Shown in pieces: positions 1-64,000 of a stretch of 64,000 nt of DNA. Within the stretch, counting starts at the first letter, position 1; every line of letters starts with the position of its first letter. This DNA comes from Moritella viscosa (GTDB lineage Bacteria > Pseudomonadota > Gammaproteobacteria > Enterobacterales > Moritellaceae). The position numbers and the translations under genes were made by a program. The notes beneath the pieces are model-generated. The model saw only the letters and a list, made by a program, of their open reading frames with translations. It was not told the DNA's origin and ran no database searches. Where the stretch lies: NCBI GenBank assembly GCA_000953735.1, contig LN554852.1, forward strand, positions 1,189,846-1,253,845, read 5' to 3'.

Positions 1-102
1 CCATTTACCTGGTTAGAAATGCAAAACGGCGGTCACGGTATCTTTGTGATCAGCAAAGAGCAGATCTTAGATTCTATGGCAGAGTTCGCTCCGTTTAAAT
101 AG
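1..102 (+). CDS. prmB: PrmB C-terminus (ribosomal protein L3 glutamine methyltransferase), partial
   Basis: The reading frame is open from base 1 and ends at a TAG, giving the last 33 residues of a protein. The tail begins PFTWLEMQNGGHGIF and continues through VISKEQI, closely matching the C-terminal end I remember for PrmB, the SAM-dependent methyltransferase that modifies a glutamine of ribosomal protein L3. The catalytic NPPY region lies outside the window. prmB directly upstream of aroC is the usual arrangement in enterics and vibrios, which supports the call. A terminator separates it from aroC here. Confidence 0.85.
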   Translation, partial: PFTWLEMQNGGHGIFVISKEQILDSMAEFAPFK

Positions 103-157
103 TCGCACCGTTTAAATAATGCGGTAACGAACTATTATTGGGTCTTTAACCCATGAT

Positions 158-198
158 AAACCTGTGATCATCTTATGATGGTTGCAGGTTTTTTTTTA
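158..198 (+). terminator. Intrinsic terminator after prmB
   Basis: AACCTG and CAGGTT form the outer stem, with an inner TGATCAT/ATGAT pairing, followed by a run of eight or more T. It lies 56 bases after the prmB stop and before aroC. Confidence 0.8.
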
Positions 199-292
199 TT
201 GCCTTCTTTTTTAGCTATTTGCTATTGTCGCTAAGCCGTGGGTCTTGTATTCTCAAAGGTATTAGTCGGCATTATATAAAGGAAACGCTGTT

Positions 293-1381
293 ATGGCAGG
301 GAATAGTATTGGGCAATTATTTAAGATCTCCACATTCGGAGAAAGCCATGGACCAGCACTTGGGTGTATTATTGATGGCTGCCCTCCAGGACTCGAAATC
401 TCACTAGAAGATCTGCAGTTTGATCTCGACCGTCGTAAGCCTGGCACATCTCGCTATACCACTCAACGACGTGAAGCTGACGAAGTTCAGATCCTTTCAG
501 GTATTTTTGAAGGTAAAACCACGGGTTCTTCAATTGGTCTGATGATCAAGAATACCGATCAACGCTCGCAAGATTATTCAAATATTAAAGATACCTTCCG
601 TCCAGGTCATGCTGATTATACTTATCATCAGAAATTTGGTCATCGCGATTACCGTGGTGGTGGTCGTTCATCGGCGCGTGAAACGGCAATGCGTGTCGCG
701 GCAGGTGCAATTGCGAAGAAATACTTGAAAGAACAACATGGTATTGTTATTCGCGGTTATTTATCGCAACTGGGCCCAATCAAAGCAGAAGCACTGCAAT
801 GGGATCAAGTTGAACAAAACCCATTCTTCTTTCCTGATCCAAGCAAATTAGAAGCGCTTGATGAATACATGCGTGGATTAAAAAAATCAGGTAACTCAGT
901 GGGAGCCAAAGTAACAGTGGTTGCTGAAGGTGTTCCCGTTGGTTTAGGTGAGCCGGTATTCGATCGTTTAGACGCTGACATCGCCCATTCATTAATGAGC
1001 ATTAATGCCGTGAAAGGTGTTGAGATTGGTGATGGTTTTGGCGTTGTAGAACAGCTTGGTAGTGAGCACCGTGATGAAATGACACCAGAAGATGGTTTCC
1101 TTTCTAATCATGCTGGTGGCGTACTGGGTGGTATCTCAAGTGGCCAAGATATCATTGCTCATATTGCGATGAAACCAACATCAAGTATTACCATTCCCGG
1201 TAAATCAATTGATAAGTTTGGTAACGCAATTGAAGTTGTCACTAAAGGTCGCCACGATCCATGCGTCGGTATTCGTGCAGTGCCAATTGCTGAAGCACAA
1301 CTTGCTATCACGTTAATGGACCACTTGCTAAGACACCGAGCGCAAAATCTACATGTAGAAACACAAACACCAAATATGTAG
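293..1381 (+). CDS. aroC: Chorismate synthase
   Basis: This 362-residue protein has the usual length for chorismate synthase (about 361 in E. coli), the last step of the shikimate pathway, which converts EPSP to chorismate using reduced FMN. The N-terminal [20 protein letters not shown] carries the GESHG signature, and the family's RPGHADYTY and [11 protein letters not shown] segments are present near residues 105-130. The ATG at 293 is preceded by AAGGAAA at good spacing. The gene has its own terminator downstream, so it appears monocistronic. Its product is the substrate for the TrpE/TrpG pair encoded further along the window. Confidence 0.98.
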
Positions 1382-1407
1382 TTTTGATTCGTCCAATAAT
1401 TGAAGAG

Positions 1408-1441
1408 TACCCATCAGCTTAGGTTGATGGGTATTTTTTTT
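1408..1441 (+). terminator. Intrinsic terminator after aroC
   Basis: TACCCATCA pairs with TGATGGGTA around a short loop, followed by a run of at least eight T. Confidence 0.9.
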
Positions 1442-1455
1442 GGTTGTAAAAATGA

Positions 1456-1701
1456 TTATTTATTGATATCTCGACCTCCAATACCCCAACCCATTGCCCA
1501 AGGTCCGATAATAAACCCTATAAATAAAAAGCTAAATATAACGTTTATGTCAGTAACGAAATAAATTACAACCCCGCTTAATACTGCCAATATAAATAGC
1601 GATATTCCTATGCCTCAAGAGTATTTTATTGGAACTAAATATTTAAGAATTAGGTATTCAGCTATTGCAAAAAATATAACACTAATTGTAAAGTTATCCA
1701 T
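1456..1701 (-). pseudogene. Small hydrophobic membrane protein interrupted by an in-frame TGA
   Basis: Read on the minus strand from the ATG at 1701, a hydrophobic frame runs MDNFTISVIFFAIAEYL for 28 codons, meets TGA at 1615-1617, then continues in the same frame for 53 more codons of membrane-like sequence (GIGISLFILAVLSGVVIYF, then a Gly/Trp-rich end) to TAA at 1456-1458. The uninterrupted product would be 81 residues with two to three membrane helices. The simplest reading is one TGG to TGA change in a small membrane gene. I do not recognise the family. A small ORF starting after the stop is possible, but I see no good start there. Confidence 0.45.
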
Positions 1702-1864
1702 AATAAAGCCTATGTTGGTGATAATTTGTCGCTGTAGCTTACCTTGTGTTTGCTTCTTTTCAAATCGATAGCCAAGCTGTTATTAAGTGGTCGTTCCTTA
1801 CTTTATTCATTAGCGCCATCCTTTAAGGTGTTTAAATTAATTTTATTTTTATGTTAAATTTTTA

Positions 1865-1895
1865 TTGACCTTACCGTTAAGGTAAACCTTAGTCT
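1865..1895 (+). promoter_or_regulatory. MerR-family-type promoter with over-long spacer
   Basis: A TTGACC -35 element at 1865-1870 and a TAGTCT -10 element at 1890-1895 are separated by 19 bp. The 16-bp inverted repeat ACCTTA-N4-TAAGGT (1868-1883) starts inside the -35 and occupies the spacer. A 19-20 bp spacer holding a dyad is the hallmark of MerR-family activators of metal or redox genes (CueR, ZntR and similar). The downstream gene is the small Met-rich membrane protein at 1995. No merR-like gene lies in the window. Confidence 0.55.
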
Positions 1896-1994
1896 TTGTA
1901 TCAAGGTTAAATCTGGCACAGCGTAAATAACAGTACGTACGGCCGTAATGAAATTTGCAGTTAGGTAAAAGTTAATCAATATAAAAGGTGGATA

Positions 1995-2216
1995 ATGATG
2001 AAGATGAATAAACTGTGCAAACTGATGTTAGTTCTGTGTTTAGGTCTACCATTAGCCTATTTTATTTTAGTCGGCGATATGTCGTTTTTAGCGATAAGTA
2101 GTAGTTTACTTACACCGTTGGTTTTATGTGTGGTGATGATGTTTTTTATGATGAAAATGATGGATTGTAGCAGTAAGAAAGAAAACGATTCAGATACCGG
2201 CAATAAAATGGAATAA
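1995..2216 (+). CDS. Small Met-rich membrane protein, possibly metal-responsive
   Basis: This 73-residue protein has two predicted membrane helices (about residues 8-27 and 35-54), then the Met-rich stretch VVMMFFMMKMMDCSS and a charged tail. The start is chosen at the first of two adjacent ATGs, with AAGGTGG seven bases upstream. The layout recalls the short Met/Cys-bearing membrane proteins (DUF2933-like) found beside copper-resistance genes, but I cannot confirm family membership. The MerR-type promoter 100 bp upstream makes metal-induced expression plausible. It is a single gene ended by a terminator at 2264. Confidence 0.65.
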   Translation: MMKMNKLCKLMLVLCLGLPLAYFILVGDMSFLAISSSLLTPLVLCVVMMFFMMKMMDCSSKKENDSDTGNKME

Positions 2217-2263
2217 ATTGAACATGATAAGAATTAATAACTTTATAAAATTCAGACACAAAA

Positions 2264-2297
2264 AAACCGGCGAGATGACTCACCGGTTTCGTTTTTA
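2264..2297. terminator. Bidirectional intrinsic terminator
   Basis: AAACCGG and CCGGTTT pair, with a GAG/CTC extension inside. There are A and T runs on the two flanks. It sits between the convergent gene ends at 2216 (+) and 2348 (-). Confidence 0.8.
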
Positions 2298-2347
2298 TTA
2301 ACTTAATTTCTGTTAATGGCAGTACTTAAGTTACAGTCAACAACGGT

Positions 2348-3688
2348 TTATAGTGCGCCGTAGATAACTGAAGTGATAGCGAGTAGACCACAGATAGTAA
2401 CAAAGATGTTTGCTGCTTTATCGCTAGCATATTTTTGCATCGCAGGTACTTTCTTGATAGCAATCATAGGCATTAAGAACAAGATAGCTGCAATCATTGG
2501 TGCGCCGATTGTTTCAATAAGACCCAGTACACTTGGGTTGATAATCGCTACAGCCCATGTAGTTAGTACGATGAATGCGATAGAGAATGTACCGATTTTC
2601 TTCTCTGATGCTTTCGGCATAACTTGTTTAACTAGACCGTTTAGACCTTCCTGAGCACCTAGGTAATGACCGAAGTAGCTAGAAGTAATCGCTGCGAATG
2701 CTACGAAAGGACCAAAGTATTGAATTAATACTGAGTCATGTACGTTTGCAAGGTAAGACAGGATTGAGATGTTTTGTGCTTTAGCTTCTGCTAGTTGCTC
2801 TGGTGATAGTGATAACACACAAGAGAATACGAATAGCATAACGAAACCAAGTAGCATTTGACCTGCACGTTTACAGATAAGGTCTGATTTTTCTACTGCG
2901 TTTTCACCGTAAGATTCACGTTGTGCTTTAGCAAACTGGCTGATTACTGGAGAGTGGTTGAATGAGAACACAATCAGTGGAATCGATAACCAGATAACTG
3001 GTAGGAATGATGATGCTTCAGGTACCACTGTTAACATCGTTGTATTCCAGCTCGGGATTAAGAATAGTGATAAACCGAACAGGATGAATACGAGTGGGTA
3101 AACTAATGCTGACGTTGCTTTAAGCATTAATTCTTTACCGAATAGGATCAGTGCAGTCATTGCTAAAATTAGACCACCAGATAGTAACCAACGTGGAATA
3201 CCGCTTACTTTATCCATAAGTTGAACACCTGCTTCGTTAAGCATAGGTGCGCCATCAGCCGCTAGGAGTGGGATTTCAGTGAAGATATCAAGTTGGTTAA
3301 CAATGAAACTTTCAAATGTATTTGTAATACCTACACCGTAAATTAATACGATAGGGTAGATAGCAAAGAAATAAGCAAATGTAATTAGTTTTGCTGCACC
3401 TTTACCAAAATGCTCTTCAACAACATCTGTAATGTCTGAATTTGGATTTTTTGATGATAGAACGAAGCGAGCAAGTGATCTATGCGCGAACCATGTCATT
3501 GGACCTGCAATCAATGCTAGAACTACTAACGGCCAGAAACCACCTAAACCTGCTTTAATAGGTAAGAATAAAACACCAGCACCTACTGCTGTGCCAAATA
3601 AACTTAATACCCATTCTGTGTCTGCTTTGTTCCATTTAGCAGTGTTCGTAGTGCTGTCCGCGATTGTTGTAGTAGCTTGCTCTGACAT
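2348..3688 (-). CDS. sdaC: HAAAP-family serine/H+ (or Na+) symporter, SdaC-like
   Basis: This is a 446-residue inner-membrane transporter of the hydroxy/aromatic amino acid permease family, which imports serine (SdaC) or related amino acids with protons or Na+. The N-terminal helix region reads [19 protein letters not shown], the family signature, followed by about ten further hydrophobic segments. SdaC of E. coli is 429 residues, so the length fits. The start ATG follows an ACAGGT ribosome site. A CRP-like site lies upstream, consistent with the known catabolite control of sdaC. No serine deaminase gene is adjacent, so substrate choice (serine, threonine or tryptophan) is not fixed by context. 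Confidence 0.8.
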
Positions 3689-3758
3689 TTATCTATTACC
3701 TGTAATATTGCGCTGTGTCTCGATTGGTGCATAGGATAATGATCTGAATTTTATTTAA

Positions 3759-3774
3759 AGTGATGCAGATCGCT
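3759..3774 (-). promoter_or_regulatory. Candidate CRP site upstream of sdaC
   Basis: On the minus strand AGCGATCTGCATCACT fits the CRP pattern TGTGA-N6-TCACA at seven of ten positions. It lies about 70 bases before the sdaC start. Confidence 0.4.
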
Positions 3775-4181
3775 TTTTTGCTTTGAATATAAAAAATAAC
3801 CTGTATTTATCAAAATAATTTGATGTTTTACGTGTTTTTTATTAACAACCCTCGTATTTGTGTGTTTATTGAGCGGGTTATTGTGTTTGTGCTTATCCGT
3901 GTTCGTTTTACGCCTGAATCTAGTTGTTTATGTCGCTTTGTTACATGCGTTTGGTTTTATAATTCGCACTGTCATCCTCCTTTAAATATATTGGTAGCTA
4001 TTAGTGGGTAGTTATTTTGTTTTTAACAATTAATTAGCAATTATTTTGTATACGTAGATCACGCTTATATTAAAAGGCTCAAATTTATTTTAGTGTTACT
4101 TTTGAGTGTTTCAGGTTTAAAATCGTGTGACTGCCTAGTTTTGAGTATTCACCTAGTAGTGATGAGGAGTTTTAAGCGGTT
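3775..4181. other. AT-rich intergenic stretch, no gene seen
   Basis: No ORF with credible composition or ribosome site is visible here. It holds the presumed upstream promoter region of the minus-strand sdaC and the downstream flank of the phosphodiesterase gene. Confidence 0.5.
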
Positions 4182-4214
4182 ATTTCAACATCTAAAGTAA
4201 ATAGATGCTGAAAT
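4182..4214 (-). terminator. Inverted repeat downstream of the phosphodiesterase gene
   Basis: ATTTCA-A-CATCT pairs with AGATG-C-TGAAAT (one mismatch) around a nine-base loop, 25 bases after the minus-strand stop at 4239. The U-tract is poor, so termination is plausible but not certain. Confidence 0.4.
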
Positions 4215-4238
4215 ATTAATGAGTAGTGTACTGTACTG

Positions 4239-5528
4239 CTATTTTTCTGTTGGGTAGATAAAATATCCGCGAGCGGCGTAATGATCAGATAAATCCCAAA
4301 TTCCCCACAGTGATTCGGTTAATACGCGAGGCGCGAATATTTCTTGGCTTGCTGTCATTGGCTGTAAATTGTCATTTCCTGTTAGTGTGTAATCAAGATA
4401 TTCTAAATAAGGTTTCTCTGCCCAATAGTTAGTATTGGAATCAAAAGACAGGTTGTGGCCTTTGTTTTCAGGTTCGCTGGCATTAAGAATATATTCCATT
4501 TGGTCGCGATCGCCGGGCAAGCCGATTTTGTTGACGTTGAAATCTCCTGCTAAAATGACGGCCTCGTTTGCTGGGATATTTTGCTCTCGAATAAATTCAC
4601 CCATTTCTTCTAGCTGGGCTAAACGTGCTGATCGGTTACTATCATCATCAGATGATTGGGTGTGGGTCGCAAACACATGGTAAATGTAACCTTGCTTGTT
4701 AATGCGAGCATAAATAACACCACGGGTAGCGGCACACTGAATACCATTACAATTGGTATACTTTAGGCTTTTTTCTTCTTCTACAGGCCAAGGCGTTAAA
4801 ATACGCGTACCTGACTGCATGATTTTTCCTAATTTGAATATTTCGCTGCTGGTAAAACTATATTCTTTACTGAGCTGTTTAAGTAATTTTTTTGTTCGAA
4901 TTGGATCAAAGACCTCTGTGAGTACCAAGGCATCATAACCTGACATAATTTCTGGCATCTCAGTTAGACGATCACTCACCTTTTTAGAACCGAATATAGT
5001 CGTAGCCCAGATGTTATAGCTTAATAAGCTAAATTCATTACCAGGTCCAATAGCAGGTTTCTGATCATGCAGTTGTAAAACATAATTGACTTTGCCACCT
5101 TTATTTAGCTTTTCACTATTAAAGGCGATAGTATTTTTTCTATCGGCAAGTTGGATTTCAAAACGCTGAATTGCGCTGTTCGTTTGTGGTTCGATAGTCA
5201 ATTCATGACTGTCGATACCAAAGGCAAGTTCACCGTTTGTCACTCTCTGGGTTAAGCTAAAGTTGTAATCTCCATTGCTGAGTAAAATGGCGATGTCATC
5301 GTCAGTGCTGAACCGTGTAATATTAGCGAGATCCACGGTGCTCAATGGCATCACTTCTGCTGTTAACAATTCAATATTATTACCTTTTTCAATATACGCA
5401 TACAGGGTATGCGGTGTGCTATTGGTAAATTGAACAATGGTATGGCGTTCAGTGGGTACTTGGCTCATCGCCATTAAGACCGGGGTGATCATGTATAGCC
5501 CAAGTAAGACTGCTATTTTCCTTAACAT
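4239..5528 (-). CDS. Secreted sphingomyelinase C-like phosphodiesterase
   Basis: The 429-residue protein starts with a Sec signal (MLRKIAVLLGLYMITPVLMA, cut expected near residue 20-22). Residues 23-160 form an N-terminal beta-rich region of unknown role. Residues 165-425 form an endonuclease/exonuclease/phosphatase (DNase I-like) domain: SYNIW (Asn172), LTEVFD (Glu205, Mg ligand), ATHTQ (His289), AGDFN (Asp329, Asn331) and LSDHY (Asp415, His416). This residue set matches neutral sphingomyelinases of the Bacillus cereus/beta-toxin type, which hydrolyse sphingomyelin to ceramide and phosphocholine. Exported haemolysins of this family occur in marine bacteria. It is monocistronic. A general phosphodiesterase or nuclease role cannot be excluded. 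Confidence 0.75.
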   Translation of the reverse strand: MLRKIAVLLGLYMITPVLMAMSQVPTERHTIVQFTNSTPHTLYAYIEKGNNIELLTAEVMPLSTVDLANITRFSTDDDIAILLSNGDYNFSLTQRVTNGELAFGIDSHELTIEPQTNSAIQRFEIQLADRKNTIAFNSEKLNKGGKVNYVLQLHDQKPAIGPGNEFSLLSYNIWATTIFGSKKVSDRLTEMPEIMSGYDALVLTEVFDPIRTKKLLKQLSKEYSFTSSEIFKLGKIMQSGTRILTPWPVEEEKSLKYTNCNGIQCAATRGVIYARINKQGYIYHVFATHTQSSDDDSNRSARLAQLEEMGEFIREQNIPANEAVILAGDFNVNKIGLPGDRDQMEYILNASEPENKGHNLSFDSNTNYWAEKPYLEYLDYTLTGNDNLQPMTASQEIFAPRVLTESLWGIWDLSDHYAARGYFIYPTEK

Positions 5529-5892
5529 AAATATCCTTGATTGTTTTTATATTGTATGAAATTTAATACTACCCAGAGATGAGTATAAATGATTATTGTG
5601 CATATTAAGTACGCATAGTAAGCAATTTTGATGACACTTTGATTAGAGTACTATTTTTTTATGTTTTAAGTTGATTGGTATCACTTGCTATTTCAAAGAT
5701 GAATTTATAATGTTTACGCAATTAAAAATTAATATTTATTGTTTTGTTGGTTAAGTATTGCTTTAAACATTTAGTTGCAGGTGTTAAATGCTGGTTTTTT
5801 CAGTGTTTTGTAGATTTAAAATGTTTCCTTTTATTGTTGTTTTAGTTATAAATTCTATTACTGATTGAATTTAGCAAACTTGGTACGGATAA
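5529..5892. other. Divergent AT-rich intergenic region
   Basis: This 364-bp region separates the divergent phosphodiesterase and NSS symporter genes, so it should hold both promoters. I see no convincing ORF and no clear operator palindrome. Confidence 0.5.
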
Positions 5893-7264
5893 ATGGCTGC
5901 AATACAGAATAATGACGGGGAATCTCGAGGACACTTTGGTTCTCGTTTTGGTTTTATAATGGCAGCGGCAGGTTCTGCTGTTGGTATTGGTAATATTTGG
6001 GGGTTTCCTACGCAAGCGGCCAGTAATGGCGGTGGTGCGTTTTTAATGGTGTACCTGTTTCTGATCTTTGTACTTGGTTACCCTATGTTAGTTGCTGAAC
6101 TAATGGTTGGTCGCCACGGTCAAACGAATCCAGCAGATGCGATGGCTAAACTAGGCCGATCTTCTGTAACAACAATGATTGGTCGTTTGATTGGTCTCGC
6201 GTCAATTATCTGTGCGGTGATGATATTCAGTTTCTATGCCGTTCTTTCTGGCTGGTTTGTCAGTAACACACTGGCACCTATTGCGGCTATGGTTGGTGCT
6301 GAGGAGGCAAGCCGTTGGTTAATCGATTTCTCATTATCTCGTAATATCGTATTTACCTTAGTATTTACATTGATGTCTATTTATGTAATTCAAAAAGGCG
6401 TACAAGATGGCATTGAAAAATGGTCAAAGCGTTTAATGCCATTATTATTTTCTATCTATCTTGCTTGCAAGCGTGATTTATATCTTGTTCCAACCCGGTG
6501 CGAGTGAAGGTATTGCAGCGTTATTTACGATTGATTTTGAAAAAGTAATGCACTCGGATGTGATCATTGGTGCGCTTGGTCAGACATTCTTCTCGTTATC
6601 TATTGGTACGGGGGTGATGATGATTTACGGTTCATACCTTAAACCAAAAGAGAACATCGGTAAGTTAGCAGTACAGGTCACCTTTATGGATACAGGCGTA
6701 GCCTTCTTAGCGGCGATGTTAATCCTACCTGCTATGTATGTAGCTAAGCATAATGGTGTCGTTATCTTTGATGCTGACGGAAACTTACTAAGTTCAGATA
6801 CACTCGTATTTACAGTACTTCCAGCATTGTTTGCTACGATGGGCGTGGTCGAGCATATTGTGGCGATCATCTTCTTTGCGTTGATGTCAGTTGCTGCATT
6901 AACATCGGCAATTTCGGTAGTCGAAGTGCCTACCAGTTATATCGTGGATAAAACAACAATGCCACGTAAGAAAGTAACTTGGATTGTTGGTGTGGGTCTG
7001 ACAACATTAGCGATGGTTGTTGTGACTAACTTCGATTTAATGTTTGGCTTCGTGATCACCTTATCAACGGAAATAACACAACCGCTCATTTGTTTAGGTC
7101 TGGCTATCTTTACGGGCTGGGTATGGAGTCGTAATAGCTTGTTAAATGAAATTAAAGGTCAAGATGACGCAGACGTAAATGGTATTTTTTGGAAAGTATG
7201 GCCATTGTATGTGAAGTTTGTTTGTCCTGTGTTAATCATCCTATTAATCAGTACAGCGCTTTAA
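5893..7264 (+). pseudogene. NSS-family Na+-dependent symporter split by a 4-bp duplication
   Basis: Two overlapping frames (5893-6507 and 6461-7264) encode the two parts of one neurotransmitter:sodium symporter-family transporter. The first part has the family start GFIMAAAGSAVGIGNIWGFP (Na+-site helix 1); the second continues with LLASVIYILFQPGASEG and helices 6-11. At 6451-6460 the sequence is a tandem TCTA TCTA TC. Removing one four-base unit restores one uninterrupted frame reading PLLFSILLASVIY, 455 residues long, a normal length for bacterial NSS proteins. The gene therefore looks recently inactivated in this sequence, or carries a sequencing or assembly error. The rest of both halves is well preserved. 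The substrate (an amino acid or amine) cannot be inferred. Confidence 0.85.
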
Positions 7265-7333
7265 TTTCATAAGTAATAGATAAATAAACTTGTTTAGGTC
7301 AAGGTATAGAGTATAAATAAGGTCAAAATAAAC

Positions 7334-7368
7334 AAGCCCTGTAGAGCGAACTACTGGGCTTTTGTTTT
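7334..7368. terminator. Bidirectional intrinsic terminator
   Basis: AAGCCC-T-GTAG pairs with CTAC-T-GGGCTT around six bases, with TTTTGTTTT after it. It lies between the convergent ends of the NSS gene and ybaK. Confidence 0.85.
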
Positions 7369-7381
7369 CTATTGTTACTAA

Positions 7382-7852
7382 TTATTCATTACTAATAGCA
7401 GCAAAATCAGCATTGGTTAGCTGCTTTAGGTCTAATGGGCTTAGTTCGATCTCTAAACCGCGACGACCAGCACTGACGTAGATAGTCTCATGTGTTTGTG
7501 CTGAGCTATCAATCACTGTGAGTAAGCGTTTTTTTTGTCCCAAGGGACTAACCCCACCAAGTACGTAACCCGTCGAGCGCATTACATCATTCTTATCTGC
7601 CATTATTGCCTTTTTAGCTTTTGCAGCTTTAGCAATGGCTTTTAGATTTAGCATTGCCGTGACTGGAACGACTGCAACGACGAGTTTCTTATCTCCGACA
7701 TCCACCACTAGTGTTTTGAATATGCGTTCGGCGGCGACGGACATTTTCTCCGCCGCTTCTAAACCATAAGACTCTGCATTCGAATCGTGTTTATATTCAT
7801 GGGTTTTATGGGCTACTTTTGCTTTTTTAGCTAATTTAACTGCTGGTGTCAT
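7382..7852 (-). CDS. ybaK: Cys-tRNA(Pro)/Cys-tRNA(Cys) deacylase YbaK
   Basis: The 156-residue protein is the length of YbaK/EbsC. It hydrolyses Cys mischarged onto tRNA-Pro in trans to prolyl-tRNA synthetase. Visible family features are the N-terminal MTPAVKLAKKAKVAHKTHEY, the central FKTLVVDVGDKKLVVAVVPV strand region with the conserved Lys, and the glycine-rich GYVLGGVSPLGQKK loop. It begins five bases after the antiporter stop on the same strand, so it is probably translated from the same message. The link to K+ efflux is likely just positional. Confidence 0.92.
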   Translation of the reverse strand: MTPAVKLAKKAKVAHKTHEYKHDSNAESYGLEAAEKMSVAAERIFKTLVVDVGDKKLVVAVVPVTAMLNLKAIAKAAKAKKAIMADKNDVMRSTGYVLGGVSPLGQKKRLLTVIDSSAQTHETIYVSAGRRGLEIELSPLDLKQLTNADFAAISNE

Positions 7853-7857
7853 ACTAT

Positions 7858-9744
7858 CTATTCTACCTTATCTATTTCGTTATTTAGCGCTGTTGCAGAC
7901 TTGTCTCTATTTTTCATCACGTCTGCTAAGCTATCTTCGAGTTGTAAATACAGGTCACGATAAGCGGTATTAAACTTGTCGTCTTCACTGTTATTCAACC
8001 AAGTTTGATACAAGGTTGCCTTACTTTGTTTTTCTATTTCTTTAAAGGTGATCTTCACGTCTTTTGCTTGTTGCTCACTGAAACCCAAGTTAGTCAGCGC
8101 GTGTGATCCAAGTATCAAGGCTGAATGATAGGTCTCACTGACCACATGATCTGCCCCTGCATGACGCAGGGAATAACCATGGCCACGGTCATAAGCACGC
8201 GCTAATATTTTGACTTGTGGATAATGTTGTTTGATGTAACGTACGAGATCAACAGCTCTGACTTTATCATCAATCGCGACGATGAATAAACTGGCGTTTG
8301 CGATACCTGCTGTTTCTAGCAAACTGGGTTGGGTTGCGTCACCAAAATAACTTTTCATGTTAAATGAGCGCACTCTTTGGATCATACTGACATCATGATC
8401 CAGTACCACTGTTTTAACTCCATTTGCAACTAACAGACGATTGACAATTTGGCCGAAACGACCGATACCGGCCACGATCACATCACCCTGTTCATTAATA
8501 TCATCGCTGGCTTGTTGATTGGTTTTATCAACGTAGCGTGGCTGGATCACACGGTCATAAAAGATAAATAACGCGGGTGTTAAGAACATAGACAGAGCGA
8601 CAGATAGCGATAAAGTCTGTGCTAGGCCAATCGGTAGTACATGGTTGTTCACGGTAAAGCCGATTAATACAAAGCCAAATTCACCCGCTTGCGCCAAGCT
8701 GAGGGCTAATAACCAACGGTCGCTGCCTTTGATCTTAAAGACCAACGTTAAGATAAGCAGCACTAAACCTTTGACCAGCATTAACGCGAGTGTAATGGAT
8801 AAAATAGTACTGGTTTCGTTAAACAAGATATTAAAATCAATACCAGCACCAACGGTCATAAAGAATAACCCGAGCAACAGGCCTTTAAATGGTTCGATGG
8901 TAGCTTCTAGCTGGTGTCTAAATTCACTGGTTGCTAATACTACACCGGCTAAGAATGCGCCCAGAGCTGGGGACAGACCCACTAAGTTCATGATGGCAGC
9001 AATACCAATGACCAGCATTAATGAGGTAGCGGTAAAGATCTCAGGTACTTTAGAACTTGCCACAAATTTAAATAATGGACGACTTAAGTAATGCCCTCCG
9101 ATAACCACGCCTGTAATAGCGACTATGATTACGAGGGCATAATAAACACCGGATATATCGGCGACTAAGGATAACTCTTCATGTTGCGCACTGCCTGCTT
9201 GTACGGCATGTTGTGCCTGTTCAACCAATTCTGGAATGGCTAATAATGGGATTAACGCCAGCATCGGGATCACGGCGATATCTTGAAACAGTAATACCGA
9301 GAATGCGGATCGTGCTCCTTCGGTTTTGGTCAGGCCTTTTTCGTTAAAGGTTTGCAATACGATCGCGGTTGAGGACAGTGAGAATACTAAACCAATAGTG
9401 AGGGCCAGCCCCCAGTCTAAATTAAGCGCAAGGCAGATTCCCATTACTGTAGCTGTCGTTAAACCAACTTGTAAACCACCTAAACCAATAAGACGATGAC
9501 GCATATCCCAGAGCATACGGGGTTCTAATTCTAGTCCCACCAGAAATAGCATCATAACCACACCAAACTCAGCGAAATGCTGAATAGTAGCCGCTTCACT
9601 ACCAACTAGCCCTGTCACTGGGCCTATAATCACACCGGCAATTAAATAACCGAGTACCGAGCCCAGCCCAAGACGTTTGGCAATAGGAACTGCGATAACG
9701 GCAGCAAATAGATAGATGAATGCTTGAATAAAATAACCTGTCAT
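7858..9744 (-). CDS. CPA2-family K+/H+ antiporter, KefB/KefC-like
   Basis: The 628-residue protein has about twelve membrane helices (residues 1-380; GLGSVLGYLIAGVIIGP near 27-43 and the FQDIAVIPMLAL segment), then a cytoplasmic RCK/TrkA-N domain starting GDVIVAGIGRFGQIVNRLL with the GxGxxG nucleotide fold, and a charged tail. This is the architecture of glutathione-gated K+ efflux systems KefB/KefC (601-620 residues), which acidify the cytoplasm during electrophile stress. No kefG/kefF quinone-reductase partner is adjacent, so B versus C is undecided. It is followed within five bases by ybaK. It lies 142 bases beyond trpA, behind the trp terminator. Confidence 0.85.
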   Translation of the reverse strand: MTGYFIQAFIYLFAAVIAVPIAKRLGLGSVLGYLIAGVIIGPVTGLVGSEAATIQHFAEFGVVMMLFLVGLELEPRMLWDMRHRLIGLGGLQVGLTTATVMGICLALNLDWGLALTIGLVFSLSSTAIVLQTFNEKGLTKTEGARSAFSVLLFQDIAVIPMLALIPLLAIPELVEQAQHAVQAGSAQHEELSLVADISGVYYALVIIVAITGVVIGGHYLSRPLFKFVASSKVPEIFTATSLMLVIGIAAIMNLVGLSPALGAFLAGVVLATSEFRHQLEATIEPFKGLLLGLFFMTVGAGIDFNILFNETSTILSITLALMLVKGLVLLILTLVFKIKGSDRWLLALSLAQAGEFGFVLIGFTVNNHVLPIGLAQTLSLSVALSMFLTPALFIFYDRVIQPRYVDKTNQQASDDINEQGDVIVAGIGRFGQIVNRLLVANGVKTVVLDHDVSMIQRVRSFNMKSYFGDATQPSLLETAGIANASLFIVAIDDKVRAVDLVRYIKQHYPQVKILARAYDRGHGYSLRHAGADHVVSETYHSALILGSHALTNLGFSEQQAKDVKITFKEIEKQSKATLYQTWLNNSEDDKFNTAYRDLYLQLEDSLADVMKNRDKSATALNNEIDKVE

Positions 9745-9781
9745 GCAGCGTCCTTGTTCCTTAAGAAGTAATAGGATGAGA

Positions 9782-9852
9782 CTAAAAAGCCCTTAGAGCA
9801 ATTTTATATAACCATCGTATTGCGATAGCATAATAATAGGCACTAAGGGCTT
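9782..9852 (-). terminator. trp operon terminator
   Basis: On the minus strand AAGCCCTTAG and CTAAGGGCTT form a perfect 10-bp stem enclosing a 46-base loop with a smaller TATCG/CGATG hairpin, followed by TTTT. It lies 35 bases after the trpA stop. Confidence 0.75.
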
Positions 9853-9886
9853 AATTGGTAAAGCATTATGTTTTGTTTATATTAGA

Positions 9887-10693
9887 CTATTTAACTGTTG
9901 CCGCTTTCATTGGCGTTACGAACTTAGCGAGTTCTTGCAGCATTTTCGTATTGTCATTAAGGTTTTTCTCAATGATGTTTACAATAGCTGATCCCGAAAT
10001 AGCACCCGCAGCACCCGCTGCAACAGCTTGTTTAACTTGTTCTGGTGATGAGATACCAAAACCAAGTAGGCAAGGTGCTGCATCAAATGATTTTAGCTTT
10101 TCTAATAACGGACCAACTGGCATTTCTGCTTTGGTCTCTGCACCTGTTACTCCAGCGCGGCTAAGTAGATAGGTGTAACCTGATCCTTGCTCCGCTACTT
10201 GTTTCAGCGTTGCTTCATCGGCATTTGGCGGTGCGATGTAGATACTTTCGATGCCAACTTTATCGCCTGCTTCTTTAAATTGCTGGCCGTATTGTACTGG
10301 TACATCGGCAATCAATAATGAGTCAACGCCAGCTGCTGCCGCTTTTTGCATAAACTTATCGGTGCCGTTACCGTAAACAAGGTTAGCATACAGCAATAAA
10401 CCAATAGGCATTTTCGGGTGTTTAGCACGGATCTCGGTGAGCATTTCAAAACAGATATCTGGGTTGATACCTGCGTTTAATGCACGAGATGTGGCTTTTT
10501 GAATTGTCGGGCCATCAGCCACCGGATCTGAGAATGGAATACCCAGCTCTAATGCGTCAGCACCGGCTGCAATTAGTGTTTCTATAATCGCCATTGATTG
10601 TGCGCGGTTTGGATCGCCAATCGTTACAAATGGAACGAAAGCGCCTTCATTTTTTTCTGCAAGTGCTGCAAAAGTTTGTTGATAGCGTCCCAT
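9887..10693 (-). CDS. trpA: Tryptophan synthase alpha chain
   Basis: The 268-residue TIM-barrel subunit cleaves indole-3-glycerol phosphate to indole and glyceraldehyde-3-P, and channels indole to TrpB. The catalytic segment [19 protein letters not shown] holds the expected Glu and Asp, and the phosphate loop [10 protein letters not shown] is present near residue 212. Its ATG overlaps the trpB stop by one base (TAATG), indicating translational coupling and equimolar synthesis of the alpha2beta2 complex. It is the last gene of the trp operon. Confidence 0.98.
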
Positions 10694-11883
10694 TATAATG
10701 CTCCTTTACCTTCAAGAATATCAGCGACGGTAAAGATATCTTTATCACCACGACCTGATAAGTTAACCACTAAGATTTGTTCTTTATCCATATCCTGTTC
10801 CATCATCTGTAGTGCATACGCTAATGCGTGAGATGATTCTAGCGCAGGGATAATGCCTTCTTGCGATGATAATAACTGGAATGACGCTAATGCTTCTTCA
10901 TCGGTTACTGAAGGATATTCAGCACGACCAGAGGTATATAAATGTGCGTGTTGTGGACCCACTGATGGAAAATCTAATCCAGCAGATACCGAGTATGATT
11001 CTTGGATCTGACCATAGTTATCTTGCATCAATAGTGAATGCATACCAAAGAAAATACCGTTGGTACCTTCGGCAATTGGCGCACCGTGTTCACCTGTCGA
11101 AATCCCTTTACCCGCAGGTTCAACACCGTAAAGTTTGACACTTTCTTCTTCGATAAAATCATTGAACATACCAATCGCGTTAGAACCACCACCCACACAA
11201 GCAATAACAGCGTCGGGTAAGCGACCTTCTGCTTTTAAGATTTGTTGTTTGGCTTCTTCACCGATCATTTTTTGGAATTCACGCACAATCGTTGGGAATG
11301 GGTGAGGACCTGCTGCTGTACCGAGTAGGTAATGAGCATTTTCGTAGTTAGCAGACCAGTCGCGTAATGCTTCGTTACAGGCATCTTTTAATGTGCCTGC
11401 GCCAGAGTCAACACCAATAACTTCAGCGCCCATTAACTTCATGCGGAATACGTTTGGCTTTTGGCGTTCCATGTCTTTCACACCCATATAGATACGACAT
11501 TTTAGACCCAGCAACGCACAGGCTAGTGCTGATGCTGTACCGTGTTGACCTGCACCTGTTTCAGCGATAATTTCAGTTTTACCCATGCGTTTAGCCAGTA
11601 GTGCTTGACCCAATACTTGGTTAGTTTTGTGCGCGCCGCCGTGTAATAGATCTTCACGTTTTAGGTAAATCTTAGTTTTTGAACCTTTAGTAATGTTACG
11701 GCATAGCGTTAACGGTGTTGGACGCCCTGCATATTCATTTAACAGTTGTTGAAACTCTGCTTCGAAGGCAGGATCATTTTGTGAATCGATAAATGCATCT
11801 TCTAATTCATCTAATGCAGGTATTAAAATTTGCGATACGTATTGGCCGCCAAATTCGCCAAAAAAGGCATTAAGTTTTGCCAT
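10693..11883 (-). CDS. trpB: Tryptophan synthase beta chain
   Basis: This 396-residue PLP enzyme condenses indole with serine to give tryptophan. The PLP lysine lies in [12 protein letters not shown], the phosphate-binding loop in [10 protein letters not shown], and the typical N-terminus reads [10 protein letters not shown]. Length matches E. coli TrpB (397). It starts 11 bases after trpCF and overlaps trpA by one base. Nothing unusual was noticed. Confidence 0.98.
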
Positions 11884-11894
11884 GATAACTTCCT

Positions 11895-13283
11895 TTAGTA
11901 ATTTCTAAGCGCGTTAAATGCCGCGATAATTTTGTCTGTATCTTTAATACCGGGTGCTGATTCTAATCCTGAGTTTAGATCTAGCCCTAAACAACCGAGT
12001 TTTGCTGCGTCTTGCACGTTGCCAGGGGTTAATCCGCCTGCCAGCATGATTTGGCTGCAATCTTCAGATGTTAATAACGACCAATCAAATGGCTGTCCTG
12101 TGCCACCTGATTGTCCCGCTACCTTACTATCAACTAAATGACGATCAACCTTGGTCAGACTCAAATCGGGGGCTTGTTCGCTAACCCCGTGTGCTTTCCA
12201 AATTTGTATGTCGTTATTGAGTAAGGTTTTTAATATTGCAATGTAGCTTGCATCTTCGCTACCGTGTAATTGTACAGCGGTCAAATCGAGATGATTAGCA
12301 AGCTGGGCAACGACGGTTACTTGTTCATTCACAAATACCCCCACGTAAGCCAGTGGTGCAGCGGCTATAACCGCTTGCGCTGTTACTACGTTAACACAAC
12401 GCGGCGATTTTGGCGCAAAGATAAGTCCGCCATAGATAGCCCCTTGTTCATGTACGACTTTTGCATCTTCTGGGCGGGTAAGACCACAAACTTTATTGTC
12501 ACCTAAAATCAATCGTCGGCAAGCTAGATCGACGTTGTCTTGCGACATTAATGAACTGCCGACGAGGAAGCCGTTCGCGTAGTTTGCTAAATCGCGTACT
12601 TGTTGGTTATTGTAGATGCCCGATTCTGAAATGATAATACGATCATTTGGGATCTTCGGAGCAATCTCTTTGGTACGGTTTAAGTCAATTGATAAGTCGC
12701 GTAGATCACGGTTATTAATACCGATCACTTTTGCATCTAGTGCTATCGCACGGACTAATTCTTCTTCATTACTGACTTCGGTGAGTACGCCCATGTTTAA
12801 GCTGTGGGCGACTTTAGCTAAGGCAATATATTCAGCGTCATCGAGTACCGATAACATTAACAGCGTTGCATCGGCTTGGTGTAAACGGGCTAAGTAAATC
12901 TGATATTCGTCAATGATAAAGTCTTTACAGATCACCGGCTGTGTCACGACATTACGTACTTTAGTGATGTAGTCGAAGTCACCTTGGAAGTATTTCTCGT
13001 CCGTTAATACAGAGACTGCAGACGCATAGTTTTTATAGACGCCAGCAATTAAATCTAAATCAAACTCAGGGCGAATTAGCCCTTTTGATGGTGATGCTTT
13101 TTTACATTCCAGAATAAACTTGGTTGGTTTACCCGATAACGCGGCATAAAAGTCACGATCTGTCGGTGCTAAATCAGCAATAAAACTCGCTAATGGTTGG
13201 CTGGCTTTACGCGCTGCAACCCAAGTCACTTTATCGTCAACAATATTACCGAGAATGGTTTGCTGTAATTCTTGCGTTAACAT
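11895..13283 (-). CDS. trpCF: Bifunctional indole-3-glycerol-phosphate synthase / PRA isomerase
   Basis: The 462-residue protein is a fusion of two TIM barrels. Residues about 1-255 are TrpC ([13 protein letters not shown], then [10 protein letters not shown] and SESGI motifs). Residues about 256-455 are TrpF (CGLTRPEDA at its start, [16 protein letters not shown]). It carries out steps three and four of the pathway: isomerisation of phosphoribosyl anthranilate, then ring closure to indole-glycerol phosphate. The fused form is typical of gammaproteobacteria such as enterics and vibrios. It lies 20 bases after trpD. Confidence 0.97.
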
Positions 13284-13303
13284 TTATGCTTCCTTCCTTA
13301 TGA

Positions 13304-14374
13304 CTAAACTTGCTGACTTTTTACTGCTAGCTGGTGGATCAAGGCTAATGCGCGGCCATCATCAATTGCTGCCATTGCTAATTCAGTACCGTGTTTGAAA
13401 TCTGTGGCTATTTCAGCAACCACTAATAATGCCGATACGTTGATTGCCACTGCGGCTTTTTGTGCGTCAGTACCGTTACCAGATAAGAGGCGTTCGATAA
13501 TGACTTTATTTTCAGCCGCATCACCGCCGCGTAGTTCGGCTACGTCATAACGTTCAACACCAAAGTCGGCAGGGCTTATTGTGAACTCGGTGATCATGCC
13601 ATTATTTAACTCGGCAACTTTAGTTTCACCGTGTAGAGCGATTTCATCTAAACCACTGCCATGAACGACTAACGCACGCTGCACACCGAGTTTATCCATG
13701 GTTTCGGCGATTGGGCGAATTAAACATTCATCATACACACCCATTAACTGTACTTGTGGGCGAGTCGGATTCAGCAGTGGGCCTAGCACATTAAAGATGG
13801 TGCGGGTTTTTAGGGCTTGGCGTACAGGTATCGCATGGCGAATACCAGCGTGGTATTGAGGTGCGAATAAAAAGCAAATACCCAATTCATCAAGGCAGGC
13901 TTTTGCTTGTTCTGGGGTTTGAGTTAAATTAATCCCAAAAGCTTCTAGTAGATCTGACGAGCCCGATTTACTTGATACGCTGCGGTTACCATGTTTAGTC
14001 ATTTTTAATCCGCAAGCAGCAGCGACAAACGCAGCGGTTGTTGAGATATTAATGGTATTCATGTTATCACCACCGGTACCACAACAATCGGCATGTCGGC
14101 TTTCAACTGCAGGGAAAGGTAGCGCGGCTGCTAATAATGCTTGTGCTGCACCCGCAATCTCATCTGGCTGTTCACCGCGTATTTTTAATGCCGTTAGCAC
14201 TGATGAAAGTACGATAGGGTCCATCTCACCGAGTACAACCGCAGTAAACAAGGTTTCTGATTCTTCAAGAGTCAGTACTTGATTTGCGTATAACTTTTCT
14301 AGAATAGCGGTGATTGTTGCTGGTTCTATATTTTTCGATGCTATGTTTTCTGATACGATGTTTGATTCTGCCAT
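13304..14374 (-). CDS. trpD: Anthranilate phosphoribosyltransferase
   Basis: The 356-residue enzyme transfers phosphoribose from PRPP to anthranilate. It shows the PRPP motif ADCCGTGGDNMNT, the KHGNRSVSSKSGSSDLLE anthranilate-site segment and the conserved NVLGPLLNPTRP loop. Unlike E. coli, where TrpG and TrpD are fused, here trpG is a separate gene three bases upstream, as in Vibrio. The N-terminal 18 residues (Ser/Asn/Ile-rich repeats of SEN and SKN) look like a non-conserved leader; a later start is possible but no better ATG is seen. Confidence 0.97.
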   Translation of the reverse strand: MAESNIVSENIASKNIEPATITAILEKLYANQVLTLEESETLFTAVVLGEMDPIVLSSVLTALKIRGEQPDEIAGAAQALLAAALPFPAVESRHADCCGTGGDNMNTINISTTAAFVAAACGLKMTKHGNRSVSSKSGSSDLLEAFGINLTQTPEQAKACLDELGICFLFAPQYHAGIRHAIPVRQALKTRTIFNVLGPLLNPTRPQVQLMGVYDECLIRPIAETMDKLGVQRALVVHGSGLDEIALHGETKVAELNNGMITEFTISPADFGVERYDVAELRGGDAAENKVIIERLLSGNGTDAQKAAVAINVSALLVVAEIATDFKHGTELAMAAIDDGRALALIHQLAVKSQQV

Positions 14375-14377
14375 GAC

Positions 14378-14983
14378 CTACTCCTTAGGGCTTGATACTG
14401 ATGCTGCTGCCCATGCTAGGGTGTTTTTTAACAGCTCGGCGCCTTCACTGGTTAATATTGATTCTGGGTGAAATTGAAAACCAATGACTTTATCTTCTGG
14501 TTGAATGATTGCCATTGGCATACCGTTAAATTCTGCATTAACGGTTAAGCTGCTCGGTACTTCAGTTGCGACTAATGAATGATAGCGTGCAACAGGTAAG
14601 GGCTGACTCAAACCGGCAAACATTAACTGACCATCATGGTTAATAGATGAGGCTTTACCATGCATGATCTCTTCTGCACGGCCAACGATACCACCATACT
14701 GTTGTACCAGTGCTTGGTGTCCTAAGCAGATGCCAATCATTGGATATTGACCGCGACACAAGCGAATCAGTTCCAACAAGCAACCGGCTTCTGATGGATT
14801 ACCAGGACCCGGCGAAAGCACCACAACGGGGTTATTTTCACATTGGTCTATTTGCTGTTTAATCGCTTCGGCACTGATGCTGTTACGGTAAATTTTAACC
14901 TCATGCCCTAGGCTGCGGAATTGATCCACTAGGTTGTAAGTAAAAGAGTCAAAGTTGTCTAATAAAAATAAAGTGTTGCTCAT
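14378..14983 (-). CDS. trpG: Anthranilate synthase glutamine amidotransferase subunit
   Basis: This 201-residue class I glutamine amidotransferase feeds ammonia to TrpE. The nucleophile Cys86 sits in [11 protein letters not shown], and the His/Glu pair in FQFHPES near residue 172. The oxyanion region reads LSPGPGNP. It is encoded 10 bases after trpE and three bases before trpD, within the same operon. Confidence 0.97.
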
Positions 14984-14993
14984 GTTGCCTCCG

Positions 14994-16637
14994 TTACTTA
15001 GCGCTGTTGGTTGTTGAGTTTGATGCTGCCGTACTTTTTATCTTCATAATAGCTGCTAATGATGAACCTTGTGCGAGAGCAACAGCGTTTAATACTGCGG
15101 CTGCTTTACTGCGGGTTTCGTCGGCTTCTGCCTGTGGGTTTGAATCGTAAACCACGCCTGCACCGGCTTGTACATACGCGGTTTCATCTTTAACAAACGC
15201 AGAGCGAATTACAATACAGGTATCCATGGTGCCATCACCAGTCAGATAACCAACCGCACCGCCATAGCTACCACGGCGTTGTTGTTCTACTTGACGTACT
15301 AGTTCAGCGGCGCGGATCTTCGGTGCGCCGACTAAGGTTCCCATGTTCATACACGCTTGGTATGCATGCAGGGCATCAAGGTCATTGCGCAGTTTCCCTT
15401 TTACGCGAGACACTAAGTGCATCACGTAGCTGTAACGATCAACGTTTAATAAGTTCGCCACATAACGTGTACCAGGCTGACTAATACGGGCTACGTCATT
15501 ACGTGCTAAATCAACCAGCATGATGTGTTCGGCTGTTTCTTTCTTGTCTTGGCGTAATTCTAATTCGATACGGCCATCTAAGTCGGGGCAAATAGAACCA
15601 TCAGCACGGAAACCACGACGGCGAGTACCGGCAATCGGATAAATTTCTACATCATTAGTTTGCGCATCATATTTTAATGCACTTTCTGGTGATGCACCAA
15701 ATAACACAAAGTCAGAATCATTTAGGTAGAACATGTACGGACTTGCGTTCGTTTGTTTTAGTTTGGCATAAGCGGCTAATGAATCTGGACAAGGTAAGCT
15801 AAAGCAACGTGACGGTACAACTTGGAAAATGTCACCTTTACGGATGTAGTCTTTTAAATCTTCAACTGTCGCGCAGAATTCACTGTCACTAATATCAACC
15901 TTGAGTGTTAGTGCTGCTGCTTTAGACTCTGGTATTGCCGCTAAGACTGTCGCACATTCTGTTTGGATTCGGGCTAATTTTGCTTCTGTTTCGTTAAGTG
16001 CTGTGGCAAAGTGTTCACCACCAAAGACGCTACCAATTAATTTTGATTGTTGGGTTTGGCGATCAATCACAATTAAGGTTTCGGCAATATAGAATACAAA
16101 ATCAGGACAGATATTGGCGCCACCAGGCACTTTTGGTAATTCTTCAACACTGGCAATCATGTCATAGGCAAAGCAGCCACCGAGGAATAATGCCTCATGA
16201 AAAGGTGTTTCTGGAATAATGCGGTTGATAATAGTACGTAAAGCATCGAAAGGTGACGATGACTGTAAGCGTGAATCTTCATCAAGGCTATCGTCAGTCG
16301 CTGCAAATATTAGTGCTAGTTTATTATGACTCAGAGCGGTAATGGCATCGTTGCCAAATTGGGCTTTAAACTCATCGGCTAAGAAGGGCAGAAGGTTCTC
16401 ACCGTTCAGCGTTAATGCAGTGAATTCAACCGTACGTCCAAAACAGGTAATTTTAACGGCAGCATCGAGCAAAATTAAACTTTGCAGTGCGGTTTTTGTG
16501 ACTATATCAGCCGATTCTAATAATAGGCTGTTACCGCTTGGGCGATACATGTGGCGATAGAAGGCAAGGGGATCGTTAATGTGAGGGCAATCTTGCTGAA
16601 TCGAATGTAATTTTCCTGGCGCTAATCGTTGCGTCAT
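14994..16637 (-). CDS. trpE: Anthranilate synthase component I
   Basis: The 547-residue chorismate-utilising enzyme makes anthranilate with TrpG. The N-terminal LLLESADI motif corresponds to the tryptophan feedback site of E. coli TrpE. The catalytic half contains [17 protein letters not shown]-like residues (NASPYMFYL), [21 protein letters not shown] and [10 protein letters not shown]. It is about 25 residues longer than the E. coli enzyme, mostly at the C-terminus (Ser/Thr/Ala-rich tail after residue 520). It is the first structural gene after the attenuator; its ATG is about 40 bases beyond the attenuator U-run. Confidence 0.98.
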
Positions 16638-16674
16638 CGCACTTTCCTTGCTTTAGTTTGTCTAAATTTCCAAT

Positions 16675-16704
16675 AAAAAAGCCCGCTTCAATGAAACGGG
16701 CTTT
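16675..16704 (-). terminator. trp attenuator terminator (3:4 hairpin)
   Basis: In the transcript AAAGCCCG pairs with CGGGCUUU, extended by UUUC/GAAG, followed by six U. Segment 3 (GCCCGUUU) can alternatively pair with AAACGGGC at 16760-16767 (segment 2), giving the antiterminator. Segment 2 can itself pair with segment 1 through CACAU-CCC and GGG-C-AUGUG. This is the full set of alternative structures for ribosome-mediated attenuation. Confidence 0.92.
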
Positions 16705-16765
16705 AATGTTTGTTATTTTTTGTAGATTTACATTTACTGCAGATATCACAAAATCACATGCCCGT

Positions 16766-16819
16766 TTAGAGAGGGATGTGCCACCACCAACTGATTGTTT
16801 GGTTTGTAATATTTTGCAT
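16766..16819 (-). CDS. trpL: trp leader peptide with three consecutive Trp codons
   Basis: A 17-residue ORF on the minus strand reads MQNITNQTISWWWHIPL and stops with TAA. The three tandem UGG codons would stall a ribosome when charged tRNA-Trp is scarce, which frees segment 2 to pair with segment 3 and disrupts the terminator at 16675-16704. The stop codon overlaps the start of segment 2, as expected for an attenuation leader. The ribosome site before the ATG is weak, and another ATG lies 14 bases upstream in a different frame that contains no Trp codons. Confidence 0.92.
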   Translation of the reverse strand: MQNITNQTISWWWHIPL

Positions 16820-16841
16820 TGCGTTTGAGCCATAAAGTTAT

Positions 16842-16883
16842 CTAAGTAGGTTAAACTTAGGCGGTTAGGGCTATTATTGTCAA
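16842..16883 (-). promoter_or_regulatory. trp promoter and candidate TrpR operator
   Basis: On the minus strand a perfect TTGACA -35 (16878-16883) is followed after 17 bp by CTAAGT as -10 (16855-16860). The -10 is the left arm of the inverted repeat CTAAGT-N7-ACTTAG (16842-16860). An operator overlapping the -10 is the arrangement of E. coli trp, but the half-site differs from the known CTAG core, so assignment to TrpR is inference. Confidence 0.6.
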
Positions 16884-16898
16884 TACATTTATTAATTT

Positions 16899-16929
16899 TT
16901 GTGTGAAATTGTTAAATAAAACTTATAAT
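16899..16929 (+). promoter_or_regulatory. Promoter for rnm
   Basis: A perfect TATAAT at 16924-16929 is preceded by TTGTGT at 16899-16904 (19-bp spacer, weak -35). Transcription would begin near 16936, which argues against the GTG at 16941 and for the ATG at 16983 as start of the next gene. Confidence 0.5.
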
Positions 16930-16982
16930 AGGGCCTTATTGTGCCTTTTTCTGACTTTTATCGCTGGATACGCTTTATTTTT

Positions 16983-17855
16983 ATGATATACGATTTACAT
17001 TCTCATACGACAGCCTCTGACGGTTCTTTAAGTCCCGCTGAATTAGTCCAACGTGCGGTTCTACATCGCGTTGATGTGTTAGCTATTACCGATCACGATA
17101 CCACGGCTGGTCTCCAAGAAGCCCATGATACGATTGCAGCCAATCAATTGCCGCTTACTTTAGTTAATGGTGTTGAAGTTTCAACCAATTGGCAAAACCA
17201 TGAAATTCATGTGGTTGGCTTAAATGTCGATCTCGAGAATACCGTGTTTCAGACATTCTTAGCAGAACAGCGTAATAAGCGTGAAGAACGCGCGGTTGAA
17301 ATGGGGAATCGTTTAGCCAAAGCGCGTATTCCAAATGCGTATGAAGGTGCTAAAGCACTTGCTGGCGATGCCAGTATTACTCGCAGTCATTTTGCGAAAT
17401 ATTTGGTTGAGCAAGGCGTTGAAAATACCTTTCAAAATGTATTTAAACGTTTCTTAGCGAAAGGAAAAACTGGCTATGTGCCACCCAACTGGGCAACAAT
17501 TGAACAAACGATCGAAATAATTCATCAATCTGGTGGGCAAGCTGTACTGGCTCATCCGCTGCAGTATAAACTGTCAACTAAATGGTTTAAAAGATTATTA
17601 GCTGCCTTCGAAGAAGCAGGTGGTGACGCTTTAGAAGTGGGTCAGCCACAACAAGGTATTACCGAACGTACTCAGTTAGCCAGTTATGGTCGTGATTATA
17701 ATTTGTCCGGGTCTGTTGGATCTGATTTTCATCGGCCAAGCAGCTGGACTGAATTAGGTCGAAATTTATATATCCCTAAAGATTGTACCCCTGTATGGTC
17801 GTCTTGGCCTGAAGGTGATGCGAAACCTGCCTCCGCAGTGGAGCAAGGCGCTTAA
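16983..17855 (+). CDS. rnm: PHP-domain 5'-3' exoribonuclease RNase AM
   Basis: The 290-residue protein begins MIYDLHSHTTASDGSLSP, the first metal-binding motif of the PHP phosphoesterase fold. Other conserved elements are ITDHDT, GVEVSTNWQNHEIHVVGL and GSDFHRPS. It corresponds to E. coli YciV/RNase AM (293 residues), which trims 5' ends of rRNAs and degrades short oligonucleotides. The gene is divergent from trp, as in E. coli (trpH/yciV). The frame is open back to a GTG at 16941, but the start at 16983 matches family length and the position of the TATAAT box. It is followed by yciO 64 bases on. Confidence 0.9.
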   Translation: MIYDLHSHTTASDGSLSPAELVQRAVLHRVDVLAITDHDTTAGLQEAHDTIAANQLPLTLVNGVEVSTNWQNHEIHVVGLNVDLENTVFQTFLAEQRNKREERAVEMGNRLAKARIPNAYEGAKALAGDASITRSHFAKYLVEQGVENTFQNVFKRFLAKGKTGYVPPNWATIEQTIEIIHQSGGQAVLAHPLQYKLSTKWFKRLLAAFEEAGGDALEVGQPQQGITERTQLASYGRDYNLSGSVGSDFHRPSSWTELGRNLYIPKDCTPVWSSWPEGDAKPASAVEQGA

Positions 17856-17919
17856 GTTTACCGAGTGGTAATTAAGGTGTGTCAGCGATGGTCATTAAAT
17901 AGTTAAGGAGTAATAATTT

Positions 17920-18540
17920 ATGAGTCGATTTTTCTATGTGCATCCTGATAACCCGCAAGCGCGTTTAATCAGTCAGGCGGTTGCTATTTTACGTAATGGT
18001 GGTGTGATCATCTATCCAACAGATTCTGGCTATGCGCTAGGTTGTCATATTGGTGATAAAACTGCGTTAGAGCGTATTTGTCAGATTCGTAAATTAGATA
18101 AAGAGCATAACTTTACCTTGTTGTGTCGTGATTTATCGGAATTGTCACTGTACGCACGTGTTGATAATCAAGCTTATCGTGCGCTTAAAAACAATACCCC
18201 TGGTCCTTTTACGTTCATTTTTAAAGGGACCAAAGAAGTGCCGCGCCGTTTAGTTAACCCTAAGCGTAAAACAATTGGTATTCGTGTACCAGACAATACA
18301 ATTGCGTTAGCATTATTAGATGCGCTCGGTGAACCTATGATGTCGACGTCGTTAATCTTACCGGGTAACGAAGGTGCTGAGTTTGATCCAGAAGCGATCC
18401 GTGACCAACTTGAAAACAAAGTGGAACTTATCATCAATGGTGGTTACTTAGGCGAGCAAGCAACAACGGTTATTGATTATTCGGAAGGTGATGCCGTTAT
18501 TCTTCGTCAAGGTGCCGGTGATGCATCCTCTTTCGTGTAA
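17920..18540 (+). CDS. yciO: YciO, YrdC/Sua5-family protein
   Basis: The 206-residue length equals E. coli YciO. The YrdC-like fold is indicated by GGVIIYPTDSGYALGC, KRKTIGIRVPDN and MSTSLILPG. Sua5/YrdC proteins make threonylcarbamoyl-AMP for the tRNA t6A modification; YciO is a paralogue whose in vivo role is less certain. AAGGAG precedes the ATG. It sits between rnm and scpA, the conserved E. coli neighbourhood, and almost touches scpA (three bases), suggesting an operon. Confidence 0.92.
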   Translation: MSRFFYVHPDNPQARLISQAVAILRNGGVIIYPTDSGYALGCHIGDKTALERICQIRKLDKEHNFTLLCRDLSELSLYARVDNQAYRALKNNTPGPFTFIFKGTKEVPRRLVNPKRKTIGIRVPDNTIALALLDALGEPMMSTSLILPGNEGAEFDPEAIRDQLENKVELIINGGYLGEQATTVIDYSEGDAVILRQGAGDASSFV

Positions 18541-18543
18541 CCA

Positions 18544-19329
18544 GTGGTAGAGTCTAGCACTGCTGTTGCCAAGGTTAATGGCGAACTATTACGTAAAGTA
18601 CCGAAGGATTTGTTTATTCCGCCAGATGCGTTAAGTGTATTCTTAGACGCATTTGAAGGACCGTTAGATTTATTGCTGTATTTAATAAAAAAGCAAAAAC
18701 TCGATATTTTGCAACTACCGATGCAAAAAATAACCGCACAGTATATGGAATACGTGGATCTAATGACTACGTTGAAAATTGAACTTGCCGGTGAGTATTT
18801 GGTAATGGCTGCTTTGTTAGCTGAAATTAAATCACGGCTGTTGCTTCCTAAATTAGTGGTGGCAGAAGAAGAGTTAGACGATCCACGTCTCGTGCTGATC
18901 CGACAGCTACAAGAATATGAAATCTTTAAGAACGCGGCTGAAAATCTAGATAATCAACCTAGGATCCAGCGCGATATTTTTGTTGCTAACGCCGAGCTAC
19001 CTGAAAATATTACGACAACCCCGTTATTAGCTGAAGTATCTCTGCGTGACTTGGCGTATAATCTGCAAAAATTACTCAAGAAAGCAGAACACTTCGAGCA
19101 TCATCAGATTCAACGTGAGGTATTAACCACACGTGAAAAGATGACCCATATACTGGCATTACTGGAAGATGGTAAAGTGCGAACTTTCCATCAAGTACTC
19201 GATCTTAAAGAAGGTCGACGCGGTATTGTAGTGAGTTTTCTGGCGATCCTTGAGTTACTTAAAGAGTCTTTAATTAGCCTTATCCAGAATAATCCTTTGG
19301 GTGAGATATACTTAAGTTTAGCCGAATAA
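18544..19329 (+). CDS. scpA: Segregation and condensation protein A
   Basis: The 261-residue kleisin has the signature FEGPLDLLLYLIKKQKLDI near residue 38 and the C-terminal winged-helix segment VVSFLAILELLKE. With ScpB it binds SMC to form a condensin that organises the chromosome; in gammaproteobacteria with MukBEF this set is less common, but it is well represented in marine genera. The GTG start at 18544, three bases after yciO, is the first in frame. No clear ribosome site is visible, so translational coupling to yciO is likely and the exact start is uncertain. Confidence 0.92.
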   Translation: MVESSTAVAKVNGELLRKVPKDLFIPPDALSVFLDAFEGPLDLLLYLIKKQKLDILQLPMQKITAQYMEYVDLMTTLKIELAGEYLVMAALLAEIKSRLLLPKLVVAEEELDDPRLVLIRQLQEYEIFKNAAENLDNQPRIQRDIFVANAELPENITTTPLLAEVSLRDLAYNLQKLLKKAEHFEHHQIQREVLTTREKMTHILALLEDGKVRTFHQVLDLKEGRRGIVVSFLAILELLKESLISLIQNNPLGEIYLSLAE

Positions 19330-19344
19330 GTATGAGACCTGAGT

Positions 19345-19911
19345 GTGAATACAACACCTTATAAACAGATTATTGAAGCGGCTATTTTTGTTGCTAAGAA
19401 ACCGTTATCATTAGCGGCTTTATGCCGTGATGTACTTGGCGATGATGATTTAAGCCGTCAGCAAGTATCTGCCTACATTGCCGAGATAAATGCCGATTAT
19501 CATGATAAAGGTATCGAGCTGGTGGAAGTCGCCAGTGGTTATCGCTTTCAAGCGCGTTCATATTTAACGCCTTGGTTGCAGCGTATGTTGCAAGATAAAC
19601 CAGCAAAATATTCGCGTGCGACATTAGAAACATTAGCACTGATTGCTTATCGTCAACCCGTGAGTAGGGGGGATATTGAAGCAGTCCGTGGGGTCGCTGT
19701 AAGTAGCCAAACGATTCATACGCTTGAAGAGCGTGAATGGATCAAAATGATTGGCCGTAAGGAAGTACCGGGGAGACCGGCTTTGTATGCGACAACGACC
19801 CAGTTTTTGGATTACTTTGGTATTAAAAGTATCCAAGAATTACCCCCATTGGACGAAGCGTTATTGGCTAAATTAGCCGCCATGGACGAAGAAAAACAGT
19901 TAGATATTTAA
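19345..19911 (+). CDS. scpB: Segregation and condensation protein B
   Basis: The 188-residue protein contains two winged-helix domains. The conserved ATLETLALIAYRQPVSRGDIEAVRG and GRKEVPGRPALYATT segments (residues about 90-155) identify ScpB, the dimeric partner of ScpA. It starts with GTG 15 bases after scpA. No SMC gene occurs in the window. Confidence 0.93.
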   Translation: MNTTPYKQIIEAAIFVAKKPLSLAALCRDVLGDDDLSRQQVSAYIAEINADYHDKGIELVEVASGYRFQARSYLTPWLQRMLQDKPAKYSRATLETLALIAYRQPVSRGDIEAVRGVAVSSQTIHTLEEREWIKMIGRKEVPGRPALYATTTQFLDYFGIKSIQELPPLDEALLAKLAAMDEEKQLDI

Positions 19912-20001
19912 CGGTATCAAAAAGAACATTGTTAGATATTTAATACATACAACATTTTATAATTGCGAAATAAGATCGTAACTTAATATTTAGGAAAACT
20001 G

Positions 20002-21009
20002 ATGAGTGAAAAGCTACAGAAAGTACTAGCACGTGCTGGTTTAGGTTCCCGTCGTGAGATGGAAGCTGTGATCGCAGAAGGCCGTGTCAGCGTTAATGGT
20101 GACATTGTGACATTGGGTAGCCGCGTTGAAGAAGCGGATAAAATACGTTTCGACGGCAACCCTGTAAGCGTGATTAAAGAAGAAGACGCTGTATGTCGTA
20201 TTCTTGCATACCATAAGCCTGAAGGTGAGTTATGTACGCGTAAAGATCCAGAAGGTCGTAAGACTGTATTTGATCGTCTACCACCACTTAAGAGTGGTCG
20301 TTGGATCGCGATTGGTCGTCTAGATATTAATACATCTGGTCTGTTATTATTTACGACAGATGGTGAGTTAGCAAACCGTCTAATGCACCCTAGTCACGAA
20401 GTAGAACGTGAATATTCTTGTCGTATCTTTGGTGAAGTAACGCCAAAAATCATTCAAAACCTGCGTATGGGTGTTGAGTTAGAAGATGGTCCAGCTAAGT
20501 TCCAAAAGATTAAAGGTGTTGCTGCCGGTACTGGTGGTGAAGGTCTTAACCAATGGTACAACGTATTATTGAGTGAAGGGCGTAACCGTGAAGTACGTCG
20601 TTTATGGGAATCTCAAGGTATTCAGGTAAGTCGTCTTATCCGTATCCGTTATGGTTCATTAGTACTTGATCGTCGTTTACCACGTGGCGGTTGGTCTGAG
20701 TTAGCACTTGAAGAAATCAACTACTTACGAACTCTCGTTTCATTAGATCCAGAAACAACAGCACGTAGTTTAGAGCGTAAAGAAACACGTATTCGTCAAG
20801 GCCGTATCCGTCGTTCATTGAAAAATAATGACGCACGTCAAAAGCCGACTAAAAGCGGTCGATTGGGTAAAGAGATTGAAGAAACCAATGAACCTCGTGG
20901 TAAAGGTCGCACTAAACCTACTGGTTCTGGTGTACCTATCCACAAAGGTAAGAAAGGCCCAACTAAACAGCAACGAGGCCCTAAAGCGAAAAAACGTACT
21001 CGTATCTAA
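20002..21009 (+). CDS. rluB: 23S rRNA pseudouridine synthase RluB
   Basis: The 335-residue enzyme begins with an S4 RNA-binding domain ([20 protein letters not shown]). It has the RsuA-family catalytic segment [26 protein letters not shown] with the catalytic Asp, and ends in a Lys/Arg-rich disordered tail from about residue 255. This matches RluB, which makes pseudouridine 2605 in 23S rRNA. It follows scpB by 90 bases, the E. coli-like order. AGGAAA precedes the ATG. Confidence 0.93.
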
Positions 21010-21062
21010 TGACACGTTTTTAATTACAACGCGCTATTTATAACAAAATAGACGTGACTGTA

Positions 21063-21111
21063 TAACGCGTTATCCCTGCCTGTAATCGGCACTGGGTTAA
21101 CGCGTTTTTTT
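21063..21111 (+). terminator. Intrinsic terminator after rluB
   Basis: TAACGCGTTA and TTAACGCG pair across a 24-base loop that can fold further, followed by seven T. Confidence 0.8.
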
Positions 21112-21226
21112 ATGCCTTACTCTCTGTCACCTTACTGTCAAAAAACTGCAATACGTTAGTCATTAACAAGCTTTAATATCACAATTTAAATTGACGTGAA
21201 ATTATTATAATTGGAAGGGTCCTAGA

Positions 21227-21772
21227 ATGAAAAAAACGCTTGTACTAACGATGGCAATTTTACTTGGTGGTTGTGCAGCAACTGATACAGCCTCAACTAC
21301 ATCATCCCAAATTGTAAATGCACAAACTGAACAATTCTTTGAAGTACACAAAGATGGCCGTATTTATCTGTTTAGCGATTTCGATCTTTATCAAGATTTC
21401 ATGCAATTAGGTCACACTGCTTACTTTAAAGCATTCATTGGTGAAGGTCCGCATGGTGAAACACTTAAATTCGGCCTAACTGGCGAGCAGAAAAAGAAAT
21501 TTGAAGGCGTGAAGCATGTCGATTTATATCAAGGTCAGCGTGAAGTAACTGGTCCTTTCTATGGCGAAATGTTCATGGATAATCGTTACTATGTATTTAG
21601 CTCGTGGGCAGACATGAAATTAACACGTGACTCTGGTGAAGCTGCATTACGCTTTAGTGACATCGGAGCAGGTCCTGACGGTAAAACCGTTATTTACGTA
21701 CTCAATAGTAAAAACAAAAAGCAGCGTCCAGACGCATTAATGGCAGAGTTTAAAGAAAAGCATCAGATCTGA
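21227..21772 (+). CDS. Lipoprotein with two copies of a ~46-residue repeat
   Basis: The 181-residue protein has a lipoprotein signal with lipobox LLGGC (Cys16), so it should be anchored in the envelope. Residues 39-85 and 114-159 are related to each other. Both contain an Asp-Gly/Asn-Arg-x-Tyr-x-Phe-Ser start (DGRIYLFSDF and DNRYYVFSSW) and a G-x-G-P-x-G-x-T end (GEGPHGETL and GAGPDGKTV). This points to an internal duplication of a small beta-rich unit. I do not recognise the family. The motif loosely resembles YHS-like repeats but lacks their cysteines. It is monocistronic, with GGAAGGGTCC before the ATG. Confidence 0.75.
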   Translation: MKKTLVLTMAILLGGCAATDTASTTSSQIVNAQTEQFFEVHKDGRIYLFSDFDLYQDFMQLGHTAYFKAFIGEGPHGETLKFGLTGEQKKKFEGVKHVDLYQGQREVTGPFYGEMFMDNRYYVFSSWADMKLTRDSGEAALRFSDIGAGPDGKTVIYVLNSKNKKQRPDALMAEFKEKHQI

Positions 21773-21816
21773 ACGTCGAGCCGATAAACGCTAAGCAAAC
21801 GGAATACATGAAGTTG

Positions 21817-21849
21817 AAAAAAAAGGTGGCGCTGATGCTCCACCTTTTT
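21817..21849. terminator. Bidirectional intrinsic terminator
   Basis: AAAAAGGTGG pairs perfectly with CCACCTTTTT around ten bases. It lies between the convergent lipoprotein and mechanosensitive-channel genes. Confidence 0.9.
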
Positions 21850-21854
21850 CGCTT

Positions 21855-23126
21855 CTATTGCTTCAAGATTGATTGCTTCAAGATTGACTGTATATCATTG
21901 CCACTGGGTTGCTGAAAAGCGTGTAGGTCAAATGCAGGTAATACCGAGAAGATATGATCAAAGATATCTGCTTGTATGTCTTCATAAAAAGCCCAACGTG
22001 TTTCATCGGTAAAAATATAGATCTCGATTGGCATGCCTTGTGTCGTTGGTGCTAATTGTCTCACCAATAATGTCATGTCTTTACGTACTTTCGGATGCTG
22101 CTGTAAGTAAGCTAACAAGTATGCGCGGAATGTCCCTATATTGGTCAAACCACGGCCGTTCACCGCTTTCTCATCTTCATTTAAATCCAGATTGAAAGTA
22201 TTGATGTCAAAGTTTTTATCCGTGAGGTAGTTTTTTAATAAACGAATATTGCTAAGACGTTGTAACTCATCTTTGGTTAAAAAACGGATGCTTTGAATAT
22301 CAATAAAGAGACTACGCTTGATACGACGGCCACCTGATTCACTCATACCACGCCAGTTCTTAAACGCGTCAGATACCAAGGCATAGGCAGGTAACATGGT
22401 AATGGTTTTATCAAAGTTACGCACTTTAACTGTAGTCAATGATACTTCTTCAACGGTCCCGTCAGCACCATATTTATCCATTTGGATCCAGTCGCCTTTG
22501 GTCACCATCTGATTGGTCGCTAACTGAATACCCGCAACAAAACCTAAGATAGTATCTCGGAATATCAACATGATGAAACCTGTCGCCACACCCAGACCAC
22601 TTAAAAAGTAGATCGGTGATTGATCAGATAAAATTGATACCATAATAATGCCGGCGACAAAGAATAGGAACAGTTTAAGTAATTGGGTGAAACTGGTAAT
22701 AGGTAATCGTTGTGTGGCCTTATGCTTATCAGCTATCTCGGCAATGGCATTTAATACCGCATAAACCGTCCGTATAAATAGGATCACTAGCAGTGCGCTA
22801 AGAAGGCGACCAACAACTTCGGTGATAAAAGCTGATATTGAGGTAAATAGTGGTAGCAGTAGGTCAATGACGAGTAAGGGCACTAATAAAGCAAACTTCT
22901 CTAAAACACCATGCGCAACGAAGGTATCATCCCAAGTGACTTTAGAACGAACTGATACCACTTTCATGGCTTTAACGACAATTCGTTTTACAATTAAATA
23001 GGATATGGCTGCGAAGCTCAAACATAATATCGCGAGTATGACATAGTAAGTATTTGAATCTGCACTATTTAACGTATCGCTGTCCGCGAGCCACTGAGAA
23101 ATCACTAACCTAAGTTCTTTATCCAA
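21855..23126 (-). CDS. MscS-family channel, YbdG-like
   Basis: The 423-residue protein has about five membrane helices (first near residues 25-46) and the MscS pore and beta domain (GFVAGIQLATNQMVTKGDWI then VEEVSLTTVKVRNFDKTITMLP). The segment NWRGMSESGGRRIKRS is characteristic of the YbdG/MscM subgroup (415 residues in E. coli), which opens weakly under hypo-osmotic stress. The last ten residues are a doubled SILKQ, encoded by a 15-bp tandem duplication. It is convergent with the lipoprotein and divergent from nhaD. Confidence 0.85.
   Translation of the reverse strand: MDKELRLVISQWLADSDTLNSADSNTYYVILAILCLSFAAISYLIVKRIVVKAMKVVSVRSKVTWDDTFVAHGVLEKFALLVPLLVIDLLLPLFTSISAFITEVVGRLLSALLVILFIRTVYAVLNAIAEIADKHKATQRLPITSFTQLLKLFLFFVAGIIMVSILSDQSPIYFLSGLGVATGFIMLIFRDTILGFVAGIQLATNQMVTKGDWIQMDKYGADGTVEEVSLTTVKVRNFDKTITMLPAYALVSDAFKNWRGMSESGGRRIKRSLFIDIQSIRFLTKDELQRLSNIRLLKNYLTDKNFDINTFNLDLNEDEKAVNGRGLTNIGTFRAYLLAYLQQHPKVRKDMTLLVRQLAPTTQGMPIEIYIFTDETRWAFYEDIQADIFDHIFSVLPAFDLHAFQQPSGNDIQSILKQSILKQ
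21858..21887. repeat. 15-bp perfect tandem duplication at the end of the channel gene
   Basis: TTGCTTCAAGATTGA occurs twice in direct succession, adding one extra SILKQ to the C-terminus. Confidence 0.95.
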
Positions 23127-23348
23127 TGTAATTATCCTACTACTACAAATAAAACGACATAATATTCATTATGGTTGATGAATAGCAATAGCTATTGTGA
23201 AATTGATGACTTTGCGTTGAACTTATTAATTGATAAAGAGCATAAAAACGGCAACTAGGTCACTAAAAACGATTTTCCAATAGCCTTAAACAATTTTATA
23301 ACATACATTAAACAGGTTTTTATCATTTTGAGAGGGAAGGCACATCAC

Positions 23349-24788
23349 ATGGCAATGAAGCTTATTTTAGTTATCTTGTTTGGACTAGCACCTGCTACGT
23401 TTGCGTTTGCATCGGGTGGCGGTGGAGAAATTATTGATCTTACTGCGTCCAGAATAGGCTATTTTGCTGTAATTATCTTTACCTGCGCATACTTGCTGGT
23501 AATGGCGGAAGAGCACTTACATTTACGAAAATCAAAACCAGTTCTCGTGGCTGCGGGTATTATTTGGGCCCTTATTGGTTGGCACTATGCTAGCTTAGGC
23601 ATGTCAGATGTCGCCGAGGCCGCATTTAGACATAATCTGTTAGAGTATGCCGAACTATTGCTGTTCTTACTGGTTGCGATGACTTATATCAATGCGATGG
23701 AAGAACGCCAGTTATTTGATGCATTACGCAGCTGGATGTTAGGTAAAGGTCTCGATCTTAGGGGCTTATTTTGGTTAACGGGTATTCTCGCATTCTTTAT
23801 TTCGCCGATTGCCGATAACTTAACCACGGCACTACTTATGTGCGCAGTGGTAATGAAAGTTGCTGGGGAAGACAAAAAATTCATTAATCTTGCCTGTATT
23901 AATATCGTTGTTGCTGCGAATGCGGGTGGTGCGTTCAGTCCATTTGGTGATATTACAACGCTAATGGTATGGCAAAAGGGCATGGTCGAATTTAATGAAT
24001 TCGCGGCGTTATTCTTACCATCTGTGGTTAACTTTATTGTACCTGCGGCGATCATGACGTTCTTTATTCCTAAAAATGCCAAGTTATCTGGTGTACAAGA
24101 AATCGTATATACCAAACGTGGTGCCAAGCGTATCGTCTTGCTATTCCTACTGACTGTTGCATCTGCAGTTGCTGCACACAGCCTGTTACACATGCCGCCA
24201 GTATTGGGTATGATGACAGGTTTGGGTTATCTACAATTCTTCGGTTACTTCCTGCGTAAAACGCTGCCAATATCGTTAGAGCGTAAACGTGCAAAAGCAG
24301 AACTTGCTCAGGACGAAAAAGCCTTGCAACAGCTTGGTGGTGTTGTGCCATTTGACGTATTTAACAAAGTTGCTAAAGCCGAATGGGATACCTTATTATT
24401 CTTCTACGGCGTGATCATGTGTGTGGGTGGTCTCGGCTTTATGGGTTACCTCAGTCTGGCTTCTGGCATTATGTACGGCACGTGGGATACCACAGTTGCT
24501 AACGTGGTAGTCGGTATTCTGTCTGCGATTGTTGATAATATTCCGGTGATGTTTGCGGTACTAAGCATGGAACCAGATATGTCTTTGGGTCAATGGTTAT
24601 TAGTGACCTTAACAGCGGGCGTGGGCGGTAGCTTACTGTCTATTGGTTCAGCGGCTGGTGTGGCACTGATGGGTCAAGCACGTGGGCTGTATACGTTTGC
24701 AGGCCACTTACGTTGGGCACCAGTGATTGCACTAGGTTACATCGCTTCGATTCTTTGTCATTTATGGCTGAATGATGCGTTGTTTTAA
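23349..24788 (+). CDS. nhaD: NhaD-type Na+/H+ antiporter
   Basis: The 479-residue inner-membrane protein starts with a signal-like helix (MAMKLILVILFGLAPATFAF) followed by a Gly-rich linker and about twelve hydrophobic segments. Conserved ion-transporter-superfamily segments include FFISPIADNLTTALLM and NAGGAFSPFGDITTLMVW, as in Vibrio NhaD, which expels Na+ and Li+ at alkaline pH. I place the start at the ATG at 23349, ten bases after GGGAAGG, rather than at the upstream TTG at 23328. It is a single gene ended by a strong terminator. Confidence 0.93.
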   Translation: MAMKLILVILFGLAPATFAFASGGGGEIIDLTASRIGYFAVIIFTCAYLLVMAEEHLHLRKSKPVLVAAGIIWALIGWHYASLGMSDVAEAAFRHNLLEYAELLLFLLVAMTYINAMEERQLFDALRSWMLGKGLDLRGLFWLTGILAFFISPIADNLTTALLMCAVVMKVAGEDKKFINLACINIVVAANAGGAFSPFGDITTLMVWQKGMVEFNEFAALFLPSVVNFIVPAAIMTFFIPKNAKLSGVQEIVYTKRGAKRIVLLFLLTVASAVAAHSLLHMPPVLGMMTGLGYLQFFGYFLRKTLPISLERKRAKAELAQDEKALQQLGGVVPFDVFNKVAKAEWDTLLFFYGVIMCVGGLGFMGYLSLASGIMYGTWDTTVANVVVGILSAIVDNIPVMFAVLSMEPDMSLGQWLLVTLTAGVGGSLLSIGSAAGVALMGQARGLYTFAGHLRWAPVIALGYIASILCHLWLNDALF

Positions 24789-24806
24789 TTTATAAAAATT
24801 AAAGTT

Positions 24807-24845
24807 AGCACTAACTAAATACACTGTGTTTAGTTAGTGCTTTTC
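24807..24845 (+). terminator. Intrinsic terminator after nhaD
   Basis: AGCACTAACTAAA and TTTAGTTAGTGCT form a perfect 13-bp stem around nine bases, followed by TTT. Confidence 0.92.
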
Positions 24846-24871
24846 AATTCAGTTCATCTTTAATACAAGAT

Positions 24872-27016
24872 TTAGCTATTCTTATCAACCTCATCCGCTT
24901 GCGTTTGTACCGCGTATTGTAATTGCTCTTCTAGTGCATCATGTTCAGGTTTATCCTTAATAGACATACTCAATTCACTGTCATCGAATACGTCAGAGCA
25001 TTGTAATATCTCGACCATGTCGGATGCGACATCAGGAACGGAGTCAATCATAGTACTGGCGATATCGACGGCATATTCAGGGATACTTTCTGCAAGTTGA
25101 CTCACGTATTCATTAACCGCACTTTCAATGTTGGCAGTTGCATCACCCGGTGTTGCTTCTTCACTTTCAATTAGGTTGCTGACGTAGGCTTCCGCTACCA
25201 CATTTGATGACTCTGGTAACGCTTCTGATACCGCCAAAGCGAAGTCGGCTGATTGGGTTGGAGATACATCGGTTAAACGACTATACAGTTCGGTTGCGGT
25301 CTGTTCAGATGCGGCAGCAGCACGATCAACAGGACGCATTTCATCTAACGAATTAGATAGGTTGGTCATGTATTGGTCGGTCATTTCTAACAATTCTTCT
25401 TGGTTATCTTCAACCATATTTTCAGCTGCAACTTCCATTACATCAATCCCGTTGTCTGGCATTGAGTTGGCGATAGCAACAATAATATTGGTAAATTGAT
25501 CTGGACGCTCGGTTGTGATCCAGTCGACTAATTCTTCAGCTTGTTCCGGAGAGGCGTTGGTAAGCGCTTCGGCAATATGAATACTCATTTCTGGTGCGGC
25601 AGCGGTGATGGCGCGATACAGACGGCTAATATCAATTTCGTCAATGGTACTTAATGCCGCAGCTAAGTTTGAGGCATCATTTGGATCGCGCATGGCTAAG
25701 GTTTTTGCCATGTTGACAGCGGCTGCTGGATTGTTAGCGGCTAAACTAATCGCCACTTCAACTTCTGACGTTGGTTCAAAAGAAGGATGTGCATACTGGG
25801 TTCTAGGATCCAGTTCTGATGCCACACCTGATGGGGTTTGCATAATGAAGTTTTCTTGTTCATCACGTGGCAACGCTGTTTGCTTGACCATATTGCCGAT
25901 GATAAAACCCAGTAAGGTAATCGCTGCCATGCTTATAAATGAAAACAGTGCTGCGCTACCAAACTGCTCCATGGCGATAGACGCGAGATTGGGACCCAGA
26001 ATACTACCCAGTGCATAAATGAGTAATAACGATCCCATTGCCGCGAGGATCTGCTCTCGTAACACTTTATCGAAGGTTTCTGACATGCTCATAGGATAGA
26101 GGCAAGCGGTTAGCCCCATCACGACCGCAATCGTTAGCAGGGTGAGATTAAATTGTGATGAATTAATCAGTTGCGGTACTAGTAAAGATAATGCTGCAAT
26201 GGTTAATACCATACCGATCATGGTTTTACGACGATCAAAATGATCGGACAAATAGGCTATCGGATATTGGAAAATAATAGCACCAAAGATAGATGCTCCC
26301 ATGAAGATGGATAAACTGAAACCTTGAATACCATTATCATTGGCAAAAATAGGCAGCATGTTGACTAAGCCAGCATAAAGAAATCCGCCATAAAAACAAC
26401 AGATAACACCGAGCGGTGATAACTTTATTATGGTCATTAATGACATAGACTGACTGTCTTCAATCTGTGGCCCTTGATGCTTGCTGATCACTATAGGGGT
26501 AATAGAAAGACTAAATAGAATACCGGATATAACAAACAAGGTGACATCGCTGATCGGTGCCACGTTCAGTAAAAATTGCCCAGAGAACAGTGCAGACATG
26601 ATCACCATCTGGTTAATCGATAATATTCGTCCACGGCTTTCTTCTGTTGCACTATGACTTAACCAGCTATCGAGTGTGGCGTTGGCACAGGCCATACAAA
26701 ATCCAGTGAGCATACGCATTGCAGCTAACATTAACGGCTCTGGATACAGGCCTGAAAGCAAGATTGCCACCGAGGTTAAGCTACCGCACATGGCAAATAT
26801 ACGAATGTGGCCAACCCGCTGTAATAGCGTTCGACTATAGATAGCACCCAGTAAGAAGCCCACTGACAGCATAGATAAGATGATACCTATGTTATCGACG
26901 CTGATACCGTCATTTTGCATGCGTACAGGCAATAGAATATTACTTAAGCCATAGCCAAGCATGAGCAAAAAGCCACTGATAAGTAGCAATATGAAAGGTT
27001 TCAGGGTCGTGGTCAC
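24872..27016 (-). CDS. MFS transporter with a long acidic helical C-terminal domain
   Basis: Residues 1-376 form a twelve-helix major facilitator of the YcaD/sugar-efflux-like type (SVGFLLGAIYSRTLLQRVGH in the helix 2-3 loop, YLSDHFDRRKT in loop 8-9). Residues 377-714 are an unusual cytoplasmic extension, rich in Ala, Glu and Asp, almost without aromatic residues. It is built of loosely repeated helical units of about 20-27 residues (for example PAAAVNMAKTLAMRDP, PEMSIHIAEALTNASP, PEYAVDIASTMIDSVP). MFS proteins of this family are usually 380-450 residues, so the tail nearly doubles the protein. The frame is continuous, so this is not a misread junction. The tail could scaffold or sense; its function is unknown. 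The gene lies divergent from polB. Confidence 0.8.
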   Translation of the reverse strand: MTTTLKPFILLLISGFLLMLGYGLSNILLPVRMQNDGISVDNIGIILSMLSVGFLLGAIYSRTLLQRVGHIRIFAMCGSLTSVAILLSGLYPEPLMLAAMRMLTGFCMACANATLDSWLSHSATEESRGRILSINQMVIMSALFSGQFLLNVAPISDVTLFVISGILFSLSITPIVISKHQGPQIEDSQSMSLMTIIKLSPLGVICCFYGGFLYAGLVNMLPIFANDNGIQGFSLSIFMGASIFGAIIFQYPIAYLSDHFDRRKTMIGMVLTIAALSLLVPQLINSSQFNLTLLTIAVVMGLTACLYPMSMSETFDKVLREQILAAMGSLLLIYALGSILGPNLASIAMEQFGSAALFSFISMAAITLLGFIIGNMVKQTALPRDEQENFIMQTPSGVASELDPRTQYAHPSFEPTSEVEVAISLAANNPAAAVNMAKTLAMRDPNDASNLAAALSTIDEIDISRLYRAITAAAPEMSIHIAEALTNASPEQAEELVDWITTERPDQFTNIIVAIANSMPDNGIDVMEVAAENMVEDNQEELLEMTDQYMTNLSNSLDEMRPVDRAAAASEQTATELYSRLTDVSPTQSADFALAVSEALPESSNVVAEAYVSNLIESEEATPGDATANIESAVNEYVSQLAESIPEYAVDIASTMIDSVPDVASDMVEILQCSDVFDDSELSMSIKDKPEHDALEEQLQYAVQTQADEVDKNS

Positions 27017-27146
27017 AAGCGTGTTCTCTTTTCTATTTAATCTAAAATTGTTAATTAGTAATTTCTATAAGCTTTATAACATATAACTAACAATTGATGT
27101 TATCCGATTACGTCTTTGTGTAAATATTTTCACACCTCAAAAAATG

Positions 27147-27162
27147 CTGTACACTTAACCAG
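27147..27162 (+). promoter_or_regulatory. Candidate LexA (SOS) box upstream of polB
   Basis: CTGTACACTTAACCAG fits the gammaproteobacterial LexA consensus CTGT-N8-ACAG with one mismatch in the right half. It lies 27 bases before the polB start. polB is SOS-regulated in E. coli. Confidence 0.6.
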
Positions 27163-27188
27163 TCTTAAACAACTTTTTCTGGTCAATT

Positions 27189-29621
27189 TTGTCTGCTACA
27201 TATCTGGGTTTTTTATTATCGCGCCATAGCCGTGATCGTAATGGTAACAATGAATTAAGCTACTGGTTAGCATCTGAAATGGGTGCGGTTAAACTGATCC
27301 CGGCAACCCAGCAGCTGGTGATGTTCATTCCTCAAGATCAACTTACCACTGCATTAGCTTGTTTAAGTGAGTTGAATCCGCGCTTTACCTTTAAAGACTT
27401 GAAAATGCGTAGCTTTGATTTAGAACTTATGAGCGCCTTTTATTTCCGTACTTCCCATGATTTTCACCGCGCACAAGAGTTATTAAGACGTAAGCTGGTT
27501 ACGGTATTAGAAGCCGATATTCGCCCACCTGAGCGTTACTTAATGGAGCGTTTTATCAAAGGCGCAGTCGAGTTCACTGGTACGCCTGTACAACGTAAAG
27601 GCTATGTTGAATTTCAACAAGCACAGCTTAAACCAGCTGAACTGCCAGATAACTTAGTCGATAAAATAAAACAGATCTCACTGGATATCGAATGTTCAGA
27701 ACACGGAGAGCTTTACTCTATTGGTTTGTATTCCCTAAGCCCTGCTTATTGCCCAGATGGTCAGCCCTTTAAACGGGTATACATGATAGGTGAGCAGCCT
27801 GAGCGCGATTTAGCACAAACTCCTGAAAGCGAGCCGTTAATCCATTGGGTTGCCGACGAGAAAAGTTTATTACTGGCGCTGCAAGCATTCGCGATCAGTT
27901 ACGATCCCGACATTTTTATTGGTTGGAATGTAATTAACTTTGATTTCCGTTTATTAGCCCAACGTGCCACATTCCATAATCTTAAATTAGCATTGGGTCG
28001 AGGTGGGCAAAACCTGCATTGGCGAGATGGCCGTACCCCACAGCAACAAGGCTTTCTGACTTTACACGGTCGGGTGGTCGTTGATGGTATTGATAGTTTA
28101 AAAACGGCAACTTATAGCTTCCCAAGTTTTAGTTTAGAAAACGTGGCACAAGAGATTCTCGGTGTTGGTAAAGATACTGATGATGTCGATAATCGCATGG
28201 AACAGATTAACCACGACTTTCATTTTAACAAGGTAAAACTGGCGAAATACAACCTGCAAGATTGCGTCTTAGTGTGGGATATTTTTGTTAAAACCCGTTT
28301 GTTAGATTTTTTATTACTACGCTCGCAGTTAACCGGTTTAGAACTAGATCGTAACGGTGGATCGGTATTGGCGTTTACCAATGTGTATCTTCCTAAGTTA
28401 CATCGCGCGGGTTATATCGCGCCAAATCTGCGTGAGAGTGGGGTAATGGCAAGTCCTGGCGGTTATGTGATGGATTCATTTCCTGGCTTGTATGATCATG
28501 TCATCGTACTGGATTTTAAAAGTCTGTATCCGTCAATTATTCGCACCTTTAAAATTGATCCGGTAGGGTTGCTAGAAGGGGTTCAAAACCCGACTGAGGC
28601 GATTCCGGGTTTCCGTGGTGGTTTGTTTGATCGTGAAAAGCATTACCTTCCCGATATTATTACCGAACTGTGGTCGCAGCGCGATCAAGCCAAACTCGAT
28701 AAAGATGCTGCCCGTTCACAGGCCATTAAAATCTTAATGAATTCGTTTTATGGTGTGTTAGGGTCGGGCGGTTGTCGTTTTTATGATACTCGTTTAGCCT
28801 CGTCGATCACCATGCGTGGGCAAGAAATCATGCAGACTACCGCAAAATGGATCGAAGAGCAGGGATATAAGGTGATTTATGGCGATACCGATTCCACCTT
28901 TGTATTACTCGATGCCGCCAAGTTTACCGAGGGTGATCGTAGCGAACAAGCCGATCGCATGGGCAAAGAGCTGTCAGAATATATTAACCAGCAGTGGCAA
29001 CGACACCTACGTGAAGATTACGATATCGACTGTTTCTTAGATATTGAATACGAAGTGCATTATCACAAGTTTTTAATGCCGACTATCCGTGGCTTGGATA
29101 AAGGCAGTAAAAAGCGCTATGCCGGATTAGTGAATACCAAAGATGGTGAAAAACTTATTTTTAAAGGGCTGGAAACCGTACGTACCGATTGGACTGACTT
29201 AGCCAAGATGTTCCAAATGGAGTTATACCATCGGGTATTTCATGGCTTAGCAGTCGAAGATTATGTACTGGAAATTGTAGAAAGGACCTTAGCGGGTGAG
29301 TTTAACGATAAGTTAGTTTATCGTAAGCGTTTACGCCAAGAATTGTCTGCTTATGTGAAGAACGTGCCGCCACATGTAAAAGCGGCGCGTGCTGCTGATG
29401 AGAAGAATCGCCAATTAGGGCAACCGTTACGTTATCAGCATAAAGCGTGGATCAGTTATGTGTTAACCCTAAGTGGCCCTGAAGCTGTCGAGCATCAACA
29501 TTCGGTACTCGATTTTGAGCATTACATTGAAAAACAAATTAAACCCATTGCTGATGGTATCTTGCCTTTTATTGGCTTGAGTTTTGATTTGATAACCGAT
29601 CAACAAATGGGATTATTTTAA
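27189..29621 (+). CDS. polB: DNA polymerase II
   Basis: This 810-residue family B polymerase (783 in E. coli) has an N-terminal domain, a 3'-5' exonuclease (SLDIECSEHGELYSIGL with Asp166 and Glu168; IGWNVINFDFRLL), and polymerase motifs A (LDFKSLYPSIIRTF), B (KILMNSFYGVLGS) and C (VIYGDTDSTFV). It acts in translesion synthesis and replication restart. The start is an unusual TTG: no ATG or GTG is found upstream, and the downstream sequence aligns to the known N-terminus of Pol II (GF-L-TRHWRD versus GFLLSRHSRD). A LexA-like box precedes it. Confidence 0.95.
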   Translation: MSATYLGFLLSRHSRDRNGNNELSYWLASEMGAVKLIPATQQLVMFIPQDQLTTALACLSELNPRFTFKDLKMRSFDLELMSAFYFRTSHDFHRAQELLRRKLVTVLEADIRPPERYLMERFIKGAVEFTGTPVQRKGYVEFQQAQLKPAELPDNLVDKIKQISLDIECSEHGELYSIGLYSLSPAYCPDGQPFKRVYMIGEQPERDLAQTPESEPLIHWVADEKSLLLALQAFAISYDPDIFIGWNVINFDFRLLAQRATFHNLKLALGRGGQNLHWRDGRTPQQQGFLTLHGRVVVDGIDSLKTATYSFPSFSLENVAQEILGVGKDTDDVDNRMEQINHDFHFNKVKLAKYNLQDCVLVWDIFVKTRLLDFLLLRSQLTGLELDRNGGSVLAFTNVYLPKLHRAGYIAPNLRESGVMASPGGYVMDSFPGLYDHVIVLDFKSLYPSIIRTFKIDPVGLLEGVQNPTEAIPGFRGGLFDREKHYLPDIITELWSQRDQAKLDKDAARSQAIKILMNSFYGVLGSGGCRFYDTRLASSITMRGQEIMQTTAKWIEEQGYKVIYGDTDSTFVLLDAAKFTEGDRSEQADRMGKELSEYINQQWQRHLREDYDIDCFLDIEYEVHYHKFLMPTIRGLDKGSKKRYAGLVNTKDGEKLIFKGLETVRTDWTDLAKMFQMELYHRVFHGLAVEDYVLEIVERTLAGEFNDKLVYRKRLRQELSAYVKNVPPHVKAARAADEKNRQLGQPLRYQHKAWISYVLTLSGPEAVEHQHSVLDFEHYIEKQIKPIADGILPFIGLSFDLITDQQMGLF

Positions 29622-29675
29622 TCCTACCACAACTCCCCTGACAGTACTTTACCCGCATTTGTGAAACGTATCCTG

Positions 29676-29709
29676 ACATATTAAGACAAACTAGTTTATC
29701 TTAATATGT
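29676..29709. repeat. 34-bp near-perfect palindrome between polB and tesA
   Basis: ACATATTAAGA and TCTTAATATGT are perfect complements, and the 12 bases between them are themselves palindromic except for the outer pair. It lies between the convergent polB and tesA ends. There is no T-run, so it is an atypical terminator at best. Confidence 0.7.
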
Positions 29710-29746
29710 TATGGATTTATCAACATGGGTTATTCATTCATCAATA

Positions 29747-30373
29747 TTAGTTATGCTCACTATAAATGACGGCTAATTGTTTTGACATAATATCGGCAAT
29801 TTTAGGTTGTGCAGTGCGGTTAGGGTGAATACCGTCGTTTTGCATTAAGCTTGGGTCGATAGCGATCTGCTCCATGAAAAACGGTAACACGGTAATGTCT
29901 TTTTCACTGCCAACCTGCGTAAATACATCGGTAAACATTTTACTGTAGCGTGGGCCATAATTAGGTGGAATACGAATATTCATCACATATACAGGAATAT
30001 TCTGCGCGTGTGCTAGCTCTACCATTTTAGTCAGATTTTTTTTGATTAACTTGGGAGAAAAACCACGTAAACCGTCATTGCCACCGAGTTCGATGATCAG
30101 TGCATCAATGGATTGCTTAGCCAAAATACCCGGTAATCGAGACAGGCCGCCAGCGGTAGTTTCACCACTGATACTGGCATTGATAATATTATACGGGGCA
30201 TTTTGCTTTACTAATTGTTGATTAAGCAGGGTTACCCAGCCTTCGCTTTGTGTCATGCCATAACTGGCACTAAGGCTGTCACCCAATAACAAGATTTTAT
30301 GGTTAGCTGTGGCATACGCTGCAGGTAATAAGATAACTATCAATAATAATACTTTAAAGGAATTTTTAAACAT
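29747..30373 (-). CDS. tesA: Acyl-CoA thioesterase I / lysophospholipase L1 (GDSL hydrolase)
   Basis: The 208-residue SGNH hydrolase begins with a signal peptide (FKVLLLIVILLPAAYATA), so it should be periplasmic. Block I is LLGDSLSASYG with the nucleophile Ser, block III is ELGGNDGLRG, and block V is NDGIHPNRTAQP with the Asp/His pair. It matches TesA/ApeA of E. coli (208 residues). It is divergent from ybbA, as in E. coli, and its ATG overlaps the ybbA ATG. Confidence 0.95.
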   Translation of the reverse strand: MFKNSFKVLLLIVILLPAAYATANHKILLLGDSLSASYGMTQSEGWVTLLNQQLVKQNAPYNIINASISGETTAGGLSRLPGILAKQSIDALIIELGGNDGLRGFSPKLIKKNLTKMVELAHAQNIPVYVMNIRIPPNYGPRYSKMFTDVFTQVGSEKDITVLPFFMEQIAIDPSLMQNDGIHPNRTAQPKIADIMSKQLAVIYSEHN

Positions 30374-31115
30374 GAAGCTAAATTCCGACGTTATATTAAA
30401 AGTAAGTGCCTTAACTAAATCAGTTAAAACAGAGGCTAAAATCCTCGATATATTATATCCGATGGATTTAACTGTGACCGCAGGTGATTCATTAGCGATT
30501 GTTGGTGCGTCTGGCTCTGGTAAGTCTACCCTATTGTCTATTATAGCGGGACTCGATTTACCTTCGAGCGGTGAAGTTTTTCTTAAAAATCAGCCATTGC
30601 ACCAATTCAATGAAGAACAACGAAGTGCGGTTCGTGCGAAACATGTTGGTTTTATTTTTCAGCAGTTCTTACTTATCAATAGCTTAACAGCATTGGAAAA
30701 TATCATGTTACCGGCTGAGTTAGCTGGTATGGATAATCCTGAACAATTGGCGCGAGAATTATTAGCCAAAGTTGATTTAACGGACAGAGCCGAACATTAC
30801 CCATCACAATTGTCGGGTGGTGAGCAGCAACGAGTGGCGATTGCCCGTGCCTTTATTTCTAAACCCGATATTCTTTTTGCCGATGAGCCGACAGGTAACT
30901 TAGACACTAAAACAGGGTTACATATTGCTGACTTGCTGTTTGAAATTAACAAGCAAGAGGGGACCACTTTAATATTAGTTACTCACGACCCTAAATTGGC
31001 CGCGCGTTGCCAGCGCCAAGTGATCATGGAAAGTGGCCAGTTAACAGAAGCGAATGTAGAGCCTTTGGTTGTTGAGCCTTTAGCTACAAAACAGCAGTTA
31101 AGTGAGTCGTTATGA
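30372..31115 (+). CDS. ybbA: ABC transporter ATP-binding protein YbbA
   Basis: The 247-residue ATPase has Walker [10 protein letters not shown], signature [15 protein letters not shown], Walker [14 protein letters not shown] and the H-loop THD. It belongs to the LolD/MacB group and pairs with the FtsX-like permease YbbP; in E. coli the pair is next to tesA. The frame is open upstream into tesA, but the ATG at 30372, preceded by TAAAGGAA and shared with the antisense tesA ATG (CATG), gives the family N-terminus. It overlaps ybbP by four bases (ATGA). Confidence 0.93.
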
Positions 31116-33304
31116 GTTATTGGCGCAAACACTCCCTGCGTTTATTAAAACACGAATTAAAACGCGGGGAACTGACGATCATCTTACTGGCGATCGTATT
31201 AGCTGTGTCTGCGGTATTTGCTTTGTCGGGTTTTTCTAGCCGTGTTAAACAAGCATTAACCGCCGAGAGTAGTACCTTTATTGCTGCTGACAGAGTATTG
31301 GATACCGGTAGTGTTATTGAGCCAGCTGTGTTGGCCAAAGCGACCAGTTTACAGTTAGCCCAAGCTCAGCAGATACAAATGTCATCGATGGTATTCACTG
31401 ATAATCAGATGGCATTGGCAGCTTTGTCGGCGGTGTCGGATACCTATCCATTACGTGGTAAATTATTGGTAAGTCCGTCGTTAGATGCCTCACAAGCGGT
31501 TGCGGCTAATTCACCGAAATCCGGTGAAGCTTGGTTAGAAGCGAAAGGATTAAGACAGTTAGGCATTAAGCTTGGCGATAGCATTGAAGTCGGCGTCATG
31601 CGTTTTAAAGTCACAGGGGTGATCACGCAAATACCGGATGCGTCGTTTAGTGTGTTTAGTTCTGGTCCTGTGGTGTTTATTAATACTCAAGATGTACAGC
31701 GAACCAAGCTTATTCAACCGGGTAGTCGACTAAGTTATAAATACCTGTTCGCCGGAGAAGCCGACAATATTACCGCATTTGAGCAATGGTTCAAACCACA
31801 GTTGACTGATAACCAGCGCTGGTATGATATTAAATCACAAAATTCCCCCTTGGCGAGAGCGTTAACTAAAGCGGATAAATACTTGTCATTAGCTAGTATG
31901 CTGGGCATTGTTTTAGCCTCTGTTGCTGTTGCGGTCGCAAGCCGTCGTTATAGTCAGCGCCATCAATCTGTGGTGGCGGTGTTCAAAGCCATGGGCGCAT
32001 CCAAGCGTTATGTGACTAAACTATATTGCCTGCATTGGTCGCTATTGAGTGTACTGAGTATCAGTTTAGGGCTAATTGTGGGCTATCTGATATTGAATAT
32101 TGGTTTGTATGCCATGCGCGATTATCTTGATACTTCGAGCACAGGTAATATGGCATATCCCTTCTTAGTCGCGATTGTTACGGGCATTATTTGTGCTGTG
32201 GCTTTTGCAATCACGCCATTAAGAGAGTTGGTAAACACTTCGCCTATGACCCTGTTACGCGGTCGTGATAGTGGCGCTGAAAATAGTTTGTTGACGCGGC
32301 TGATAGGTCCGTTACCTGCGATATTCGCTATTTTTACGCTGCTGTATTTATTTAGTCAAGATGCGGTGCTCAGTGCTGCATTATTAATTGGCGGTATGCT
32401 GGTTGCATTCGTACTGCTCGTTATTGGTCGTTTGTTTATGTCTGCGGGACGTTCTGCGGGCAGTAAGGCTGGAAAATCGTGGCATTTAGCGCTAGCCAAT
32501 TTGAAACGTCGTGCTAATGAAAATGCGGTGCAATTGATTAGCTTTACCATCGCTATTCAACTGCTATTGGTTATTGTGGTCATGAAGAATGGCCTCATTG
32601 ATGACTGGCAGAAGCAATTACCGGATAACAGTGCCAATCGATTTTTAGTCAATATTACGGCCAGCCAAGTCGAGCAAGTAGACAATTTTGTTGATACGTT
32701 AGGCATTGAATCCAGCGGCCTATTTCCCGTTGTTCGTGGTCGATTAACCAAAATTAATGATGACCAAGTGACTAAACGTGTGAGTAAGGAAGAAACTAAA
32801 TCTGCTGATAATGGTCGCCGTGGTGTGGGTCGAGAGCTAAACCTGACTTGGCGTGATGTGATCCCTTATGAAAATAGTTTAATTGCTGGTAGCTGGTGGC
32901 AGCCAGAAGATACCCGCGCGTTAGTGTCTATCGAATCGACATTAGCAGATAAGTTAGATGTCGCTGTCGGGGATAACTTAACTTTCCAATTGGGGAGTGA
33001 AGAAGTGCAAGTGACGGTAAGCAGTATTCGTAAAGTGAACTGGCAAACGCTGCAACCTAACTTTTACATGATCTTTAATCAGCATGTGTTAGCTGATTTC
33101 CCTGCAACTTATATTTCATCGTTATATGTGCCAGATGATGCAACTGATGCTTTGCAGGATTTTTTGAGCCAGTATCCGACCATTACCTTAATAGATGTGG
33201 ACGCTATCATTTTAACGAGTGGTAATGCTGGTAGAGACAAACGAACATACAGGCTCATAAGTGTATTTAAAACACCCACCAGTAATGGTAATCGCCAACC
33301 ATAA
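31112..33304 (+). pseudogene. ybbP: FtsX-like permease YbbP, 3'-truncated
   Basis: The frame encodes an N-terminal membrane helix, a periplasmic domain, the first FtsX helix bundle (about residues 255-385) and the second half with its own helices, in line with YbbP (about 804 residues in E. coli). Similarity to my memory of the family ends near residue 701 (TLIDVDAIIL, about base 33214). The remaining 29 residues come from the antisense of an unrelated MFS gene, and the final four-helix permease region is missing. The partner ATPase ybbA is intact. The truncation coincides with the truncation of the MFS gene on the other strand. Confidence 0.8.
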
Positions 33305-33834
33305 TTATTCATTTCTTCAACTGTTAATAGCTGATTTAAGGCGTAAACAACAACTAATGATATGACAACACCGGCTAATGAACTCGCGACAATTAGGCTA
33401 CTGGTTTTGGATTTGTCTGCTTGGTCTGTACCTTGGTGTAGATAAGATATCAAGGTTGGGTATTCACCACCGAAACTAAATGCTTGTACAATTTGAAGTA
33501 ATAAAAAGGCGACAACTATATATTTTCCAAGTGCTTCAACCGGCATGAACGCCATGCTCAAGGTGGCAAGGCCAATCATTAAGTTAGTTAATATTAATGC
33601 TGAGCGTACACCGTGATTTTTAGCATAATGGCCAATAACTAGCCCTCCGAGGGGGCGTACTAAAAATCGTAATGCGAATATTCCCCACACGACGTACTCG
33701 GCGTGCTCAATCCCCTGATGGGAAAATAAGACTGAAATGAAGCCTGAAATTGAGGCGAAAACCGCAATGTCATAAAACTCTAAGGCGTTACCTGTCACGG
33801 CTCCAATTTTTTGTTTCCATGTTAATCTGATCAT
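33109..33834 (-). pseudogene. MFS transporter (MHS family), C-terminally truncated
   Basis: The first 201 residues carry six membrane helices and the metabolite:H+ symporter family motifs (GNALEFYDIAVF, LVRPLGGLVIGHYA, FGGEYPTLISYLHQ, YGWRLPLLVG). These proteins are normally about 430 residues. After YVRLSL (base about 33232) the frame runs into the antisense of ybbP, and helices 7-12 are lost. Its start overlaps the VOC gene stop by four bases, so it was the third gene of a LuxR-VOC-MFS operon. The substrate is unknown; relatives carry proline/betaine, citrate or shikimate. Confidence 0.8.
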
Positions 33835-34238
33835 TTTATTCCTTTAATATATTGATTAGTTTTAATAATTTCAATTTGATTACCATCTGGGTCATAGCAA
33901 AAAAAATAATTAAATGACCCTAATCGAGCTTGCTTGATCGGGGTTACGGTTGTCGTTGTCGATAATGCTTGGTGTATCTTTATTAAGTCATCGACTTCAA
34001 TTGCTAAATGACGAATGCCAATGGCTTTAAGGTAGATTAAGTCTTCGTGATCTTGAGGCGATACAGCATCAGCAAAAGTAAACAATTCAATATGTGTGTT
34101 TCGGTTTTCCAGCAATACTATAGTGCACTGTTTATCTTGAAACTCTTGCTCAATGGTAAAGCCAAACTTGTGATAAAACGCGATGCTGGCAGTCAGCGAT
34201 ACGCATGTTATTGAGACATGATGTAGGCGTCCAGACAT
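33831..34238 (-). CDS. VOC-superfamily (glyoxalase/dioxygenase-like) protein
   Basis: The 135-residue protein has the paired beta-alpha-beta-beta-beta units of the vicinal oxygen chelate fold. Likely metal ligands are His in RLHHVSI, Glu in THIELF, His in GIRHLAIEV and Glu in GNQIEII. This is the size of a single-domain glyoxalase I or fosfomycin-resistance-type enzyme, but the specific reaction is not evident. Its start overlaps the regulator gene by 31 bases and its stop overlaps the MFS start by four, so all three were translated together. Confidence 0.8.
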   Translation of the reverse strand: MSGRLHHVSITCVSLTASIAFYHKFGFTIEQEFQDKQCTIVLLENRNTHIELFTFADAVSPQDHEDLIYLKAIGIRHLAIEVDDLIKIHQALSTTTTVTPIKQARLGSFNYFFCYDPDGNQIEIIKTNQYIKGIK

Positions 34239-34972
34239 GCCAGCGTTACTCCCTGTATTCTTAGTGCGTTAAATAAGAAGGATAAAGGTAAGTTCGCACA
34301 ATTGAATTTCTCTTTAATGACGTTCACGCGTTTGCGTTCATTTGCTTCACTGCAATGATGATAACGTGCGATTTCTTTAATACTTTTAAGCTCAAGTAAG
34401 CAATGAATAGTTGCCATTTCTTTGGCTGTTAATATTACATCTCCAAATTGAATTTTATTGGTATGCACTATTTTAGTTATTGGTAGTGTGGGAATACTGT
34501 TGTGTTGTAGATGATCAAACATAGGTAAAGTTATGTCTTTTTTATCGAACCAGAGTTGATTTGCTACTTTACTGACCTTAGGTTTCAGCTGACCAAGAGC
34601 CATAATTGCTGATGGGGATAAATGCTTATTAGAAGTAAATGAAAACAGTTCAAAATAATCATCGTGCTTTGTGCAAATATCAATTTTATTTGCGTTATGC
34701 AGATATTTTTTTGAAATGTTGCAGTGCTCATCGCTAAATGTATTCCACAAATGGACGCCATGGTGAAGCCGTTCATCTAAGCGACGATATAGCCCTGAAT
34801 CCCAATATTGTAAATGCCATTCATATTTCGTTGATAAAGTTAAAACTGTGCGTTTTTTTATATTGATTATAGAAAAACTTATATGTTCTTTACTATCCTT
34901 GTATGTGAATATATCTGCAAAATTTTGACATCGTTTTTCGTTATCTAAATTATGAACGATCCAAGATCGCAT
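34208..34972 (-). CDS. LuxR-type transcriptional regulator
   Basis: The 254-residue protein has an N-terminal alpha/beta sensor-like region (residues 1-185; no clear acyl-homoserine-lactone motif) and a C-terminal LuxR-like helix-turn-helix from about 193: LTAKEMATIHCLLELKSIKEIARYHHCSE. The match to the LTxRE...KEIA pattern is good. It leads an overlapping operon with the VOC and truncated MFS genes and probably controls it. The ligand is unknown. Confidence 0.7.
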   Translation of the reverse strand: MRSWIVHNLDNEKRCQNFADIFTYKDSKEHISFSIINIKKRTVLTLSTKYEWHLQYWDSGLYRRLDERLHHGVHLWNTFSDEHCNISKKYLHNANKIDICTKHDDYFELFSFTSNKHLSPSAIMALGQLKPKVSKVANQLWFDKKDITLPMFDHLQHNSIPTLPITKIVHTNKIQFGDVILTAKEMATIHCLLELKSIKEIARYHHCSEANERKRVNVIKEKFNCANLPLSFLFNALRIQGVTLACLDAYIMSQ

Positions 34973-35229
34973 CCTTCAATCTAATCACTTTGGGATAGAT
35001 GGTACCTGCAAATCTGGGTTAATAACACTAAAATATACTTAAAAAGTCATATTTTTAGTATTGAGAACCCACGTTAAGTAACATTAGGTGAAATTCATTA
35101 ACATATCTTTGTGCTCAATTATAGGTGTAATTTATGCCACTATTAAACGGGCCAATTGTTGGTATTATGCCATTCGTTAATGGGAACACTGTGTCTCAAT
35201 TTAAACTAGCAAAGGTAAAAGGGATATTT

Positions 35230-35331
35230 ATGGCTTTCTATTATTATGCAATATTGGCTGTCTTTATGATGCTCATGCCCTGTCTGTTTTTTGTTAATGG
35301 GATTATTAATTACAACCGTAATTCAAATTAA
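35230..35331 (+). CDS. Candidate 33-residue single-helix membrane protein
   Basis: An ATG at 35230 with AAAAGGG upstream opens a short frame with one strongly hydrophobic helix (MAFYYYAILAVFMMLMPCLF) and a polar Asn/Arg tail. The frame is open upstream to 35134, but that part looks non-coding. No family is recognised. Confidence 0.35.
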   Translation: MAFYYYAILAVFMMLMPCLFFVNGIINYNRNSN

Positions 35332-35599
35332 AGCTATTACTTATAAGCGTTGTCGAAGCATTAATTATTGACTTGGTTTAAGCACATAATTAGCGGAATC
35401 TGCTGTTAGATTTACTTTTAATTATAATAAACCTTATTCATTCTTATCTATGTGGATAATAGATTATTAAATGAACTGTGAGCATTCACATATAGATCTT
35501 CTATCGGTAAACTATTGCTCTTAATGATTATTTACTAATTTATTTAGCGATTACAGAGGTTACTGAATACAGTGATTTTTTGGAATCAAGGGGAATGGT

Positions 35600-37993
35600 T
35601 TGCCGATAATTCGACCAATGGTGTCTAGATTTCTTATTATTTTGATGATTGCGCTGATCCCCGCATTATCTTTTATGTCATATAATATTTGGCATGAATT
35701 TATGGCTGAAAAACAAAAAATACGTGATAAAGCATTTCTATTTGCTGAAAAGGTGGTAAAACAGCAAAAAAATAAAATTCGGTATACTAAAAATATCCTA
35801 TTTAATTTAGCGGAAGACCAAGCCATACTTAACCCCGAAAACCCTAATTGTTCTCTGTTTATTTCTAGAATCCAACGCCTTAATCCTATTTTAACTGATA
35901 TCAAAGTACCGCTAGCCAATGGTGACCTGCTGTGTAATGCGCTGCCATTGCAACAAACAACTAATGTTTCAGGCCGTTGGTACTTTCGTAATACCATTGA
36001 AAATGGTTTGTTTTCGATGAGTAAATTCCAGATTGACAGAGAAACTGGCCTCGCTTCAATGAACTTTTCGGTGCCAGTCTATGATAAAGATAACAATATT
36101 ATAGCCGCTGCTGTGGCAGTTCTATCGTTAAAATGGTGGGGTGAACAATTAACAGATAATTTTTTCCCTAAAGATGGTGCTGCTTTTATTGTTGATCGCG
36201 ACGGTCAAGTCGTCGCTTCACACTATGGTATTGCTACCGAAAATGAAAGTTTAGCCATGATCCTTACTGATTCACTGCCACAAAAAGAAGGTGTTTATGA
36301 AGTAAAGTCGGCAGATAATATACGCCGTTTAGTCGCCTATAAACCTATGTTTCCAGCCGATAGTGGTAGTGATGCATTTGTTCTTATTGCACTGCCGTTA
36401 GAAAGCGCTTATGCAAGAGTATATGCAGAATTACAAGAAAATATAATAGCCTTGCTATTTAGCTTAGCCACATTAAGTTTTATATTGCTCTGGGGTTCAC
36501 GGGTTAAAATTATTCTTCCAATTTATCAACTGTTTGATACAGCCAAAAGTTTGATCTCTGAGCATTTAGAATATACAGAGTCAACGCAAAAAAATAAGGC
36601 TTTAGATAACAAATATAATAGTGAATTATGGGCTGTATCAGATCATTTTAATTTGGTTATTGCAGAGCAAAAGAAGCAGCGACAAGAATTGAAAGACTTA
36701 GTTTATCTCGACCAATTGACTCAACTACCAAATCGACACGCATTATTAAATAGTATCGAGAATAAACTTTCTTGTCCTGACGATAAATTCGCGATTGTTC
36801 TTATCGACATCGATAATTTTGGAGTGTTAAATGATCGTTTCGGGCATGATATTTGTGATGGTCTATTAGTCGAAATTGCTAATAAATTGCTTTCATTGTG
36901 CCAACACGATGAAGAGGTTGGCCGTTGGTGTGGTGATGAATTTGTTTATATTCTCCCTTCCCATAAGCGCGATCTTTTGGACCATAGAATTAATTCTATT
37001 TTAGCGTCGCTCTCTGAGCCTATTCAATTAGAGATTATTTCTTATGCTTGCCAGGCGCGTTGTGGCGTTGTAGTCAGTCATGAGTTAGCTATAAAAGATG
37101 CGAGTAAATTGATGCATTTTGCCGATTTAGCCGTATCAAAAGTGGGAGATAATAAGGCTTGTAAGATTACTTACTTTAAACAAGATATGGAAACTGCAGG
37201 TCATGAGCGGTTCGAACTTGAGGCTGAGTTACGTCATGTAATATCGCGTGGTGAGCTACGATTACACTATCAACCTATTATTAATTTTAAAACGGGTAAA
37301 TATGAACTAGCGGAGGCATTAGTCCGCTGGCAACATCCTCGTCGAGGTTTAGTTGAGCCATTGCAATTTATTGAATTGGCTGAAAGAACGGGATTGATTA
37401 TTAATATTGGCCGTTGGGTTCTATGTGAAGCTATTCGTCAGTTAGCCATGTGGCGTAGTGATGAGCTAATTGATATTAATGAAGTGGCTGTAAATTTATC
37501 TCCAATACAGTTACAAGATAATGAGCTAATTCAGATGATTACGGCGACATTAATAAAGTATGATATTGAACCTAAATGGTTAACATTGGAGATCACTGAA
37601 TCTGTGTTACTTGATGGTGGTGATGAAGCGTTAGCAACAATTGCCCAGTTTAGAAGCATGGGAATTAGAGTCGCGTTGGATGACTTTGGTACGGGTTACT
37701 CAAGCCTTAGCTACCTGTCTCGTATTCAGCTGGATAAAATCAAAATTGATCGTTCATTCGTTAATGAGATCGGTAATGCACGTGATGATATTTTAATTGA
37801 AACAATAATAACAATGTCGCATCGGATGAATTTAGCGGTTGTCGCAGAGGGGATTGAAACCGTATCACAATCAATGCTTTTGGAGAAATTAGATTGTGAA
37901 TATGGGCAAGGTTACTATTTTAGTAAACCGCTTGAGGCTAGCGCTATAACAAAATTTTTTAAAACATTAAATGAACCTTGTATAAACTCATGA
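35600..37993 (+). CDS. Cache-sensor GGDEF/EAL protein, likely c-di-GMP phosphodiesterase
   Basis: The 797-residue inner-membrane protein has helices at about 10-28 and 280-298 enclosing a periplasmic dCache-like sensor (residues 40-275, with YDKDNNIIAAAVAVLSLKWW). It then has a GGDEF domain at 365-530 and an EAL domain at 535-790. The GGDEF motif is altered to CGDEF (444-448), so cyclase activity is doubtful. The EAL side keeps EALVRW (572), NLSPIQL, EITES, DDFGTGYSSL, KIDRSFV and VVAEGIET, so c-di-GMP hydrolysis is likely. The start is a TTG at 35600, five bases after AAGGGGA; the next ATG (35618) lacks a ribosome site. Confidence 0.88.
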   Translation: MPIIRPMVSRFLIILMIALIPALSFMSYNIWHEFMAEKQKIRDKAFLFAEKVVKQQKNKIRYTKNILFNLAEDQAILNPENPNCSLFISRIQRLNPILTDIKVPLANGDLLCNALPLQQTTNVSGRWYFRNTIENGLFSMSKFQIDRETGLASMNFSVPVYDKDNNIIAAAVAVLSLKWWGEQLTDNFFPKDGAAFIVDRDGQVVASHYGIATENESLAMILTDSLPQKEGVYEVKSADNIRRLVAYKPMFPADSGSDAFVLIALPLESAYARVYAELQENIIALLFSLATLSFILLWGSRVKIILPIYQLFDTAKSLISEHLEYTESTQKNKALDNKYNSELWAVSDHFNLVIAEQKKQRQELKDLVYLDQLTQLPNRHALLNSIENKLSCPDDKFAIVLIDIDNFGVLNDRFGHDICDGLLVEIANKLLSLCQHDEEVGRWCGDEFVYILPSHKRDLLDHRINSILASLSEPIQLEIISYACQARCGVVVSHELAIKDASKLMHFADLAVSKVGDNKACKITYFKQDMETAGHERFELEAELRHVISRGELRLHYQPIINFKTGKYELAEALVRWQHPRRGLVEPLQFIELAERTGLIINIGRWVLCEAIRQLAMWRSDELIDINEVAVNLSPIQLQDNELIQMITATLIKYDIEPKWLTLEITESVLLDGGDEALATIAQFRSMGIRVALDDFGTGYSSLSYLSRIQLDKIKIDRSFVNEIGNARDDILIETIITMSHRMNLAVVAEGIETVSQSMLLEKLDCEYGQGYYFSKPLEASAITKFFKTLNEPCINS

Positions 37994-38010
37994 AGAATAA
38001 GGAAATCGTA

Positions 38011-38409
38011 ATGAATAAAACGGTAATTAAATATGGCCTTATATTAGCTGCGCTGGTTAATATTGGTGGGGTACTTACGTTCTCGAAATTGTTTAGTAAT
38101 ACGGCAATTAATGATGCAGATCCAGTTGTGATGTCTAACTTTGGTTTAGTTATGATTGTGGTATGGGGACTGGCATATTTTGCTGCCGCGATGACTAAAG
38201 GTAATATTCGTTTGTTAGTCTCAGTTTTTGCGGTAGAAAAGCTGGTATACGTGGGCGCATGGGTGTATTGGTTAACAACAAATAACTTATTTAACTTGTA
38301 CGAAGTAGATTTACTTGCCGGTATCTTTTATACCATTTACGGCTTAAATGATTTGTTGTTTATGGTGTTCTTTATCAAGGTTACTATGTATAAAGGCGCT
38401 GATGTTTAA
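38011..38409 (+). CDS. Small four-helix membrane protein of unknown function
   Basis: The 132-residue protein has four predicted membrane helices (about residues 5-24, 38-58, 66-88, 99-122) with short loops. I chose the ATG at 38011, eight bases after AAGGAAA; the longer frame from 37978 overlaps the preceding gene stop. It lies 17 bases after the c-di-GMP gene, so it may be co-transcribed. I do not recognise the family. Confidence 0.7.
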   Translation: MNKTVIKYGLILAALVNIGGVLTFSKLFSNTAINDADPVVMSNFGLVMIVVWGLAYFAAAMTKGNIRLLVSVFAVEKLVYVGAWVYWLTTNNLFNLYEVDLLAGIFYTIYGLNDLLFMVFFIKVTMYKGADV

Positions 38410-38473
38410 TGATAAATTAGCGTTAATAGAAGCTAATAAGCGTAATCACAGTGCCTTTTCTTATTTAAAACGA

Positions 38474-39127
38474 TTAACTGACTTGATCTAACTGTGCGTT
38501 ACGATAAGTCACAATATCTTCAATCGTTAATACCGGTAAGTCGTGCTTTTCACCAAAAGTAATGATTTCTGGTAGACGTGCCATTGTACCGTCAGGATTG
38601 GTTACTTCACATAATACGCCAGCAGGTTTTAGCCCCGCGAGTTTCATTAAATCAATTGTCCCTTCGGTATGACCACGGCGCGTTAATACACCACCTGGTT
38701 GTGCGCGTAGTGGGTAAACGTGACCTGGACGTGCCAAATCACTTGGCATTGCATTATCGGCAATCGCGGCTTTAATTGTGGTGACACGATCCGCAGCAGA
38801 TACGCCTGTTGTTACGCCAACGGCCGCTTCGATGCTAACTGTAAATGCCGTACCATATTGGCTTGAGTTATTCTCAACCATAGGTGCAAGCTCTAAATGC
38901 TTAACACGCTCGTCAGGTAGACAAACACAAACAATACCACTGCCTTCTCGGATCAGTAGCGCCATTTGTTCATTGGTAAGCGACTCAGCCGCATACACCA
39001 TATCACCTTCATTTTCACGGTCTTCATCATCAACAACTAAAACCCCTTTGCCTAAACGTAATGCGGTTAGTGCTGTTTCAACACGCGTGATTGCGTCGCC
39101 AAAAGGGGAAAGTAAAGACTGATTCAT
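38474..39127 (-). CDS. ribB: 3,4-dihydroxy-2-butanone-4-phosphate synthase
   Basis: The 217-residue enzyme (same length as E. coli RibB) converts ribulose-5-P to the four-carbon precursor of riboflavin. The metal/substrate segment [16 protein letters not shown] and the [17 protein letters not shown] segment are present. No RibA domain is fused. An FMN riboswitch precedes it on the same strand, so expression falls when FMN is abundant. AAGGA lies seven bases before the ATG. Confidence 0.97.
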
Positions 39128-39242
39128 GGTTTAAATCCTTAATATACAACTATATAAAATATTGGGTTCCAGAATCAGGGCGTGCAGAATTAGAGGTGCG
39201 TGATTAATCATCTACCAAGGTAAATGTTAACGCATCTTATAT

Positions 39243-39454
39243 TCTCTCTCATCCGGACTTAGACATATTCGTGAATATGTCATTACCGTCGGCTCTGGAC
39301 TAGGCTATATGGCATAGCATTCACCAGATCTGCTGACCCTAAGTGATGACTTTATTAAATCATATGCCACTTAGGCGCTCGCGGGCTGAAATAGGTGACG
39401 AATAAATCGACCGCCTGATTATTACCGCCGGTGGGGAATTACACCCCGCCCTGA
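39243..39454 (-). promoter_or_regulatory. FMN riboswitch (RFN element) controlling ribB
   Basis: On the minus strand all conserved RFN blocks occur in order: TCAGGGCGGGGTG, CCCCACCGGCGGT, AGCCCGCGAGCG, GGTCAGCAGATCTGGT, CCAGAGCCGACGGT and AAGTCCGGATGAGAGA. It ends about 115 bases before the ribB ATG. The loop between the CGAGCG and GGTCAGCAGA blocks carries a variable extra stem (CTAAGTG/CACTTAG). I see no obvious intrinsic terminator in the expression platform, so translational control is likely. Confidence 0.96.
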
Positions 39455-39613
39455 GAATTTAATCGATTAATGATCATGTGATCACCGTCGACAAGGTTAT
39501 GTTGCCTTGATTTTATGCAAATGACAAGTGTTTAAAAGCTGACGGGGTGTACTGAAAAATCTAAGTAATAATATCGTGCAAACACCAAACTGTTGTTTGA
39601 CATCAGATATAGA

Positions 39614-39647
39614 AATGGCGCTGTGAGTGAGACTCATAACGCCATTC
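39614..39647 (-). terminator. Terminator-like hairpin after yciH
   Basis: AATGGCG and CGCCATT pair, extended by CTGTGAG/CTCATA. It is 35 bases after the yciH stop. The U-tract is weak. Confidence 0.5.
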
Positions 39648-39681
39648 TTTATATCGTATAAATTAATAAGAGCAATTGAAA

Positions 39682-40023
39682 TTATCCGCCTGCGAGTTTC
39701 ACAGTGTAGCCTTTCTTCTCTAAAAATTCTTTTGCCATGTCACGCTGATCACCTTGGATCTCGATGATAAAATCTTTGACACTGCCACCCACACCGCTTT
39801 TCTTTTTCAATTCTTTTGCGAGTGCTTTTAATTCTTTTTCGGGTAATTCTATACCGCTAATCGTCGTCGCACCTTTACCTTTACGGCCTTTTGTTTCGCG
39901 GCGGATACGTACAATGCCATCACCTTCAGGTGCAGTTTCAACTTGTTTTTCTTCTTTAATACGACCGCTTTCGGTTGAGAAAACCATGCGGATATTGTCA
40001 TCGAAATGCATATCAATACTCAT
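39682..40023 (-). CDS. yciH: SUI1/eIF1-family translation factor YciH
   Basis: The 113-residue protein contains the SUI1 fold: IRRETKGRKGKGATTISGI, then KKKSGVGGSVKDFIIEIQGD and the C-terminal KGYTVKLAGG. This matches E. coli YciH (108 residues), an eIF1-like protein that influences initiation fidelity. It is monocistronic. Confidence 0.93.
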   Translation of the reverse strand: MSIDMHFDDNIRMVFSTESGRIKEEKQVETAPEGDGIVRIRRETKGRKGKGATTISGIELPEKELKALAKELKKKSGVGGSVKDFIIEIQGDQRDMAKEFLEKKGYTVKLAGG

Positions 40024-40137
40024 TAACAGTCAATAAAAGGGATTATAGCAAATAAAAGTAAAAATGATAACGCTAGAAGTGAGCCCGCTCCAACTGTATT
40101 CGTGAGTTTAGAGCGAATTTTTTACGCTGATGTTTCG

Positions 40138-41364
40138 TTAGTCATTATCATATTCATGAATGATATGATTGAGTAGGCTTCCTTCCAATAGTGCCTTGCG
40201 AACTAACGCCACACCGGCCATAGAGGGTTCATTTTGAAACTGTGCTTCGTTAATCACGACGTTGGGTACAAAACTACCTAATGCATGTTGTTGCACACTG
40301 TGTTCAATGATTGGGAAGATTAATTCTTTTGCTGCGACAATCTCGCCCTTGATTAACAACTTTTGCGGATTGAACAAGTTAACTATGATTGCGATTGCTT
40401 GACCGAGTAACTTACTCACTCGTTGTAATACTTGTACGGCTAATTCGTCACCGCTATTTGCAGCATTACAAATGCCTTCGATAGTTAAGCCCTCGATAGT
40501 GAGACTTGTTTCGTGGCCTTGATTAATTAATCCTGTTATCTGTTTAAGGATTGCTTCATTAGAGGCGATCGTTTCTAAACAACCATGGCTGCCACAATGA
40601 CAAGGTAAACCGAGAGGATCAATGCGAATATGGCCTATTTCACCGACTTGATTATTGTAGTTGGTAAAAATTTTACCGTTATTAATAATACCAGAACCAA
40701 CACCATCATGAACGGACAGTAATACACTGTCTTGGCAATCTTGCGCCGCACCAAAGTACAACTCAGCTAATGACAGAGATTGGGTGTGGTTGGCAATATA
40801 CGCAGGAACACTAAACTCTTTGGTGAGTAGGCTTCCGAGTGGGATATCTTTTAGATTATGTTTTGGTAGATAGACAATTGTACCTGACTCTCGGTCGATC
40901 AAACCGGGTGACGTCACCGCAATAGCGATTAAGCGTTGTAAATCAGTATTGATATTAGCGTCAATGAAGTCGGCAATTTGTGCTAATAAAAATGGGATTA
41001 CATCGTTGTCTGGTGCAGTGTCTAAAGCAACACGGTAAGTGGTGAGCTTCGTTCCTGCAATATCATGCAACGCGATGGTTAAATTATTACGACCAAGTTT
41101 ACAACTTACAAAGATAAACTTTTCTATCTCGCAGGTCAGTGATATGGCTGGTCTACCGCCAGTCGAGGCTTGCTGTGCTACTTCTTTAATTAACCCTGCC
41201 GCCATTAATTGACGTGTCATCTTAGTAATACTTGCAGGCGCTAGCTCGCTTAATTTTGCTAAAGCGACCCGTGAAATTTGCTTTTTTTCATCGATAAGGC
41301 GATAAACAGAAGCGGTATTTACTTGTTTAATAAATTCAATATTGGCGACTGGGCTATGTTTCAT
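40138..41364 (-). CDS. nagC: NagC, ROK-family repressor of GlcNAc genes
   Basis: The 408-residue protein has an N-terminal winged helix (RVALAKLSELAPASITKMTRQL) and a ROK sugar-binding domain with the Zn-cluster motif CHCGSHGCLE near residue 255. It represses nag genes until GlcNAc-6-P binds. It starts two bases after nagA, as the last gene of nagBAC. Length agrees with E. coli NagC (406). Confidence 0.95.
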   Translation of the reverse strand: MKHSPVANIEFIKQVNTASVYRLIDEKKQISRVALAKLSELAPASITKMTRQLMAAGLIKEVAQQASTGGRPAISLTCEIEKFIFVSCKLGRNNLTIALHDIAGTKLTTYRVALDTAPDNDVIPFLLAQIADFIDANINTDLQRLIAIAVTSPGLIDRESGTIVYLPKHNLKDIPLGSLLTKEFSVPAYIANHTQSLSLAELYFGAAQDCQDSVLLSVHDGVGSGIINNGKIFTNYNNQVGEIGHIRIDPLGLPCHCGSHGCLETIASNEAILKQITGLINQGHETSLTIEGLTIEGICNAANSGDELAVQVLQRVSKLLGQAIAIIVNLFNPQKLLIKGEIVAAKELIFPIIEHSVQQHALGSFVPNVVINEAQFQNEPSMAGVALVRKALLEGSLLNHIIHEYDND

Positions 41365-41366
41365 AA

Positions 41367-42503
41367 TTAGAAGCTTTTCACTTGTCCGTTTACAATCGTT
41401 TTGATAACGGTGAAGTCGGCATTGAAGGCTGTTAAATTCGCAACTTTGCCTTTTGCAATGCTGCCAAGTTTATCTGCTACACCAATTGCTTTTGCTGGGT
41501 ATAGGTTCGCCATACGCAGTGTTTCTGCCAGCGGTAAGCCAACATGTTTCACTGTATTTTCAACTGCTTCGATCATCGTTAATGCTGAACCGCCTAGTGT
41601 ACCATCGGCACCAACACATTTACCATCACGATAGAACACTTCCGTGCCAACAAAGTCAAAAGATTCGATGTTGGCCCCGGCTGGCGCAACAGCATCAGTC
41701 ACTAAGACTAATTTTTCGCCCATTAATTTATGGCTCATACGTACATTAGCGTAATCGACATGGTGGCCATCAACGATAATACCGGCGTAAACGTCTTTAT
41801 GATCGTAAATTGCGCCAACCACACCTGGGTCACGACCCGTAATCGAGCTCATGGCATTAAACAAATGCGTCGCAAAACGCGCACCAGCTTCAAAACCTTG
41901 CATGCATTCGGTGTACGTTGCGTTAGTGTGACCAACTGATACTAATATGTCTGCTGCGGTTAATTGTGCAATGTGTGTCGCGTCAGTATTCTCTGGTGCT
42001 AAGGTTACTTTGCTGATCACTGCACTGTTGGTACAGATATGGTCGATCATCGTTTGTTCACTGCGGCGAATAAGGTTAATACTGTGAATGCCTTTTTTCG
42101 CTGTAGACAGGTAAGGACCTTCTAAATGCAAGCCGAGTGCTTGGTTGCTGTGTTTTTCTAAATACGCCGTCATGGTATCAATCGCAGACTTCATTTCTGC
42201 ATCGGTAGCCGTGATCAATGTTGGCAAGTAGCTAGTACAGCCAAAGCGCTCGTTGGTTTTTTGCATAATTTCAAGGGTGTTAATACTGATATCAGTATTA
42301 AACAATACGCCACCACAACCATTCAGTTGCAAATCAATAAAGCCAGCTGTTAAGCTTGCACCTACAAGGTCAATACGTTCGATATCTGTTGGGCAATCTG
42401 CGATAGCAACCAAGTCATGAATGTATTCACCATCGACAATTACACAGTGCTCAGTTAGCACACTGTCGTTTGTGTAGATAGTACAATTAGTGAGTGCATA
42501 CAT
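41367..42503 (-). CDS. nagA: N-acetylglucosamine-6-phosphate deacetylase
   Basis: The 378-residue amidohydrolase removes acetate from GlcNAc-6-P. Visible elements are [13 protein letters not shown], the HLEGPYLS metal-binding segment, [13 protein letters not shown] and the catalytic VTDA Asp. I start it at the ATG at 42503, seven bases after GGAG, rather than the upstream TTG at 42518. With this start it lies four bases after nagB. Confidence 0.95.
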
Positions 42504-42507
42504 AGAG

Positions 42508-43317
42508 TTACTCCGCAATAAAGCTTTGAATGTTTTCCGCTTCTAGTTCTTTAAAGTAGCGTACCGTTTTCACTTTTAATTCCATCGTTGCAGGCTCGTC
42601 ACACGCAATAATTGATTTAGGGTGTAACTGTAGCGCAGAAATAGTCCAAAGGTGGTTTACACTACCTTCAACAGCGGCTTCAAGTGCCTGGGCTTTATTG
42701 TGACCTGTGATTAACACCAAGATTTCTTGTGAGTCTAATAGTGTGCCGACACCAACGGTCAGTGCTAATTTTGGCACTTGGCTAATATCGTTGTCGAAGA
42801 AACGTGAATTAGCAATACGTGTATCTTCTGTTAGTGTTTTGATGCGTGTGCGTGAAGCCAGTGATGAAGCTGGTTCGTTAAATGCGATGTGACCATCAAC
42901 GCCTACGCCACCCATGAACAGATTAATTTGACCGTAGCTCTTCATTTTATCTTCATAACGCTGGCATTCAGCATCCAGATCGTCAGCATTACCATTCAGT
43001 AAGTTAACGTTTTTATCTTGAATGTTTACGTGATTGAAAAAGTTGCTGTACATGAATGTGCGGTAGCTTTCTGGGTGATTTTTATCTATACCTACATATT
43101 CATCCATGTTGAAAGTAACAACGTGTTCAAAACTAACTTCACCTTCAAGGTGTAATTTGATTAACTCTTTATAAGTTGTGAGTGGAGTACCGCCTGTTGG
43201 TAGACCTAATACAAACGGCTTGTTTGCAGTTGGATTGAATGCATTAATCTTGTTAGCTATATAAGCAGCGCTCCAGCGACCAACTTGAGCAGGGGTAAGT
43301 AAAGGAATTAATCTCAT
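42508..43317 (-). CDS. nagB: Glucosamine-6-phosphate deaminase
   Basis: The 269-residue enzyme converts glucosamine-6-P to fructose-6-P and ammonia. [24 protein letters not shown] with the catalytic Asp, and [17 protein letters not shown] are the family motifs. Length is close to E. coli NagB (266). It is the first gene of nagBAC, divergent from nagE. Confidence 0.97.
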
Positions 43318-43360
43318 GCGATACTCTCTATAATTTTTTGGTTGTGAACTATTCTTTTTT

Positions 43361-43375
43361 TTAATTGTAAATTAA
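43361..43375. promoter_or_regulatory. Candidate NagC operator
   Basis: TTAATTGTAAATTAA is a perfect AT-rich dyad between nagB and nagE. NagC sites are AT-rich dyads in this position in other species. Assignment is inference. Confidence 0.35.
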
Positions 43376-43420
43376 GTTTTAAGATCCAGCTATCAAAACT
43401 TGCCTTTTTCTGCTCGAATC

Positions 43421-43436
43421 GTTGAAATAGATCACA
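43421..43436. promoter_or_regulatory. Candidate CRP site in the nagB-nagE interval
   Basis: GTTGAAATAGATCACA fits TGTGA-N6-TCACA, with a perfect right half and three of five in the left. Confidence 0.45.
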
Positions 43437-43607
43437 CTGCAGGGAATTAAAAGCGAATTAGGTTTGTCATCATGGCTATCTTACTTTACATTGCAAAATA
43501 AGTTGTGTGGTGAGCGAAAGTATGTTCTTTTAATGAAACCGAAACAGTTTTATAACAAGAATAAAACATTTATTTGGATTTTAAACTTAAACGAGGGAGA
43601 TGGCTGT

Positions 43608-45062
43608 ATGTTTAGCTATTTGCAAAAAATTGGTCGTGCACTGATGGTTCCGGTGGCAGTTCTACCTGCTGCTGCGGTATTAATGGGTATTGGTTATTGG
43701 ATTGACCCAGTCGCTTGGGGCGGTGAAAATATGCTTGCAGCATTTTTCATCAAATCGGGTGCTGCGATTATTGAGAACATGTCATTACTGTTTGCTGTTG
43801 GTGTTGCTTACGGAATGTCAAAAGACAAAGACGGTTCAGCCGCGCTTGCTGGTCTTGTTGGCTTCTTAGTGGTGATAACGTTACTTTCACCGGGTTCAGT
43901 TGCTGCAATCCAAGGTGTGAGTGCTGACCAAGTGTCTGCTGCATTCGGTAAAATCAATAACCAGTTTGTTGGTATTTTAGTGGGTGTTATCACTGCTGAA
44001 CTATATAACCGTTTCAGTGAAGTTGAGTTGCATAAAGCGCTGACCTTCTTCAGCGGCCGTCGTTTAGTGCCAATTATTACTTCTTTTGTCATGATGGGCC
44101 TGTCATTTGTACTGATGTACATCTGGCCAATTATTTTTGATGGTCTGGTTACTTTTGGTACTAGCATTAAAGATATGGGGCCTACTGGTGCTGGTATCTA
44201 CGCGTTCTTTAACCGTATGCTGATTCCGGTTGGTCTTCATCATGCACTTAACTCAGTATTCTGGTTTGATGTTGCAGGTATTAATGATATCCCTAACTTC
44301 CTTGGCGGTGCAAAATCACTTGCTAATGGTGCTGCAACTGTGGGTATTACTGGCATGTATCAAGCTGGTTTCTTCCCTATCATGATGTTTGGTCTACCAG
44401 GTGCGGCGCTTGCATTCGTGCATACAGCTAAGCCGGAAAATAAAGCGAAAGTAATGTCAATCATGATGGCTGCTGGCTTTGCAACATTCTTTACGGGTGT
44501 TACTGAACCACTTGAATTCTCATTCATGTTCGTGGCGCCAGTTCTATTCGTTCTACACGCATTCTTAACGGGTGTGTCTGTATTCATCGCTGCATCTATG
44601 CAGTGGATTGCAGGCTTTGGTTTCAGTGCGGGTCTGGTTGATTTAGTATTATCATCACGTAACCCACTAGCAACACAGTGGTACATGTTGCTTGTTCAAG
44701 GTGCTGCATTCTTCGTAATTTACTACGTTGCATTCCGCGCTATCATCATTAAGTTTGACCTTAAAACGCCAGGTCGTGAAGACGCCGGTGAAGAAGCGGC
44801 TGCTCCTGCTAAAGCGGGTAAGGCTTCACACGTTGAAGTTGCGGCTAAAGTTTTCGAACTTGTTGGTGGTAAAGACAACTTAGTACATGTTGATAATTGT
44901 GCAACACGTTTACGCCTTGACGTTAAAGATTCATCACTAGTAAACGACGCAGAACTTAAACGTCACGTACCAGGTGTGATCAAGCCAAGTAAAACAGCGG
45001 TACAAGTTGTAATTGGTCCACAAGTTGAATTCGTTGCTAACGCACTTAAAAAACTTGTTTAA
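43608..45062 (+). CDS. nagE: PTS N-acetylglucosamine transporter IICB component
   Basis: The 484-residue protein has a IIC membrane domain (residues 1-375; MFSYLQKIGRALMVPVAVLP start, GVTEPLEFSFMFVAPVLF) and a IIB domain (about 400-484) with the phospho-Cys in VDNCATRLRLDV. The IIA domain found in E. coli NagE (648 residues) is absent, so phosphate must come from a separate IIA-Glc (Crr), as in Vibrio. The frame is open upstream to 43464, but the ATG at 43608 with GAGGGAGA before it gives the family start. It is divergent from nagBAC. Confidence 0.95.
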   Translation: MFSYLQKIGRALMVPVAVLPAAAVLMGIGYWIDPVAWGGENMLAAFFIKSGAAIIENMSLLFAVGVAYGMSKDKDGSAALAGLVGFLVVITLLSPGSVAAIQGVSADQVSAAFGKINNQFVGILVGVITAELYNRFSEVELHKALTFFSGRRLVPIITSFVMMGLSFVLMYIWPIIFDGLVTFGTSIKDMGPTGAGIYAFFNRMLIPVGLHHALNSVFWFDVAGINDIPNFLGGAKSLANGAATVGITGMYQAGFFPIMMFGLPGAALAFVHTAKPENKAKVMSIMMAAGFATFFTGVTEPLEFSFMFVAPVLFVLHAFLTGVSVFIAASMQWIAGFGFSAGLVDLVLSSRNPLATQWYMLLVQGAAFFVIYYVAFRAIIIKFDLKTPGREDAGEEAAAPAKAGKASHVEVAAKVFELVGGKDNLVHVDNCATRLRLDVKDSSLVNDAELKRHVPGVIKPSKTAVQVVIGPQVEFVANALKKLV

Positions 45063-45109
45063 TATCCTTGCTATGAGATTAGCTATTTTGTAGTTAATCT
45101 TTAGGTACA

Positions 45110-45146
45110 AAAAGGGCGATACATTTAATGTATCGCCCTTTTTTTA
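45110..45146 (+). terminator. Intrinsic terminator after nagE
   Basis: AAAGGGCGATACA pairs perfectly with TGTATCGCCCTTT around four to five bases, followed by a run of T. Confidence 0.95.
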
Positions 45147-45358
45147 TCAGTGTGATCTTATTCTCAAGCGGGTCTTGGTTATTCAACCTTAACGTCGTTT
45201 TCGCATAAATATTGAGTTTAATATAGCACTGTTGAATCTATGTAAGGTATTGTTATTTATAAAGATTGTAAAAAACCCTTTGACAGTGTAAATATTGCAG
45301 GCATCATGTTGAGTCAGGTGAAATACCTAGAGCATTTAAATTAAATCAAGAAAAAAGG

Positions 45359-45633
45359 ATGAGTAATGAAACATCACTGCAAGATATGAATAGTATTTTT
45401 ATTATTGACGATAGTGGGCTGAAGCTCCCACCCTGTACAATTAACATACATAAAAGAAATACTTTAAGTGAATATGAAAAATTACCACGAGCCATGTTAG
45501 TGCGCATAGTTTTGCATTATTCGGCGTTATACCTATAAGCTTTACTACTCGAGAAGTTAGAGCTCGTAATGAATTCTTACGTATTTCGACATTATTGACC
45601 CCGCGGTATCATCAAAATATATTTGGACACTAA
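45359..45633 (+). pseudogene. Degenerate ORF of unknown family with one frameshift
   Basis: A frame from the ATG at 45359 encodes 59 residues (MSNETSLQDMNSIFIIDDSG, then LPPCTINIHKRN) and ends at 45538. In another frame, from about 45510 to the TAA at 45631, protein-like sequence continues (FALFGVIPISFTTREVRARN, then FLRISTLLTPRYH). The two parts joined would give a protein of about 90 residues, suggesting a single frameshift near 45500-45520. The family is not recognised. The composition looks coding, but this is a judgement without statistics. Confidence 0.35.
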
Positions 45634-45717
45634 TAGGTCCAATTGTTCGGTTCACACTAGAAGCAACCCAATAAGAAAAATATTAAGACACGCGTTGTCT
45701 AAACATGAGTGCATTAA

Positions 45718-47331
45718 ATGATCAAGTTAAATACCTTAAAAAGACGTTTTGCTGCTTTATCCGGGATAGTTGTTATTCTTATGATAATAAATGGTGCTTT
45801 CCCTGCTAGTAAGTTAAATAATATAGAAAATTCTTGGCATGCCTATCACCATAATGTTGTAAAACGCCAAGAACTGTTAATGGAGATCAAAGAAAATTTT
45901 GGTTATGGTGGTTTAATCCATAACTTTAAAAACTACGTTCTTCGTGCAACGCCCAAGTATGCAACGCGTGTGTCACAACGATATCTAGCTGTATCGCAAC
46001 GGATAGCGGAATATCGTACTATTCCATCACTCAGTAAAGAGGAGCGCAAGGCGCTTGATAATATTGAGGCCGTTGCAAACAAATATCGAAATATGCTGGA
46101 AGTCATTATCCCTATGGTTGAGGGAGGAAAATCAATCACATCTATTGATTCGATAGTAAAGATCGATGATGCTCCCGCATTGACCGCTTTTGACATTCTC
46201 AATGGTCATTACCATGACTTGAGTTCTTCTACGATAGAAAATATGGAAAGTGATATTGCAATGGCTAAGAGGGTCGTCATAGGCACTGTTTTTCTGATAA
46301 CAGTGCTCCTTACCATCGGCAATTTCCATATGTACCGCTTGACGGTCGTGCGGATAATACAGCTGAAAAATGCCATTGTACGCTCTAATAATAATCGCGA
46401 CCTTAGTGTGCGTTCAAGTATCAAGGGCAGCGATGAAATTACTGATACGGCAGAGGCATTTAATGAGTTGATGAGCGCTACACAACAAGCCATTACATTA
46501 TTTTCAGCATCTGCAGATGAAGTTGCTGTAGCGGCTACTCAGCTCTCAACTTTATCGATTAACACTAACCAGTTAATGGAGCAACAACAGAATGAAACTG
46601 AGCAGGTTGCCACTGCGATGAATGAGATGAGTGCAACCGTACAAGATGTGGTAAACAATATATCAAATGCCGCTAATTCAGCAAGAGAAGCTAATGATAT
46701 TGCATCAAATGCTGGAGGTGTCGTATCCGAAAGCATAGTCGGGATTGGTTCTCTAGCAGATCAAATTGGATACACTGCGGGCGTTATAACGCAGCTGGAA
46801 AATGAGACAACAGAAATTAGTGTCATTCTGGATGATATTTGCGGCATTGCGGATCAAACCAACCTTCTTGCACTTAATGCTGCCATTGAGGCTGCGCGCG
46901 CTGGAGAGCAAGGTAGAGGTTTTGCAGTAGTTGCTGATGAGGTACGTAATTTGGCACAAAGAACACAAGGTGCAACAGAGAAAATTCAAAAATTGATTAT
47001 TCGATTGCAAAACGGAGCAAAGGATTCCGTGCAAGCGATGGACTCAGGTAAAAACCAATCGTTAGTGTGCGTCAATCAAGCTGGAGAGACAGGAAGTGCG
47101 TTTGATAATATTATTCGTACTATTGGAAACATATCTGACATGACTCAACAAATTGCTTCTGCATCCGAGGAACAAAGTGTGGCCACTGAAGAGATGAATA
47201 GAAACATTATTAATATTCATCAAGCCTCCGAAAAAACATCTTCCAGTTCTAATGAGATAGAGCAGTCTTGTCAGCGCCTAGCTACCCTATCATCAGAGCT
47301 AAAAGAGACGGTAAATAAGTTCCAGGTTTAA
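45718..47331 (+). CDS. Methyl-accepting chemotaxis protein
   Basis: The 537-residue receptor has membrane helices at about 13-30 and 188-206, a periplasmic four-helix-type sensor between them, a HAMP region (207-260) and a cytoplasmic signalling domain. Its hairpin tip reads IADQTNLLALNAAIEAARAGEQGRGFAVVADEVRNLA. There is no C-terminal NWETF-type pentapeptide, so CheR/CheB tethering is not expected. The ligand cannot be inferred. The gene stands alone. Confidence 0.93.
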   Translation: MIKLNTLKRRFAALSGIVVILMIINGAFPASKLNNIENSWHAYHHNVVKRQELLMEIKENFGYGGLIHNFKNYVLRATPKYATRVSQRYLAVSQRIAEYRTIPSLSKEERKALDNIEAVANKYRNMLEVIIPMVEGGKSITSIDSIVKIDDAPALTAFDILNGHYHDLSSSTIENMESDIAMAKRVVIGTVFLITVLLTIGNFHMYRLTVVRIIQLKNAIVRSNNNRDLSVRSSIKGSDEITDTAEAFNELMSATQQAITLFSASADEVAVAATQLSTLSINTNQLMEQQQNETEQVATAMNEMSATVQDVVNNISNAANSAREANDIASNAGGVVSESIVGIGSLADQIGYTAGVITQLENETTEISVILDDICGIADQTNLLALNAAIEAARAGEQGRGFAVVADEVRNLAQRTQGATEKIQKLIIRLQNGAKDSVQAMDSGKNQSLVCVNQAGETGSAFDNIIRTIGNISDMTQQIASASEEQSVATEEMNRNIINIHQASEKTSSSSNEIEQSCQRLATLSSELKETVNKFQV

Positions 47332-47402
47332 TCATATCTAGTCAGAGCTATTATACATTGGAGTTAATAAAACAAAGGACCGTTTGCAAAAAGGATTCAC
47401 GA

Positions 47403-47425
47403 GCACGCTTTTCTTGAAAGCGTGC
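47403..47425. repeat. Perfect inverted repeat downstream of the chemoreceptor gene
   Basis: GCACGCTTT and AAAGCGTGC flank a five-base loop, 72 bases after the chemoreceptor stop. No T-run follows on either strand, so it is a weak terminator candidate. The rest of 47332-47482 shows no gene. Confidence 0.5.
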
Positions 47426-47482
47426 CTTCGTTCGGAGGGGCAACTACAGACTGAACGTGAACGAGCAGCAAAAGACCAGCGT

Positions 47483-47605
47483 TTATTGATTATGCATATT
47501 CCGCCAGTTTTCGCATTGACTCACCAATAATCGTTTTTTAGCTAAACTCAGCAGTGATTTTTGATCAGTACCTTTAGGGCCAACAAAGCCATGAGACCAG
47601 CGCAT
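47483..47605 (-). CDS. Candidate 40-residue ORF in frame after the helicase stop
   Basis: Downstream of the RecQ-like stop (47654-47656) the same minus-strand frame stays open for 56 codons to TAA at 47483. The part from the ATG at 47605 begins MRWSHGFVGPKGTDQKSLLS and ends RLLVSQCENWRNMHNQ. The residues look coding, but I see no ribosome site. It may be a small gene, or a former C-terminal extension of the helicase behind a nonsense codon. Confidence 0.35.
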   Translation of the reverse strand: MRWSHGFVGPKGTDQKSLLSLAKKRLLVSQCENWRNMHNQ

Positions 47606-47653
47606 TTGTTTCAGGTAATTGTCACCGTCTGCTTCTGAGTTAACCCGACGTTG

Positions 47654-49582
47654 TTACTCAAAATAATTCGCTTCGGATATGTTAAGTAATGTCAGCACTT
47701 GCTGATAAGGATAGGCTTGCAGCGCGGCAAAATTACTGATCTTCTTGGCTTTCATTTTCATGAATAGCGGGGTACTTATGCCGGATAAGAAACGCGTGAT
47801 TAATACTGGCGTAGGCTGTTTGTCGCAAGCATTAATAAACGCTTGGCTTAGTTCGATAACTTGCTCTATCGATAGTGGAGGCATGCTGGCAGGTTGTGGC
47901 AATTGTGCAATACGTCCTTGACAGACAGAGCAAGTTCCGCATTTTTCTGGTGCATTCTTATCACCAAAGTAAGTCGATAAACCTTTACTCAAGCATTGTG
48001 AACTCTGAATATATTGGCCTACCGCATGCACGCGTTTAATTTCACTTTGTTCTTTATGCGCAAATTGTTGATGCAGTGTTTCGGCTAATTGCTGACTATC
48101 AAAACGTGAATTCAATATCTGATATACATCAGTCATTAACTTGCTTTCAAGGACGATATTATTGCGTTCATGTAAAAATTCTAACGCGGTGATCACACGG
48201 CTCCGCTGTTCTTGATAACCTTCACTCATTCGTTCAAAGTTAACTGTTGCCCAAGTGCGTTTCGCTGGTGATGCGTTAAATATTTCTTCAATAAACACGC
48301 GTTTTTCATCAGTGAACTGGTTGAGTATTTGCGCCGGATCGTTTAAAAATTTAAAGCGGTACTCGGCAAAATACGAATACAGTGGCTTGATGATGCCTTG
48401 CATTTCTAAATACACCAATAAGGTTTTTAATGGGGCTTGGCGTAAGTTGCTGCTCATCGATAACCCGTATAAAGTATGTTCCCATTCAGTCCCGGCTGCT
48501 TGGATCTCGGCAAGTACCGTTTCAATGCCATTGAGCTCGGGTGTATCACCGTAAACGAAGTTTTCGAGAATACTTTGGTTATCTAGATTCGCTAATACCA
48601 AACATTGTGAATCATTACCGTCACGACCCGCACGGCCAATCTCCTGACTGTAGTTTTCGATGGATTTAGGTAAATCAAAATGCACTACGTTACGGATGTT
48701 GCTTTTATCGATACCCATCCCGAAGGCGATGGTTGCAACAATACAGTCAATGCCATTACGCATGAAGTTTTGCTGCACTTCTTCGCGTATCTCGGTAGGC
48801 ATGCCTGCGTGATAAGCCACGGCTTCAATACCTGTTTGTTGCAGGGCACTGGCTAGTTCTTCTGCGGTTTTTTGCAAGGTGACATAGACAATTGATGCTT
48901 GTCCGGCCTTTTTACCTAGCCAACGAGTTAGCGCATGCAGTTTTTTGTCTTGGGCAATAGGATGCATTAATAAGCTAAGGTTAGCGCGATGAAAACCTGT
49001 TTGTATAATATCCTCTGGCTTGATATTAAATTTGGTTTCCATGTCTTTAATTACCGCAGGTGTCGCGGTTGCCGTCAATAACAAAGCTTGTTTAATGTTT
49101 AGCTCTTTTTGGTATTGCGGCAGTTTTAAGTAATCGGGGCGGAAGTTGTGTCCCCATTCTGAAATACAGTGGGCTTCATCGATCACTAATAATGAAATCG
49201 GTACTTGCTTGATGAATTTACGAAAGCGCTCATTCTTCAAACGTTCAACCGAGATCATTAAGATCTTTACTTCGCCCTCACGAACTTTTGACATGGTATC
49301 TCTAACTTCATCGACTGACATGCTCGAATCAATTTTAGCGGCTGCGACGTTATGTTTCTTTAAAAACAATAACTGGTCTTGGATTAGGGCTAATAGCGGT
49401 GAAATAACCAAGGTCAAATGAGGTAAGTGTAAGGCTGATACTTGATAGCATAATGATTTACCTGAGCCCGTTGGAAAGATGGCTGCACTTGAATTGCCAC
49501 TAACAATACTGTTAATGACAGCTTCTTGGCCTTCTCTAAATTGATCATAGCCAAAATAGTGTTGTAACGTCTGGTGCAGCAT
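47654..49582 (-). CDS. RecQ-family ATP-dependent DNA helicase
   Basis: The 642-residue superfamily 2 helicase has motif I FPTGSGKSLCYQ, motif II VIDEAHCISEWGHNFRPDY, motif III LTATATP, motif IV region SIVYVTLQKTAEELA, and motif VI QEIGRAGRDG. It also has a RecQ zinc-binding region with CGTCSVCQGR near residue 555. A canonical HRDC domain is not evident; the C-terminus instead has a different helical region. It is likely a RecQ paralogue rather than the classic recQ. It is monocistronic and divergent from the repeat-containing ORF. Confidence 0.88.
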   Translation of the reverse strand: MLHQTLQHYFGYDQFREGQEAVINSIVSGNSSAAIFPTGSGKSLCYQVSALHLPHLTLVISPLLALIQDQLLFLKKHNVAAAKIDSSMSVDEVRDTMSKVREGEVKILMISVERLKNERFRKFIKQVPISLLVIDEAHCISEWGHNFRPDYLKLPQYQKELNIKQALLLTATATPAVIKDMETKFNIKPEDIIQTGFHRANLSLLMHPIAQDKKLHALTRWLGKKAGQASIVYVTLQKTAEELASALQQTGIEAVAYHAGMPTEIREEVQQNFMRNGIDCIVATIAFGMGIDKSNIRNVVHFDLPKSIENYSQEIGRAGRDGNDSQCLVLANLDNQSILENFVYGDTPELNGIETVLAEIQAAGTEWEHTLYGLSMSSNLRQAPLKTLLVYLEMQGIIKPLYSYFAEYRFKFLNDPAQILNQFTDEKRVFIEEIFNASPAKRTWATVNFERMSEGYQEQRSRVITALEFLHERNNIVLESKLMTDVYQILNSRFDSQQLAETLHQQFAHKEQSEIKRVHAVGQYIQSSQCLSKGLSTYFGDKNAPEKCGTCSVCQGRIAQLPQPASMPPLSIEQVIELSQAFINACDKQPTPVLITRFLSGISTPLFMKMKAKKISNFAALQAYPYQQVLTLLNISEANYFE

Positions 49583-49727
49583 ATCTGTCTCTCGTATTAT
49601 GAAACCAAAGGGCGGTTGAGCAGGGGAGTATATAGTTTTTTGTTGAAAAAGTGATCCTGTAGATGGGGAAAAAATAGTTGCAATGCTATATTTTTAACAG
49701 TAAATCACGATATTACAGGGGGGGATT

Positions 49728-49880
49728 ATGACGTATAAGCAACAATTTGGAGCTGATTTCCTATCAAACGTTTCATTATTCATTATTCATTATTCATTAT
49801 TCATTATTCGTTATTCGTTATTCGGTAATGGCGGTAATTGTAAGTGGCTAGTTGATGCTGGGTTAATACGGCAAGGGTAA
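49728..49880 (+). CDS. Candidate 50-residue ORF containing a heptanucleotide repeat
   Basis: The ATG at 49728 follows a very strong purine run (AGGGGGGGATT). The product MTYKQQFGADFLSNVS leads into a repeated SLFIIHY-type stretch and ends GNCKWLVDAGLIRQG. The middle is encoded by seven 7-bp units, so gain or loss of one unit would shift the frame. The family is unknown and it may not be translated. Confidence 0.35.
   Translation: MTYKQQFGADFLSNVSLFIIHYSLFIIRYSLFGNGGNCKWLVDAGLIRQG
49774..49822. repeat. Heptanucleotide tandem repeat (CATTATT)5(CGTTATT)2
   Basis: Five exact CATTATT copies are followed by two CGTTATT copies, about 130 bases before aqpZ, in the 49583-49953 interval that contains no other gene I can support. 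Confidence 0.97.
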
Positions 49881-49953
49881 TTAATATGGGCGCAAAACTG
49901 GCATTTTAGACTATGCTCAATTAATGTTTTGATACTATTATATGGATTTAATC

Positions 49954-50655
49954 ATGACGTTAACAAAAAAACTGGCTGCTGAGTTTATTGGCACATTTTG
50001 GTTAGTTCTAGGCGGTTGTGGTAGTGCTGTGTTAGCCGCTGCATTTCCAGATGTCGGTATCGGATTATTAGGGGTGTCACTGGCATTTGGCTTGACCGTA
50101 TTGACTATGGCGTTTGCGGTAGGGCATATCTCGGGTTGTCATCTAAATCCTGCAGTGTCAATCGGGCTTTGGTCTGGCGGTCGTTTCTCTGGCGCAGAGC
50201 TTGGACCTTATATTTTTGCGCAAGTATTAGGGGGGATTGCTGGTGCTGCGACCTTATATGTGATCGCGAGTGGTCAAGTTGGTTTTGATGCTTCAGCTGG
50301 TTTTGCATCAAACGGTTATGGTGAACATTCTCCAGGTGGTTATACGTTAGTTGCGGCATTAGTGACAGAAATAGTCATGACGTTCATGTTCTTAATTATT
50401 ATATTGGGTGCAACGGATAAACGCGCACCACAAGGTTTTGCACCGATTGCAATTGGTCTTGCTTTAACCTTAATCCACTTAATCAGTATTCCAGTAACCA
50501 ATACCTCGGTTAACCCTGCTCGTAGTACCGGTGTAGCTATTTTCCAAGGTGACTGGGCATTGTCGCAGCTATGGTTATTCTGGGTTGCACCGATTGTCGG
50601 CGCTATCTTAGCGGGTATCGTTTACCGTTGGTTTGAAAGCGAAGATACAGCTTAG
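49954..50655 (+). CDS. aqpZ: Aquaporin Z
   Basis: The 233-residue channel has six helices and both NPA boxes ([13 protein letters not shown] and [15 protein letters not shown]). It is highly similar in my memory to E. coli AqpZ, including [13 protein letters not shown] and [16 protein letters not shown]. The narrow-pore Arg after the second NPA and the water-specific pattern indicate a water channel rather than a glycerol facilitator. I prefer the ATG at 49954 ([11 protein letters not shown]) to the one at 49942. It is convergent with benE, only 13 bases apart, with no terminator visible. Confidence 0.95.
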
Positions 50656-50668
50656 ATACCTATTTGGT

Positions 50669-51856
50669 TTATGCTTTAACGGGCACTGATTTTTTCGCTG
50701 TTACTAGCCCTGAAATAACTATGGTTATTAACCCTGCCACAATCCCCCATAATGCTGAGCCAATATGCCACAAGGTAAAATCAGATGCGGTGACTAAAAA
50801 GGTCATAAGTGCTGCATCTTTGTAAGGTGATTCAACAAAAGCCTGTTGTAAACTACCGCCAATCGTAGAGAATAGCGCTATCCCTGCTAATGCATATATC
50901 AAGGCTGACGGCATGGATTGAAACAAGGTCATAAGGCTGAATGCACAAACTCCCATTAACAAATAGAACGCTCCCGCACTCACCGCAGCCCAATAACGTT
51001 TTTTAGGATCTTGGTCGACCTCTTCTGACATACAGATTGCCGCAGTGATCGCCGCTAAATTAATACCGAAGCCACCAAATGGTGCAATAAGCATATTTGT
51101 CATGCCTGTTACCGTCATTAATTTAGATACAGGCGTGTGATAACCGTGGGCTTTTAAAATAGCGATACCGGGCATGTTTTGAGTCGCCATAGTGACCAGA
51201 AATAAGGGTAAACCGATATTGATTAACGCGGCTAAATTCCATTCCGGTTCAATATAAATAAGTTGGCCGACCCCCCATTCTAAATTTGGTACGACAAAGA
51301 GTCCTTGCATCGATGCAGATGTCATTCCTACCATTAAAATCGCGAACATGGAAAATCGCGGGATCAATGATTTACAGACTAAGTAGGTAATAAACATCAG
51401 GCCGACAAGCAGTGGGGACTCATTCATTACATTAAATACATCAATGCCAAATGACAATAAGATCCCAGCTAGCATGGCACTGGCGATTTGTAAGGGCACG
51501 CGATTCATTAACTTTTCAAATAAACCGGATATACCTGACAGGGTAATTAAGCACGCTGAGAAAATAAAGGCGGCAACGGCTTCATTAATGCTAAAGCCTT
51601 GGGTACTAGTGATCAGTAATGCTGCACCGGGTGTTGACCATGCGATTAACAAAGGGGTGCGATAATAGATTGATAGGCCAATAGAGGAGATCCCCATACC
51701 AAGCCCTAGCGCAAAGACCCAACTTGATATCATCACTAAGTCTGCACCGAGATTCGAAGCTGCTTGGTATATTAAAGCGATAGAGCTGGTAAAGCCGATT
51801 AAAGAAGCAATAAATCCCATGTTTATTCTATTTAAAATTGTGCTGGTCATTGTCAC
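50669..51856 (-). CDS. BenE/YdcO-family transporter
   Basis: The 395-residue membrane protein has about twelve helices and the BenE family features (LLIAWSTPGAALL near residue 70, PFGGFGINLAAITAAICM near 255). It is paired divergently with a helix-turn-helix/cupin regulator, exactly like E. coli ydcO-ydcN(sutR), so it is the YdcO homologue. BenE itself is a benzoate/H+ symporter, but the substrate here is unknown. Confidence 0.88.
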   Translation of the reverse strand: MTMTSTILNRINMGFIASLIGFTSSIALIYQAASNLGADLVMISSWVFALGLGMGISSIGLSIYYRTPLLIAWSTPGAALLITSTQGFSINEAVAAFIFSACLITLSGISGLFEKLMNRVPLQIASAMLAGILLSFGIDVFNVMNESPLLVGLMFITYLVCKSLIPRFSMFAILMVGMTSASMQGLFVVPNLEWGVGQLIYIEPEWNLAALINIGLPLFLVTMATQNMPGIAILKAHGYHTPVSKLMTVTGMTNMLIAPFGGFGINLAAITAAICMSEEVDQDPKKRYWAAVSAGAFYLLMGVCAFSLMTLFQSMPSALIYALAGIALFSTIGGSLQQAFVESPYKDAALMTFLVTASDFTLWHIGSALWGIVAGLITIVISGLVTAKKSVPVKA

Positions 51857-51893
51857 TGCTTCTCCAATTATCGATTCTGTGATAAAGTGTCCT

Positions 51894-51909
51894 GTGCGCT
51901 ATAGCGCAC
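51894..51909. promoter_or_regulatory. Perfect 16-bp palindrome, candidate operator 1
   Basis: GTGCGCTATAGCGCAC is perfectly symmetric and lies between the divergent benE-like and sutR-like genes. A related second site lies 39 bp away, centre to centre. Confidence 0.7.
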
Positions 51910-51931
51910 GTACCTATCGACAAAGTAGCAC

Positions 51932-51949
51932 TGTATGTTATAACGCACA
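51932..51949. promoter_or_regulatory. 18-bp imperfect palindrome, candidate operator 2
   Basis: TGTATGTTATAACGCACA shares the TGT-N6-TATA-type core and the GCACA end with operator 1. Two base pairs break symmetry. Confidence 0.6.
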
Positions 51950-51980
51950 AGTCTAATTTTAATAAATTTTTACAAAGAAA

Positions 51981-52586
51981 GTGATTACAAACAGAGTTAT
52001 CATAAAGGACATTATTATCAATATTCATGCATCTTTAGGCTCGCGCCTTAAAACTGCGCGTACTAACAAAGGCTGGAGTTTAGACAAAACCAGTCAATAC
52101 ACCGGCGTATCAAAAGCCATGCTAGGCCAAATTGAGCGCGGAGAATCAAGCCCTACCGTGGTGCGGTTATGGAATATTGCCAATGGCTTTGAGTTGCCGC
52201 TCTCTTACTTTCTGACTGATTTGGCACAAACACTGCCAGCTAAAACATCGATAAATAAATTGGAAAATAGCGAGCAAGATATTCACATCTTGACACTTTT
52301 TCCTTATGACGCTCTGACTAAGATTGAAGTGTTCCAGATCACGTTAGATCCACAGCGTTCGCATATTTCGGAACCGCATAATACGGGTGTAGTTGAGCAT
52401 ATTATTGCTGTTGACGGTACGATGGAATATTTTTTAACTCTGGCTCATGCTGGCATTGAACAGGAATGGCATATTTTGAAGCAAGGGGAGAGTGTTAAGT
52501 TTAATGCTGACCAGCAGCACGGTTACCGCAATATGACGGGGAAGCCTGTGACTATCCACAATATTATTAGTTACCCCCAAGCCTAA
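51981..52586 (+). CDS. XRE-cupin regulator, SutR/YdcN-like
   Basis: The 201-residue protein has an N-terminal helix-turn-helix (residues about 19-73; SLDKTSQYTGVSKAMLGQIERGESSPTVVRLW) and a C-terminal cupin domain. E. coli SutR (YdcN, 178 residues) has this arrangement and the same divergent partner. The only in-frame standard start is the GTG at 51981, with AAAGAAA immediately before it. A strong AAGGA at 52005 precedes ATT codons, so the true start is uncertain. It probably represses the adjacent transporter through the two palindromes. Confidence 0.85.
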   Translation: MITNRVIIKDIIINIHASLGSRLKTARTNKGWSLDKTSQYTGVSKAMLGQIERGESSPTVVRLWNIANGFELPLSYFLTDLAQTLPAKTSINKLENSEQDIHILTLFPYDALTKIEVFQITLDPQRSHISEPHNTGVVEHIIAVDGTMEYFLTLAHAGIEQEWHILKQGESVKFNADQQHGYRNMTGKPVTIHNIISYPQA

Positions 52587-52781
52587 TTAAACTGAAATAA
52601 GCGAACGATAACCGAGTGTCCACCTTCGAGTATTCGCTTACCATCTGGTATGGAAAATATTTTATTAAGGCCTAGATCAAGGCGGCTCTCTTTTTTATGC
52701 AACTTTTTCGTATTTACCTTGTTTGAGGTATTAATAAATCCTAGTATAGAGAAATATTAATTATCTATAGGTAAGAGAAAA

Positions 52782-53321
52782 ATGTTCACATTAAATGTTG
52801 CTCCTGACTTACAATTAGCGATTGTGCAGCCGTCATTCGCTCGTCGCTATTTAGATATTGTTACGGCGGAGCGTGCGTATTTATCGAAATGGTTACCGTG
52901 GGCGACTAATGCCGATAATGAAGCCTTCTTCCTTGAGTTTGTCCGTAAATCCTTGCAAGGATATGCAGAAGGTAAGTCGATGAGTTGTGCGTTGGTTTAT
53001 CAGCATACCGTGGTGGGTAATATCAGCTTTAACCATATTGATCAAAATCTTAAAAAAGTTGTGGTTGGCTATTGGTTAAGTGAGAAATACCAAGGCATGG
53101 GCATAGTGACGAAAGCGGTGAGTTTTTTAATTGAATACGCATTCTCTGAGTTAAGCATGGACAAAGTCGAGATATGTGCCGCTGTCGACAATATCGCAAG
53201 TCGTCGAGTATGCGAGCGTTTGAATATGGCGTTAGAGGGTATTATTAGTAACGCTGAAAACGTTAATGGCGAGATAGTCGATCATGCGATTTACGGTATT
53301 CACCGTACAGATCTGCGTTAA
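52782..53321 (+). CDS. GNAT acetyltransferase, RimJ/RimL type
   Basis: The 179-residue protein has the RimL-family pattern: RAYLSKWLPWATN near residue 31, GYWLSEKYQGMGIVTKAV as the acetyl-CoA loop, and AAVDNIASRRVCERLNM. These enzymes acetylate the alpha-amino group of ribosomal proteins or other acceptors. GGTAAGAG precedes the ATG. It heads a run of three acetyltransferase genes on the same strand with short gaps. Confidence 0.88.
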   Translation: MFTLNVAPDLQLAIVQPSFARRYLDIVTAERAYLSKWLPWATNADNEAFFLEFVRKSLQGYAEGKSMSCALVYQHTVVGNISFNHIDQNLKKVVVGYWLSEKYQGMGIVTKAVSFLIEYAFSELSMDKVEICAAVDNIASRRVCERLNMALEGIISNAENVNGEIVDHAIYGIHRTDLR

Positions 53322-53381
53322 AATTATCAGATTAATACATGATTAAAGACAGAGACAAAGAGAAAGCAAAAGGGACCTCGG

Positions 53382-54014
53382 TTGAACAATTATTTTGAAA
53401 GCCCATTTGTGGGTAAATCGCTAAAAGAACAGGTGACAAATCCAAATATTATTGTTGGTGAACACAGTTATTATTCTGGCTATTATCATAATCATAGTTT
53501 TGATGATTGCGCGCGTTATTTATTACCTGATCGCACTGATGTTGATAAGCTAATTATCGGAAGTTACTGTTCTATTGGTTCGGGTGCTGTGTTTATGATG
53601 GCAGGTAATCAAGGCCATCAACATCAGTGGGTCAACACCTTTCCGTTCTTCTATCAAAGTAATGAAAACTTTGCAGATGCAAAAGACGGCTTTCAACGTG
53701 CTGGTGATACTGTGATTGGTAATGACGTTTGGATTGGCACCGAAGCTATGATCATGAGTGGTGTTAGAGTGGGTGACGGGGCGATTATTGCCAGCCGGGC
53801 TGTGGTGACTAAGGATGTTAAACCTTATGCTATCGTCGGCTCAAACCCAGCCAAACACATTCGTTATCGATTTACCGAGCAGAAAATTGCGATATTACTC
53901 GAGATCCAATGGTGGGCGTGGACGGAAGAACAGCTGAAAGGTGCAATGCCGCTTATGTGCTCAGAAGATATCGACGGATTACACCGTTATTGGCAAAACC
54001 AAGTGCGTAGTTAG
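53382..54014 (+). CDS. catB: CatB-type (xenobiotic) chloramphenicol acetyltransferase
   Basis: The 210-residue protein has the left-handed beta-helix hexapeptide pattern ([47 protein letters not shown]). The N-terminus [16 protein letters not shown] plus [14 protein letters not shown] and MAGNQGHQH is what I recall for class B chloramphenicol acetyltransferases. It transfers acetyl from acetyl-CoA to chloramphenicol and related acceptors. The start is a TTG at 53382 after AAAAGGGA; the second residue onwards aligns with known CatB. No integron attC site or transposon is visible, so it looks like a chromosomal allele. Confidence 0.92.
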
Positions 54015-54044
54015 GGATTCCGATTATATGAAGGTAACGACTAT

Positions 54045-54464
54045 ATGGAAATAGCAGAATACTCACCGCAATATTTACCGGCGTTACGTGCGCTTTACAT
54101 GGTATCAAGGACCTCTACTTTTACTTGGTTGGATAGCTGTGGTTATCAGTTAACAGACTTTGATGCGGATACTATCGATGAAGCTATTTATTTAGCCATT
54201 ACTGGCGATAAGGTTTTGGGATTTATTAGTGTGGATGAACCGGACAACTTTATCCATCATTTGTTTGTTGCCGATGATGCGCAGGGCATGGGGGTTGCTT
54301 CTAAATTACTCACCATGCTGACAGAGTTGAATGGTCGACCGCAGACGTTGAAATGTATGGTTGAGAATGAAAATGCTAAGCAGTTTTATCTTGCTAAAGG
54401 GTTTGTTGAAGTCGGTAAAGGTACAGGGATTGTGGGGGATTATCTGGTGTTACGAAATGAATAA
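54045..54464 (+). CDS. Small GNAT acetyltransferase
   Basis: This 139-residue single-domain GNAT has the acetyl-CoA motif HHLFVADDAQGMGVASKLL and a C-terminal VENENAKQFYLAKGFVEVG. The acceptor is unknown. It follows catB by 30 bases and ends the acetyltransferase run. Weak AAGGT before the ATG. Confidence 0.85.
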   Translation: MEIAEYSPQYLPALRALYMVSRTSTFTWLDSCGYQLTDFDADTIDEAIYLAITGDKVLGFISVDEPDNFIHHLFVADDAQGMGVASKLLTMLTELNGRPQTLKCMVENENAKQFYLAKGFVEVGKGTGIVGDYLVLRNE

Positions 54465-54483
54465 GCAGGTCATCGACCTGCTT
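54463..54483. terminator. Compact hairpin between convergent genes
   Basis: AAGCAGGTC and GACCTGCTT pair perfectly around three bases. It overlaps the GNAT stop and lies 25 bases beyond the dld stop. The T-run is poor. Confidence 0.6.
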
Positions 54484-54507
54484 ATCTATTACTACTAAAC
54501 CGACCTT

Positions 54508-57345
54508 CTAACTAACACGCTTTTCACTCACTTTATCTACAAGATATAATATCGAACGGTATTCAATATTACTGTGCTCGGATAAACCAATCTCACAGGT
54601 TCGGCTATTCGAATAACCCTCACTGCAATTACTCGGTACTTGATGTGCTAATGGTGACAAGGCCGATGCGTTTAATTCTGGTGTGGTAAAGCCTTTATCA
54701 CCAGCAAAACCACAGCATTGAATGTCTTCAGGAATAATCACTTGTTGCGCACAAGCACGACTGACTTTTTCCATCACACCCGCTAAACCTTGCTTACGTG
54801 AGGTACAGGTAATATGTAACATCACAGGCTCTGGTTGCGGGATAATATCAACATGCTGCATCACGAACTCCGCCACAAAGCGGAAGGGTTCATAGATGGC
54901 AATGTCTTTGGTCATCAGTTCAATACTGGTACTCGCACACGGGCTAGTATCCATTAATACCGGTAATTTACCTTGCTCTGATGCTTCCCATAATGCGGCT
55001 TCTAACTGCGTTGATTTACTCAAGGCTGTATCCACAAAACCTTTACTCTTATACGGCATTCCACAGCATTTTTCTGATAACTTGCTTGGCATCACCACTT
55101 CGATACCGGCTTTTTGTAATACAGCTTGCGTCACTTCAGCAAGTGGGCGGTTATCTATGGCATGCTTCGCTGTGCCCATATTGCGTGCTGCACAACTTGG
55201 GAAGTAGACGACTTTTTTATGCGTCAGCCCATCATTGGTTAATAACGTCACTTTACCTGCGGCTTTCGGCATACTCGGCGTCCATAACGGTACTGTTCCA
55301 CCACTGGCTTTATGCGTTGCTTTAGTGACAACACGCATAGCCTTGGATCCTAAAACAGTATGAATACCGTTAGCCACACTTAATCCAGCCTGTGTTGCAC
55401 TCGTTAGTCCAGCAAAGTGATCGCTACTCCAACGTGCAATGATATTGGCGATCGGGGAATGTTCTTGGCGTAACTTGCGAATAAGATCTCCGGTATTAAT
55501 ATCCACTGGACAACGTTCTGCACATAAACCTGTCGCGGCGCAGGTATCAATACCTAAATATTTAAATGACTTTTCTAACTCAGCAAGACGTGTAGGCTCT
55601 TCTTGGCTGCGTTGTAAACGGCTGATCTCACGGTATACGGTATTACGTTGTCGGGGCGTTAATGATAATTCTCGTGACGGGCAAACGGGTTCACAGAAAC
55701 CACACTCAATGCATTTATCAATAATTTCGTCTGCTGCGGGCATTACTTTTAAATCGGTAATATGGCTGTCTTTATTATCATTTAAGATCACACCTGGGTT
55801 TAAAATTCCCGTTTTATCAAAGATGCGTTTGATCTCTTGCATCAAGGCATAACCTTCGCTGCCCCATTCAAGCTCGACATACGGTGCCATATTACGGCCA
55901 GTACCGTGCTCGGCTTTTAATGAACCTTGATACTCGACCGCGACTAACTGCGCCACATCGTCCATAAAGCCACTGTAACGGTTAATTTCTTCTTCTGTTT
56001 CGAATGCTTGGGTAAATACAAAGTGTAAGTTACCTGCTAACGCATGACCAAAGATGATTGTTTCATCATAATGGTATTTTTTAAATAGGATCTCTAAGTC
56101 ACGTACTGCTGCGGCCAATTGTTCAATAGGGAAGGCTACATCTTCGATGATTACTGTTGTACCCACTTCACGTACCGCGCCCACAGCGGGGAATAGCTCT
56201 TTACGGATTGCCCATAATTGATTATAGATCTTGGTATCGGTACTAAACTCAACCGCTTCAGTAGGATTAAATTGATTAATCAACGTGCTGATTTCAGCGA
56301 TTTGTTGATTTAAAGATGTTTCGTTCTCAGCGTGGATCTCAACCAATAATGCCGCGGCTTCGGTATTGTGTTCAGCGGCAAGTCGGGTAATAAACCCTGG
56401 CATCCCAGGTTTGTCTGCAACTGAATTTAAGGCACGATTATCCATTAACTCTACAGCTGCAATACTAGTGTTAGCAAGTGCACTCACTGCTAAACAGGTC
56501 TGTTCAATATCGGCAAACAAATAAAGGCCAGTGGCTTTAAAACTATGGTCGATCACCGTATTGTAAGTGACATCAGCAATGAAGCCTAACGTGCCTTCCG
56601 AACCAATAAACAAATGCTGTAATACATCAATTGGATCGCTGTAATCGGTTAATGAGTTAAGGCTATAACCTGTGGTATTTTTAAGGCGATATTTGTGGCG
56701 GATTTTGTCTGCCAATGCGGTGTTGTCTTTACACGCTTGCGCGAGATTAGTGAGATCATTGAGCATCTCTTTATGACTAATTTTAAATCGCGCTACACTA
56801 TAGCTATCCAATGTATTCAGTACCGTACCGTCGGCAAGTACAACGGTCATACCCGCTAAGGTTTGATAACTGTTTTGCGCTGTACCACAGCACATACCTG
56901 ATGAATTGTTTGCAGCAATACCACCAATTTTACAGGTGTTGATAGAGGCTGGATCTGGACCGATCTTACGTTGGTAAGGGGCTAAGATCTTATTCGCTTC
57001 GGCCCCGATAATACCGGGTTGTAACCAGATCTGTTCGCCGTTGTTTAATACTTTATGTTCACGCCAATCAGAGGTAAGCATGATAAGTACTGAATCTGAT
57101 AAGGCTTGACCAGATAAGCTAGTGCCTGCCGCGCGGAATGTCACTGGAATTGCCATGTCATAGCAAGTCTTAATTACTAATATCACTTCGTCTAAGCTGG
57201 CAAGTTGTAAGATTAATTTTGGGATTAAACGATAAAAGCTGGCATCCGTACCGTAAGCGAGTGTTAGTGTTGGGTCGGTAATAATTCGTTTTATATCAAT
57301 GGATTGTCGTAATTTATTAATGAGTTTGTGGTAAGGGTCAGACAT
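54508..57345 (-). CDS. dld: FAD/Fe-S D-lactate dehydrogenase, Dld-II type
   Basis: The 945-residue protein combines an FAD-binding PCMH domain (residues 1-250; TFRAAGTSLSGQALSD, IGPDPASINTCKIGGIAANN), a FAD-oxidase C-terminal domain, a ferredoxin-type cluster region (CIECGFCEPVCPS and CAATGLCAERCP) and two CCG domains (SEKCCGMPYKSKGF and CCGFAGDKGF). This is the long respiratory D-lactate dehydrogenase described in Shewanella and Pseudomonas, which feeds electrons to the quinone pool. It is divergent from a LysR gene that may control it. No lactate permease is adjacent. A glycolate or 2-hydroxyglutarate specificity cannot be excluded. Confidence 0.88.
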   Translation of the reverse strand: MSDPYHKLINKLRQSIDIKRIITDPTLTLAYGTDASFYRLIPKLILQLASLDEVILVIKTCYDMAIPVTFRAAGTSLSGQALSDSVLIMLTSDWREHKVLNNGEQIWLQPGIIGAEANKILAPYQRKIGPDPASINTCKIGGIAANNSSGMCCGTAQNSYQTLAGMTVVLADGTVLNTLDSYSVARFKISHKEMLNDLTNLAQACKDNTALADKIRHKYRLKNTTGYSLNSLTDYSDPIDVLQHLFIGSEGTLGFIADVTYNTVIDHSFKATGLYLFADIEQTCLAVSALANTSIAAVELMDNRALNSVADKPGMPGFITRLAAEHNTEAAALLVEIHAENETSLNQQIAEISTLINQFNPTEAVEFSTDTKIYNQLWAIRKELFPAVGAVREVGTTVIIEDVAFPIEQLAAAVRDLEILFKKYHYDETIIFGHALAGNLHFVFTQAFETEEEINRYSGFMDDVAQLVAVEYQGSLKAEHGTGRNMAPYVELEWGSEGYALMQEIKRIFDKTGILNPGVILNDNKDSHITDLKVMPAADEIIDKCIECGFCEPVCPSRELSLTPRQRNTVYREISRLQRSQEEPTRLAELEKSFKYLGIDTCAATGLCAERCPVDINTGDLIRKLRQEHSPIANIIARWSSDHFAGLTSATQAGLSVANGIHTVLGSKAMRVVTKATHKASGGTVPLWTPSMPKAAGKVTLLTNDGLTHKKVVYFPSCAARNMGTAKHAIDNRPLAEVTQAVLQKAGIEVVMPSKLSEKCCGMPYKSKGFVDTALSKSTQLEAALWEASEQGKLPVLMDTSPCASTSIELMTKDIAIYEPFRFVAEFVMQHVDIIPQPEPVMLHITCTSRKQGLAGVMEKVSRACAQQVIIPEDIQCCGFAGDKGFTTPELNASALSPLAHQVPSNCSEGYSNSRTCEIGLSEHSNIEYRSILYLVDKVSEKRVS

Positions 57346-57437
57346 TACGGCTCCTAATAATACGGCTATTTTATTTTTATTTTGTTGTTAATGTGCCACA
57401 TTATATTTATTTAAATTTAGTTTTACATCCTAATGGC

Positions 57438-57458
57438 ATAGTACCGAACTAGCACTAT
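57438..57458. promoter_or_regulatory. LysR-type T-N11-A operator in the dld-lysR interval
   Basis: ATAGT-N11-ACTAT is an exact LysR-family dyad. A TATACT -10 for the lysR gene follows at 57463-57468, so the site should overlap its promoter and permit autoregulation plus control of dld. Confidence 0.6.
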
Positions 57459-57508
57459 TTGATATACTAGCCCGATTACACATGACTGTTTCATAAAGTG
57501 GACCAATA

Positions 57509-58414
57509 ATGCGAAGTACCGATGATTTTTTAATTTTTTATCACCTAATCGAACAAGGTTCTTTTAGCAAAGCGGCTGATATTGTTGGTTTAACTAAGTC
57601 TGTGGTGAGTAAACACATTACCCGTTTAGAAAAAGAGATGGGGGTGCAACTGATCTTTCGTACCACGCGTAAATTAACACTAACGGAAGCCGGTAAAGTA
57701 TTTTTTGAACATGCCAGAACCATTTACCAATCGGTGCAAGGTGCGGTTGATGCGATGAATGGGCTCGGGGATAGTTTATCCGGCTCTATTCGGTTAACTG
57801 TACCTACAGTGTCTGGTGAAATTATTTTAGCCGAAGCAATTGCCGATTTTAGTGCCAGTTATCCTGATATTCATGTACATATGGACTTAGATAATAGCTT
57901 TGTTGATTTAATTGATAACAACTTTGATTTAGCTATCCGTACTGGTGCGTTACAAGATTCTAGCTACATTGCTCGCCGCCTCGTGCAAGCACAATGGGTG
58001 ATCTGCGCATCACCAATCTATTTAGCTAAAAACGGTACACCGAAGCGCCCGCAAGATTTAGATAAGCATAATTGTTTAGCTTACAGTCAACAGGAACGCG
58101 GCGCGAATGAGTGGTTATTTAAAGGGCGTGAAGAAGACTACAGCGTCAAAATATCAGGTAATTTCAGTACCAATAACTCAGCCGCATTACGTAAAGCTGC
58201 GTTATTTAATTTAGGCTTGATCTACGTACCAAAAGTGCTGGTGGCCGATGATTTACAAGCTGGTACCTTGATTGAAGTATTGCCAAAGCAAGTAGCTAAA
58301 TCGCTAGGTATTTATGCGATTTATCCGTATACCAAACTTCAGCCGTTAAAAGTAAAGCTGTTTATTGAACATATTTATCAGTTTTATCAACGCCAAGCAG
58401 ATAACTTTAGTTAA
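57509..58414 (+). CDS. LysR-family regulator divergent from dld
   Basis: The 301-residue protein has the N-terminal winged helix (GSFSKAADIVGLTKSVVSKHITRLEKEMGVQLIFRTTRKLTLTEAG) and a periplasmic-binding-type effector domain of the AaeR/DsdC-like CrgA subgroup. Its position and the T-N11-A dyad suggest control of the D-lactate dehydrogenase gene. The effector is unknown. Downstream nudC starts 48 bases on. Confidence 0.9.
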   Translation: MRSTDDFLIFYHLIEQGSFSKAADIVGLTKSVVSKHITRLEKEMGVQLIFRTTRKLTLTEAGKVFFEHARTIYQSVQGAVDAMNGLGDSLSGSIRLTVPTVSGEIILAEAIADFSASYPDIHVHMDLDNSFVDLIDNNFDLAIRTGALQDSSYIARRLVQAQWVICASPIYLAKNGTPKRPQDLDKHNCLAYSQQERGANEWLFKGREEDYSVKISGNFSTNNSAALRKAALFNLGLIYVPKVLVADDLQAGTLIEVLPKQVAKSLGIYAIYPYTKLQPLKVKLFIEHIYQFYQRQADNFS

Positions 58415-58462
58415 GCGTTGATGAAAAACACATGCAAATAAAAAGATAAGAAAACAGCAAGG

Positions 58463-59410
58463 ATGATAATGATGCTTAAATACAGTGAGATGTTACTTGA
58501 TCGTGCATCTAATCAACGTAAAAGCCCCGAGTGGTTAGCGAGTCAAAAGAATAATAACAGCCGCTGGGTATTAACCCATTCAGACCAAAACTATTTTAAC
58601 CAAGTAGATAACGCGCCCTTGTTTTTAACGCTTGAGATTGTCCAACACCTTGATTTAGAAGCCGCTGTGTTTTTAGGACTTGATGAAAAAAATGGTAATA
58701 CGCCTTATTTTGCGTTGGACTTAAGCCATGTTGATGAGGCATTAGTTGCTGTATTTTTGGTCGAAGGTGAATTTGGCGACCTGCGTAAAGTTGCGGTGAT
58801 ACTGGATAACCAATCGGCCTCATTAATGGCTCTGGCGCGTGGTTTATGTTTTTGGCATCGCTCGCATTGTTTTTGTGGCCGCTGTGGCAGTGTGAATAAG
58901 TCTGAACCTGCCGGACATGCGCGATTATGTACGAATCTAGATTGTCAGCATCAAACATTTCCACGTACCGACCCTGCCGTTATCATGATTGTGCGAAAGC
59001 TCTTTGCAGATGGTATTGAGCGGTGTTTGCTAGGTCGTCAAGTCGAATGGCCAGAAGGTGTGTACTCGACCTTGGCGGGATTTGTTGATCCCGGTGAAAC
59101 ATTAGAAACTGCTGTTGTCCGAGAAGTACAAGAAGAGTCGGGTATTACCGTGACGAATGTACAATATGTAGCTTCGCAACCTTGGCCATTTCCATCTTCT
59201 ATCATGCTTGGCTTTATTGCTGATGCCAGTAGTGATGATATTCAGGTTGATAAACAGGAAATTGATGATGCCCGCTGGTTTTCTCGTGCTGAATTACAAT
59301 CGTTTGGTGATTGGGGCGATGATGCTCCTGGTTTTAAAGTACCAAGAGTTGATTCAATTTCGCGTTATTTAATTGATCACTGGGTTAGTTTAGGGGATAA
59401 ACTTTTGTAG
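58463..59410 (+). CDS. nudC: NADH pyrophosphatase / RNA deNADding enzyme NudC
   Basis: The 315-residue protein has a Zn-ribbon (CGRCGS and CTNLDCQ), the Nudix box GFVDPGETLETAVVREVQEESGI and, just after it, SQPWPFPSSIMLGF, the SQPWPFPxS array that specifies NADH pyrophosphatases. NudC removes NAD caps from RNA and hydrolyses NADH. It is longer than the E. coli enzyme (257) because of an extended N-terminal region. GCAAGGA precedes the ATG. Confidence 0.94.
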   Translation: MIMMLKYSEMLLDRASNQRKSPEWLASQKNNNSRWVLTHSDQNYFNQVDNAPLFLTLEIVQHLDLEAAVFLGLDEKNGNTPYFALDLSHVDEALVAVFLVEGEFGDLRKVAVILDNQSASLMALARGLCFWHRSHCFCGRCGSVNKSEPAGHARLCTNLDCQHQTFPRTDPAVIMIVRKLFADGIERCLLGRQVEWPEGVYSTLAGFVDPGETLETAVVREVQEESGITVTNVQYVASQPWPFPSSIMLGFIADASSDDIQVDKQEIDDARWFSRAELQSFGDWGDDAPGFKVPRVDSISRYLIDHWVSLGDKLL

Positions 59411-59489
59411 TCGTACAGTTCGTTGCGTCGTTATAAGACGGCATATATTCCATTAAATACAGGCTTTCCGCGTAATCACAGGCAGATAA

Positions 59490-60437
59490 ATGAAAGAGTT
59501 TTTACAGCACAGAGCTTATCAGATCGTATTTTTTAATGCCTTGGCTACTAGCGGTAGCCTAACTAAAGCGGCAGAGATGCTTAAAGTGTCGGTCTCCCAT
59601 GTGAGTAAGCAGCTTCATAGTTTAGAAGAAGATCTGGGTGTGCAGCTGATTAATCGCAGTACCCGAACTCGAACCCTGACTGAAGAGGGTAAGCGTTATG
59701 CGGAATACAGTGCCCAAATAGTCTCCCTTATTCAGGAGGCTGATACTTTGGTGACAGATACCCGAGATGAAATTTCAGGTCATATTCGCCTCGCACTGTC
59801 GCGCTCTTTTGCTACTCTGCATATTATTCCGGCTTTAGATAAGCTGCAAAAAAAATATCCTCAACTCACTCTAGATGTCAGCTTGTTCGATCACAAGGTT
59901 GATATGTTGGCGGAGGACATTGATCTCTGGGTTACCACTTATGAAGACATTAGCGAAGGTTATGTGGCTCAGCGTATCGCAGATACCCGCTTCTTGTTAC
60001 TTGCAGCCCCCGAATATTTGAAGGCTTATGGTACTCCGCAACATCCGGATGAGCTGACCCAGTACAATTGTGTGACTTACCACAGCAAGAGTCGTAGTTG
60101 TAATCATTGGTCTTTCGCCAGAGAAGACGAAGAATTTAGTATCAGTGTCTCGGGTAACTATCGTGTCAACCTTGCCGAAGCGGTTAGAGATGCACTTATT
60201 GCTGGTAAAGGCGTCGGCTATCTTGCCAGTTATCTGCTCACCGATGAACTGGAAACTGGCAAACTGGTGCAGCTGTTACCAGACTGGCGCGCTAATCAAA
60301 AGATGCCAGCCTATGCCGTCTATCCGCGTAATAAGCATTTGCCAGCCAGAGTGAGAACGGCCATTCATTTCTTGAAAGATACCATAGGCCATCCGCCATA
60401 CTGGGATAAAGCATTAGCTAAATGGGCCAAATTTTGA
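59490..60437 (+). CDS. LysR-family regulator, second
   Basis: The 315-residue protein has the helix-turn-helix GSLTKAAEMLKVSVSHVSKQLHSLEEDLGVQLINRSTRTRTLTEEG and an effector domain of the CrgA-like subgroup. It resembles the regulator at 57509 but is clearly a different gene. By eye it is richer in G and C than its neighbours, which may indicate transfer. No divergent target lies upstream; deoC and the porin downstream are possible targets, without evidence. Confidence 0.9.
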   Translation: MKEFLQHRAYQIVFFNALATSGSLTKAAEMLKVSVSHVSKQLHSLEEDLGVQLINRSTRTRTLTEEGKRYAEYSAQIVSLIQEADTLVTDTRDEISGHIRLALSRSFATLHIIPALDKLQKKYPQLTLDVSLFDHKVDMLAEDIDLWVTTYEDISEGYVAQRIADTRFLLLAAPEYLKAYGTPQHPDELTQYNCVTYHSKSRSCNHWSFAREDEEFSISVSGNYRVNLAEAVRDALIAGKGVGYLASYLLTDELETGKLVQLLPDWRANQKMPAYAVYPRNKHLPARVRTAIHFLKDTIGHPPYWDKALAKWAKF

Positions 60438-60600
60438 ATCAGGGAATTACCTAACTTGGGTATACATGTAGACGTTTTCTGTATGGAAAAGATGTTTCAA
60501 CTAAAAGCCTATGGGACGACTGATTTATATTCTCTATTATAGCGCCACACTAAAGGCTTAACCTGCAGTTAAATCCAAGCCTATTCTTTTAGTAATTCAG

Positions 60601-60643
60601 GCGTTTATCTGGTTTGGTGTTCTAAAACCATGACCGTAAACGC
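60601..60643 (+). promoter_or_regulatory. Hairpin in the deoC leader
   Basis: GCGTTTA and TAAACGC form the outer stem and TGGTTT/AAACCA an inner stem, with TCTTTT directly after. It ends six bases before the deoC ribosome site (GGAG). It could be a terminator for the LysR gene or a leader control element for deoC. Confidence 0.5.
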
Positions 60644-60662
60644 TCTTTTGGAGATATGATTC

Positions 60663-61439
60663 ATGAGTAATTTAAAAGCCGCAGCCTTGAAAGCACTTAG
60701 CCTAATTGACCTAACCACACTGAATGATAGTGATACCGATAAGATAGTGATCGCATTGTGCCACGATGCTAAAACAGTCGTTGGTAATACTGCTGCAATC
60801 TGTATTTATCCAAGGTTTATTCCAATTGCTAAGAAAACATTAAGAGAGCAAGGCACTCCTGAAATAAAAATTGCGACAGTAACAAACTTTCCACACGGAA
60901 ATGATGACATCGCAATCGCTGTTGCTGAAACAAAGGCTGCTGTTGCTTATGGTGCTGATGAAGTGGATGTTGTTTTCCCTTACCGAGCGTTGATCGCGGG
61001 TAATGAACAGTTAGGTTTTGAACTGGTTAAAGAATGTAAAGAAGCTTGTGGTCAAATATTACTTAAAGTCATAATTGAGACTGGCGAATTAAAAGAAGCA
61101 CATTTAATTAAACGTGCTAGCGAAATTTGCATCGAAGCCGGTGCTGATTTTATTAAAACGTCGACAGGTAAAGTACCAGTTAATGCGACGCCTGAAGCCG
61201 CAGAAATTATGCTTAACGTAATCAAAGATATGGGAGTTGCTCAGCGTGTCGGTTTCAAACCCGCAGGCGGAGTGCGTACTGCTGAAGATGCTAAATTATT
61301 TTTGGGTATGGCTGCAGACATCCTAGGTGAAGAATGGATTGATACCGATCATTATCGTTTTGGTGCTTCAAGCTTGCTAACTAGCTTACTCAATACGTTA
61401 GAAGTAAGCAAAAAGGCTGTCGAGTCAGCTGCGTACTAA
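60663..61439 (+). CDS. deoC: Deoxyribose-phosphate aldolase
   Basis: The 258-residue class I aldolase (259 in E. coli) splits 2-deoxyribose-5-P into glyceraldehyde-3-P and acetaldehyde. The Schiff-base Lys lies in [16 protein letters not shown], with [17 protein letters not shown] and the proton-relay Lys in [11 protein letters not shown]. The usual deoA, deoB and deoD partners are not beside it here, so it stands alone between a LysR gene and a porin. TTTGGAG precedes the ATG. Confidence 0.96.
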
Positions 61440-61792
61440 TTGCCGATACTTCTATTGGTTTCATAGTCTTTACTATAGAAGAAAGCAATAAATCCTTGAT
61501 GTAAAATCCCACTTATTTGCAGTAAGTGGGATTTTTTTCACCCTCAATTCATTCCAATTAATTCTGTGTAGTCAAGGTGCTGTGGTTTGTACTACGTGTC
61601 CTCCTTGGACTTGAGATGGATGATTATCTGGTATTTTTACGAGTTACGGAGTATTGAGTTAACTAATATACTAATAGCAAGCAAGGCAAAGTTCACGTGC
61701 TATAACTGAGGATATTAATAATGCTCATAGATAGCAACGGCGTAAGACTTTTTTTTAATCTGCGTATCGACTAAACAAAATTGGAATTGTTC
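61440..61792 (+). other. deoC-porin intergenic region with a terminator
   Basis: This 353-bp stretch has the deoC terminator at 61503-61538, part of a 52-bp repeat found again after the porin. The remaining 250 bases should hold the porin promoter, but I see no clear -35/-10 pair or gene. Confidence 0.5.
61487..61538 (+). repeat. 52-bp terminator repeat, copy 1
   Basis: The segment from AATAAATCCTTGATG to the T-run contains the hairpin AATCCCACTTA/TAAGTGGGATT, followed by seven T. It matches 50 of 52 bases of the copy at 62788. It works as the deoC terminator. Confidence 0.92.
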
Positions 61793-62737
61793 ATGACAAA
61801 AATAAATAAAGCATTATCTCTCACATTAGCAGCTATTGTATCTATGCCAACTCTTGCAGAGAGCGTAAATACTGACGATTTTTCTTTTGGTGGACGTGTT
61901 GAAGCTAGAGGCGTCCTTGCTGACAGTGATTTTGATGATAAATCTCGTGTACGTTTTAACGGTCAAGGTAAACATCAAGTTAATGATGATATCACTGCTG
62001 TTGCAAAATTCGAATTTGAATTAACACAAGAAGACAATAGCGCAGATACCGAAGTTAAAAATAATACTCGTTATTTATATGTTGGTGTTGAAACTGCTTA
62101 CGGTACAGTGACATACGGTACACAAGATAATGCTGTTACATACCTTACTGATTTTACCGATATGGCAGAAGTATTTAGTGGCTCTACAAACGAATACATC
62201 ACAGCCAGTGGTGACAGAGCAGAAGATACTATTCTTTATAGTGTGACCAAAGGTGACTTTAAATTCAATGCATCGGCTAACCTTAAAGCTACGGAAAATG
62301 GCGGCGGTGTGATGGTTGCTTATCAACTACTTGACAATGTTGAAGTAAGTACTGGTTATGCGGCTACAGAAGCACTTGAGACAGAAACTGACTCATCAGA
62401 TGTTTACATGATTGGTGCTCGTTATACTCAAGGTGATTTTTTACTGTCTGGGCTAGTACAAACAGGTAACTTGGCTGATGCTGATTTCAATGCTTTTGAT
62501 GCATATGCAGCTTATGCATTTGGTCAAAACAATGTAAATATTTCATATAACTACTACAGTGCTGATGAGACAAAGAGTAAAGATATTAACTATGTTGCTT
62601 TTGAATATGCTCATTATGTTGACAACATGGCAGTATACGCGAGCTATAAAGTTGCACTAAGCACGGATACTTCAGCTGGACATGGTAATAATGATAATGC
62701 TGATGAATTTCAAGTCGGCGCTCGTTATTCTTTCTAA
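61793..62737 (+). CDS. Outer-membrane porin, OmpU/OmpC-like
   Basis: The 314-residue protein has a signal peptide (MTKINKALSLTLAAIVSMPTLA), then an acidic beta-barrel of about 290 residues with alternating strands, LYVGVETAYGTVTYGTQDN as the porin superfamily segment, and the C-terminal YSF with terminal Phe needed for outer-membrane assembly. I start it at the ATG at 61793, after TTGGAA; the upstream TTG adds only four residues. It allows diffusion of small solutes. It is flanked on both sides by copies of the same terminator. Confidence 0.9.
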   Translation: MTKINKALSLTLAAIVSMPTLAESVNTDDFSFGGRVEARGVLADSDFDDKSRVRFNGQGKHQVNDDITAVAKFEFELTQEDNSADTEVKNNTRYLYVGVETAYGTVTYGTQDNAVTYLTDFTDMAEVFSGSTNEYITASGDRAEDTILYSVTKGDFKFNASANLKATENGGGVMVAYQLLDNVEVSTGYAATEALETETDSSDVYMIGARYTQGDFLLSGLVQTGNLADADFNAFDAYAAYAFGQNNVNISYNYYSADETKSKDINYVAFEYAHYVDNMAVYASYKVALSTDTSAGHGNNDNADEFQVGARYSF

Positions 62738-62787
62738 GACTTAGATAACGAGTGAGCACTGTGTTTAGTCTTGATCGTAGTGCAAAA

Positions 62788-62840
62788 TAATAAATCCTTT
62801 ATGTAAAATCCCGCTTATTTGCAGTAAGTGGGATTTTTTT
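62788..62840 (+). repeat. 52-bp terminator repeat, copy 2
   Basis: It is the same as copy 1 except for two substitutions (CCTTTATG and TCCCGC). The stem changes by one A-to-G, giving a G-U pair. It acts as the porin terminator. Confidence 0.92.
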
Positions 62841-62922
62841 TGATCGTTTAATATTGGTATTACTGTAACATCCCCCCACAACCGGACCTATAAAACTAAT
62901 ATTTGGAAGTATTGCTCAAGAT

Positions 62923-63615
62923 ATGATCGAGATTGAATATGCTATTGGTGAAATTAAAACGTCGATGTTTGTCGTAGAAAGTCACTCTTTTTACCTTGTT
63001 GCTAAAGAGTGGATAAAGGCCGAAGGTCTTAATGTGGGAGATAGAATATCCAGTTGCAGTGGAACTGTAGCAGAGATTTTATCCATCAATAAAATAGACG
63101 ATCCACAATATCGTCCAGATTTAAAACTGAGTCACAATCATCACTATTTTGTCACTACAGGTAGTGTGTCAGCTCATGATAAAATCAGTGCCGACGCCCC
63201 TACTGATCCGCTTGAATCAATCGCATATCTGTTAGCAAACAAACCCTCTAATTTCCCTGATGGAACACCAACTGGTGATCATGCTGGTCCTTGGGCTGCA
63301 GCGAAATATGTAAACAGTGATACCAGTGAAGACGTTATCGGCTGGGGTCGTGCAAGTGATCATATGTGTGCAGAAGATGCCGCGATAAGTGATTTGAGGC
63401 ATAAACTGGATGATGCTATCGGATTACATCGAGGTAATGTTAAAATCTCACATGCCTATGTGAGAAAGTATACTCGCAAAGGTCGCTTCGTGAATAAAAT
63501 GAGCCCTTGTACTCACTGTCGCGACAATTATGGCAGTGCACTCAATGACGTAACGATGGGAACGAGTAATGTAGTTAAAGAGGGCCGAGGGTATTTGGCT
63601 CTTGTAGGTAACTAA
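62923..63615 (+). CDS. Orphan HINT-deaminase polymorphic toxin module
   Basis: The 230-residue protein has two parts. Residues 1-86 resemble the second half of a pretoxin HINT autoprocessing domain: VVESHSFYLVAKEWIKAEGL, VGDRISS, and HHYFVTTGSVSAHD at the position of the usual VHN cleavage end. Residues about 90-230 look like a zinc-dependent nucleic-acid deaminase: DHMCAEDAAI with Cys149-Ala-Glu151, and MSPCTHCRDNYG with Cys196 and Cys199, the CAE...PCxxC signature. The N-terminal half of HINT and any Rhs, CdiA or secretion scaffold are missing; the frame is open upstream only to a stop near 62868. It therefore looks like a displaced toxin tip. Ribosome site is weak. Which deaminase subfamily, and DNA or RNA as target, cannot be told. 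Confidence 0.7.
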   Translation: MIEIEYAIGEIKTSMFVVESHSFYLVAKEWIKAEGLNVGDRISSCSGTVAEILSINKIDDPQYRPDLKLSHNHHYFVTTGSVSAHDKISADAPTDPLESIAYLLANKPSNFPDGTPTGDHAGPWAAAKYVNSDTSEDVIGWGRASDHMCAEDAAISDLRHKLDDAIGLHRGNVKISHAYVRKYTRKGRFVNKMSPCTHCRDNYGSALNDVTMGTSNVVKEGRGYLALVGN

Positions 63616-63884
63616 GGTTAATTTAAGCTATCCACAGATTAAGAGGTGGTCGAAATCGCTCGGCTACTTATCCTGCCACTCTGTCGCAGTTTTTAATCAG
63701 ATACTATGATTTCATACAGTGTTATTTGTTTATTTCTCAATTTTGTCACACTTTGTCAGAATCTGATTTCATTTCAGATTGATATTTTACCTTATATTTC
63801 ATTTTATTAGTTGCTATTAACTAGGGGGGCAGGTTAGGGTCATCGAGACGTCCTGTTATACAGACTTTAGGTGACTATTTGAGA
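63616..63884. other. Intergenic stretch after the toxin module
   Basis: No ORF of note is seen. AATCTGA and TCAGATT form a small inverted repeat near 63760-63780, which might end toxin transcription, though without a clear T-run. Confidence 0.4.
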
Positions 63885-64000
63885 ATGAAGTATAAAAACG
63901 TAAGATCTGCAATACACAATTTCGGGCATAGTTTTGTAAGTTATGAAAATTATGTCGATGGTGATTTTGTTTTGTATGAATTGAGAAATATTCACAATAA
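63885..64000 (+). CDS. Start of a gene cut by the window edge, candidate immunity protein
   Basis: An ATG at 63885 opens a frame that remains open to the last base, 38 codons, beginning MKYKNVRSAIHNFGHSFVSY and continuing ENYVDGDFVLYELRNIHN. The composition is typical of small acidic immunity proteins, and its place directly after an orphan deaminase toxin on the same strand fits the toxin-immunity order. The family is not certain, and the rest lies outside the window. Confidence 0.5.
   Translation, partial: MKYKNVRSAIHNFGHSFVSYENYVDGDFVLYELRNIHN

Follow-up and report, generated by a model that had tools for sequence, protein, structure and literature searches.

The best explanation for the gene considered here, to which we assign a probability of roughly 55%, is that it arose from the tip of a HINT-deaminase toxin, has been inherited in place within clades and encodes a domesticated cytoplasmic zinc deaminase that has kept half of its HINT domain. 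It is found near the end of the window, a stretch of 64,000 nucleotides of Moritella viscosa DNA, as a stand-alone ORF (Table 1), and occurs as a single copy in its own genome of 5.09 Mb. Since neither a delivery protein nor a visible antidote accompanies the gene, and since it is intact across many marine Shewanella and Moritella species, its product is probably an ordinary cell enzyme.

The preliminary description, made from the window alone, rightly recognized that a HINT half with the motif VSAHD at its end and a domain with the deaminase-type motifs CAE and PCxxC are joined in an ORF of its own beside a porin gene, with no carrier attached. The ORF starts 185 nt after the porin stop codon, and a terminator-like hairpin lies in between. 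Near-identical terminator-like sequences, AATAAATCCTT.ATGTAAAATCCC.CTTATTTGCAGTAAGTGGGATTTTTTT, occur after deoC (61488-61538) and after the porin gene (62790-62840), and stretches resembling them recur at several sites in related Moritella loci. The deoC copy of the window (60663-61439) is present in only three of the 10 other Moritella genomes (G001, G003 and G005; 82-86% identity); in G004 and G009 a piece of deoC of 117-118 bp, 94-96% identical, is retained about 1.6 kb from the deaminase gene, which suggests that deoC was deleted there.

Table 1 Features of the deaminase gene, its surroundings and a HINT protein of a related genome
Feature	Position	Strand	Basis or remark
Stand-alone ORF, half-HINT plus deaminase-like domain	62923..63615	+	230 aa, ATG start
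C-terminal two thirds of PT-HINT, residues 2-79	62926..63159	+	Pfam PF07591; N-terminal third absent
Deaminase-like domain, residues 90-225	63190..63597	+	Alignment A5, AlphaFold2 model, weak structural matches
CAE, residues 149-151, predicted zinc-ligand Cys and catalytic Glu	63367..63375	+	Invariant in 27/27; start of predicted helix 150-161
PCTHC, residues 195-199, two predicted zinc-ligand Cys	63505..63519	+	PCxxC invariant in 27/27; start of predicted helix
5' leader, 36 nt	62887..62922	+	Alignable in 17/27 members, picked by eye
Intrinsic-terminator-like hairpin, 3' of porin gene and 5' of deaminase gene	62805..62837	+	
122-aa ORF, next downstream in own genome	63879-64000		Runs past window end (L002:7725-8093)
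Tail-fibre-like protein of G853 (by reading), 767 aa	L097:4132-6435		Complete C-terminal PT-HINT ending in AHN, no toxin tip

The gene is present at full length in four of the 11 Moritella genomes, including its own, and in a fifth (G006) the copy ends at a contig edge. Matches were obtained in 25 of 129 Shewanella genomes, among which 23 have the gene at full length, S. abyssi, S. atlantica and S. gelidimarina being carriers. One of the others (G793) has a HINT-only match inside a frame of 1694 aa, and G819 holds two separate C-terminal fragments that comprise only the last ~30 residues (L099:3478-3582 and L100:3785-3865), which indicates that loss of the gene occurs. At the level of the order, 17 of 394 genomes were matched, and nine that lie outside Moritella and Shewanella match the HINT part only. 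Apart from the gene itself, the 369 genomes of the class gave just three weak partial matches (E 5.7e-4 to 0.008), two of which are cytidine-deaminase-like ORFs by reading, the third lying in frames without an evident deaminase. The 398 genomes of the phylum gave a single weak match (E 0.005) with three stops. One weak match each, restricted to the HINT part, came from the plasmid and phage collections (E 0.06 and 0.005), no relative was confirmed among the viral contigs, PADLOC gave no match, PHROGs gave one at E 0.092, and the best hit in BFVD (E 0.028) is an uncharacterised phage protein of 73 aa. A literature search of partial coverage, done by titles and the beginnings of abstracts, found no description of the family. 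Duplicates of the same gene (L010=L040, L012=L042, L011=L041) were left out of the alignment of distinct members (A4), which thus comprises 27 proteins of 226-248 aa, counted from a Met that is invariant in all of them.

The HINT part of the window protein matches Pfam PT-HINT (PF07591) with 28.7 bits (cut-off 27.7; E 1.8e-6) over profile positions 49-124 of 137, and since the match begins at position 49, the N-terminal third of the domain is missing. The profile of nine members (A2) also recovered a bacterial intein-like domain, 2lwy, from the PDB (E 0.0014). Of the 29 genomes in which the gene or a fragment is present, 17 have the family gene above the PF07591 cut-off, some members scoring under the threshold used. 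Family matches start at profile positions 44-50, or at 33 in G008, where the match crosses a stop, and this is consistent with one truncation point. The catalytic Cys of HINT domains sits in the N-terminal block, and their C-terminal cleavage junction is of the VHN/VHD type. The window protein has no complete PT-HINT with an N-terminal block. The VSAHD motif (residues 82-86) is shared, among the 27 members, only by the window protein and that of Moritella sp. JT01; others carry PLSRD, PAFHD, TLAQD, SALEV and further variants at this position, so that a conserved cleavage junction is lacking. In the TxxH block, the Thr is absent from all members and the His is retained in 25. With neither the N-terminal block nor a conserved junction, the remnant should not self-process in the known way. 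A split intein, in which the HINT half would be complemented in trans, was considered and set aside in view of the variable junction and of the own genome, which yielded no further HINT piece in a search at E up to 1, although an isolated N-terminal third could easily escape such a search.

Translation probably starts at the invariant Met, which lies inside the old HINT domain. The use of this codon is put as probable only, because in three or more members the frame could also begin further 5': S. abyssi L010/L040 (giving 251 aa), L060 (one codon earlier) and L051 (TTG, giving 251 aa). The leader is read as non-coding since eight of the 17 alignable members carry a stop in the frame of the ORF; its variation by codon position is 0.32, 0.22 and 0.25, the third position not being the highest, and both observations argue against a protein that extends 5' of the Met. 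For five extended frames that are open by nature, PT-HINT scarcely matches above the Met, and weak Intein_splicing matches (best E 0.0028) pass above it in three; the leader may thus be a fossil of old HINT sequence. A TATAAT is present 71-78 nt 5' of the ATG in S. abyssi and S. gelidimarina, and a promoter scan of the window leader gave no match.

The case for a deaminase starts from the motifs. The superfamily motifs [HC]xE and PCxxC are both present, and C149, E151, C196 and C199, together with the Pro of PCxxC, are unchanged in all 27 members, which argues that the motif is not due to chance. Around the motifs, the deaminase core has a characteristic order of elements. The AlphaFold2 model of alignment A5 (mean pLDDT 69.9, pTM 0.68) predicts a helix, strands, the CAE helix, a strand and the PCxxC helix, with CxE and PCxxC each placed at a helix start after core strands as in that core. 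The full-length model (mean pLDDT 51.9) agrees with this order apart from an additional strand (189-192); the PCTHC helix is predicted at 197-203 in the A5 model and at 197-208 in the full-length model. Structure searches were done with the A5 model, the full-length model being too low in confidence as a query, and the top matches were deaminases with weak scores. Among the first 38 rows of the VIA-align search, many of which are versions of the same few proteins, 37 belong by title to the deaminase superfamily (CDA, BSD, TadA, yeast cytosine deaminase, RibD). DddA and SsdA do not figure among the structural matches listed, all of them weakly scored. Read by eye, CAEDAAIS and PCTHCR in the window protein resemble HAEQSAIS and PCGHCR in cytidine-deaminase ORFs.

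Pfam dCMP_cyt_deam_1 (PF00383) reaches at best E 0.11 and was matched in three of seven members, and the NCBIfam cytidine deaminase model, which at E up to 1 finds 24 of the 27 members, has a best E of 0.011 and gives, for one member, 11.9 bits against a cut-off of 153. None of the Pfam and NCBIfam deaminase models reaches its curated cut-off in the family, which agrees with the suggestion of the preliminary description that the deaminase may form an uncharacterised subgroup. In the profile search PT-HINT passes its cut-off and the deaminase models all stay under theirs, and in the structure prediction the order of elements is of the deaminase type and the best fold matches are deaminases, but weak ones. 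It is conceivable that the protein is inactive as a deaminase, being instead a regulator or zinc binder in which the fold, or just the motif, has been put to another use, a reading that agrees with the sub-threshold scores, with profile alignments that miss CAE and with the weak fold scores. We consider this unlikely, as invariance extends beyond the three Cys to the Glu of CAE and to the Pro of PCxxC, and as the predicted elements around the motifs follow the order of the deaminase core. Given the invariant motifs and the fold matches, weak as they are, C149, C196 and C199 most likely bind zinc, and E151 most likely activates a water molecule for deamination of a base, which may be of the cytosine or adenine type.

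Selection on the reading frame was estimated from pairwise NG86 dN/dS values for nine members (36 pairs), with dS saturated in eight of the eight pairs with G109 for the deaminase part and in seven of eight for the HINT half. Between the window gene and three Moritella relatives, dN/dS amounts to 0.095, 0.088 and 0.118 in the deaminase part and to 0.18, 0.22 and 0.38 in the HINT half, and the order is reversed between S. abyssi and S. gelidimarina (0.18 for the deaminase part, 0.09 for HINT). Values this far below 1 indicate purifying selection instead of decay. The proposal that the gene is a decaying remnant of a toxin gene, which could appeal to the lost N-terminal third of HINT and to the two C-terminal fragments in G819, is thus not supported for the family as a whole: all 27 members are intact and keep the motif residues unchanged, and dN/dS is near 0.1 for the deaminase part and 0.2-0.4 for the HINT half. 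We regard it as extremely improbable. When the tree is rooted at its midpoint, the Moritella sequences (four rows) group together as a single clade (100/100) that is nested within Shewanella (enclosing fork 87/87). The topology is consistent with a single transfer from Shewanella to Moritella, which may have taken place, although the tree is not proof of it.

Comparison of the loci of the 27 members, with at most 1.4 kb on each side (tblastx, E 1e-6), yields seven neighbourhoods of 7, 5, 4, 4, 4, 2 and 1 members, and clustering of proteins (frames of at least 70 aa, E 1e-8) gives the same picture in the 25 largest clusters. Within clades the neighbourhood is common, which indicates that the gene is inherited in place. 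By reading, a seryl-tRNA-synthetase-like gene is located upstream in five Shewanella loci and a phospholipase-D-like gene in three. In Moritella, a lactate-permease-like gene follows the deaminase gene at all four loci, and a porin gene precedes it at three. The Shewanella members sit in neighbourhoods other than those of Moritella, and DNA similarity between Moritella and three compared Shewanella loci is limited to the gene and its leader. No downstream sequence links any two of the seven neighbourhoods within 1.4 kb at this threshold, so that no cis immunity gene is seen adjacent to the family, an unlinked or very divergent one being outside the reach of such a comparison. The 122-aa ORF that follows in the own genome was rejected as the immunity gene of the family: it has no relative in the other 10 Moritella genomes and no Pfam match at E up to 1, and its relatives, 28-42% identical, are scattered over two of 374 other order genomes, in one of which the relative adjoins a transposase-like ORF, and three records of the plasmid collection (Paraburkholderia, Mycetohabitans, Photobacterium).

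These neighbourhoods bear directly on whether the protein is still a toxin, either as an orphan tip in a toxin-antitoxin-like module or as a cargo effector, with immunity provided elsewhere or unneeded because the target is eukaryotic. There is precedent: polymorphic toxins include the HINT-deaminase architecture (PMC3482391), an orphan Rhs tip of Salmonella is expressed and works as a toxin-antitoxin module (PMC7043789), and DNA mutagenesis has been described for members of three families of deaminase toxins (PMC7901873). Moreover, RHS-repeat proteins, scored by repeats and not by tips, are encoded in 13 of the 29 gene- or fragment-bearing genomes, among them Moritella G004, G008 and G009. 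However, the orphan tips described in these sources possess cognate immunity genes (PMC4287609; PMC7043789), while here the seven neighbourhoods share no downstream sequence, the own genome lacks RHS repeats and a second PT-HINT, and no export signal is apparent by eye at the N-terminus. A toxin function is thus possible but rather doubtful.

Nor is a carrier seen, as judged by frame length, PT-HINT domains and RHS repeats. All 27 members are in frames of at most 271 codons, and the protein has no second copy in the own genome, where PT-HINT (E up to 1) is matched nowhere else and RHS repeats (E up to 0.001) are absent. Among the 29 gene- or fragment-bearing genomes, 28 likewise lack other PT-HINT domains at E 0.001. 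The exception is G853, with two further complete matches over the cut-off, both in other genes; the one of these that was read is the tail-fibre-like protein without a toxin tip listed in Table 1. The preliminary description raised the idea of a displaced cassette, itself silent, that would exchange sequence with a full-length rhs or cdiA gene, and proposed to look elsewhere in the genome for such a gene sharing the HINT sequence. This idea is not supported by the PT-HINT and RHS-repeat results; a full-length gene sharing a recombination region beside the tip was not encountered, the gene occupies seven unrelated places and its reading frame is under selection. The idea could draw on the 13 genomes with RHS-repeat proteins and on the class 1 mafB-CT cassettes of Neisseria, in which an initiation codon of their own lies within a shortened intein-like domain (PMC4287609), but those cassettes lie 3' of mafB and are followed by mafI, of which no counterparts are seen here. 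A recombining cassette is therefore very improbable.

The course of events that we favour, domestication of a toxin tip, would have started with a HINT-deaminase tip that lost its carrier and the first third of HINT once, in an ancestor of these lineages, with a possible later arrival in Moritella from Shewanella by one transfer. What is left of HINT probably persists as a small beta-rich adaptor, which would serve the deaminase by support, gating or targeting. Since no secretion part and no cis immunity are seen, the site of action is most likely the cytoplasm of the producer, where a tamed enzyme would act on nucleotides or nucleic acid. For eukaryotic nucleic-acid deaminases, a route from toxin to editor has been proposed. 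If a tamed toxin deaminase were to edit chosen sites in RNA or DNA, either of the cell itself or of an invading phage, with the half-HINT as a novel type of targeting or gating domain, it would be a bacterial counterpart of this route; such an editor is a speculative and quite unlikely extension. The gene appears to be a toxin tip caught after domestication, with no carrier or immunity in view, a self-cleaving domain reduced to a probably non-catalytic piece, and an enzyme part that selection has maintained in 27 genomes from two genera. An active deaminase would represent a new subfamily that seems to be tolerated by cells without a neighbouring antidote, of relevance for base-editing tools and for the question of how deaminase toxins may become cellular enzymes.

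Compared with the catalytic enzymes of the superfamily, the present family differs from cytidine and blasticidin S deaminases by its fusion to a half-HINT, by the weakness of all scores and by the spacing of the motifs, the distance from the Cys of CAE to the first Cys of PCxxC being 47 residues, against 27 from the His of HAE to the first Cys of PCGHC in the cytidine-deaminase ORF that was read. The toxin families BaDTF1/DddA, BaDTF2/SsdA and BaDTF3 (PMC7901873) have the motif pattern of the superfamily in common with it, and some polymorphic-toxin deaminases likewise carry HINT upstream (PMC3482391); the present family is set apart from BaDTF1-3, on the basis of models and descriptions, by scores under the cut-offs of the Pfam and NCBIfam models and by the lack of a visible carrier or immunity gene.

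Standalone toxin cassettes, often with a paired immunity gene, are well described (PMC3482391). A parallel in design is Neisseria class 1 mafB-CT, likewise a tip gene that has an initiation codon of its own within a shortened intein-like/HINT domain and ends in a toxin-type domain, but mafB-CT is found in genomic islands downstream of mafB, is followed by the mafI immunity gene and has a BIL domain that is short of only the first 7 residues (PMC4287609), whereas the present family misses about 48 profile positions, has no carrier or common neighbour in view and extends over two genera. The orphan Rhs toxin of Salmonella Typhimurium similarly is a tip without a delivery part, but it has a cognate immunity gene and a position adjoining a full-length rhs gene (PMC7043789), neither of which is seen here. 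What distinguishes the family from these known carrier-less tips is that it has no neighbouring antidote in view, has lost a third of HINT and is intact in seven neighbourhoods of two genera.
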